Origin: Acidovorax sp.
Lineage (GTDB): Bacteria > Pseudomonadota > Gammaproteobacteria > Burkholderiales > Burkholderiaceae_C
NCBI GenBank assembly: GCA_004210805.1
Contig: SDXZ01000021.1
Location: 1 to 38,488, forward strand
Length of the DNA stretch: 38,488 bases
Direction: 5' to 3'
Part shown: one piece after another, positions 1 through 38,488 of the stretch
Layout: every line of letters begins with the position of its first letter
Position numbering within the stretch: the first letter of the stretch is position 1
The notes under the pieces: model-generated
The model's input: the letters and a program-made list of their open reading frames with translations, nothing else
Told to the model about the DNA's origin: nothing
Databases searched by the model: none
Program-made: the position numbers and the translations under genes

Positions 1-920
1 AGTCGCCCCCCGCCCCGGCGCCCGCAGCGCCAAAACCCAAGAACACGACGGGCACGGTCAAGATCACACATCCCGAACGGGTCATCGACCCCACGACAGG
101 CTTGCGCAAGGTCGACCTGGTGCGGTACTACGAGAGCATTGCCGAGTGGATGCTGCCGCATTTGAAGAACCGACCGGTGTCGCTGGTGCGGGCGCCCACC
201 GGCATCACCGGCGAGCTGTTCTTTCAGAAGCACCTTGAAAGCAAGATGCCCGGGGTGAAAGAGCTTGACCCTGCGCTGTGGCCCGAGCACGCAGCGCTGC
301 TAGGCGTGGATTCCGTCCAGGCGCTGCTGTCGGCCGCGCAGATGAACGTGGTGGAGTTTCACACCTGGAACTCGAAGGTCGCGCGCATCAACCAGCCCGA
401 CCGGTTCATCCTGGACCTGGACCCTGGCGAGGGCGTCACCTGGCCGATGCTGCAGGAGGCGGCTGAGCTCACCCGGGTGATGCTGACGGAGCTGGGCCTC
501 GCCAGCTGGCTCAAAACCAGTGGCGGCAAAGGGCTGCACGTCGTGGTGCCCATCGCACCCAAATGGGACTACACCGAGGTCAAGGCGTTTTCACAGGCGG
601 TGGTGAAACACATGGCCAAGGTCATCCCGTCCAAGTTCGTTGCGGTGATGGGCGGCAAGAACCGGGTGGGCAAGATCTTCATCGACTACCTGCGCAACGG
701 CCACGGGCAAACCACGGTGTGTGCGTTTTCGGCACGCTCGCGGCCGGGCATGGGGGTGTCCATGCCCGTAGCGTGGGAGCAGTTGCGCGAGCTCAAGGGC
801 GGAGCCCAGTGGACCATTGCCACGGCGCGGGAATATCTGAGCTTTCAGAAGGACGACCCGTGGAAAGCGTACTGGAATAAGAAGCAATCCATCCAGCAGG
901 GGATCAAGATGCTCCAGTGA
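1..920 (+). CDS. ligD: Multi-domain DNA ligase D, C-terminal polymerase domain (5' end outside window)
   Basis: The frame is open from the window edge (first full codon at 3), so this is the 3' part of a longer gene. The visible protein is the LigD polymerase/primase (Pol) domain of bacterial non-homologous end joining. Seen in it are the entry segment ITHPERVIDP, the metal-binding LDLDP motif with its two aspartates, the SGGKGLHVVVP segment of the nucleotide site, and a GKIFIDYLRN stretch, all typical of archaeo-eukaryotic primase-type LigD Pol. A Pro/Ala/Lys-rich linker at the very start (bases 3-45) suggests a ligase or phosphoesterase module lies upstream, as in the Pseudomonas-type order with Pol last. 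No ku gene is in view; it may lie left of the window. A TTG at 102 could be read as a start, but the domain clearly begins before it. Confidence 0.93.
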   Translation, partial: SPPAPAPAAPKPKNTTGTVKITHPERVIDPTTGLRKVDLVRYYESIAEWMLPHLKNRPVSLVRAPTGITGELFFQKHLESKMPGVKELDPALWPEHAALLGVDSVQALLSAAQMNVVEFHTWNSKVARINQPDRFILDLDPGEGVTWPMLQEAAELTRVMLTELGLASWLKTSGGKGLHVVVPIAPKWDYTEVKAFSQAVVKHMAKVIPSKFVAVMGGKNRVGKIFIDYLRNGHGQTTVCAFSARSRPGMGVSMPVAWEQLRELKGGAQWTIATAREYLSFQKDDPWKAYWNKKQSIQQGIKMLQ

Positions 921-1043
921 GCGCTCCGTCGGCCCCTCTGTCACGCCCGACGACGGGGAGCAACCCGCCGTCCGGGCACCCCGACGCCCCCCGCGCCAGG
1001 GTAAATCCGCCTCCGGCCGGGCCCTGTCTGGTTACCATTCTTC

Positions 1044-3662
1044 ATGCCCTTGAACTCTGCGATCTCTCTGAGGCGCGCCGAGCAACAGCGCCGTCAACTG
1101 AGGTGGCTGTTGATCGGCGGCAATGTGCTGTTCGGAGCGGCGATGACTGCCTTGGTCATTTCCGTGCTCGCATCCTCCCGCGAGATCCATGAGAAACAGG
1201 CGCTGTCGACCGCCGAGCAGTTTGCGGCGATTGCCAGCGCCAATTTGCAGTCCGAGCTCGGCGTGATCGACACTGCCCTGCGGATATCGGTGGACGACCT
1301 GCAGCGGGCAGGTTTCGGGGCCGGTGCCAGTGCCAAAGATATCAATACCAGCCTGGCTGCAAAACACAGCGTTCTGGACACCGTAGAGGGCTTTCGCCTG
1401 GCCGACGAGAACGGCTTGGTGCGCTGGGGAAACCTCGCCGAGAGCTCCGAGCCGCCCAACATCACCAACCGCGACTTTTTTCACCAAGCCAAGGAGTCGG
1501 CGTCGAGCAAACCCGTGGTGTCGGGGCCGGTCCAGTCCCGGGTGTCGGGCAATTGGGTGGTGATCGTCGCGCGGCCCCTGGCGTGGGGCGGAAAGTTCCG
1601 GGGCGTGCTCTACGCCACCGTCACGGTGGACCACTTTGTCGACATCTTCAAGCGCTACGAGCTGAACGACGGCGACGTCGTTTCCTTGCGCAGCGACGAC
1701 CTTCGGCTGTTGGCCCGATGGTCCCCCGGCAGCGCTGCCACAAGCGAAGTGGGGAACCAGCAGGTGCCGCAAGAGTTGCTCACGGCACTGAGCCACAACC
1801 GGTCAGCGGGAAGCTTCATGGCCACCTCGAGGATAGACGGGCGCAAGCGCACCGTGGCCTACCGGCAGGTGGATGGGTGGCCGTTCCTGGTGATGGCGGG
1901 ACTCGACAACGAGAAATTCTTCGCGCAGTGGGTCGAGGAAATGCGAACCGTGTCGGTGCTCGCCAGCCTGGTGTGGGCGTTGAGCTGCGCAGCGGCTGTG
2001 GTCGTCTACCGGTTCAGCCTGCGCGAGTTGTCCGCAGTGAGTGCGCTCGGTGTGCAAATACGTCACATGCAGACCCTGCTGCGCGTGGCGGGCGACGGCA
2101 TCCACATCGTGAATCCGGACGGAAAGCTGATTGAGCTGAGCGACTCCTTTGCGGAGATGCTCCAGTCTTCACGCGAGAAGCTGCAGGGCCAGCATGTGTC
2201 GAACTGGGACGCCAACCAGGATAGAGCTCGCATCGGTGCGTGGCTGAGCAAGATCAAGGACGGGGACCGGCAGCGTGTGGAGGTTCAGCACCGGCGTGCC
2301 GACGGCAGCGTCATCGATGTGGACCTGCACTGGCACGCGGTGGAAATCGACCAGCAACTTCTGATCTTCGCGTCCGCCAGGGACATCACCGCACAGAAGC
2401 ATCTGCTGCAGAGCCTGGAAGAGTCTTCCGCCCGGATCCGCGACCTGTACGACCAGGCCCCGTGTGGCTACCTTTCGCTCGATGCCGAGGGCCGCTTTGT
2501 CCATGTCAACGCAGTTGCGGCCCAGTGGCTGGGCGGGCCGGCACTGGGGGCCGATCATCAATTTGCCGAGATCCTGGATGCGACCACCCGGCAGCACTTC
2601 AGGGACCATTTCATCGCGCTGGCCACCCAGGACCACGCGCCAGAAATCGACATCTGCCTGTCCCCCGCCCACGCCGAGCGACGCTACGTGCGCATCCACT
2701 CCACAGCGGTGCGTGATGCCGACGGCAATTTCATGATGAGCCGCACCGTGGCCCTGGACATCACCGCACAGCGAGAAGCACAGCAGCAGGTGCAAGCGCT
2801 GCTGCGGGACCAGTCGGCCATGCTCAACAGCGATGTGGTCGGAATGGTCAAGCTGCGGGATCGCAAGGTGAGCTGGAAGAACGCAGCCTTTGAAAAGATG
2901 CTGGGCTACGGAGCGGGCGAGCTGGACGGGATGGACATCGAACAGTTGTGTGCGGAACCGGACGAGCAGCATGCGCTCGCGCAGGACACGCTGCTGCTGA
3001 TGGGCCGGGGTGAAAACTACCGCGACGATGTGCGCCTGAAACGCAAAAACGGGGAGGGCCTCTGGGTGGACCTCAACGGTGTGCAGTTGTCGGACGAAGA
3101 GTCGTTCTGGATGGCCGTGGACATCTCCGAAGCCAAGCGTGCCCATGCGCAGATCAGCCACGTGGCCTTTCACGATGCGCTCACGCAGCTCCCGAACCGG
3201 CTGCTCCTGCTCGACCGGATGCAGCAGGCCCTGGCAGGGGCCGAACGGTTCCGGCACGAGGTCGCGGTGTGCTTCATCGATCTGGATGGATTCAAGGCTG
3301 TCAATGACGCGTACGGCCACGAGACGGGCGACCGGCTCCTCGTCGCCATCGCCGCGCGGATCTCGGGCAGCATCCGGGCGACGGACACCGCAGCGCGGTT
3401 GGGCGGCGACGAGTTTGTGCTGCTGCTCGCGCCTCTGTCAGGGGATGAGTGGCGCGCCATACTGGAGCGACTGTTGCGATCCGCAGACACGCCGATTCAG
3501 CTTGCCGAGGGCCTGGAGGTCAGCGTGGGCATGAGCATCGGGGTGGCGTTGTCCACGGGGCGTACGCAGGCCGAGGTGCTGCTGGCCGAAGCCGATGAAG
3601 CGATGCTGCATGCCAAGCGGTCTGGCAAGCGCCAAATTCACCTCGCGGATGGACCGCTGTGA
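1044..3662 (+). CDS. Membrane diguanylate cyclase with periplasmic sensor and PAS repeats
   Basis: Predicted to make cyclic di-GMP from GTP. The 872-residue chain has a transmembrane helix near residues 21-43, a periplasmic Cache-like sensor to about 305, a second helix near 306-328, then about three PAS-type segments (roughly 340-700) ending in motifs such as ARDITAQK and VALDITAQ. The GGDEF domain follows, with the signature GGDEF at 787-791, so the active site looks intact. An RATD at 778-781, five residues ahead, fits the RxxD inhibitory I-site. There is no EAL domain, so no phosphodiesterase activity is expected. The ATG at 1044 has no obvious Shine-Dalgarno site, so the exact start is less sure than the frame. 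A hybrid kinase with a similar type of sensor region follows after 271 bp. Confidence 0.93.
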   Translation: MPLNSAISLRRAEQQRRQLRWLLIGGNVLFGAAMTALVISVLASSREIHEKQALSTAEQFAAIASANLQSELGVIDTALRISVDDLQRAGFGAGASAKDINTSLAAKHSVLDTVEGFRLADENGLVRWGNLAESSEPPNITNRDFFHQAKESASSKPVVSGPVQSRVSGNWVVIVARPLAWGGKFRGVLYATVTVDHFVDIFKRYELNDGDVVSLRSDDLRLLARWSPGSAATSEVGNQQVPQELLTALSHNRSAGSFMATSRIDGRKRTVAYRQVDGWPFLVMAGLDNEKFFAQWVEEMRTVSVLASLVWALSCAAAVVVYRFSLRELSAVSALGVQIRHMQTLLRVAGDGIHIVNPDGKLIELSDSFAEMLQSSREKLQGQHVSNWDANQDRARIGAWLSKIKDGDRQRVEVQHRRADGSVIDVDLHWHAVEIDQQLLIFASARDITAQKHLLQSLEESSARIRDLYDQAPCGYLSLDAEGRFVHVNAVAAQWLGGPALGADHQFAEILDATTRQHFRDHFIALATQDHAPEIDICLSPAHAERRYVRIHSTAVRDADGNFMMSRTVALDITAQREAQQQVQALLRDQSAMLNSDVVGMVKLRDRKVSWKNAAFEKMLGYGAGELDGMDIEQLCAEPDEQHALAQDTLLLMGRGENYRDDVRLKRKNGEGLWVDLNGVQLSDEESFWMAVDISEAKRAHAQISHVAFHDALTQLPNRLLLLDRMQQALAGAERFRHEVAVCFIDLDGFKAVNDAYGHETGDRLLVAIAARISGSIRATDTAARLGGDEFVLLLAPLSGDEWRAILERLLRSADTPIQLAEGLEVSVGMSIGVALSTGRTQAEVLLAEADEAMLHAKRSGKRQIHLADGPL

Positions 3663-3669
3663 GCGGTCC
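3651..3669 (+). other. Hairpin across the stop codon of the diguanylate cyclase gene
   Basis: An inverted repeat with 8-bp perfect arms (GGACCGCT / AGCGGTCC) and a 3-base loop spans the TGA. No T-run follows, so it is not a classical intrinsic terminator. It could protect the mRNA end or act with Rho. Confidence 0.35.
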
Positions 3670-3789
3670 GGTATGCAGGCCTCCCCGCTTCACGTGGGTG
3701 CCGGCAACTTACGCCAAGGGCCCTCACACCGAAAGGAGGCTACGTTGGGCTCGGTCCTTTAAGCACAGCCGAGATCCATCGAAAGAACA

Positions 3790-3809
3790 TTCGGATGTTG
3801 GAATCCGAA
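3790..3809. promoter_or_regulatory. Inverted repeat ahead of the hybrid kinase
   Basis: Perfect 7-bp arms TTCGGAT and ATCCGAA flank a 6-base spacer, about 125 bp before the kinase start at 3934. It could be an operator or an RNA hairpin. The rest of the gap 3663-3933 shows nothing else that I can name. Confidence 0.3.
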
Positions 3810-3933
3810 CGGACAAAACCGACGGCCACCGAAGGTCGTGACGAATGGGTTTTAATCTGAACCGCTACGTATCGCGTGCTGGCCCCGCACGCCGGATCTA
3901 CTTCACAACAGGAACGTCATTCAAGGACTGAAC

Positions 3934-6090
3934 ATGCGGGACAGCCCACGCACAGCCAAAAACGCTCCCGACCAAGCCGGTGCATCGGTTCGATGGCTCC
4001 GGTTGCTGGCCATCCTCAGCATCGCAGTGCCGTTGTTCATCTATCTCGTCGTGGGGGCCGCGCGGTATGTGTCCGCCCGCGACGATGCAGCGGTGCGGGT
4101 GAGCCGCTCGCTGCGCGTGGCGCACGAACATGCGTCCAAGGTCATTGCCGCGTCGGAAGCGCTGCAAGACAAAGTGTTTGCGCTCGTGAACGGCCGGAAC
4201 GCGACGGACTTGCGCCGCAACGAATCCGCCTTGCACGAGGCCTTGCGCAACCGAACAGTGGACCAGCCGCAGATCCAGTCCATCCTGATCCTGGATGCCC
4301 AGGGCAAGACGGTGGCGAGCAGCCGCCTCTTGCCGTTTCCGGTGCTGGACCTGTCCGATGGCGAGTACTTCCGTGTCCACCAGCAAGGCGCTCAGGGTAC
4401 GCACCTCTCCAAACCCATCATCACCAGGACGTCCAAGGAATCGGTGCTGAACTTGAGCATGGCGTTTCGCGACGACCAGGGAAACTTCGGCGGGGTGATT
4501 AACGTGAGCCTGCTCACGTCATATTTCGGGGCTTACTACAGCGATCTGGTGGCGGACGACCCTGGACTGGCAGTCAGCGTGTTCAGGGAAGGCGGGGAGA
4601 TCTATACCCGCTGGCCCAATCTCGGCAAGGCGCCCGACAAGCTGTCGCCCGACGGCCCGGTGATGACAGAACTGAGCAAAGGGGCAGAGTCGGCGCAACT
4701 GCGCGGAATTTCGTCCTTGAATGGAGAAGACAGCTTTCTGGCCTATCGCAAGGTGGGCAACTATCCGCTGTATATCGGCGCCGGCATGAGCCTGGCGGCG
4801 CTGCGCAACGAGGTGCTTTCCGAGCTGGGAGTATTGTTTGCAATGGGTGCGCTGCCGGTCGCGGCGCTGTTCCTCACGGCCACCATCGCACTGCGCAACG
4901 CCAGAACCGCGCTGGAGACCATGGAAAGCCTGGAGCGCGAGATTGAAACCCGCCGCCGCGCCGAAGAGGCGCTGCTGCAGGCCCAGAAGCTCGAGGCGCT
5001 GGGGCGCCTCACCGGGGGCGTAGCGCACGATTTCAACAATGCGCTGATGGTCATCAGCAACAACCTGCACCTCATCAAACGCACCACGCCCGGCGTGGCC
5101 ACCAAACAGGTGGATTCCATCGCGCGCGCCGTGAAATCCGCCACCAACCTGACCCGCCAGCTGCTGGCCTTCTCGCGCCGACAACCCCTGGTGGCAGAGC
5201 ATGTGGTGCTGCAAGAAAAACTCCCCTCCATCAAGGACCTGATCAGCCCTGCGGTCGGCAGCCAGATCCAGCTGGACGTGCAGGTCGACCCCGACACCGC
5301 GCCCGTGACCCTCGATTTGGCAGAGCTTGAACTGGCCCTGCTGAACCTGGCCATCAACGCACGGGATGCGATGCCCAAGGGCGGCTCGCTCACGATCCGC
5401 GCGCGCAACGCCACCGAGTCCGACGCCAGCGGCCCCACTGCAGACATGGTCCTCATCGAAGTCGCCGACACGGGGACTGGGATTGCGCCCGAACTTCTCA
5501 GCAAGGTTTTTGAGCCGTTCTTCACGACCAAAGCCGTGGGCGAGGGCACGGGCCTGGGCCTGAGCCAGGTGTATGGCATGTGCCAGCGGGTGAACGGGCG
5601 GGCGGAGATTGCCAGCGAGGTCGGTGTCGGCACGCGCGTGCGCCTGCTTCTACCCAGGGCCGACGAGCAGCCAGAAACGGAGGCCGCGCCCGACCCGACT
5701 CTGTCGTCGCTGGACAAGTCTGTGCTCATGGTCGAGGACAACGAGGACGTCGCCGCATCGCTGCTCCCGATCCTGGAGTCCCTCGGATGCCGGGTGACGC
5801 ACGTGGACCGTACCGCCAAGGCCCGCAACCTGCTGGAGCAGGGCGTGCGCCCGGACATCGTGCTGTCCGACGTCGTGATGCCCGGTGACATGGATGGGGT
5901 GGGCCTGGCGCAGTACATCCGCAAGACATGGCCACAGCAGCAGCTGTTGCTGATGACGGGCTACGCCGAACAACTGGACAGCATCCGCAACCTGGGCTTC
6001 GAGGTTCTGCCCAAGCCGTGCACGCCGCAGATGCTCTACACGGCGCTGGCGAAGCTGGTCAAGAATGGGCCGCCCCGCGCCCTGGCTTGA
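3934..6090 (+). CDS. Membrane hybrid sensor histidine kinase with C-terminal receiver domain
   Basis: Predicted two-component sensor of 718 residues: helix near 21-44, a periplasmic double-Cache-type sensor, second helix near 300-321, a short coiled coil, then a HisKA domain with H365 in AHDFNN. The ATPase domain has the N-box NLAINARDAMP, G1 DTGTGI, F-box FEPFFTT and G2 GEGTGLGL. A receiver domain closes the protein, with the acidic pair VEDNED, phospho-acceptor D646 in LSDVVMPG and the lysine in LPKPC. There is no DNA-binding output domain, so the signal must pass to a partner by phosphotransfer or by autoregulation of the kinase. The start is supported by AAGGA seven bases upstream of the ATG. 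It shares its whole layout with the kinase at 13993-16203. Confidence 0.93.
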   Translation: MRDSPRTAKNAPDQAGASVRWLRLLAILSIAVPLFIYLVVGAARYVSARDDAAVRVSRSLRVAHEHASKVIAASEALQDKVFALVNGRNATDLRRNESALHEALRNRTVDQPQIQSILILDAQGKTVASSRLLPFPVLDLSDGEYFRVHQQGAQGTHLSKPIITRTSKESVLNLSMAFRDDQGNFGGVINVSLLTSYFGAYYSDLVADDPGLAVSVFREGGEIYTRWPNLGKAPDKLSPDGPVMTELSKGAESAQLRGISSLNGEDSFLAYRKVGNYPLYIGAGMSLAALRNEVLSELGVLFAMGALPVAALFLTATIALRNARTALETMESLEREIETRRRAEEALLQAQKLEALGRLTGGVAHDFNNALMVISNNLHLIKRTTPGVATKQVDSIARAVKSATNLTRQLLAFSRRQPLVAEHVVLQEKLPSIKDLISPAVGSQIQLDVQVDPDTAPVTLDLAELELALLNLAINARDAMPKGGSLTIRARNATESDASGPTADMVLIEVADTGTGIAPELLSKVFEPFFTTKAVGEGTGLGLSQVYGMCQRVNGRAEIASEVGVGTRVRLLLPRADEQPETEAAPDPTLSSLDKSVLMVEDNEDVAASLLPILESLGCRVTHVDRTAKARNLLEQGVRPDIVLSDVVMPGDMDGVGLAQYIRKTWPQQQLLLMTGYAEQLDSIRNLGFEVLPKPCTPQMLYTALAKLVKNGPPRALA

Positions 6091-6156
6091 GAACCTCGCC
6101 GAGGTGTCAGGCCGGTTGAAAAACCTGCTCACCAAGGTCAAAACAAGGGCGTGTTG

Positions 6157-6188
6157 TCTGACACGGCCGCAGGCCGCCGTCTGTCAGA
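6157..6188 (+). other. Hairpin downstream of the hybrid kinase
   Basis: Seven-base arms TCTGACA and TGTCAGA enclose a second GC-rich pairing (CGGC / GCCG). No T-tract follows. It lies 67 bp after the kinase stop, in the 295-bp gap before the hydrolase gene, and may be a Rho-linked end or a structured leader. Nothing else recognisable is in 6091-6385. Confidence 0.3.
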
Positions 6189-6385
6189 GCGATGGCGTGC
6201 ACGTCCTTCATCATCGCGGGCTTGCCGATGCAACGACGGATCATTCCGCACCCCACACCCGTCAGCAGCATCTCTCCCTGCGTGGGCGTAGGTTTCCATC
6301 TCCGCAATGCCGACGGGCCCGCGGACTCCCGAGGAGCCCGGAGCTCTTCCTCGCGCCACCCTCAAGCGCAACCCGAGAAAGCAGA

Positions 6386-7189
6386 ATGACAACAACAGTA
6401 CGCAACAACGTGCGAGTTTTAGGCTCGGGGCCTGCGACCTTGTTCTTTGCGCACGGTTTCGGGTGCGACCAGAACATGTGGCGCCTGCTCGCGCCCGCCT
6501 ATGCCGAGCGCTACCGCACAGTGCTGTTCGATCTGGTGGGCAGCGGCAATTCGGACCTGAAGGCGTTCGACCCCGTCAAATACGGCAGCCTGCAGGGCTA
6601 CGCAGATGATCTGCTGGAAATCATCCGGGAGTTCGGTGAAGGGCCCTCCATCGTGGTGGGGCACTCCGTGAGCGCAATGATCGGCATGCTGGCCGATGTG
6701 GCGGCGCCGGGGAGCATTGCCGCACACGTCATGGTGGGGCCATCGCCGTGCTACATCAACGACGGCGACTATGTCGGCGGCTTCTCGCGGGAGGACATCG
6801 AGTCGCTCCTGGACGCCCTCGAAAGCAACTACCTGGGCTGGTCCAGCACCATGGCGCCGGCCATCATGGGCGCACCCGAGCAGCCTGCACTGGGGCAGGA
6901 ACTGAGCAACAGCTTTTGCCGGACCGACCCCGAGATCGCCAAGCATTTCGCCCGCGTGACTTTTCTTTCAGACCATCGGGAGCAGTTGCCCCTCCTGGCC
7001 AGCCCGACGCTGATCTTGCAGTGCGACGAAGACATGATCGCGCCCATCGCCGTTGGCGAGTACATGCACCGCGTCCTGCCGCGCAGCACGTTGAAGATCA
7101 TCGAGAACGTGGGGCACTGCCCCCACCTCAGCCAGCCCAGCGCCAGTGCCAGCGCCATGGACGCATTTTTGGTGGCGCAGGGTCTCTGA
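6386..7189 (+). CDS. RsbQ-like alpha/beta hydrolase
   Basis: A 267-residue alpha/beta hydrolase that closely resembles Bacillus subtilis RsbQ, the partner of the PAS-phosphatase RsbP in energy-stress signalling. Shared stretches recalled from RsbQ include GFGCDQ, VGSGNSDL, VGHSV, MVGPSPCYIND, FLSDHRE and the VGHCPH region. The triad is predicted as S94 (in GHSVS), D216 (in CDEDMIAP) and H244, with spacing matching S96/D219/H247 of RsbQ. RsbQ-type proteins have a small hydrophobic pocket and are relatives of plant KAI2/D14, so the protein probably binds or cleaves a small molecule rather than acting as a bulk esterase. The ATG at 6386 is chosen because homology starts there; the open frame continues upstream to 6065 but that part looks non-coding. 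The kinase gene begins one base after its stop, so the two are almost certainly co-translated. Confidence 0.9.
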   Translation: MTTTVRNNVRVLGSGPATLFFAHGFGCDQNMWRLLAPAYAERYRTVLFDLVGSGNSDLKAFDPVKYGSLQGYADDLLEIIREFGEGPSIVVGHSVSAMIGMLADVAAPGSIAAHVMVGPSPCYINDGDYVGGFSREDIESLLDALESNYLGWSSTMAPAIMGAPEQPALGQELSNSFCRTDPEIAKHFARVTFLSDHREQLPLLASPTLILQCDEDMIAPIAVGEYMHRVLPRSTLKIIENVGHCPHLSQPSASASAMDAFLVAQGL

Positions 7190-7190
7190 C

Positions 7191-8330
7191 ATGGCCGAGG
7201 AAGGCGGTGGCATCGACTTCGACCCGCTCGAGGACCTTCCTTGCGGCGTGCTCACCACCGACTCCAAAGGCCTGATTCTTCACACCAATTCCACGTTCTG
7301 CGAATGGACGGGATACCACTGTGACGAAGTGATCGGGCTGCGCCGACTGCAGGACTTTCTGTCCATGGGCGGTCGAATTTTTTATCAGACCCACCTGGCG
7401 CCCTTGTTGGTGATGCAAGGCTCGGTGTCCGAGGTGAAGCTGGACATTCAGCACCATGACAAGACGACCATCCCCGTGGTCATCAACGCCAAGCGCTACC
7501 AGCGCAATGGCGCCTGGTTCCTCCGCGTGGCAGCGTTCGTGGCGAGGGACCGCGACAAATACGAACGTGAGCTGCTCGTGTCCCGCCAGAACCTGGTCGG
7601 GATGGTGGCCGAAGCCACACGGCTCAAAAAACAATCGGAAGACCGCGCGCTTTTTGCCGAGCAGATGATCGGCATCGTGAGCCACGACCTCCGCAATCCG
7701 CTGTCCACCATTCGCCTCGGTATCCAGCTCCTGGAAAAGCGCGGAGTGACGCCGGACCAGAAAGAAACGCTTGGCCGGGTTCACCGCGCGGCCGACCGGG
7801 CCAGCCAGCTCATCAAGGACCTGCTGGACTTCACCTCTGCGCGCATCGGCAGCGGCTTGGCGGTGGCGCTCAAGCCAGTCGACTTGCACCACGTGGTCGC
7901 GCTTGCTGTCGAAGAGCTTTCGCTCGCCTTTCCCGACCGCCGGATCGACCACGTCCTCTGCGGCGAAGGAGCGTGCGAAGCGGATGCGAACCGGGTGACG
8001 CAGGCCCTGGGCAACCTGGTGGCCAACGCGGTGGCCTATGGCCAGGCCGATACCGACATCACGGTGACGTCGTCTGTCGCTTCGGCCGGCTGGCGGGTGA
8101 GCGTACACAACTGGGGCGTCCCGATCGCACCCGAAGCGATAGAGCAGTTGTTCATGCCCATGGTGCGTGGCGTTGCGGAGGACAGTGGCAACCGCAATGT
8201 GGGCCTGGGCCTCTTTATCGTCAATGAAATCGCCAAGGCGCATGGCGGTGGTTTGGACGTGACATCGACCCAGGAACTGGGCACTGAGTTTTCCCTCGGA
8301 GCGCCCCACGCAGGCCGGACGTCCGGTTGA
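7191..8330 (+). CDS. PAS-domain histidine kinase paired with the RsbQ-like hydrolase
   Basis: A 379-residue soluble kinase with no membrane helix. Residues about 12-130 form a PAS sensor that resembles the RsbP PAS domain, with a GGRIFYQTHLAPLL segment, IPVVINA and a closing DKYERELL helix. A coiled linker follows, then HisKA with H165 in VSHDLRNP, the N-box LVANA (N279), a variant G1 box VHNWGVPI, and G2 NVGLGLFIV. There is no receiver or PP2C domain. The gene starts one base after the hydrolase stop. I infer that the hydrolase supplies or presents a ligand to the PAS domain, as RsbQ does for RsbP, but that the output here is phosphotransfer. No cognate response regulator is adjacent; the receivers in the hybrid kinases nearby are the only ones in the window. 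Confidence 0.92.
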   Translation: MAEEGGGIDFDPLEDLPCGVLTTDSKGLILHTNSTFCEWTGYHCDEVIGLRRLQDFLSMGGRIFYQTHLAPLLVMQGSVSEVKLDIQHHDKTTIPVVINAKRYQRNGAWFLRVAAFVARDRDKYERELLVSRQNLVGMVAEATRLKKQSEDRALFAEQMIGIVSHDLRNPLSTIRLGIQLLEKRGVTPDQKETLGRVHRAADRASQLIKDLLDFTSARIGSGLAVALKPVDLHHVVALAVEELSLAFPDRRIDHVLCGEGACEADANRVTQALGNLVANAVAYGQADTDITVTSSVASAGWRVSVHNWGVPIAPEAIEQLFMPMVRGVAEDSGNRNVGLGLFIVNEIAKAHGGGLDVTSTQELGTEFSLGAPHAGRTSG

Positions 8331-8386
8331 CCGGCCGAGCCATCTGCCCCTGTGGGGCGATGGGCTCTGAAAAGACATAGGGCTGG

Positions 8387-8402
8387 GCCCGCGCTAGCGG
8401 GC
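8387..8402. terminator. Possible bidirectional terminator hairpin
   Basis: GCCCGC-GCTA-GCGGGC, perfect 6-bp arms, lies between two convergent genes and directly beyond the stop of the YihY-family gene. A second hairpin (GCCCC-TGT-GGGGC) sits at 8346-8358. Neither has a clear T-tract. Confidence 0.4.
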
Positions 8403-8406
8403 TCGT

Positions 8407-9522
8407 TCAAAGGCGACCGTCCGAGCGCGCAGCAGGCGTTGTCGGGTCGGGCCTTTTACTGCTGCGGGCACGCAACAACCACATACCCGCCATGACCACC
8501 GCAACCCCGACCTGAAGCGCAGGCGGAAGATCGTCCACACCGCTGGCCTCTGCTTGCTGGGGCTCCTTCGCACGCAGCCCCAGCTTGTCGAGCTTGGCCT
8601 GCCACTCGGGCGCCAAGGCCTGCGCGCCTTCGTCCGCGCCTTCGTCCGCGCCTTGTGAGGCTGTTTCTGAAGCGGGCCGGTGCGACCCCCGCTCAATCGC
8701 ATACACCTTGGTGAACTCGGCACCGAAGAGAAAGATCTGCGCCGCGTAGTAAACCCAGATCAGCAGCACGGCAATCGACCCTGCGGCCGCGTACGTCGAA
8801 CTGACGCCTGCTTTACCCACATACAGCGCGATCAACACCTTCCCGATCTCAAAGAGCGCGGCGGTGACGGCAGCACCAATCCACACATCGCTCCACGCGA
8901 TCTTGACGGAGGGCATGAGCTTGAAAAGCATGGCGAACAACACGGCCTCCACACACAGCGAGAGCGCCAGATTCAGGCCCTGCAGCAGAAGCTCCCACCC
9001 GGGCATCAGGCCCGCGAAATAAGCCCCTGCGGCCGCCACCGCAGCGCTAATTACCAGCGAGGCGCTCAGCAGAAAAGCGAGCCCGAGGATCAGGCCAAAG
9101 GATAGGAACCGCGCCCGTACAAGGCCCCAGAGGCCGCTGGGCTTTGCCTTTTCGGGCACATGCCAGATGCGGTCGAGCGCGCTTTGAATTTCGGCAAATA
9201 CTGTCGTCGCGCCCACGATCAACAAGACGATGCTGATCCCACTTGCCACCACGCCCTCGGTAGGCTCGCGGGCGCTGCTGATGAGCCCCTGGATCGCTGT
9301 CGCGCCATCGTTTCCTACCAGCCCCGATATCTGGCTGTGCAGTGAACCCCGCACCGCGTCCTCGCCAAAAACGTAGCCAGCCACCGCGATCACGATGATC
9401 AACAGTGGGGCAATCGAAAACACGGTGTAGTAGGCAATGGCAGCACCCATGCTGGGCGCGTAGTCGTCAATCCACTCGTTCACCGATTTCTTCAGGATTG
9501 CCAGGATGGACTGCAGTTTCAT
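8407..9522 (-). CDS. YihY/BrkB (UPF0761) family inner-membrane protein
   Basis: Integral membrane protein of 371 residues with about six helices in the first 270 residues. The family signature near the N-terminus is visible (GAAIAYYTVFSIAPLL), as are the later WVYYAAQIFLFGAEFTKVYA segment and the hydrophobic helices around FGLILGLAFLLSASLVISAAV. The family was once called ribonuclease BN, but that activity belongs to another gene; its real role is unknown. The C-terminus is longer than usual: a charged, Ala/Glu-rich stretch with an ADEGADEG repeat, then one more hydrophobic helix (LQVGVAVVMAGMWLL). The ATG at 9522 is preferred to a GTG six bases upstream. It is convergent with the PAS kinase and divergent from recQ. 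Confidence 0.9.
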   Translation of the reverse strand: MKLQSILAILKKSVNEWIDDYAPSMGAAIAYYTVFSIAPLLIIVIAVAGYVFGEDAVRGSLHSQISGLVGNDGATAIQGLISSAREPTEGVVASGISIVLLIVGATTVFAEIQSALDRIWHVPEKAKPSGLWGLVRARFLSFGLILGLAFLLSASLVISAAVAAAGAYFAGLMPGWELLLQGLNLALSLCVEAVLFAMLFKLMPSVKIAWSDVWIGAAVTAALFEIGKVLIALYVGKAGVSSTYAAAGSIAVLLIWVYYAAQIFLFGAEFTKVYAIERGSHRPASETASQGADEGADEGAQALAPEWQAKLDKLGLRAKEPQQAEASGVDDLPPALQVGVAVVMAGMWLLRARSSKRPDPTTPAARSDGRL

Positions 9523-9909
9523 GGTCACGTCACCGTAGGAATGCTGGCGCGGGATGTCGCCAAAGTCTTGTGCAGCCTCCTGGATGGAGGCAGTGCAACC
9601 ACCCCGGACCGGCTCGGCAAGCGGGTACGTTGGGGGTCCGTTCTATTGTTTCCCTGGGGCTATCCGACAACGCGTAGGACGGGTTCACCGAACGTGTGCG
9701 CAAGGCCACTGGGACGCAGTCGCCCGGCCTCGTGCATCGTGGTCGCTCGTGCATGCGCTCAAGCACCCGCTGCTACCCCACGCCGCGTGGTGCCGCACGC
9801 TTCATCCCGTCTGACAAACGCATGCGCCCCGGTCTGTCGGAACGCCTTCCATGCGCGCGCCCATGATCGCCCTGACCACCCGTCGGGTAGCCTCGAACTC
9901 CCATTCACG
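9523..9909. other. Gap between divergent YihY-family and RecQ-like genes
   Basis: About 387 bp. The recQ frame stays open leftward to 9541, but the translation there is rich in Arg, Cys and Pro with no domain character, so I treat it as non-coding. Promoters for both flanking genes should be here; none was clear enough to place. Confidence 0.4.
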
Positions 9910-11670
9910 ATGAAATCAGCCAACCGCCGCGCTACAGCCCGTTCAAGCCCTGCCGCCGCCAGCACTCCCAGCACCGACAAAATCCACGAGACTCTTCGTA
10001 AGGTTTTCAAGCTCAAGCGCCTGCGGCCCCGACAGCTCGAAGTGATGCAGCGCGCGCTGCGCGGCACCAGCACGCTGGCCGTCATGCCCACGGGCGCTGG
10101 CAAATCCTTGTGCTATCAATTGCCGGCTTTACTGCTGGAAGGCACCACTGTGGTGGTATCGCCCCTGGTGGCACTTATGAAAGATCAGTGCGACGCACTG
10201 CAGGCACTTGGGATCGCCGCCGTCCAGGTCAACAGTGCCATCGGCAGCGAAGCCCTGGCGGCCGCGCGCGAGGCCATCGACCAAGGCAGCGCGCGCATCC
10301 TATTGACCACCCCCGAGCAAATTGCCGACCCGGCGCTCACCGCTGCGCTGGCGCGCCACACCGTCAGCCTGCTGGTGGTAGACGAAGCGCACTGCATTTC
10401 GCAGTGGGGGCATGACTTCCGCCCCGCGTTCCTTGAGATCGCGCCTGCCGTGCGGGCACTGGGCCGCCCGCCGGTGCTCGCCTTGACCGCCACTGCGAAG
10501 CCGGAAGTGATGGAGGAGATCATGGCCCAGTTCGGCATTGCGTCGGGGGACGTGGTGCAGGCCGGCGCTTACCGGCCCAACCTCCAGCTCGCCGTGGAGC
10601 AACTGGCGCGCACGGCCGACCGCCTGCCCCGTGCGCTGCAACTGGTGGCTGACAGCGAAGGCACGGGCATCGTCTACACATCCACGGTAAAAAGTGCTGA
10701 AGAGCTTTACGACAAACTGGCAGCTGCGGGCGAAAGTGTGGGCCTGTACCACGGGCGCCTGCCGGCGGCCCAGCGCGCGCAGGCCCAGGACGCCTTCATG
10801 AACGCCAGCGTACGCGTGATGGTGGCCACCAACGCATTTGGGCTGGGCATAGACAAACCGGACATCCGTTTTGTGCTGCACTACCAGATGCCGGCCAGCG
10901 TGGACGCCTATTACCAGGAGGCTGGCCGCGCCGGCCGCGACGGCCAGGACGCACAGTGCACGCTGCTCTATGTCCGACAGGACCGCGCGCTGCAGCAGTT
11001 TTTCCTGTCCGGGCGATACCCCACGCTGGAAGACCTGCAAGGCGTACACGCCTTGCTGCTGCAGCCCGCACCCGACGGGGGCTGGACGGCCGACGCCATC
11101 GCCGACAGCGCAGCAAGGCCCCGCGGCAAAACCCTGGTGGCCTTGAGCCTGCTGCGCAGCCACAAGACCGTGAAGCGCGACCGCAGTGGCCGTTTCACCC
11201 TGGTGCGCGGCCTGGAAGGTGCCGCGCTAGAACAACTGCTGCACGGATACCGGAGCCGCCGCGAACAGGACAGCAGCACCCTCGAAGCCATGGTCGCTTA
11301 CGCACAGGGCGGCCGCTGCCGTTGGCACGGCGTGCTTTCCGCACTGGGAGAAGAACCTGCATTTGCTGCCTGCACCCGCTGCGACAACTGCCTGCGCATG
11401 GCCGCCTTGTCGCGGCTGGCGCCCGGCATCGCAGCACCCGAGCAGCCCATTGAGGTCAGGCCCGAGGCGAAGCCGAAGCCGGCCTTTGGCGGCGGCGACG
11501 CGGTACGTGCCCGGCGCTATGGCGCGGGCCAAGTGGTCGAGGCCAATGCCCATTCGGTGACGGTGCTGTTTCCCAACGGGGAGCGCCGCACTTTCTTGCC
11601 CGAGTTTGTGCGCGCGGTGCGGCCTGCGCGGCGGGTAGCAGTTGCGCCCAGCTCCGCGGTACGGGCCTGA
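9910..11670 (+). CDS. recQ: RecQ-like ATP-dependent DNA helicase with C-terminal Tudor-like domain
   Basis: Superfamily 2 DNA helicase of 586 residues from the ATG at 9910. Motif I is PTGAGKS (about 60-66) and motif II is DEAH at 158-161. QEAGRAGRDGQ is motif VI, and the aromatic-rich HCISQWGHDFR loop typical of RecQ follows motif II. The four zinc-ligand cysteines are C470, C488, C491 and C494, about 90 residues later than in E. coli RecQ. The extra segment ahead of them (about 370-440) looks like a winged helix. There is no HRDC domain. Instead the tail (about 515-570, GDAVRARRYGAGQVVE...VTVLFPNGERRTFLPEFV) resembles the Tudor-like C-terminal module of UvrD/PcrA helicases. A role in fork or break repair is likely; the unusual domain order may make it a RecQ subfamily rather than the orthologue of E. 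coli RecQ. Confidence 0.9.
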   Translation: MKSANRRATARSSPAAASTPSTDKIHETLRKVFKLKRLRPRQLEVMQRALRGTSTLAVMPTGAGKSLCYQLPALLLEGTTVVVSPLVALMKDQCDALQALGIAAVQVNSAIGSEALAAAREAIDQGSARILLTTPEQIADPALTAALARHTVSLLVVDEAHCISQWGHDFRPAFLEIAPAVRALGRPPVLALTATAKPEVMEEIMAQFGIASGDVVQAGAYRPNLQLAVEQLARTADRLPRALQLVADSEGTGIVYTSTVKSAEELYDKLAAAGESVGLYHGRLPAAQRAQAQDAFMNASVRVMVATNAFGLGIDKPDIRFVLHYQMPASVDAYYQEAGRAGRDGQDAQCTLLYVRQDRALQQFFLSGRYPTLEDLQGVHALLLQPAPDGGWTADAIADSAARPRGKTLVALSLLRSHKTVKRDRSGRFTLVRGLEGAALEQLLHGYRSRREQDSSTLEAMVAYAQGGRCRWHGVLSALGEEPAFAACTRCDNCLRMAALSRLAPGIAAPEQPIEVRPEAKPKPAFGGGDAVRARRYGAGQVVEANAHSVTVLFPNGERRTFLPEFVRAVRPARRVAVAPSSAVRA

Positions 11671-11804
11671 CGAACTCCAACCCGCGGTGCCGGTCTCCCT
11701 CGGCGTCAGGGGGGGGCCATTGCCCCGCCATGCGCCCACGCGGCTCACCACCAAAGGCTTTCACACCGCGCCGTCCTCGAACCGCGCGGCATTGCGCAGG
11801 GCCA

Positions 11805-11900
11805 TCACTCCGGCATCTCCATGCGGATCGCCCGCGTCCCGAGCTCTGCGCCAGTGACCTTGTCGATCGCCACCGGGGCTATGTCAGTACCGCCCCGATG
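11805..11900 (-). pseudogene. Possible C-terminal fragment of a lost gene
   Basis: Read on the minus strand, about 30 codons up to a TGA at 11805-11807 have coding-like composition (GTDIAPVAIDKVTGAELG, then TRAIRMEMPE). The stop overlaps an ATG in a TGATG arrangement that opens a 14-codon frame (MALRNAARFEDGAV) before another stop. I do not recognise the family. It may be the end and start of two decayed, once coupled genes, or chance. Confidence 0.25.
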
Positions 11901-12009
11901 GTCCATCTCAAGACCTGCCCTTGGAGCGCCTGAACAACAACGCCACCCCACCCGAAAGGGCGTGAGGCACAGCGGGCGGTGCGCGTCCCCTCATCGTCCT
12001 GGCAAGATA

Positions 12010-12057
12010 CTATTATTTTGATAGCAATAAGTGCTTACGAAACAAGCGCTAGAGCCC
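12010..12057 (+). repeat. Double-hairpin dispersed repeat, copy R1
   Basis: Contains CTATTATTTTGATAG (first stem), then GTGCTTACGAAACAAGCGCT (second stem) and the AGAGCCC tail shared with the other copies. It lies just upstream of the LysR pseudogene. Confidence 0.75.
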
Positions 12058-12115
12058 AAGATCATTCCAAACAGTTCCGCACCCCCCACCCCGCTGGCCA
12101 AGTACCCCCATAAGC

Positions 12116-12262
12116 CTGGACCGGCTCCATGCGATGCGGGTGTTTGCCCGCGTCGTGGACGAAGCAGCTTCGCCGGCGCAGCGCGTGGATTCAACCTTTC
12201 GCCTCCGGTGGTCAAGCGGGCTGGTCGCCGACCTGGAAGAGCACCTGGACACACACCTTGGG
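12116..12262 (+). pseudogene. LysR-family regulator fragment, frameshifted
   Basis: Three reading frames have to be joined to recover the N-terminus of a LysR helix-turn-helix: L(M)DRLHAMRVFARVVDEA from 12116, then SFAGAARGFNLSPPVV, then LVADLEEHLDTHLG. That is the order and spacing of a normal LysR DNA-binding domain. The expected ATG is now CTG at 12116, two frame changes break the domain, and no effector-binding domain follows. The gene is dead and its 3' part is lost or unrecognisable beyond about 12265. A double-hairpin repeat lies 60 bp upstream. Confidence 0.75.
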
Positions 12263-12394
12263 AGCAGCGCGGTGCGCCATCCCGTTGATGAACAGCCCCC
12301 GACCATCCGAGCCGCGCCCACGCCCCTATGGTGCCGGGTGGCGACGGGGGTGATGCCGGCAGGGTGTGGAACGGGCCAGCGCCCTCAACCAGGC

Positions 12395-12613
12395 CTAGCT
12401 GAAGACGGCATCGCCCGCGTCAAACAGAGGCGGCCGCAACAAGTCTTCGTTGATGCCCATCGCCTGGCTGGCACGCTCCACGGCCTGCCAAAGCTGGGCA
12501 GGCATTTGCAGTATCTCTTCTGGCGAGGCAGAACGTGCAATCCACGCGCTGATCTCTAAGTGTTGTTCGTGGGTGAGCAGGTCAAGGTGCAACATCTCAT
12601 CAATCGTCGTCAT
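12395..12613 (-). CDS. Small conserved-looking hypothetical protein
   Basis: A 72-residue acidic, helical protein (MTTIDEMLHLDLLTHEQHLE at the N-terminus, hydrophobic-polar periodicity throughout, ending GDAVFS). The composition is protein-like and I have an impression of similar short proteins in Comamonadaceae, but I cannot name a family. The ATG at 12613 gives a natural N-terminus; the frame stays open to 12658 but the added residues look non-coding. Only a weak AGGA lies 12 bases upstream. It stands alone between the LysR fragment and the esterase gene, which runs the other way. Confidence 0.5.
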   Translation of the reverse strand: MTTIDEMLHLDLLTHEQHLEISAWIARSASPEEILQMPAQLWQAVERASQAMGINEDLLRPPLFDAGDAVFS

Positions 12614-13024
12614 CGCGGTACTCGATCCTGTGGTCGGGGCGCATGAGCGAGCGCTCAAGGCTTTGTGAAGAACATATTGCCGAACAACGCAAAGTCAAGT
12701 CGGCTGCAAGCGCTTAACTTCCACAACGCGGAGGAATCCTTACGGGAGAAGGGGTGCAAGTTAGTCAAAACGCTACCCAGATTACTCGCTGCATCAGATC
12801 TCGGGGCGCACGTCGATCTCCCGGGCTCGCCTAAACCTTCGGTACCCACCGCCGGACAGACACACCCGCCTCGCGTCCGAAGTACGATGGACGCGGCGGC
12901 ACAGACGCCGCTCGGAACGCGTTCGGTCACTGCACTCGCGGCGTCGCCGCCATACCCCCAGCACCCGAGGCCTTCGGCGCGCAGGCACACCAAGGTGCCG
13001 CCGTGGCTCCACAGGAGAAAACGT
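12614..13024. other. Intergenic region ahead of the esterase gene
   Basis: About 410 bp. The esterase frame is open back to 12665, but the strong ribosome site (CAGGAG, 8 bases before the ATG at 13025) and the lipoprotein signal fix the start downstream. No gene or named element seen here. Confidence 0.4.
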
Positions 13025-13840
13025 ATGGTCCAAGGATTCCAGCCCTCGCGCCGCGCAGCGCTCATCTCGGTAGCGACCGCCCTCGCGGCGTGCGGTGGAG
13101 GAGGCTCCGGCGACGGGGACGCGCCTGCGGCGGTAGGCCAGGTGATCAACTCCACCCTCAAGTCGGCGTCCAATGGCAACACCTACCCCATTCAGGTTTA
13201 CCTGCCGCAGGCGTACGCCACGGGCACCACCACGCTACCGGTCATCTATGCGACCGAGGGCGATGCGCAGTTTGGCGGCCCCAACCGCTCCCGCTTTGAC
13301 ACCTTCAAGGAAGTGTTGCAGCGCAAGGGCACACCGGCCATTCTGGTGGGCATCGGAGGCACGGCCTGGCGGAGCAACGACTTCCTCATGCCGGGCGCAG
13401 CCAAGTACCTCGACTTCATCCTCAAAGAACTGGTGCCGACCATCGAGCGCGAGTACCGAGCCGACCCCAAACGCCGTGCGCTGTCGGGCTTGTCCCACGG
13501 TGGCTACTTCGTGGTGGCAGCACTTATCCTGGAGGCCCGCGCGGGCGTGCCGCCCAGCTTTTCGCATTACCTTGCCACGGAGGGCAGCGTAGGTGAGTAC
13601 ACCAGCCCCGCCGGAGTTCTGGCGTTTGAAAAGCAGATTGACGGCAAGCCCGTGCCCACGACCTTGTTCCTGGCAGGCGCCAGCGGCGGCAATCACCCGC
13701 TGATCGGCATCCCGCTCTACAACCAGATGGCCTCGCAAAACCTGCCCGGTTTGGTGCTGATCGAGGCCGAGTACAACACCTCGCACGTGGGCGCGGATGT
13801 GCCAGCCTTTGAGGAAGCGCTGAAGCGGTTCTTGCCTTAG
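13025..13840 (+). CDS. Lipoprotein esterase, putative esterase D / enterochelin esterase-like family
   Basis: A 271-residue exported lipoprotein. The N-terminus is a signal peptide with twin arginines (SRRAALISVATA) and lipobox LAAC, followed by a glycine-rich spacer GGGGSGDGD. The catalytic domain looks like the PF00756 esterase fold: YPIQVYLPQAY start strand, PVIYATEGDAQF, a YRADPKRRALSGLSHGG segment carrying the nucleophile Ser in GLSHGG, and a C-terminal His in NTSHVGADVP. The family includes S-formylglutathione hydrolase and siderophore esterases; the substrate cannot be told from sequence. The start is supported by CAGGAG 8 bases upstream. It is followed, 152 bp later, by a hybrid kinase on the same strand. 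Confidence 0.87.
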   Translation: MVQGFQPSRRAALISVATALAACGGGGSGDGDAPAAVGQVINSTLKSASNGNTYPIQVYLPQAYATGTTTLPVIYATEGDAQFGGPNRSRFDTFKEVLQRKGTPAILVGIGGTAWRSNDFLMPGAAKYLDFILKELVPTIEREYRADPKRRALSGLSHGGYFVVAALILEARAGVPPSFSHYLATEGSVGEYTSPAGVLAFEKQIDGKPVPTTLFLAGASGGNHPLIGIPLYNQMASQNLPGLVLIEAEYNTSHVGADVPAFEEALKRFLP

Positions 13841-13992
13841 CGCCCCCGGCGGGGAGCACGGGGCAGCGCAAACCTCCGCTCCGAAATCCAAAAGCTGCGA
13901 TTTCTTCAGCCGCTATAGTAAGAAACCATCCCGCGCCGTCGGCAACCCGGGATGCCCTCCTCGGTCCCATTGGATGTTTTTTCAGTTCGGCC

Positions 13993-16203
13993 ATGCGCTT
14001 CAAAACTCAACTGTTCGCGCTCGTTCTCTCGGTGGTCGTGCCCGCTTCCATCGCGGCGATGCTGGCCATCTGGTACGTGTATCAGGAGGAGCAGGCAACG
14101 CAGGAAACCGGGTTGAAGGAGGCCGCGCGGACCTTTTCACTTCTGGTGGACAACGAACTGCAGTCGCGGCAAAGGATCTTGCGCACCCTCGCCAACGCAC
14201 CGTCGTTGGCCCGCGGAGATCTGCGCGAGTTCTATGAGTTCGCCAAAAGGAACGCGCCCACGCCAGACACCACGATCATCTTGATCGAGAAGAGCGGCCG
14301 ACAGTTGCTCAACACACGGACTCCCTTAGGAGCGGATCTTCCAACACAGCGCGCGGCCAGCATCAACGAGCTCATGAAACGCGATGGCGGCGTCGCCCCG
14401 CTTGTGTCTGACGCATTCACGGCGCCCATTGGCAAGCGATACGACTTCATCGTCCAGGTGCCTGTGATGGAGGGAAACCAAGTCCAGTACTTTGTCGTGA
14501 TGGGCGTGAACGCGACCGCCATCCAAACCTTGCTGGCTCAGCAGAAGCTGCCGTCGAGCTGGCTAGGCGCGATCGTGGATCGCAAAGGGACGGTGCTGGC
14601 GCGATCGAGAGACCCCGACACCTTCGTCGGCAGGTCGTCGGACGCAACCCTGCAAAAGCTCTTTGCGTCGACAACTTCCGGCGTCACCCGGTCGGTCACC
14701 CTCGACGGGGTTCCCGTCAAGACGTTCTACCACCGCATTGCGGCCTCCGACTGGACGGTCGTCCTCAGTATCCCGGAGAGGGACATTCGGCATTCGGCGC
14801 TGGAGGGGGCCGCCATTTTCGGCCTGATCGCGGCCCTGCTGCTGATCGTTTCCCTGGTGATTGCGCGCCGCATCGGCAGGGGTGTGATTTCTCGCATGCA
14901 GCGCCTTGAACTGGCGGCCGACGCGCTGGGGCGTGGCGAGCAGGTGAACTATTCGCCCCAGGGCCTGGTGGAGGTGGACGCGGTCGGCATGCGCATTGCT
15001 CAGGTCAGCCAGCAACTGCTTTTGAACCAGCGTGAACTGGAGCTGCGTGTGGCCCAGGCGGTTGCTGAGGCTGAACGGGCGCAGAGGGCTCTGCTCCAAG
15101 GACAGAAGATGGAGGCCCTGGGCAGGCTCACGGGCGGAATTGCCCATGAATTCAATAACCTGCTGCAGACCCTGACCACCTCGCTGCAGCTGGCCAAGCG
15201 CTCCACCGACTCCGAACGTGTCCAGGCGCTGCTTGACACCTGTACCAAGGCGCTGAAACGCGCGAAAACATTGACAGGGCAGTTGAGTTCTTTTGGCCGC
15301 ACGCAAGATGCGCGCTTGGAAACCGTGAGCCTGCACAACCACATTCACGAATTTCGCCAGCTGGTGGACAACGTGCTTCCGGCGAGCATCACACTGGACG
15401 TGCAGATTCCCGACGATGCCTGGCCCGTCACCATCGACCCCACCCAGTTTGAGCTCGCTTTCCTCAACCTGGCCATCAATGCAAAAGATGCGATGCCTTC
15501 GGGCGGAAGCATCCGCGTGATGGTTGCCAATGAACGCAACATATCGCCCGCCGATGGACTGCCGCTGGGCGACTATGTGCGCATGGGCTTTCTGGATTCG
15601 GGAATCGGCATGACGGCCGACGTCATGGCGAAGGCATTGGACCCGTTCTTCACGACCAAAAAGGTGGGCGAAGGCACGGGCCTGGGCCTGCCCCAGGCCT
15701 TCGGTTTTGCCCGGCAATCTGGCGGCACGCTGCTGCTCCACAGCCGTGAAGGCCAGGGAACCCAGGTGGATATTTACCTGCCCAAGGCCTCCGGAGCGAT
15801 GACCCACCCGCAGGCGCATGTGGCGGGCGCACCTGACGCCACAGGTACCGCCGGTGGCACTCTCTTGTTTGTCGAAGACGACGCACTGGTTCGCGAGAGC
15901 GTCGCGCCCGCGCTAGAGGGTGGTGGGTTCTTCGTGATCATGGCTGAGAGTGCCGACGCGGCGCTCGCGTGCCTTGAAGCCGGGACCAAGATCGACTTCG
16001 TCTTCTCTGACGTGGTGATGCCCGGGACGCTCAATGGCATCGATCTGGCCAAGACGATCCTCAGCCGGTTCCCCCATGTCAAGGTGGTCCTTGCCACCGG
16101 TTATTCGGAGAACCGCGTCTCGATGCCCGGGGTGCAAGTGCTGGCCAAGCCGTACGACGTGGCGGATGTGTTGAAGGTTCTGAGCAGGTCGGCGGGACGG
16201 TAG
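13993..16203 (+). CDS. Membrane hybrid sensor histidine kinase with C-terminal receiver domain
   Basis: A 736-residue relative of the kinase at 3934-6090. Helix near 7-28, a double-Cache-like periplasmic sensor (IILIEKSGRQLLNTR, then a second pocket with DWTVVLSIPERD), helix near 271-291, then a HAMP-like linker. The HisKA domain has H385 in AHEFNN, the ATPase domain has NLAINAKDAMP, DSGIGM, PFFTT and GEGTGLGLP, and the receiver has VEDDALV, phospho-acceptor D673 in FSDVVMPG and LAKPYD. No output domain is present. The two kinases are similar in size and layout but differ enough in the sensor to suggest different ligands. This one lies on its own between the esterase and the convergent hemolysin III family gene. 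Confidence 0.93.
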   Translation: MRFKTQLFALVLSVVVPASIAAMLAIWYVYQEEQATQETGLKEAARTFSLLVDNELQSRQRILRTLANAPSLARGDLREFYEFAKRNAPTPDTTIILIEKSGRQLLNTRTPLGADLPTQRAASINELMKRDGGVAPLVSDAFTAPIGKRYDFIVQVPVMEGNQVQYFVVMGVNATAIQTLLAQQKLPSSWLGAIVDRKGTVLARSRDPDTFVGRSSDATLQKLFASTTSGVTRSVTLDGVPVKTFYHRIAASDWTVVLSIPERDIRHSALEGAAIFGLIAALLLIVSLVIARRIGRGVISRMQRLELAADALGRGEQVNYSPQGLVEVDAVGMRIAQVSQQLLLNQRELELRVAQAVAEAERAQRALLQGQKMEALGRLTGGIAHEFNNLLQTLTTSLQLAKRSTDSERVQALLDTCTKALKRAKTLTGQLSSFGRTQDARLETVSLHNHIHEFRQLVDNVLPASITLDVQIPDDAWPVTIDPTQFELAFLNLAINAKDAMPSGGSIRVMVANERNISPADGLPLGDYVRMGFLDSGIGMTADVMAKALDPFFTTKKVGEGTGLGLPQAFGFARQSGGTLLLHSREGQGTQVDIYLPKASGAMTHPQAHVAGAPDATGTAGGTLLFVEDDALVRESVAPALEGGGFFVIMAESADAALACLEAGTKIDFVFSDVVMPGTLNGIDLAKTILSRFPHVKVVLATGYSENRVSMPGVQVLAKPYDVADVLKVLSRSAGR

Positions 16204-16341
16204 AAGACGCTCAGGCGGGCAGCTCATCCGAGTTCAATGTGCCCATTTTCAAGCTCCTCTCTGTCGAGCGGCTTCAGGCCGTTTTGCAGCTCAGCGAGCG
16301 TTAATTTCTTTGCGCTGCCGGACAACATCCCAGCGCGACAC

Positions 16342-16953
16342 TTACGCGAGTAGCCCGACCACCGCCACAAAGTGGCTCGCCGTTCCCCCGAGCACGAACA
16401 GATGCCAGATCCCGTGGGCGTGTCGATAGCCCGCGTGATTGACGTAGAAGACTGTGCCGACGGTGTACGAAGCGGCGCCCAGTAGTAGCCACCGTAGTTC
16501 CGTGGTGGCCACCTGCAAAAGCAAAGGTGCGGCACCCACCACCATGATCCAACCCAAACCGATGTAGAGCGCCAAGGGCGGCTTGTGTGAGGTAGATCGA
16601 ATTTCACGAACGACCCCCAGCAGGGCCACGCACCAGACTGCGGCCAGCAGACCCCAGCCCCAGGGCCCTGACACCCTGGCCAGGGCGAACGGGGTGTAGC
16701 TGCCCGCAATGAGCAAGTAAATAGCGCAATGGTCGGCGCTTTGCCATAAGCGCCTTGCGCGGCCCTGCGTACCGTGAAACAACGTCGACGCCGCATACAG
16801 CACAACGCAGCACAACGTGAACACCAGCCCTCCACCAATCCTGCCCGCGTCACCACTGGGCAAGGTCTTGGCGAGCATGAATGGGACGCCAAGGATGGCC
16901 AGGACAAGCCCCACGAAGTGCGTGCAAGTATTGAAGCGTTCACCAGCAGGCAT
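16342..16953 (-). CDS. Hemolysin III (TrhA/PAQR-type) family membrane protein
   Basis: A 203-residue protein with about seven hydrophobic helices. The conserved PAQR-type metal-site residues can be seen: Ser and His in ASTLFHG, Asp and His in SADHCAIY, and two histidines in the last helix pair (HGIWHLFVLGGTASHF). The fold is shared with bacterial YqfA/TrhA and eukaryotic adiponectin receptors. E. coli TrhA is linked to membrane lipid homeostasis, and the name hemolysin comes from Bacillus cereus and should not be taken literally. Its tail faces the hybrid kinase. A longer open frame on the same strand in another phase overlaps it but has no family features. Confidence 0.9.
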   Translation of the reverse strand: MPAGERFNTCTHFVGLVLAILGVPFMLAKTLPSGDAGRIGGGLVFTLCCVVLYAASTLFHGTQGRARRLWQSADHCAIYLLIAGSYTPFALARVSGPWGWGLLAAVWCVALLGVVREIRSTSHKPPLALYIGLGWIMVVGAAPLLLQVATTELRWLLLGAASYTVGTVFYVNHAGYRHAHGIWHLFVLGGTASHFVAVVGLLA

Positions 16954-17294
16954 AGGGACCAGGGAGTGGTTGCCGCCAGTAAACCCACGGTGTGTGACGC
17001 GCGAATGACCTCCGGCGCAGTCACGGGTTCACTGGGAAAACGCATCCGTAGCGATGGCTTGACCGCCTTGCACAGCCCGTTGACGATGGCTTGCCAGGAC
17101 ATCGCCCCAATAGAGAGGAGCGCGAGCTCTTTTCTCTCCCATCTGCTCCATGGCGTCACCCAGAGCGGCGCCCGCGGGCAACCGCGCCCATGACAGGGCT
17201 TGTTCCGGGCCTGCCATCGTGACGTATTGGTGGAAGTTCAGACGTTGGCACAAGGCCACGGCAGAACCAGCGGTCCCGTGGTGGGCCTCGCCCT
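16954..17294. other. Intergenic region, one weak minus-strand frame
   Basis: About 340 bp. A 76-codon minus-strand frame at 17029-17259 contains a protein-like helix (PAGAALGDAMEQMGEKRA) that might be a decayed helical protein, but it lacks a ribosome site and I do not call it a gene. Nothing else recognised. Confidence 0.3.
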
Positions 17295-17507
17295 CTACCC
17301 TGCGCTGCCAGCCTGCTTCATGCGGTCCACATTGGTGGTACTGCGTGCGCCCTTGAGGTGCATCTCGACGTCAGCCGCCTTGTCGCCCACTTCAGCGACC
17401 GCCTCCTTCAGTTGAGCTTCTGTGGTGTCCAACTCATCCACCCAGCGCGCGAGTGAATCTGCGTTCTGGATGTCGATGCGATCGGGTGGGCTATCGGGTG
17501 TGGGCAT
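17295..17507 (-). CDS. Small DUF3606 domain protein
   Basis: A 70-residue protein with the DUF3606 pattern: DRIDIQNADSLARWVDEL, then LKEAVAEVGDKAADVEMHL. Members are small, mostly acidic proteins of unknown function, common in soil and plant-associated proteobacteria. The start at 17507 is well supported by GCAGGAGG just upstream of the ATG, although the frame is open further. It lies 160 bp downstream of merR on the same strand. Confidence 0.85.
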   Translation of the reverse strand: MPTPDSPPDRIDIQNADSLARWVDELDTTEAQLKEAVAEVGDKAADVEMHLKGARSTTNVDRMKQAGSAG

Positions 17508-17669
17508 GGGGACCTCCTGCACATGGTTTACGGGCTCGAGCGTGCAAGGTAAAGCGTCGCAGGCGCCGGCCATGTAGGCCGACAGCCAGTTGCACGCGCA
17601 GCCCTCGAAGGCGATGCTGGGGGCGCGCTTGCTGCTTAACACCCACAATGCTCCATCAAACCTCCGCGG

Positions 17670-18038
17670 CTAGGGCTGCATGTGCCGGGCGGCGCGCTCC
17701 TGAAGGCGCTGCTGCTCGCGCAGCAGCAGGTTACTCACCTTGCGCAGGTTGGCTATCTGCGCCTGGATTGCAGCGCGCTTGTCGGCCATCAGTTGGGCCC
17801 CCTTGGCGCAGTCAATGCTCTTTGAGCGCATTGCGCCAAGCATCTGGCGAATTTCTTGCAGCGAGAAGCCCAGCGATTGCAATTGCTGCAGCAGAGCCAT
17901 ATCCCTGACGGCCGCTTCGGGGTAGTCGCGGTAGTTGTTCATGCCCCGCTTCACGCCGAAGAGCACCCCCTCGCGCTCGTAGAAGCGAAGCGCATGGCGG
18001 CCAAGTCCAGTGCGGGCTTCCAGCTCAGAAATTCGCAT
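17670..18038 (-). CDS. MerR-family transcriptional regulator
   Basis: A 122-residue regulator with a MerR N-terminal winged helix (MRISELEARTGLGRHALRFY, then EREGVL and YRDYPEAAVRDM), the QQLQSLGFSLQEIRQML dimer region, and a long C-terminal coiled coil. There is only one cysteine in the central region (IDCAKG), and the usual metal-binding Cys set is absent, so an organic or redox effector is as likely as a metal. The start at 18038 matches the usual MerR N-terminus. It is divergent from the SRPBCC gene at 18104, and the 65-bp gap contains a MerR-type promoter with a centred inverted repeat. Confidence 0.92.
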   Translation of the reverse strand: MRISELEARTGLGRHALRFYEREGVLFGVKRGMNNYRDYPEAAVRDMALLQQLQSLGFSLQEIRQMLGAMRSKSIDCAKGAQLMADKRAAIQAQIANLRKVSNLLLREQQRLQERAARHMQP

Positions 18039-18048
18039 CAAAAGTACC

Positions 18049-18080
18049 TTGACTGTAGACCTGACTCTACAGATTAGCAT
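18049..18080 (+). promoter_or_regulatory. MerR-type promoter and operator
   Basis: TTGACT (18049-18054) and TTAGCA/TAGCAT (18074-18080) are spaced 19-20 bp, the over-long spacing typical of MerR-activated promoters. Inside the spacer lies a perfect inverted repeat CTGTAGA-CCTGAC-TCTACAG (18053-18072). It points to the SRPBCC gene, whose ribosome site AAGGAGG precedes the ATG at 18104. Confidence 0.72.
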
Positions 18081-18103
18081 GGATTTTCAAGGAGGATTCA
18101 GCC

Positions 18104-18598
18104 ATGCATTTACTTGTCGAAAAGACTGTCGCGGTCCAGCGTTGCGCGCATGACGTGTTTGGGTATGTGTCGGACATGGAGAGGTTCGCCGAATGGTTTC
18201 CGGGCGTCATTTCAATCGCCTCGCTTGACAGCCTGGAGCCCGGGCAGCCAGGCAAGGCCTACCGTGAAACGGTGCGGGTGCCGCTCAAGGGCCTTCGCCA
18301 AATCACACTCCAGGTGCGCGAAGCGCGCGCACCGCACTTCTTTGCCACTGAGGGGCAGTCGCGGCCACTGTTGCCGCGCATGGAGATTTCACTCAATGCC
18401 ACCACTGCCAACACGTGCACGCTCAGCTGGCGCATGTTCAGCCGCAACAGCAGCCCAAGCGTCCGCTACTTGCTGCTCCCGCTCGCCAAGATGGTCCTGC
18501 AACAGCGGGCCGCCCAGGGCTTGGTGGCACTGAAGGTGCGTATGGAGGCAGACCAAACGCAGGGTAAGGAACGGCTGGGCGACTCCGCAGACATGTGA
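18104..18598 (+). CDS. SRPBCC-fold (polyketide cyclase / START-like) protein
   Basis: A 164-residue single-domain protein with the START/SRPBCC pattern: an N-terminal strand MHLLVEKTVAV, the helix AHDVFGYVSDMERFAEWFPG, central strands, and a long C-terminal helix (LLLPLAKMVLQQRAAQGLVALK). Such proteins bind hydrophobic ligands; some are cyclases, some are lipid or coenzyme carriers. The substrate is unknown. A strong AAGGAGG lies eight bases before the ATG. The gene is divergent from merR and sits behind a MerR-type promoter, so I infer that the regulator controls it, perhaps in response to the ligand it handles. Confidence 0.85.
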   Translation: MHLLVEKTVAVQRCAHDVFGYVSDMERFAEWFPGVISIASLDSLEPGQPGKAYRETVRVPLKGLRQITLQVREARAPHFFATEGQSRPLLPRMEISLNATTANTCTLSWRMFSRNSSPSVRYLLLPLAKMVLQQRAAQGLVALKVRMEADQTQGKERLGDSADM

Positions 18599-18920
18599 TA
18601 CCAAATGTGGGCGATGCAGTGGGTGCTGCCGGTGACGTCAGCCCCTGAGTTCACGGTCTGGGCCACGCAGCGATCATTCGCGCGCCAGTGCCATCTCGCA
18701 CCTGGTGATCAGTCAGCGCACTGCTGATCTGGCCAGCCACCCGGTACGTTCATGACGCGGGAACATCTGCGGACCTCGGCGCATTCGGCACGAACTTGCT
18801 TGCGCCGCAGAGCGAGTCACAGAACTCAGCGAAGCCGTTCTCTCTAGGCGCTGCGCCGCAGGCAGCACGGGCAGTACGACAAGGCGCAGCAACAACGCAG
18901 AAGAGTTTTGCTAGACGCTC
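18599..18920. other. Gap between SRPBCC and Gre-like genes
   Basis: About 320 bp between convergent genes. Several short frames exist on both strands but none has domain character. I see no clear terminator. Confidence 0.4.
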
Positions 18921-19403
18921 TCAATGAACCCGCAGCACCTCAAAGTGCTGTGGGATCGAAGCGACCTGTATCGAGACCTCATCACCTTCGCATTTACCCA
19001 GCATGGCCCTGCCCAGAGGGGCTTCGCAGCTGATGACCTGAACGACTTGAGCCCCACAGATCAACTGCATGCTTCCCCCCTCCGGGCCGAGAAAGAGCTG
19101 TTGCTGCTGGTCGGCGGAATCGACCAGGCAGACCAGCGCACCGAGCTGTATACCTCTGCTGGCGTCGTAGGGGGTCGGGCGGAATTGGCGCCAATGGGCG
19201 ATCGCCTGGCGGACGGCTTCGGCGCGCCGAGCCTGGCCGGTGGCCAGGTAGGCGGCTTCGAGCCCCAATGTGTCGTACTTGTTTTCGGCGACGTTTTCTT
19301 CGTGGGTCGCCGTTTCATGGGCCGCCCGAACTGCGTGCTCGACTTGCAGGAGGTCTGCGGCGAGACGCTCCAGCACCTGCTGCTGCAGCAAGAATTTATC
19401 CAT
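18921..19403 (-). CDS. GreA/GreB-family transcription factor-like protein
   Basis: A 160-residue protein with the Gre two-part layout. The N-terminal half is a helical hairpin (ERLAADLLQVEHAVRAAHE, then THEENVAENKYDTLGLEAAYL). The C-terminal half is a small beta domain with a GPEGG turn, VVQVISCEAPLGRAMLGKCEGDEVSI, the PLGxxLLGKxxGDxV pattern of Gre C-domains. It is shorter and more divergent than GreA and GreB, so it may be a Gre-like RNA polymerase secondary-channel factor with altered function. It starts 69 bp after glmS on the same strand and may be co-transcribed. No strong ribosome site is visible at 19403. Confidence 0.8.
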   Translation of the reverse strand: MDKFLLQQQVLERLAADLLQVEHAVRAAHETATHEENVAENKYDTLGLEAAYLATGQARRAEAVRQAIAHWRQFRPTPYDASRGIQLGALVCLVDSADQQQQLFLGPEGGSMQLICGAQVVQVISCEAPLGRAMLGKCEGDEVSIQVASIPQHFEVLRVH

Positions 19404-19472
19404 GATGAGAAATAGGCATCTCGAAAAAGCGGGGCGAGGTCATTTTGTGGAAGGAGGCCCCACTCGCCCCAT

Positions 19473-21413
<1,941 letters not shown>

Positions 21414-21490
21414 GGGAAACCTTTGTGTGAAACGGATGAGGGATGGTAGGCATCCTCAAAAACAATTTCTCATTGATATTTGCGCCCATT

Positions 21491-21533
21491 TGAATTTAAA
21501 TTTCATAACTTCTCATCAGAGAAATTAAATTTC
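21491..21533. promoter_or_regulatory. AT-rich palindromes between glmS and lrp
   Basis: The 135-bp divergent gap is strikingly AT-rich for this genome. It has TGAATTTAAATTTCA (21491-21505, near-perfect palindrome) and GAAATTAAATTTC (21521-21533, perfect palindrome), with centres about 29 bp apart. AT-rich dyads of this kind fit binding by Lrp/AsnC proteins. I infer autoregulation of lrp and perhaps control of glmS. Confidence 0.55.
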
Positions 21534-21548
21534 CTCATTGAGCAATAA

Positions 21549-22040
21549 ATGGAATCATTCACCCTGGATGCAACGGATCTACAGATCCTCAACCTGCTGC
21601 AAACGGACGCGGCCCAAAGCAACCAGTCGCTGGCCGAACAGGTGCATGTGTCGCCGCCCACCTGCCTGCGCCGGGTCAAGCGGCTGACCGAGGCCGGGCT
21701 GATCGAACGCACGGTGGCCCTCCTCCAGCCGGACCGGCTGGCTGCGGTCCAGGGCCATGGCCTGGCTTGCATCGTGGAGGTATCGCTGGACCGCCAGGGT
21801 GCCGAGCACCTGGACGCATTCGAAGCCCGCGCCGTGGCGGACGACGCCGTACAGCAGTGTTGGCGCGTATCGCCCGGGCCGGACTTCGTGCTGGTGGCGC
21901 ACACGCGCGACATGCCGGGTTACCTGGCGCTGTCGCAGAGGCTCTTCACCGGCGATGCGAATGTGCGCAACGTGAAGGCTTTTTTTGCCACGCGGCGGGC
22001 CAAATTCGAGACAAAAGTGCCTCTAGCGCTTGATACGTAA
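21549..22040 (+). CDS. Lrp/AsnC-family transcriptional regulator
   Basis: A 163-residue regulator: N-terminal helix-turn-helix (LDATDLQILNLLQTDA, SNQSLAEQVHVSPPTCLRRV, KRLTEAGLIER) and a C-terminal RAM effector domain (LACIVEVSLDRQG, CWRVSPGPDFVLVAHTRDMPGY, VRNVKAFFATRRAKFETKVPL). The ATG at 21549 begins MESFTLDATDLQIL, the usual family N-terminus. It is divergent from glmS, with AT-rich palindromes in between. The last codons and the stop (PLALDT then TAA) are encoded inside a copy of the dispersed double-hairpin repeat, so the C-terminus has been set by the repeat. Confidence 0.95.
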   Translation: MESFTLDATDLQILNLLQTDAAQSNQSLAEQVHVSPPTCLRRVKRLTEAGLIERTVALLQPDRLAAVQGHGLACIVEVSLDRQGAEHLDAFEARAVADDAVQQCWRVSPGPDFVLVAHTRDMPGYLALSQRLFTGDANVRNVKAFFATRRAKFETKVPLALDT

Positions 22041-22066
22041 GCGCTACTAGTTATATTTTTAATAGC
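22012..22066 (-). repeat. Double-hairpin dispersed repeat, copy R2
   Basis: In reverse orientation it reads GCTATTAAAAATATAACTAG, then AGCGCTTACG TATCAAGCGCT and AGAGGCAC. It overlaps the last nine or so codons of the lrp gene and supplies its stop codon. Confidence 0.85.
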
Positions 22067-22395
22067 AAATGCACGCATACCGCGTAGATGCGCGCCCCCC
22101 TGCGCGTTGCTTTCGCCGTCGCGGGGCGGCCTGTTTCCTGTCTTTGCCCCGGCCATTGAGCGCCCGCACGCCGGTGTTTCGCGTTCGCTTGGCTGCGTTG
22201 CCGATGGCCCGTCACAGGCCTTCGCCAGCTAGCGCTATGGCGAAAGTCTCCTACTGACTTTCATCCCGCTCAGGCGTAAGCTGCCCCGATCATCGATCCC
22301 CCAGCCCATCAGCCCTGCGCGCTGGCGTGCTTCTCTTGTGATGCCTCAGGGCTCCAAACCTGCGCGCAATGCCGATGGCGAGGCACCGCAGCACC
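22067..22395. other. Gap ahead of the MASE2-GGDEF gene
   Basis: About 330 bp. It contains a hairpin at 22221-22244 (TTCGCCA / TGGCGAA, 10-base loop), perhaps a terminator for lrp though no T-run follows. No gene recognised. Confidence 0.35.
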
Positions 22396-23478
22396 ATGCC
22401 CTCCACCGAACGCCAGCTTCCCCGCCGCGTCTACCCCTTGCGCATCCTTGGCATGGGCCTGGGTGGCATGGTGGTGGGCGTGGTGCTGTGGGAGCGGCAG
22501 GCGTCCGCATGGGCCTGGGCGGGCCTGGTGCTGGCGTCGTTTGTGTGGCCCCACGTGGCCTATCTGCTGACCCGGCGCAGCGCCGACCCCTACCGCACCG
22601 AAGCGCGCAACTTGCTCATCGACTCGGCGCTGACCGCCGCGCTGGTGCCGCTGATGCACTTCAACCTGCTGCCCAGCGCCCTCATCCTCACACTCACCAT
22701 GGTGGACAAGATCACCACCGGCATGCGCGGTCTGTGGGCGCGCTCGATTCCGGTGATGGTGCTGGCTGGCGTGGCCAGCGCGGCGCTCACGGGCAACCAC
22801 TGGGCGCTTGATACCTCGATGCTGGTGATCACGGCGTGCCTGCCGGTGATGGTGCTGCACACCCTGTCGGTCAGCGTGGTGAGCTACCAGCTCATCCGCA
22901 AGACGGCCCGGCAGAACCACCTGCTCGATGAACTGCGCCGCATCGATGCGCTCACCGGGCTCTGTGGGCGCGGGCATTGGCAGGAGCAGGCCGAAGCCGC
23001 GCTGCGCCACCACCTGGCCACCGGCGAGCCCGCTTGCATGCTGATGATGGACGTGGACCACTTCAAGCAGATTAACGACAGCCACGGCCACACCGTGGGC
23101 GATGAGGTGCTGCGCGTGCTGGCGCGCGTGGTGCGCGCTACCGTGCGCGGGGGCGACTGCGCCGGCCGCTACGGCGGCGACGAGTTCGCGATCATCCTGC
23201 CGGGCACACGCACCAGCGACGCCTTGGCGATTGCCGAGCGCATCCGCGAACACAGCGAAAGCGTGCGCCTGCGCCACCTGCCCGCGCTGCGGCTGTCGTG
23301 CAGCCTGGGCGTGGCCCCGGCCCAACCCCACCACACCAACGTGAGCGCATGGATCGATGCCGCGGACACGGCCCTGTATGCCGCAAAGAAGGCGGGGCGC
23401 AACCGTGTGGGCGCGCCACCCGTACCCGGGCGCGTGGTGGTCGATGGGGCGCCGCAAGGTGAGGCGCTGGCTGTGTAG
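22396..23478 (+). CDS. MASE2-domain membrane diguanylate cyclase (DgcC/AdrA type)
   Basis: Predicted cyclic di-GMP synthase. The N-terminal half is a MASE2 membrane sensor (RVYPLRILGMGLGGM at the start, FVWPHVAYLLTRRSADPYR, and several more hydrophobic helices to about residue 165). The GGDEF domain has LTGLCGRGHW, MMDVDHFKQINDSHGH and RYGGDEFAI. The signature GGDEF is intact, and the RGGD five residues ahead fits the RxxD inhibitory I-site. The order matches E. coli DgcC (AdrA), which drives cellulose production, though the target here is unknown. The frame has in-frame ATGs at 22369 and 22375; I chose 22396 because the MASE2 homology starts soon after it, but no start has a clear ribosome site. 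It is convergent with the kinase at 23556. Confidence 0.93.
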   Translation: MPSTERQLPRRVYPLRILGMGLGGMVVGVVLWERQASAWAWAGLVLASFVWPHVAYLLTRRSADPYRTEARNLLIDSALTAALVPLMHFNLLPSALILTLTMVDKITTGMRGLWARSIPVMVLAGVASAALTGNHWALDTSMLVITACLPVMVLHTLSVSVVSYQLIRKTARQNHLLDELRRIDALTGLCGRGHWQEQAEAALRHHLATGEPACMLMMDVDHFKQINDSHGHTVGDEVLRVLARVVRATVRGGDCAGRYGGDEFAIILPGTRTSDALAIAERIREHSESVRLRHLPALRLSCSLGVAPAQPHHTNVSAWIDAADTALYAAKKAGRNRVGAPPVPGRVVVDGAPQGEALAV

Positions 23479-23555
23479 GCCTGCAACCTGAAGTGGGTTT
23501 TGCGCGCCAAGGCAGAGCGCGTGCTGCCCCACGCTGAAGGCGGTTTAGCGTGGCG

Positions 23556-24419
23556 CTAAGTCCCTGGCCACTGCACACGCACCGTACAACCCGCGCCCAC
23601 CGCGCCGGTGGCCGTGATGGTGGCGCCGTGGCGCTGCGCGATGGCGCGGCACAAGGCTAGGCCGGCGCCCACGCCGTCAAACTCGGCCTCGCGGTGCAGG
23701 CGCTGGAACACCCCAAACAGCTGGGCTGCGCGGGCGTTGTCAAAACCGGCGCCGTTGTCGGTCAATGTGAAAGCGACCCCACCTTGCGAAGCACCGGGCG
23801 CAGCGCAATCCACACCGTCCGCCCCGTTTCCTCCGTCGGCGTCGGCGTCGGCTTCGCTTATGGCTGGCACCGCCTGCACCGCAATGCGGGGCACCCGCGT
23901 GGCGCCACGGGTGAACTTGAGCGCGTTGCCCAGCAGCTGCACCAGCAGTTCGTGCAGGAGCGCCGGGTCGGCCTGCAGGGTGGGCAGATCAGGGGCAATG
24001 TCCCACTCCACCCCCCGCCCCGCCTCGGCCGCCGCCAGGGTCGCGCGTGCCTGGGCCAGCGCGTCGGCCAGCGGTACGGGCTGCAAGCGCAGCGGCGCAC
24101 GGCTGGCCTGGGCCAAGGCCTCCAGGCCATCGATCATCCGGCCCATGCGGCGGGCCGATTGGTCCATGGTGGCCAGAAAGCCCAGCGCTTCCTGTACCTC
24201 CGGGCCCGCAACCGCGGGCGCTGGCAGGTCTGCCAGTGTCTCGCGCACCAGCGCACCGTAGGACGCGATGTGGCGCAGCGGCGCGCGCAGATCGTGCGAG
24301 ACGGCGCGCAGAAAATCTTCCTGCGCCGCGGCCATGTCGGCCACGCGCTGTTCGCTGCGGGCCAGCTCGGCGCGCAGCTGCTGCAGGGCGTTCTCAAGGG
24401 CTTCGTCGCTCATGGACAT
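23556..24419 (-). CDS. Small soluble histidine kinase, phytochrome-kinase-like
   Basis: A 287-residue kinase with no membrane helix and almost no sensor region. A coiled coil (ENALQQLRAELARSEQRV) leads to HisKA with H42 in VSHDLRAPLRHI. The ATPase domain has the N-box LLGNALKFT, G1 LTDNGAGFD, FGVFQRLH and G2 VGAGLALCRAI. The HDLRAPLRHI and DNGAGFD...FQRLH forms are those of bacteriophytochrome-type kinases. A low-complexity insertion (about residues 195-215, Asp/Ala/Gly-rich, DADADGGNGADG) interrupts the ATPase domain. The start at 24419 has GAGGA seven bases upstream. It lies downstream of glmU on the same strand, separated by a GC-rich repeat. Its input may come from a partner protein. Confidence 0.88.
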   Translation of the reverse strand: MSMSDEALENALQQLRAELARSEQRVADMAAAQEDFLRAVSHDLRAPLRHIASYGALVRETLADLPAPAVAGPEVQEALGFLATMDQSARRMGRMIDGLEALAQASRAPLRLQPVPLADALAQARATLAAAEAGRGVEWDIAPDLPTLQADPALLHELLVQLLGNALKFTRGATRVPRIAVQAVPAISEADADADGGNGADGVDCAAPGASQGGVAFTLTDNGAGFDNARAAQLFGVFQRLHREAEFDGVGAGLALCRAIAQRHGATITATGAVGAGCTVRVQWPGT

Positions 24420-24569
24420 GTGCTTATCCTCATGAAACCGGCGCGGCCTCAGCGAGTGCACCCGTGGAACGGGCTCTGCCAGGCCACAGGGTGCGCTCCC
24501 CTTCCGAAGGATTGGGGCTGAGGGCCGCGGCTCCAAGCCTGCCTGCGCAGGCTTGGACGGTGCCCAACG

Positions 24570-24621
24570 GCTGCCACCCCCGGTAGCGGCACCGAGGCGC
24601 GAAGCGACTCAGGGGGGAGCC
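24570..24621 (-). repeat. GC-rich intergenic repeat, second family, copy A
   Basis: Read on the minus strand it begins CTCCCCCCTGAGTCGCTTCG, then CGCCTCGGTGCCGC. The same pattern (CCCCCTG, then CGCnnCGCGCCT) is found at 34869 between the M23 peptidase gene and anmK. It follows the glmU stop directly. A short hairpin (CAAGCCTGCC TGCGCAGGCTTG) lies just beyond at 24534-24555. Confidence 0.5.
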
Positions 24622-26046
24622 TCACTTCTTGGGCCGATCCCAATTGGCAATGCTGATCTGCTTGCCGCGCGCCACGCTCAACGCACCCGGTGCCGTGCTT
24701 TTGGTGATGGTGCTGCCACCGCCCACCGTGCCGCCCGCGCCGATGGTGACGGGCGCCACCAGCACGCAGTTGCTGCCCACATGCACGTCGGCCTCGATCA
24801 CCGTGCGGTGCTTGTGGGCGCCGTCGTAATTGGCGGTGATGCTGCCGGCGCCGTAGTTCACGCGCTCGCCCACGGTGGCGTCGCCCAGGTAGGCCAGGTG
24901 GTTGGCCTTGGCGCCGTCGGCCAGCGTGGAGTTTTTGACCTCGACAAAGTTGCCGATGTGCACCTCGCGGCCCAGCTGCGCGCCCGGGCGCAGGCGGGCA
25001 AACGGGCCGATGAGCGCGCCGGCGCCCACGGTCGCGCCGGCCTTCTCGCCGTCGATGTGGGTGTAGGGGTGGATCACCGCGCCATCGGCAATGGTGGCGT
25101 TGGCGATGCAGCAGTGCGCGCCAATGCTCACCCCGTCGCCCAGCGCCACGCGGCCGGTAAAGATGCAGTTCACGTCGATCTCGACATCCTGCCCGCACAC
25201 CAGCTCGCCACGCACGCCGGTGCGCGCGTCGTCGCGCACATCAAAACGCGAAGGGTCGGCCAGGCGCACGCCCTGCTCCATCAGGCCGCGCGCCACGCGC
25301 AACTGGTGCGCGCGCTCCAGCTCGGCCAGTTGCAGCGGGCTGTTGACGCCGGCCACCTGCAGCGCGTCGGTGATGCGGTGCGCCACCACGGGCACGCCAT
25401 CGGCCACGGCCATGGCGACGATGTCGGTCAGGTAGTACTCGCCCTGGGCGTTGTGGTTGGTCAGCCGGGCCAGCCAGCCTTTGAGCTGGCGCGTGGGCAC
25501 GGCCATGATGCCGCTGTACACCTCGGTGATGGCGCGCTGGGCGTCGCTCGCGTCCTTGTGCTCGACGATGCCCTGCACATCGCCCGCGGCGTTGCGCACG
25601 ATGCGGCCGTAGCCCGTGGGGTCTGCCAGCGTGACGGTGAGCAGCGCCAGGCCGCCGCCATCGTGCGTACTGGCATCCACCAGCGCGCGCAGGGTGTCGG
25701 CCTGGGTCAGCGGCACATCGCCGGACAACACCACTGCGGTGCCGTCGTCGGCCAGCAGCGGCGCGGCCTGCTGCACCGCGTGGCCGGTGCCCAATTGCGG
25801 ATCCTGGCGCGCAAATTTCAGGTCAAAAGTGCCGCCACCGCTTGCTGTAATTGAACAAGCTGCTTCTACTTCTGTAGCACCGTGGCCGGTGATGACGATG
25901 GCACTGCGCGCCTGGAGGTGCGCGGCCTGGTCCAGCACGTGGTGCAGCAGCGGGCGCCCGGCCAGGCGCTGCAGCACTTTGGGGATGCGGCTTTTCATGC
26001 GCGTGCCCTTGCCGGCCGCCATGATGAGGATGTCGAGTTGCGTCAT
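24622..26046 (-). CDS. glmU: Bifunctional GlmU: glucosamine-1-phosphate N-acetyltransferase / GlcNAc-1-phosphate uridyltransferase
   Basis: Makes UDP-GlcNAc from glucosamine-1-phosphate, acetyl-CoA and UTP. The 474-residue protein starts MTQLDILIMAAGKGTRM, giving the uridyltransferase signature AAGKGTRMKSRIPK. GTGHAVQQA and SGDVPL follow. The C-terminal half is a left-handed beta-helix of hexapeptide repeats (IGAHCCIANATIADGAVI and on), with the acetyltransferase-site segments HLAYLGDA and NYDGAHKH. ATG 26046 is chosen over an upstream extension to 26124 with no family character. Odd point: between GHG (54-56) and QLGTGHA (84-90) there are about 8 more residues than in E. coli GlmU, and that stretch is encoded by a sequence resembling the dispersed double-hairpin repeat. 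Confidence 0.97.
   Translation of the reverse strand: MTQLDILIMAAGKGTRMKSRIPKVLQRLAGRPLLHHVLDQAAHLQARSAIVITGHGATEVEAACSITASGGGTFDLKFARQDPQLGTGHAVQQAAPLLADDGTAVVLSGDVPLTQADTLRALVDASTHDGGGLALLTVTLADPTGYGRIVRNAAGDVQGIVEHKDASDAQRAITEVYSGIMAVPTRQLKGWLARLTNHNAQGEYYLTDIVAMAVADGVPVVAHRITDALQVAGVNSPLQLAELERAHQLRVARGLMEQGVRLADPSRFDVRDDARTGVRGELVCGQDVEIDVNCIFTGRVALGDGVSIGAHCCIANATIADGAVIHPYTHIDGEKAGATVGAGALIGPFARLRPGAQLGREVHIGNFVEVKNSTLADGAKANHLAYLGDATVGERVNYGAGSITANYDGAHKHRTVIEADVHVGSNCVLVAPVTIGAGGTVGGGSTITKSTAPGALSVARGKQISIANWDRPKK
25821..25878 (-). repeat. Degenerate double-hairpin repeat candidate inside glmU, copy R7
   Basis: The plus-strand string TCAAAAGTGCC...CGCTTG...CAAGC...CTTCT...TGTAGC follows R2 (22012-22066) base for base in several blocks, and it is less GC-rich than flanking glmU. 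It stays in frame and encodes about residues 56-75 (ATEVEAACSITASGGGTFDL). Confidence 0.45.
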
Positions 26047-26131
26047 GGAGATTTCAGGAAATTCAGGGGCCCGGGCGGCGCTGGCGCGGGCCGGTGGGGG
26101 ATTATCGGCTGCGAAGCCGCCCACGCACCAT

Positions 26132-26190
26132 GCTATTGTTTTAGTAGCTGTTAGCGCTTATATATCCAGCGCTGGAGGCCATTTTGGCCT
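26132..26190 (+). repeat. Double-hairpin dispersed repeat, copy R3
   Basis: GCTATTGTTTTAGTAGC, then TTAGCGCTTATATATCCAGC GCT and GGAGGCCATTTTGGCCT. It lies in the gap between the Crp/Fnr gene stop (26202) and the start of glmU, both on the minus strand. The tail has its own GAGGCC/GGCCT pairing. Confidence 0.85.
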
Positions 26191-26201
26191 CAAACCTCGC
26201 C

Positions 26202-26963
26202 CTACAGCAGCGGCATGACGCGCGGCGGCGTGTTGTAGTACTCGGCAATGCGCGCCAGCGCGCGCGGGTTGAGCAGGCGCAGCCGCCCGTCTTTGAGCTC
26301 ATGCAGGCCCAGCAGCGCAAGTCGCCGCAGCGTCTTGTTGGTGTGCACCAGCGACAGCCCGAGCGCATCGGCAATGTGCTGCTGCGTGGGCGGAAACGGC
26401 ACGCTGCCGTCCTCGGCCAGGCCGATGCGATCGAGGCGCCGGTACAGGTGCATGAGAAGCATGGCCACGCGCTCGGTGGCGTTGCGCCGGCCGGTGGTCA
26501 GCAGGTTGTCGTCGACGTGGCTTTCTTCGTGCGCGGCCAGCCACGTGATGTCATAGCCCAGCCGTGGATGCTCGCGAAACACCGCCCACAGGCTATCGCT
26601 CTGGAAAATGCACAGGTAGCAATCCGCCAGCGCCTCGACGCCGTGCGTCGACACCTCGCCAAACTCCTGCTGCAGCCCCACCAAGTCGCCGGGCAGCAGA
26701 AAGTTCAGGATCTGCCGGCGCCCGTCGCTCAGCGTTTTGTAGCGGAACGCCCAGCCCGAGAACAACGTGAAGAGGCGGACGTTGGTCTGGCCCTCGTGCA
26801 CCAGCGTCTCACCCGCGGCCACCGACAGGGTGTCGGTGCGAAAACTTTCGATGAAGTCCAGCACCTCGGGCTTGAGCGCCGTGAAGGCCCCTGTGCGCCG
26901 CAGGCTGCAGTTTTGGCATGACGGCGGGCAGTCGACGGCGGCAGGCGAGACGGGGGAACTCAT
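26202..26963 (-). CDS. Crp/Fnr-family regulator with an N-terminal cysteine cluster
   Basis: A 253-residue regulator: a cyclic-nucleotide-binding-type beta-roll (AAGETLVHEGQT, FTLFSGWAFRYK, LLPGDLVGLQQEF), a long dimer helix, and a C-terminal winged helix (PPTQQHIADALGLSLVHTNK, LRRLALLGL). Near the N-terminus are C12, C16 and C19 (DCPPSCQNC), and C115 and C118 follow in LADCYLC. Three N-terminal cysteines plus one central one is the ligand set of FNR-type iron-sulfur sensors, so oxygen or redox sensing is plausible but unproven. The residues for cAMP binding are not evident. It is divergent from a BLUF photosensor gene, with 147 bp between the two starts. Confidence 0.9.
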   Translation of the reverse strand: MSSPVSPAAVDCPPSCQNCSLRRTGAFTALKPEVLDFIESFRTDTLSVAAGETLVHEGQTNVRLFTLFSGWAFRYKTLSDGRRQILNFLLPGDLVGLQQEFGEVSTHGVEALADCYLCIFQSDSLWAVFREHPRLGYDITWLAAHEESHVDDNLLTTGRRNATERVAMLLMHLYRRLDRIGLAEDGSVPFPPTQQHIADALGLSLVHTNKTLRRLALLGLHELKDGRLRLLNPRALARIAEYYNTPPRVMPLL

Positions 26964-27070
26964 GGTGCTGTGATTTTAGGGAAAGCAAGGCTCTTTCACC
27001 TGTAGTTTGCGCGCCAAACAGGCCCTCATCTCCCTCGGTGTCGCAGGTCGCCCACGTATGTCTTTTGACA

Positions 27071-27099
27071 TTGCGCCGACTTCGGGCTTTCCCTATATT
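27071..27099 (+). promoter_or_regulatory. Possible sigma-70-type promoter for the BLUF gene
   Basis: TTGCGC (27071-27076), 17-bp spacer, TATATT (27094-27099). Transcription would start about five bases before the ATG at 27111, leaving almost no leader, which agrees with the lack of a ribosome site. Confidence 0.35.
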
Positions 27100-27110
27100 G
27101 GGCTCAGCCT

Positions 27111-27509
27111 ATGAAACTCATCCCCGCCTTGTACGAGGTTCTCTACGTCAGCCAGCTTGCGCCCGGCCACCCGGTGAGCGTGGTCGCCGAAATCGCTGCC
27201 ACGGCCCGCCTGGCCAATGCCCAGGCCAACATCACAGGGCTGCTGATCTTTGACGGGCAGCGTTTTTGCCAGCAGCTGGAAGGGCCCAAAAAAGCCGTGC
27301 TCAAGCTCATCGAACGCATCCGCACCGACCCGCGGCATGTGAACGTGGAGGTGGTGCACCACGGCGCGGTGGCCGGCCGGCGTTTTCAGAACTTCAGCCT
27401 GGCCTTCAGCACGGTCGAAGACGTGGACGCCCTAGCCCGCATGGAGTCGCTGGACGGCGACGCCGCGCTGGCCGCGTTTCGCGCGGTGTGCGGCGAGCTC
27501 GAATATTGA
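27111..27509 (+). CDS. Stand-alone BLUF-domain blue-light sensor
   Basis: A 132-residue single-domain protein of the BLUF (blue light using FAD) family. The flavin-site residues are visible: Y12 in VLYVSQL, N40 in ANITGLLIFDG, and Q54 in FCQQLEG. These form the Tyr-Gln-Asn network that switches hydrogen bonds on illumination. The segment that in many BLUF proteins holds a conserved Trp/Met pair reads FSLAFS here, so those residues are replaced. There is no effector domain, so the protein must signal by contact with a partner. It is divergent from the Crp/Fnr regulator, an obvious candidate in the locus, though nothing in the sequence proves the link. It is convergent with the FabF-type gene. 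Confidence 0.93.
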   Translation: MKLIPALYEVLYVSQLAPGHPVSVVAEIAATARLANAQANITGLLIFDGQRFCQQLEGPKKAVLKLIERIRTDPRHVNVEVVHHGAVAGRRFQNFSLAFSTVEDVDALARMESLDGDAALAAFRAVCGELEY

Positions 27510-27561
27510 ATTTGGAGCCTGCACGGCCCGAACCGGGGGCTCAGGCGACGACGCCTGAGCA

Positions 27562-28842
27562 TCACGCCCCGTCCGGCTTCCAACGCCTCAGCACCAGGGT
27601 GGCATTCACCCCACCAAAACCAAAACCGTTGACCATGGCATGCGTGAGCGCCATGCGCCGCGGCGCGAGCGCTACCAAGTCAAGGCCCTGGGCCTGCTCA
27701 TCCGGCGTATGCAAGTTCAGCGTGCCGGGCACGACCTGATCGCGCAGCGCCAACACCGAGAAGATCGCCGCCACCGCGCCCGCCGCGCCCAACAGGTGGC
27801 CGGTGGCTGACTTGGTGGAGCTGATGGCCACACCGCTGCCCTCGCCAAACACCCGGCGAATCGCGGCAAGCTCGCCCCGGTCGCCAACCATGGTGGAGGT
27901 GGCGTGCGCATTGAGGTACTGCACCTCGCCCGCTTGCAACCCCGCCTGCGCCAGGGCGGCAGCGATGCTGCGGGCCGCACCGTCGCCGTCCTCGGGACCG
28001 GACGTGATGTGGTACGCGTCGGCCGACGTGCCGTAGCCCACCATCTCGGCCAATGGCTCAGCGCCGCGCGCCAGTGCGTGCTCTAACGCCTCAATCACGA
28101 GCATGCCCGCGCCCTCGCCCATCACAAAACCATCGCGCTCGGCATCAAACGGCCGTGAGGCCTGCGCGGGCGCATCGTTGAACGCGGTGGACAGTGCCTT
28201 GGCAGCCGCAAATCCACCCAGGCTCACGCGGTCGATGGCGGCTTCGCTGCCGCCGCACACCGCGATGTCGGCCTCGCCGCAGCGGATCATGCGGGCGGCA
28301 TCGCCCAGCGCCTGCACGCTCGCGGCGCAGGCCGTCACGGGCGCGCCCAGCGGGCCCTTGAGCCCATGGCGGATCGACACATGCCCAGCCGCTAGGTTGA
28401 CCAGAAACGACGGCACGGTGAACGGCGACAGGCGCTGCGGCCCGCGCGTGTCGGTGGTGCGCACGGCCTCGGCAATGGCCCCGAACCCGCCGATGCCCGA
28501 GGCAATGACGGTGGCCGTGCGCGCAAGGGCCGCCTCGTCGGCACCCGCGGGCCAGCCGGCCTGCGCGAGCGCCTGCTGCGCTGCGCCGAGGGCAAAGGGG
28601 ATGAAGCGGTCCATCTTGCGCTGGTCTTTGGTGGAGACGACGGCGTCCACATCCCAGCCGCCCTCGGGGTCCTCGGCCAGGGGCAGCACGCGGCCGCCGA
28701 TCTTGGCGGCGATGCCTTCGGTCACGACCTCGGGCAGGCGCGTGATGCCCGAGCGCCCAGCCAGAAGGCGCTGCCAGGCGAGCTCTACCTGGCAACCCAG
28801 CGGAGAGACCAGGCCCATGCCGGTGATGACGACGCGGCGCAT
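27562..28842 (-). CDS. fabF: Beta-ketoacyl-ACP synthase II (FabF type)
   Basis: Condensing enzyme of fatty acid elongation, 426 residues. The Cys-His-His triad is intact: C172 in TACAASVQA, H313 in NAHATST and H349 in SATGHLLGAAGA. PFDAERDGFVMGEGAG and the closing NGFGFGGVNATLVL are also typical. No acpP or fabG lies beside it, so this is probably a second, specialised FabF rather than the core gene of the fab operon. Its start overlaps the stop of a 21-codon open frame (TGATG), which suggests translational coupling. It is divergent from a TetR gene across a palindromic operator, so I infer TetR control. Confidence 0.95.
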   Translation of the reverse strand: MRRVVITGMGLVSPLGCQVELAWQRLLAGRSGITRLPEVVTEGIAAKIGGRVLPLAEDPEGGWDVDAVVSTKDQRKMDRFIPFALGAAQQALAQAGWPAGADEAALARTATVIASGIGGFGAIAEAVRTTDTRGPQRLSPFTVPSFLVNLAAGHVSIRHGLKGPLGAPVTACAASVQALGDAARMIRCGEADIAVCGGSEAAIDRVSLGGFAAAKALSTAFNDAPAQASRPFDAERDGFVMGEGAGMLVIEALEHALARGAEPLAEMVGYGTSADAYHITSGPEDGDGAARSIAAALAQAGLQAGEVQYLNAHATSTMVGDRGELAAIRRVFGEGSGVAISSTKSATGHLLGAAGAVAAIFSVLALRDQVVPGTLNLHTPDEQAQGLDLVALAPRRMALTHAMVNGFGFGGVNATLVLRRWKPDGA

Positions 28843-28907
28843 CAGCGGGCCGCTCCTGTCACAGGGGTTGCCGCCACGGCGCGGTCGGAAAGGAAGGTGT
28901 TGTTCAT
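28842..28907 (-). CDS. Possible 21-residue leader peptide coupled to fabF
   Basis: ATG at 28907 opens a short frame, MNNTFLSDRAVAATPVTGAA then R, whose TGA overlaps the fabF ATG by one base (TGATG). It could be a leader peptide, the relic of a lost upstream gene, or chance. The ribosome site is weak. Confidence 0.35.
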   Translation of the reverse strand: MNNTFLSDRAVAATPVTGAAR

Positions 28908-29027
28908 GAAAACATCTCGCTGGTTGTCGCCCTGCCCGTGGGGTTGCGCGGGTGCCACGGGGGCATCGCGGTGGTCACAGGTCGCAGTGCTGCGCAGCGC
29001 GCCGCGCTACCTTGCCCCGGGGCTCAG

Positions 29028-29055
29028 GCTTATGATTAAGGTCGTCATCATAAGC
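29028..29055. promoter_or_regulatory. TetR-type operator palindrome
   Basis: GCTTATGAT and ATCATAAGC are perfect 9-bp arms around a 10-base spacer, 45 bp ahead of the tetR ATG and about 120 bp ahead of the leader frame of fabF. The AT-rich arms stand out in this genome. A related half-site (AATCATTAAG) lies at 29083-29092. Confidence 0.72.
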
Positions 29056-29100
29056 ACAAAGCCATTTTTTGCGTACGACCGCAATCATTAAGAGGTTTCC

Positions 29101-29706
29101 ATGAAGGTGTCCAAAGCCCAGGCCGCAGAAAACCGCGAAGGCATCCTCGACGCCGCGGCGCGGCTCTACCGCGAGCGGGGATTGACGGGGGTGGGCGTGG
29201 CCGACATTACGCGCGATGCCGGGCTGACCCATGGCGGGCTGTACCGGCATTTCCAGTCGAAGGACGCGCTGGTGCGCGAAGCCTGCGCCCGCGCGTTTGA
29301 CTGGTCGATTGCGCCGCTGGACGGGCACACCCCCAATGCCAATGTGGAGGACCGCATCCGCAGCTACCTGTCGCCCCAGCACCGCGATGCGCCCGGCAGC
29401 GGCTGCCCGGCGGCTGCGCTCGCGGTGGACGCGGCGCGCGCGGGGGCGGAGTTGTCAGGGGTGTTTGCCGACGGCATCGAGCGCAACATCCAGCGGTTTG
29501 CGCAGCTGCTGGCCGAGAGCGCACCGGCCAGCGCTGAAGCCGCCCCGGCGGCCCATCGCGCTCGTGCCATGGAGGTGCTGGCCACCATGGTCGGCGGCCT
29601 GGTGCTGGCGCGAGCTACCGCGGCGGCCCGGCCAGAGTTGTCGCAGGAGATATTGACCACCTTGCAGGACCAGTTGGTGCGCTTGGTGGAGTCGCCGCTG
29701 GGCTGA
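29101..29706 (+). CDS. TetR/AcrR-family transcriptional regulator
   Basis: A 201-residue repressor-type regulator. The N-terminal helix-turn-helix is clear: NREGILDAAARLYRERG, VGVADITRDAGLTHGGLYRH, FQSKDALV. The C-terminal ligand domain (GSGCPAAALAVDAARAG, then helices to the end) resembles that of the subgroup that senses electrophiles or quaternary amines, but the ligand cannot be named. A ribosome site AGAGG lies just before the ATG. Divergent from the FabF-type gene, with a 28-bp palindrome between them. Confidence 0.94.
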   Translation: MKVSKAQAAENREGILDAAARLYRERGLTGVGVADITRDAGLTHGGLYRHFQSKDALVREACARAFDWSIAPLDGHTPNANVEDRIRSYLSPQHRDAPGSGCPAAALAVDAARAGAELSGVFADGIERNIQRFAQLLAESAPASAEAAPAAHRARAMEVLATMVGGLVLARATAAARPELSQEILTTLQDQLVRLVESPLG

Positions 29707-29749
29707 GTGGGCTTTCGCCTGCGCCGGCGGATCGGCCGGGGGCAATATC

Positions 29750-29806
29750 GCTATCAAAAAAATAGCTTCTAGCGCTTGCTGGACAAGCGACAGAAGCCAT
29801 TTTGAC
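29750..29806 (+). repeat. Double-hairpin dispersed repeat, copy R4
   Basis: GCTATCAAAAAAATAGC (29750-29766) is identical to the first stem of the copy inside anmK. AGCGCTTGCTGGACAAGCG and AGAAGCCATTTTGAC follow. It lies between tetR and the convergent DUF2917 gene. Confidence 0.88.
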
Positions 29807-29894
29807 TAATAATCTGCCGGCGATCAAAGCCTGCCATCAGGCTTCGGGTGCAGCGGCCTCCCGCCGATTGGCGAGGACCGCCACACAGGGCCTA

Positions 29895-30299
29895 TCAAGC
29901 GCAGCAGGCGTCGGCCGCCACGCGCTGGTCGGTGCCAGCAGCGCTGCCAAACGCGGCGCGGCGCCACCAGGGTGCGGGGCTGCCCTCGGTGGCTGCCGAG
30001 GCCGCCACGGCGCTCAGGCGGTACTGCAGGCGCTGGCCGCCCAGGGGCTCTATCACCGCGTGCTGGCCGGCGGCAATGCGCAGGGTCTGGCCGGCGTGCA
30101 GAAACACATCGCCGGCTTCGGCGCCGCTGCCGTGGGGGCCATCATCCAGCGTGACCCAGGCGTGGCCTTCGGCAACGCGCAGCGCGGTGGTTGCGCGGGG
30201 CGTGAGGCTCACGGCCTTGCCCGGCAGCACAGTGGTGGCAGATGGGCCGGTAGCCGAAGCAGCGGCGGATGCGAACTTGAAAATTTGGCTGATGGTCAT
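29895..30299 (-). CDS. DUF2917 family protein, copy 1
   Basis: A 134-residue protein with one DUF2917 domain: GKAVSLTPRATTALRVAEGH, AWVTLDDGP, DVFLHAGQTLRIAAGQHAVIE. The pattern is cupin-like beta strands with a conserved W(V)T turn; function unknown. The C-terminal 35 residues are Ala-rich with a few cysteines (ADACCA at the end) and little structure. GGAG lies before the ATG at 30299. A promoter sharing a 12-base block with that of copy 2 lies upstream. Copy 2 follows 120 bp upstream on the same strand, so the pair is probably an old tandem duplication. Confidence 0.85.
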   Translation of the reverse strand: MTISQIFKFASAAASATGPSATTVLPGKAVSLTPRATTALRVAEGHAWVTLDDGPHGSGAEAGDVFLHAGQTLRIAAGQHAVIEPLGGQRLQYRLSAVAASAATEGSPAPWWRRAAFGSAAGTDQRVAADACCA

Positions 30300-30331
30300 G
30301 GCGTTCTCCGGGTTTTCCCTTGGTGGACTCT

Positions 30332-30367
30332 ATGGTGCTGCGTGCTATGCAAATCGTCCAATGAAAA
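30332..30367 (-). promoter_or_regulatory. Promoter of DUF2917 copy 1
   Basis: On the minus strand: TTTTCATTGGAC (30367-30356) with TTGGAC as -35, an 18-bp spacer, then CACCAT as -10. The same block and spacing precede copy 2, while the spacer sequences differ. Confidence 0.5.
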
Positions 30368-30420
30368 GCAGTGCAGCCATTGATGCTCTTCTTGCATGTC
30401 GCCCTCAGGCTGGCCTGCGC

Positions 30421-30813
30421 TCACGCGGCGCTGCTATCCGAAAGAGAGCAAAACGGGTGGCGCCCCACACCAGGCGGCCGCTCCTCCCAGCAGAAGGCGG
30501 CGCCCTGCGCTGGCGCGCCGCCGGGCAGGCTCCAGGCTTCCATCACCAGGTGCTGGCCGGCAGCAACGCTGAGCCGGTCGCCAGCTTGCAGCACCTGGTC
30601 GGCATCGCGGCTGGGCGCACCGGCCAACGGGGTGCCGCTGACCGTGACCCAGACGCGGCCTTGCGCAATCTCCAGCACGCTGTGCTGGCGCGGGTGCAGC
30701 GACAGCGCGCGGCCTGGGGTCAGTTTCCAGCAACCGGCCGCAGGGCGGCCAGCCACGGCAGCGTGAACGGCGTGGGCGGATTGTTGCGATTCCAGAACGT
30801 TGCGGGCGGTCAT
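30421..30813 (-). CDS. DUF2917 family protein, copy 2
   Basis: A 130-residue paralogue of the protein at 29895-30299: WKLTPGRALSLHPRQHSVLE, GRVWVTVSGTP, DQVLQAGDRLSVAAGQHLVME. It has an N-terminal extension (MTARNVLESQQSAHAVHAAV) that copy 1 lacks. AAGGAG precedes the ATG at 30813. Divergent from the LysR gene; the 139-bp gap contains a promoter for this gene and a LysR-type dyad. DUF2917 genes next to LysR regulators suggest control by that regulator, which is inference. Confidence 0.85.
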   Translation of the reverse strand: MTARNVLESQQSAHAVHAAVAGRPAAGCWKLTPGRALSLHPRQHSVLEIAQGRVWVTVSGTPLAGAPSRDADQVLQAGDRLSVAAGQHLVMEAWSLPGGAPAQGAAFCWEERPPGVGRHPFCSLSDSSAA

Positions 30814-30857
30814 GACGGGCTCCTTGGGGTGTGCGAACAGGGTGTTGCAGAGCCTGA

Positions 30858-30893
30858 ATAGTGATCCGAGTGCCCTACACAGTCCAATGAAAA
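30858..30893 (-). promoter_or_regulatory. Promoter of DUF2917 copy 2
   Basis: On the minus strand: TTTTCATTGGAC (30893-30882), 18-bp spacer, CACTAT as -10. The predicted start of transcription lies about 40 bases before the ATG at 30813. Confidence 0.5.
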
Positions 30894-30904
30894 CGCGGTA
30901 CGCT

Positions 30905-30927
30905 ATTCATTCCGTCAACGCATGAAT
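30905..30927. promoter_or_regulatory. LysR-type T-N11-A box
   Basis: ATTCAT (30905-30910), 11 bases, ATGAAT (30922-30927): a perfect dyad with the T-N11-A core of LysR sites. It lies beside the LysR gene and about 12 bp from the -35 region of the divergent DUF2917 promoter. It overlaps the ATGs at 30922 and 30926, which argues for a later start. Confidence 0.55.
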
Positions 30928-30952
30928 GCGGACCTCCTCCGCCCACCCTGGC

Positions 30953-31948
30953 ATGGCCTCAGCCGAATACTCCCCCGCCGTTCTTCGCACCCGCGCCGTT
31001 GCCACCGGCCACTGGCGCGCTTTTCTCGCCGTGGCGCGGCACCTGAACTTCCGCGCCGCCGCCGACGAGCTGGCGCTCACCCAATCGGCTGTGAGCCGGC
31101 AGATCCAGGCGCTGGAAGAAGAGGTGGGCGTGGCGCTGTTCCTGCGCCACACGCGCGCGGTGGAGCTCACCAGCGCTGGCGCTCAGCTGCAGCGCGCCGT
31201 GGGCCCCGCGCTGGAGCGCATGGACGCGGCCGTGCGCCTGGTGCGCCAGACGGCCGGGCGCCGCAGCGTGGCGATCAGCACCTGGGCCAGCTTTGCGTCG
31301 ATGTGGCTGATCCCGCGCATGGAGGAGTTCCAGCGCGACAACCCGGGCATCGACATCCGGATTGATGCGAGCGATGTGCAGATCGACCTGGAGACTTCGG
31401 ACGTGGACCTGGCCCTGCGCTACGCCATGCCCGGCGGCGCCACCCAGGGCGGGGTGCGCCTGTTCGGCGAGCAGCTGGCGGTGGTCGCCAGCCCCTGGCT
31501 GCTGAAAAGCGGCAAGCCTCTGCGCACACCGGCTGACGTGGCGCAGTTCACCCTCATTGAGGCGGGCGACGCCCACCGCACGCACTACCTGGAGTACCTG
31601 AGCTGGCGCCGCTGGTTCGACGCCCGCGACCTGGCCAAGTTGCAGCCTGAGCGCTGGCTGTATTTCAACTACGCACACCAGATCGTGCAGGCCGCGCTGG
31701 CCGGCCAGGGCCTGGCGCTGGCGCGCATGCCGCTGATTGCGGATGCGCTGGCGTCGGGCGACCTGGTCGAGGTGCTGCCGGGCCACCGCATTGATTCGCC
31801 ATTGACCTACTGGCTCGTGGTGGGGCCGCGCAGCGCCCAGCGGCCGGAGATCAAGGCGTTTTGCGCCTGGCTGCAGCTGCAGGCCCAGGCCACGCGCGAG
31901 GCCATCGGGGATGTGCCGGATCCGGATCTGAATGACAACCTGGATTGA
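30953..31948 (+). CDS. LysR-family transcriptional regulator (GcvA-like)
   Basis: A 331-residue regulator with the LysR helix-turn-helix (HWRAFLAVARHLNFRAAADE, LALTQSAVSRQIQALEEEVG, LFLRHTRAVELTSAGAQL) and a periplasmic-binding-type effector domain (SVAISTWASFASMWLIPRM, FQRDNPGIDIRI, DVDLALRYAMPG), the pattern of the GcvA group. I chose ATG 30953 because a T-N11-A box covers the ATGs at 30922 and 30926; the longer form (340 residues from 30926) is possible. It is divergent from DUF2917 copy 2 and convergent with tyrS, with a strong terminator directly after its stop. Confidence 0.93.
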   Translation: MASAEYSPAVLRTRAVATGHWRAFLAVARHLNFRAAADELALTQSAVSRQIQALEEEVGVALFLRHTRAVELTSAGAQLQRAVGPALERMDAAVRLVRQTAGRRSVAISTWASFASMWLIPRMEEFQRDNPGIDIRIDASDVQIDLETSDVDLALRYAMPGGATQGGVRLFGEQLAVVASPWLLKSGKPLRTPADVAQFTLIEAGDAHRTHYLEYLSWRRWFDARDLAKLQPERWLYFNYAHQIVQAALAGQGLALARMPLIADALASGDLVEVLPGHRIDSPLTYWLVVGPRSAQRPEIKAFCAWLQLQAQATREAIGDVPDPDLNDNLD

Positions 31949-31956
31949 CAACAAAA

Positions 31957-31985
31957 AAGCGCTGACCCAGCCCGGCTCAGCGCTT
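31957..31985. terminator. Bidirectional intrinsic terminator between lysR and tyrS
   Basis: AAGCGCTGA and TCAGCGCTT are perfect 9-bp arms around an 11-base loop, with an A-run before and T-rich sequence after the hairpin. It lies directly after the lysR stop. A double-hairpin repeat adjoins it at 31986. Confidence 0.8.
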
Positions 31986-32039
31986 CTATTTTGATAGCTA
32001 CTAACGCTTATATATCAAGCGCTAGGGGCCAGTTTGACC
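31986..32039 (+). repeat. Double-hairpin dispersed repeat, copy R5
   Basis: CTATTTTGATAG, then AACGCTTATATATCAAGCGC and TAGGGGCCAGTTTGACCT. It abuts the lysR/tyrS terminator and ends seven bases before the tyrS stop codon. Confidence 0.88.
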
Positions 32040-32045
32040 TAAAAC

Positions 32046-33278
32046 TCAGGCCAAAGTCACTCGTGCAAACTTGCGCTTGCCCACCTGCAGCACGTAGGTC
32101 CCGGCATCGAGCTTGAGCCCCTTGTCGCTGACCACGCTGCCATCCACGCGCACGCCGCCGCCGTCGATCAGCCGGTTGGCCTCGCTGCCGGATGGCGCCA
32201 GGTTGGCCTGCTTGAGCAGCACGCCAATGCCTAACGGCGCGCCCGACAGGGCCAGCTCCGGAATCTCGTCCGGCACGCCGCCCTTGCTGCGGTTGATGAA
32301 ATCCTGCTCGGCTGCATCCGCCGCCGCCGCGTTGTGAAAGCGCGTGGTGATCTCCTTGGCGAGCATCACCTTGGCGTCCTTGGGATTGCGCCCGCCGGCA
32401 ATTTCGGCCTTCAACGCGGCGATGTCGGCCAGGCTCTTGAACGACAGCAGCGTGTACCAGTCCCACATCAGCGTGTCGCTGATCGACAGCACCTTGGCGA
32501 ACATGGTGTTCGCTTCTTCGGTGATGCCGATGTAGTTGTTCTTGGACTTGGACATCTTGTCCGTGCCATCGAGCCCCACCAGCAGGGGCATGGTGAGCAC
32601 ACACTGCGGTTCCTGGCCATATTCTTGCTGGAGGTGACGGCCCATGAGCAGGTTGAACTTCTGGTCCGTGCCACCCAGCTCCAGGTCGCTCTTCAAGGCC
32701 ACCGAGTCGTAGCCCTGCATCAGCGGGTACAAAAACTCGTGCACCGAGATCGACTGGCCAGTGGTGAAGCGCTTGTGGAAATCGTCGCGCTCCATCATCC
32801 GGGCCACGGTGTACTTGGCGGCCAGCTGGATCATGCCGCTCGCACCCAGGGGCTCGCTCCATTCGCTGTTGTAGCGAATCTCGGTGCGGGCCGGGTCCAG
32901 CACCAGGCTGGCCTGGCGGTAATAGGTCTCGGCGTTGGCCTTGATCTGCTCCTTGGTGAGCGGCGGGCGCGTGCTGTTGCGGCCGGAGGGGTCGCCGATC
33001 AGGCTGGTGAAGTCGCCAATCAGGAAGATCACCTGATGGCCCAGATCTTGCAATTGCCGCATCTTGTTCAGCACCACGGTGTGGCCGATGTGGATGTCGG
33101 GCGCGGTGGGGTCCAGACCCAGCTTGACGCGCAGGGGCTGGCCCGAGGCTTCGGAGCGCACCAGCTTCTTGACCCATTCGTCCTGCGGCAGCAGTTCTTC
33201 GACACCACGCAGCGAGATTTCGAGCGCGCTCCTTACACCATCGGAGACCTCGGTTGTTGTAACAGCAGATTGATTCAT
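32046..33278 (-). CDS. tyrS: Tyrosine--tRNA ligase
   Basis: Charges tRNA-Tyr with tyrosine. The 410-residue class I synthetase has HIGH at 63-66, KMSKS at 241-245, the tyrosine-pocket segments LGLDPTAPD and GTDQKFN, and a C-terminal S4 RNA-binding domain (about 345-408, [20 protein letters not shown]). The all-in-one HIGH and KMSKS forms put it in the TyrS2/TyrZ-like group common in betaproteobacteria, rather than E. coli TyrS1 (HIGH variant, KFGKT). It is divergent from the M23 peptidase gene, and its tail faces the LysR gene. Confidence 0.98.
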
Positions 33279-33484
33279 AAGGGTTTTTTGGGATGTCTAT
33301 ACAGCATGCGCCGCTATACTCCAGCCCACATTGCTAAAGGCGGATTCTAGTGGGACCGCTGTTTCGACCTGTTTTTCACCACGCTGTCGACGGGCCACGC
33401 CCCGACAGTTTGTGCTCCTGGCCTCGCCCCGCATACGCACCGGGGGAGTTCCACGGAACCACGTTCAACCCTGGGGATAGACCT

Positions 33485-34846
33485 TTGATTCACGGCTTGA
33501 CCACCGCCAGCTCGGCTTTGCTTGACCGGCTGTCCCGCGCGATCCAACAACACCCCAAACGCATCACCGCCGCCGTTGCAGCCATTTTGCTGACGGGCGG
33601 CGGCGGCGCTTTTGCCGTAGCGTCCTTTGCCCCTGACCCGTCCGAATTGCCGGTGCGCATGGTGAGCCACCCCGTGGAATCGCTGGCTGCCAACCTGGTA
33701 CTGGACGAACTCGACTCCCCCGGCTTCTCGCTGTACCGCTCCGAGCAGGTGCGCAGCAGCGACACGCCGGAGTCGCTGCTGCAGCGCCTGGGCGTGGCCG
33801 ATCCGGCTGCCGCCGCCTTCATGCGCGGTGACACTCCTGTGCGACAAAACGTGCTCGGCCGCACCGGCCGTGTGGTGTCGGCAGAAACCACCGATGACCA
33901 TCGCCTGGTCCGCATGACCGTGCGCTGGGTGCCGGACGACAGCGGCAACTTCCGCCGCCTGATCGTCGAGCGCTCGGGCAACAACAAATTTACCTCGCGC
34001 ATCGAAACCGCCAAGATGACGGCCAGCAGCCGGCTGTCGGGTGGTGTCATCAACAGCTCGCTGTTCGCGGCGACTGATGCGTCCAACATCCCCGACGGCG
34101 TGGCGGTGCAGATGGCCGAGCTGTTCTCGGGCAACATCGACTTTCGCCGCTCGCTGCGCAAGGGCGACCGGTTCTCAGTCGTGTACGAAACCCTCGAAGC
34201 CGATGGCGAGCCGCTGAGCAGCGGCCGCGTGCTGAGCGCCGAGTTCGTCAACAACGGCAAGACCCACCAGGCGATCTGGTTCCAGGAGCCGGGCGCCGGC
34301 AAGGGCTCGTACTACACCCTGGACGGCGAGAGCATGCGCCGCGCCTATCTGACGTCGCCCGTCGAGTTCTCGCGCGTGACCAGCGGCTTCAAGATGCGCC
34401 TGCATCCCATCCTGCAAACCTGGCGCGCCCACCTGGGCACCGACTTCGCCGCCCCCACCGGCACCGCAGTGCGCACCGTGGGCGATGGTGTGATCGAGTT
34501 TGCCGGCGTGCAGAACGGCTTTGGCAACGTGGTCTTCGTCAAGCACCGCAACCAGCATGTCACCGTCTACGCCCACCTGAGCCGCATCGACGTGCGCCAA
34601 GGCCAGTCGGTAGAGCAAGGCCAGACCCTGGGCGCCGTGGGCGCCACGGGCTGGGCGACCGGTCCACATCTGCACTTCGAGTTCCGCGTGAACGGCGTGC
34701 ACCAGGATCCACAGACCATCGTGGCCGCCAGCGACGCCGCCGCGCCGATCTCGGCCGCAGCGCGCCCTGCCTTCCAGCGCCTGGCGTCCAACATGCGCAT
34801 TCAGCTCGGTGCTGCCGCCCTGATCGAGCAGGCCAGCGCAGAATAA
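33485..34846 (+). CDS. M23-family zinc metallopeptidase (murein endopeptidase type)
   Basis: Predicted to cut peptide cross-links in the cell wall. From a TTG start at 33485 the protein has 453 residues: a membrane anchor or signal helix (HPKRITAAVAAILLTGGGGA, then FAVASFAP), a LysM-like or N-terminal regulatory region (ESLLQRLGVADPAA), and the M23 domain. Zinc and catalytic residues are intact: H316 and D320 (HLGTD), H364 (VYAHLS), and H395/H397 (GPHLHFEF). TTG is chosen because homologues begin MIxGLTTASxxLLxRLSRAI, matched here by L/M-IHGLTTASSALLDRLSRAI, and GGGGA lies about 7 bases upstream. The frame is open to 33350 but that part has no family features. It is divergent from tyrS and precedes anmK, a gene order I recall as common in the family. 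Confidence 0.93.
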   Translation: MIHGLTTASSALLDRLSRAIQQHPKRITAAVAAILLTGGGGAFAVASFAPDPSELPVRMVSHPVESLAANLVLDELDSPGFSLYRSEQVRSSDTPESLLQRLGVADPAAAAFMRGDTPVRQNVLGRTGRVVSAETTDDHRLVRMTVRWVPDDSGNFRRLIVERSGNNKFTSRIETAKMTASSRLSGGVINSSLFAATDASNIPDGVAVQMAELFSGNIDFRRSLRKGDRFSVVYETLEADGEPLSSGRVLSAEFVNNGKTHQAIWFQEPGAGKGSYYTLDGESMRRAYLTSPVEFSRVTSGFKMRLHPILQTWRAHLGTDFAAPTGTAVRTVGDGVIEFAGVQNGFGNVVFVKHRNQHVTVYAHLSRIDVRQGQSVEQGQTLGAVGATGWATGPHLHFEFRVNGVHQDPQTIVAASDAAAPISAAARPAFQRLASNMRIQLGAAALIEQASAE

Positions 34847-34858
34847 GCAGATGCATCC

Positions 34859-34950
34859 CCCTGTGGCGCTGCGCGCCTTCCCCCTTCTCTCGGCTCGCGC
34901 CGGGAAGGGGGACGCCGCCAGCGCGGCGGGGCGGCCCTTGCGCGGCGGCC
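34859..34950 (+). repeat. GC-rich intergenic repeat, second family, copy B
   Basis: CCCCCTGTGGCGCTGCGCG, then a hairpin with 9-bp arms TCCCCCTTC / GAAGGGGGA around a GC-rich loop, then a run of GGCGG/CCGCC blocks. It fills most of the gap between the M23 gene and anmK. The core matches copy A at 24570-24621. Confidence 0.55.
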
Positions 34951-34999
34951 CCCAGCCCGGCCTGCGCCCTGTGCACACACCTCGGGCCCTTTCACGCGC

Positions 35000-36127
35000 G
35001 TGACGCCCTCTTCCAGCGCACCAGAGCTTTACATCGGCCTGATGTCGGGCACCTCGCTTGACGGCATCGACGGGGTGCTGGCCGACTTCTCGGGCCCGCG
35101 CATGGTGGTCACCCACCACGCCAGCGCGGCCTTCGCGCCCGAGCTCCGGGCCGAGCTGCTGGCCCTCAACACCCCCGGCAACGACGAACTGCACCGCGCC
35201 GCGCTGGCCGGCAACGCGCTGTCGCGCGCATACGCCGAGGTGGTCCACACGCTGCTCACACAAAGCGGCCAGCCCGCCACCGCCATCCGCGCCATTGGCG
35301 CCCACGGCCAGACGGTGCGCCACCGACCCCAGGAATTCGACGGCACCGGCTACACGCTGCAGCTGGGCAGCCCGGCCCTGCTGGCCGAACGCACGGGCGT
35401 TGCCGTGGTGGCGGACTTCCGCAGCCGCGATGTGGCCGCGGGGGGCCAGGGCGCGCCCCTGGTGCCGGCCTTTCACCAGGGTGTGTTCGGCCGCGCGGGC
35501 GAGACGGTGCTCGTGCTCAACATCGGCGGCATTTCCAACATCAGCGTGCTGGGCGCAGATGGCAGCGTTCTCGGCTTCGATTGCGGGCCAGGCAATGCGC
35601 TGTTGGACCACTGGTGCCAGCAGCACACCGGCCAGCCTTTTGACGCCGGTGGCGCCTGGGCCGCCACCGGCAAGGTGCTGCCGGGCCTGCTGGCCTCGTT
35701 GATGCAGGAGCCGTTTTTGCACAAGCCTGCGCCCAAAAGCACCGGGCGCGACCTGTTCAACCCACCGTGGCTGGCCGCCCACCTTGGGGCCTTTGCGGGG
35801 GCAGCACCGGCAGATGTGCAGGCGACCTTGACGGAATTCACGGCCAGCGCTTGTGTATTAAGCATTTATAGCTATCAAAAAAATAGCAAATCGCTGGCGG
35901 TGTGTGGCGGCGGTGCACTCAATACCCACTTGATGGCACGCCTGCAGGCGCTGTGCCCCACCCTGCGCGTGGTGCCCACCGACGCCCTGGGCCTGCCCGC
36001 ACTGCAAGTAGAGGCCGCTGCCTTCGCCTGGCTGGCGCGGCAGACGCTGACGGGGCAGCCAGGTAATTTGGCGAGCGTCACGGGGGCCACAGGGCCGCGG
36101 GTGCTGGGCGCTATCTACCCAGCGTAG
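35000..36127 (+). CDS. anmK: Anhydro-N-acetylmuramic acid kinase
   Basis: Recycles 1,6-anhydro-MurNAc from cell wall turnover to MurNAc-6-phosphate. The 375-residue protein has the family marks: GLMSGTSLDGID near the start, IGAHGQTVRHRP, NIGGISNIS, GFDCGPGNALLD and VCGGGALNTHLMARL. The start is a GTG at 35000; no better start lies upstream. Odd point: bases 35846-35895 are a copy of the dispersed double-hairpin repeat in frame, coding about residues 283-299 (CVLSIYSYQKNSKSLA). The distance from the TEFTA helix to VCGGG is the same as I recall in normal homologues, so the repeat seems to have replaced sequence rather than lengthened the protein. It follows the M23 peptidase gene; both act on peptidoglycan. 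Confidence 0.96.
   Translation: MTPSSSAPELYIGLMSGTSLDGIDGVLADFSGPRMVVTHHASAAFAPELRAELLALNTPGNDELHRAALAGNALSRAYAEVVHTLLTQSGQPATAIRAIGAHGQTVRHRPQEFDGTGYTLQLGSPALLAERTGVAVVADFRSRDVAAGGQGAPLVPAFHQGVFGRAGETVLVLNIGGISNISVLGADGSVLGFDCGPGNALLDHWCQQHTGQPFDAGGAWAATGKVLPGLLASLMQEPFLHKPAPKSTGRDLFNPPWLAAHLGAFAGAAPADVQATLTEFTASACVLSIYSYQKNSKSLAVCGGGALNTHLMARLQALCPTLRVVPTDALGLPALQVEAAAFAWLARQTLTGQPGNLASVTGATGPRVLGAIYPA
35846..35895 (-). repeat. Double-hairpin dispersed repeat inside anmK, copy R6
   Basis: GCTATCAAAAAAATAGC (35871-35887) is identical to the stem in copy R4. The second stem is AGCGCTTGTGTATTAAGC, at the other side, so the copy runs in reverse orientation to R5. It is AT-rich in a GC-rich gene and keeps the reading frame without a stop. 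Confidence 0.88.
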
Positions 36128-36375
36128 GCGGGGCGGCGCGCAGGCGTTCGCAACGGTCGGGCGGTCAGTCCTGGACCCCCATATGACATGCCGCGAGGCC
36201 CTTGAGGGCGCCGAGTCCTCAGCGCAAGGGGGTTGCCCCCCCAAGGACCACATGCGGTCGCAGGCGGCACCGGGTGCGGGCCTGCTGGGCTCTTTGCCTG
36301 GCAAGGCATCCGCGTTTGTGCTGGCTCTCGCGCTCGCTTTCGCGGGAAACGAGCCGGACATAAAGCCGCAGCTCA
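36128..36375. other. Gap between convergent anmK and erpA
   Basis: Contains a GC hairpin near 36227-36247 (GGGGG-TTG-CCCCC) that may end anmK transcripts. No gene recognised; the short frames here have no domain character. Confidence 0.4.
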
Positions 36376-36401
36376 AAGAAAAAGCCGCCCGAAGGCGGCT
36401 T
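36376..36401 (-). terminator. Intrinsic terminator of erpA
   Basis: On the minus strand AAGCCGCC-TTCG-GGCGGCTT is followed by TTTCTTT. The 8-bp stem with a TTCG tetraloop and T-run is a textbook terminator, 36 bp past the erpA stop. Confidence 0.92.
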
Positions 36402-36437
36402 GGTGGGGGCAGCAGGGCGACCGGCGCCCTATCGCGG

Positions 36438-36803
36438 TCAGGCCGAAAAGCTGGAGCCGCAGCCGCAGGTGGTGGTCGCGTTCGGGTTTTTGATCACGAA
36501 CTGCGCGCCTTGCAGATCTTCCTTGTAGTCGATCTCGGCACCGACCAGGTATTGGTAGCTCATGGCATCGATCAGCAGCGAGACACCATTCTTGGTCATG
36601 GTGGTGTCGTCTTCGTTGGTGATCTCATCAAAAGTGAAACCATATTGGAAGCCCGAGCACCCGCCACCCTGCACGAATACACGCAGCTTCAGGTCAGGGT
36701 TGCCCTCTTCGGCAATCAGGTCCGCCACCTTGGCCGCCGCGCTGTCCGTGAACAGGATGGGGGCGGGCATTTCGGTCTGGATGTTCTCGGCAACTGCGCT
36801 CAT
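36438..36803 (-). CDS. erpA: Iron-sulfur cluster insertion protein ErpA
   Basis: A-type carrier that delivers iron-sulfur clusters to apoproteins. The 121-residue chain has the three conserved cysteines, C49 ([12 protein letters not shown]), C113 and C115 ([11 protein letters not shown]). The length fits ErpA, and the [22 protein letters not shown] and [11 protein letters not shown] segments are typical. The start has AAGGA upstream of the ATG and a G/C-rich spacer. It lies between anmK (convergent) and the truncated bactofilin gene on the same strand. Confidence 0.97.
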
Positions 36804-36865
36804 GGGGGGTCCTTCCGGGTTCTATATTGCGGTGAATAGTACTGCAGACCGCTCGGGAATTGCGT

Positions 36866-37068
36866 TCACTGGCCGTTAGACGCTAACTTGAGTGGGGGCT
36901 TTTCCTCCACCAGCACGGCCGCGGGGCACATCTGCCCGGCGATCACCGGATATCGCCAACCACCTCTCCGTCAATGCGCATGCCTTCCACGAAGTGCACG
37001 TCCCCTTCGATCTTGGTGCCTTGCGCGATCAGGCTCTTGATGGGGGGCTGTTTCTTGCGGGAAAACAT
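36866..37068 (-). pseudogene. Truncated, frameshifted bactofilin
   Basis: From the ATG at 37068, with a strong TTTAGGAG ribosome site, 41 codons read MFSRKKQPPIKSLIAQGTKI, EGDVHFVEGMRIDGEVVGDI, then R and TGA (36943-36945). That is the N-terminus and first beta-helix turns of a bactofilin (polymer-forming cytoskeletal protein, DUF583). In the next frame the sequence goes on VIAGQMCPAAVLVEEK and ends at 36866, which looks like a mutated next turn. A normal bactofilin has about 100-150 residues, so the gene has a frameshift and has lost most of its repeats. The order rpsI, DUF6776, bactofilin, erpA is what I would expect in this family, so it is a decayed native gene. A sequencing error could explain the frameshift but not the missing 3' part. 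Confidence 0.8.
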
Positions 37069-37137
37069 GGGCAAACTCCTAAAGGGGTGGGCATGCGCCT
37101 CGGCTCACGAAGGCACACGCGAGATGGCGCGATGCGG

Positions 37138-37162
37138 GTCGCAAGAGCGAATTTCTTGCGAC
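37138..37162. other. Strong hairpin between the DUF6776-like and bactofilin genes
   Basis: GTCGCAAGA and TCTTGCGAC, perfect 9-bp arms with a 7-base AT-rich loop, lie 70 bp upstream of the bactofilin ATG and 58 bp after the DUF6776-like stop. There is no T-run. It could be an operator or an RNA hairpin. Confidence 0.4.
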
Positions 37163-37219
37163 GGCCCTGGGTACGTATGTGTTGCCTGGGGCGAAGATGC
37201 GAGACCGCTTGGCGGGCCG

Positions 37220-37930
37220 TTATTCGACGGTCATGGCCTGGACCGCACGGACGGTCGTGCCCTCTAGCACGCGGGCGGTCACGGTTTTTACCACGGCGTT
37301 GGGGGGCAGATCGAGCACGCCCTCGATGCGCCGGTATTGCTTGACCTGCAAAGGCTGGCCCTGCGGCGGCTGGGTCTGAGTCCAGGGTTGGCCATCATGT
37401 GTGCCGGTCAACACCAACTCCAGCCGACCATTGAACTCCGGCGCATTGCGCGTCGCCTGGATCACGAGCACCTGCCAGCGCAGCTGCATGCCCCCCAGTA
37501 CTTCGGCCTGCAGGCTGCGGATCGCCAAGCCTTCGGTCTTGGCCGCCGGGATCAGCTTCTCGAAAAACCCCAGGTCCTCGCGCAGCGTGCGGTTGTCTGC
37601 CTCCAATTGGCGCACCTGCACCATCAGGCTTTCCTTGGCAGCGCGCTCGGCCACCAGCAGGCTTTCAGCCGTGTGCGCTACGGTCTGCTGCGCCTGACCC
37701 TCGCCATGCAGGCGCGCCACCTCAGCGCGCAACTCCAGCAACTCATCCCGGGAAACGGTGTCCAGGCCTGCGATGGATTTTCCGAACTCGAAGGCCCACA
37801 GCGCCACCGCCGCACACAACCCGAGGACCACCGCCAGGGCCAGCCAGCGCAGGGGCCAGGGCAGCGCACTGCGGATGGCCACCCGGGGGGCGCTGATGGT
37901 CAGCCGGCGGCGCAGCAGGCGAAGGCGCAT
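37220..37930 (-). CDS. DUF6776-like membrane-anchored coiled-coil protein
   Basis: A 236-residue protein of unknown function. It starts with a basic stretch (MRLRLLRRRL), one transmembrane helix (WLALAVVLGLCAAVALWAFEF), a long coiled coil (about 80-135, DELLELRAEVARLHGEGQAQ and on) and a C-terminal beta-rich domain (QLRWQVLVIQATRNAPEFNG, RLELVLTG). I place it in the DUF6776 group from memory, because of this layout and its position next to a bactofilin and rpsI. ATG 37930 is chosen because the transmembrane segment follows it at the usual distance; the frame is open to 38086 but crosses the rpsI terminator. Confidence 0.8.
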   Translation of the reverse strand: MRLRLLRRRLTISAPRVAIRSALPWPLRWLALAVVLGLCAAVALWAFEFGKSIAGLDTVSRDELLELRAEVARLHGEGQAQQTVAHTAESLLVAERAAKESLMVQVRQLEADNRTLREDLGFFEKLIPAAKTEGLAIRSLQAEVLGGMQLRWQVLVIQATRNAPEFNGRLELVLTGTHDGQPWTQTQPPQGQPLQVKQYRRIEGVLDLPPNAVVKTVTARVLEGTTVRAVQAMTVE

Positions 37931-37992
37931 GGCTTGGTGACGGGGTGGAACATGAGAATGACTCGCAGGAAAAATGCGCACCTTAAACGAAA

Positions 37993-38012
37993 AAACCGCC
38001 CGGAGGCGGTTT
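37993..38012. terminator. Intrinsic terminator of rpsI
   Basis: AAACCGCC-CGGA-GGCGGTTT with A- and T-runs at its two ends, so it can work in both directions. It lies about 78 bp past the rpsI stop on the minus strand, ending the (rplM-)rpsI unit before the DUF6776-like gene. Confidence 0.9.
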
Positions 38013-38089
38013 TTGATCTGCAAAGTAGCCCCGAAAGGCCATCTGCAAAAACGGAGTTCGCGTGAGCGGCCTCCGGGCAGCGCCAAAGC

Positions 38090-38482
38090 TTAACGCTTGG
38101 AGAACTGCTTGGCGCGGCGTGCAGAGCGCAGACCGACCTTCTTACGTTCCACTTCGCGGGCATCACGCGTCACGAAGCCGGCTTGGCTCAGTACGGGCTT
38201 GAGCGTCGCGTCGTAGTCGATCAGAGCGCGGGTGATGCCGTGGCGGGCAGCGCCAGCCTGGCCGGATTCACCACCACCGTGTACATTGATCATCACGTCG
38301 AAAGTTTCGCCGTGGTTGGTCAGCATCAGCGGCTGCTTGGCAATCATGATCGAGGTTTCGCGGCCGAAGTAGGACTGGATGTCCTTGCCGTTCACCGTGA
38401 TCTTGCCAGTGCCTTTTTTCAGAAACACGCGGGCGACGCTGGACTTGCGACGGCCGGTGCCATTGTTCCATTCACCAATCAT
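38090..38482 (-). CDS. rpsI: 30S ribosomal protein S9
   Basis: A 130-residue ribosomal protein of the small subunit. It begins [20 protein letters not shown], has the S9 core segments ([37 protein letters not shown]) and ends with the universal [14 protein letters not shown] tail, which reaches the P-site tRNA. The length is normal and the start agrees with S9 N-termini. rplM (L13) normally precedes rpsI and would lie just beyond the right edge. Confidence 0.99.
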
Positions 38483-38488
38483 CTCAAG

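Follow-up and report, generated by a model that had tools for sequence, protein, structure and literature searches.

Anatomy of the hydrolase–kinase locus

The locus lies within a 38,488-nucleotide stretch of an Acidovorax sp. contig (the window), in which the features relevant here are:

1044–3662, plus strand: dCache-PAS-PAS-GGDEF gene upstream of the pair (Pfam)
3934–6090, plus strand: dCache hybrid histidine kinase, ending 295 bases upstream of the hydrolase gene (Pfam)
6386–7189, plus strand: RsbQ-type alpha/beta hydrolase of 267 aa (open reading frame, Pfam, PDB search, alignment), with triad S94 (codon 6665–6667), D216 and H244
7191–8330, plus strand: PAS histidine kinase of 379 aa, in which no receiver domain was found
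7230–7559, plus strand: RsbP-class PAS domain, kinase residues 14–123 (profile, alignment)
7374–7403, plus strand: predicted F-alpha motif RIFYQTHLAP (alignment, RsbP genetics)
7659–8306, plus strand: HisKA, with phospho-acceptor H165 (codon 7683–7685), and HATPase_c (Pfam, alignment)
8407–9528, opposite strand: open frame downstream of the pair

The hydrolase gene runs from an ATG at 6386 to a TGA at 7187–7189, and a single base (C) separates this stop from the kinase ATG at 7191, confirming the one-base spacing given in a preliminary description of the locus. In the PDB the hydrolase matched Bacillus subtilis RsbQ best (1wom; E 2.9e-86, 292 bits), followed by Olei00960 (242 bits) and chains of the plant receptors KAI2 and D14 (at most 211 bits), placing this homologue of KAI2/D14 clearly nearer RsbQ. 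KAI2 and D14 carry a Ser-Asp-His triad, as the window hydrolase does, and act through an F-box/SMXL pathway, whereas the partner here is a PAS kinase. S94, D216 and H244, the RsbQ triad that the preliminary description had noted, were invariant in all 75 rows of an RsbQ alignment comprising the window and 74 of the 80 loci kept from a genome scan (the best 80 of at least 556 relatives; L039, L051, L055, L072, L099 and L101 were outside the alignment). In its own genome assembly (90.8% complete) the hydrolase was the sole strong match, the other two scoring 28.5 and 23.9 bits.

Pfam placed PAS, HisKA and HATPase_c domains at residues 17–109, 157–217 and 265–372 of the kinase, whose closest PDB kinases by sequence were bacteriophytochromes. 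H165, N275, N279, N307 and G338–L341 were invariant across 27 aligned kinases, and the protein is predicted from its sequence to be an active kinase. Residues 124–156, a linker of about 33 residues, leave room for a coiled coil of at least 21 residues.

The PAS domain is the most N-terminal domain of the kinase. When a profile built from 23 RsbQ-linked PAS domains, window excluded, was searched against the whole genome, the window PAS scored 141.4 bits and the next two matches 48.2 and 25.5, which bears out the proposed resemblance to the PAS domain of RsbP; identity to the PAS domains of two phosphatase (PPM)-type loci, L111 and L101, was 38% and 32%. In the PDB, nothing scored above 30 bits against a profile of this PAS class, and that match covered a domain only partly. 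The nine class positions of RsbP (C10, L13, L48, Q53, F55, C56, Y59, E72 and P86; PMC3183031) correspond to C18, L21, L57, R62, F64, Y65, H68, E81 and P95 of the kinase, which also has P71; the window PAS fits all nine, in a correspondence that was made by spacing (a shift of 8, then 9), read on the 75-row alignment, which B. subtilis RsbP is outside, with the consensus letter at each position partly inferred. Across the 75 rows, position 18 was C in 70, position 21 L in 44 with V, I, M and F, position 57 L in 58 with F in 17, position 62 R in 58 with K in 17, position 64 F in 67 with Y in 8, position 65 (the place of C56) H in 41 and Y in 24, position 68 H in 72, position 81 E in 72, and position 95 P in 69. 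Outgroup PAS domains mostly end in a DIT motif (PMC3183031); this motif was absent from all 75 segments, window included.

F64 and H68 occupy the places of RsbP F55 and Y59, and genetics in B. subtilis (PMC3183031) suggests that RIFYQTHLAP is likely to be the RsbQ contact. Among congeners, the pattern RxFxxTHxxP was present in the PAS domain of five of five loci with RsbQ (L129, L139, L140, L145 and L152) versus none of five without it (L144, L146, L151, L153 and L154). Weaker PAS relatives (64–68 bits) exist in loci that lack RsbQ. The PAS domain that ranks second in the genome against the RsbQ-linked profile (48.2 bits) sits in the cyclase gene upstream of the pair, at 2433–2762; TH..P is missing from it, and its end carries DIT.

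Within the window, the pair has no stand-alone response regulator gene next to it; the closest receiver domain lies at the C-terminus of the upstream hybrid kinase. In the genome as a whole, receiver domains gave 73 matches at E 0.001, of which 70 lay above the cut-off. Nor was a conserved response regulator found beside the pair among the kept loci (the best 80 of at least 556), several of which stop near the pair, so that neighbouring regulators are undercounted. Stand-alone receiver genes lay within about 1 kb downstream in the pure-kinase loci L033, L048, L093, L107 and L108, and a hybrid kinase within the same distance in pure-kinase locus L096, in differing orientations. Clustering of neighbouring frames yielded no third gene common to most loci; it returned a loose receiver cluster (6 loci), a cluster LysR-like by eye (7 loci), small clusters in close Pseudomonas and Massilia relatives, and minus-strand frames overlying the pair. 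The G+C content of the pair (63.0%) is close to that of the window (65.2%), so composition shows no sign of recent import.

Conservation, fusion and output of the pair

Scanning named bacterial and archaeal genomes gave at least 597 candidate stretches and at least 556 relatives. Keeping the best 80 by similarity made the sample rich in kinases. According to record titles, these loci come from hosts that include proteobacteria, Myxococcota, Bacteroidota and actinobacteria. A profile-detected RsbP-class PAS gene was present in 77 of these best 80 of at least 556: directly downstream of RsbQ in 75, with the PAS match starting −6 to 93 bases from the RsbQ stop, fused to it in one (L039), and 3.5 kb away in one (L055). 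Adjacency is thus not confined to this genome, as the preliminary description had proposed to find out by listing the pair and its outputs. By the profile, no such PAS was found in three of the 80 (L051, where the PAS is cut short, L072 and L099); with these three and one split pair, the pairing is not absolute. Of the 77 partners, among the best 80 of at least 556, 38 were histidine kinases, 35 histidine kinases with one receiver, one a histidine kinase with two, two PPM phosphatases and one was cut by a contig end, with Pfam run on 19 of the kept loci and partner start codons approximate. RsbQ relatives also occurred, at E 1e-50, on 66 of 72,556 plasmid records, 24 of them typed conjugative. 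Some copies look decayed: G010 has a stop within the hydrolase (L010:1501–2289), and L051 a shortened PAS (L051:7534–7959). On a Bradyrhizobium plasmid whose gene table is incomplete, a two-piece hydrolase (L197:2501–3281) has no listed gene and lies beside a listed kinase.

In a Polaromonas metagenome assembly (L039, 7001–8950), a single open frame of 649 codons encodes hydrolase, PAS and kinase together. A second RsbQ-PAS-HisKA-HATPase fusion, in G403 (L161:1408–3450), is 85% identical to it and free of stops; in a search of 399 family genomes, which gave matches in 57, it was the sole listed match spanning residues 1–648 without a stop. These fusions provide independent support for direct contact between hydrolase and PAS kinase. 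Hydrolase and PAS distances correlated over 65 loci (r = 0.62; permutation maximum 0.23, n = 1000), and the partial correlation of hydrolase with PAS given the kinase was 0.50, versus 0.30 for hydrolase with kinase given the PAS, after rows without a recognisable H-box were dropped and with shared history allowed for solely through the kinase control. The hydrolase tracks the PAS more closely than it tracks the kinase. On an RsbQ tree of 93 rows, output class changed 7 times against a shuffled mean of 36.2, with GGDEF labels for seven of nine congener rows assigned by likeness to the Pfam-read L005 and L160, two loci (L009 and L013) read short of their ends, and five of the 93 rows in no group.

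Within the genus, an RsbQ-type hydrolase of at least 268 bits was found in 11 of 35 congeners (window not counted), and PAS profile matches at E 1e-12 or better in 23 of 47 genomes, own included; across these 47, only G000 and G063 exceeded 130 bits, the next score being 88. G063 carries a kinase-type pair, whereas other congeners pair RsbQ with GGDEF proteins (PAS-GGDEF in L005; several PAS domains with GGDEF and EAL in L160), so that output changes within one genus. The G063 and window pairs share 73% DNA identity over 6386–8290, and in the rest of the 16 kb compared only 158 bases match (window 17,330–17,487). The pair therefore occupies different neighbourhoods in the two congeners, and it may move as a unit.

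We also observed bacterial hydrolases that are nearer KAI2/D14 than RsbQ, all outside the window:

L015:1474–2274, minus strand: KAI2/D14-like hydrolase, with partner gene at 109–1470, minus strand
L199:2872–3708: KAI2/D14-like hydrolase, with partner gene at 3998–4975
L198:2920–3720: KAI2/D14-like hydrolase, with partner gene at 111–2501

Their scores to KAI2/D14 versus RsbQ were 242 versus 165 bits (L015), 278 versus 171 (L199) and 272 versus 184 (L198), and the alpha/beta-hydrolase 7ukb was the single top match of all three. In congener G004, as on a Sphingosinicella plasmid, the gene next to the KAI2/D14-like hydrolase encodes a GGDEF protein, and these two GGDEF proteins share 36% identity over 314 aa; a Novosphingobium plasmid instead has a PAS-GGDEF-EAL gene upstream of the hydrolase. 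Such hydrolases seem rare: six of 399 family genomes matched at E 1e-55 (G004 and five at 37–41% identity), and searches run with no positive control returned none at E 1e-62 in 369 class and 398 phylum genomes, and none at E 1e-60 in 319 genomes when L199 was the query. Among the papers listed in literature searches, none dealt with a pairing of a KAI2/D14-like hydrolase gene with a c-di-GMP gene.

Relation to the known RsbQ/RsbP-PAS module

The preliminary description recognized a hydrolase/PAS unit with a kinase output and knew of no described function for such a pair in this family. The pairing and its kinase output stand; the claim to be undescribed does not, since the module was set out in 2011 (Nadezhdin, Brody and Price; PMC3183031) and again in eLife in 2025 (PMC12143880). 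The 2011 paper catalogued 45 pairs of RsbQ and RsbP-PAS, with PPM outputs in Gram positives, histidine kinases in Gram negatives and GGDEF in both; in 36 of the 45, PAS and output are separated by a coiled coil of 21 residues or more. The 2025 paper reports that the module is linked across phyla to kinases and to cyclases, and it presents an AlphaFold model in which two RsbP and two RsbQ are assembled. The window pair shares with the kinase-output module of 2011 the RsbQ gene directly upstream, the N-terminal RsbP-class PAS with its class positions, the lack of DIT, the linker region and the kinase output in a Gram-negative, and we found no essential difference in what is available of that paper (PMC3183031). 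It resembles B. subtilis RsbQ/RsbP, of the energy-stress branch of sigma-B, in hydrolase family (292 bits), fitting PAS positions and gene order; the output there is a PPM phosphatase, whereas here it is a kinase. The window pair is thus real, well conserved and of a kind already described. The fusion in two species and the presence of the pair at unrelated congener sites were not seen in the available parts of those papers, a term search of the 2011 text in particular finding no natural RsbQ-PAS-kinase fusion (PMC3183031), and the output change within one genus is a further addition. Among the papers listed, none was found to report the function of a kinase-type member, which is a weak negative.

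Proposed mechanism and the identity of the sensor

We consider the pair to be a sensing module of the RsbQ/RsbP-PAS kind, located in the cytoplasm and with a histidine kinase as its output (probability about 0.8), in which the hydrolase probably controls the sensor kinase. In favour of this reading are the RsbQ match, the PAS score with its margin over the rest of the genome, the nine class positions and missing DIT, the adjacency in 75 of the best 80 of at least 556 relatives, the fusions, the distance correlation, the seven output changes, the retention of the pair in G063 while flanks differ, and the restriction of TH..P to congener loci with RsbQ (5 of 5 versus 0 of 5). Against it we weighed the lack of an adjoining regulator, the three loci of 80 without PAS and the one split pair, the weaker PAS relatives without RsbQ, a G+C content without sign of import, and the lack of an experiment on a kinase-type member among the papers listed. 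Gene anatomy, the class of both partners, the conserved pairing and the conserved catalytic residues are direct observations. In B. subtilis the hydrolase docks on the PAS via F-alpha and is needed for output, the triad is required, and RsbP F55A abolishes RsbQ binding (PMC3183031); by analogy, the same docking site and need for the triad would apply here. Both genes are probably translated together. The hydrolase would bind, and perhaps hydrolyse, a small molecule and dock on the F-alpha helix of the PAS in the kinase dimer; the PAS would signal through the linker to HisKA/HATPase, thereby setting H165 autophosphorylation, and phosphate would pass to a response regulator encoded elsewhere.

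A metabolic hydrolase standing by chance beside an unrelated sensor kinase would draw on how common alpha/beta hydrolases are and on the NCBIfam matches of this one, which are metabolic families, all far below cut-offs; we rejected this very improbable reading on the adjacency (75 of the best 80 of at least 556), the fusions, the tree agreement and the pair-only conservation with G063. Nadezhdin et al. proposed two models for the module, either product delivery or a receptor, and called the cue mysterious in 2011; no ligand is named in the available parts of that paper or of the 2025 one (PMC3183031, PMC12143880). In the delivery model, which shares the module that we favour and differs in which partner senses, the hydrolase acts as an enzyme whose product, a ligand or cofactor, is passed on to the PAS, the real sensor, which would detect gas, redox, light or the hydrolase product. 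The triad fits this model, being invariant in all 75 rows and needed in B. subtilis (PMC3183031), but a receptor would need an intact pocket equally, and at the time of the 2011 paper neither a ligand nor a cofactor of the PAS was known (PMC3183031); we hold delivery to be a serious candidate at somewhat under even odds. The receptor model, which matches the small-molecule sensor idea of the preliminary description and to which we would give about an even chance, has the hydrolase act like KAI2/D14, the PAS reading its ligand-bound shape and hydrolysis possibly serving as a timer. It is consistent with the B. subtilis genetics, in which RsbP Q53A and C56A had modest effects and F55A and Y59A were null (PMC3183031). 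It also agrees with the PDB ranking of the hydrolase, in which KAI2/D14 chains come right behind RsbQ and Olei00960, and a lasting complex would fit the natural fusion. Homology to KAI2 is no proof of shared chemistry, however, and we know of no ligand for any RsbQ–PAS pair, which counts against a receptor.

More speculatively, and in our judgement improbably, the kinase-type pair might respond to a butenolide-like small molecule related to soil or plants, with the hydrolase as the ligand-gated part of this receptor and two-component phosphotransfer as its output, while a parallel and rarer branch, the bacterial KAI2/D14-like hydrolases, would signal through c-di-GMP enzymes. For the favoured module as a whole, autophosphorylation would be a direct in vitro readout in kinase-type members, whose PAS-kinase layout is simple, and in the fused form; it would serve both the search for a ligand and the choice between hydrolase and PAS as the sensor.
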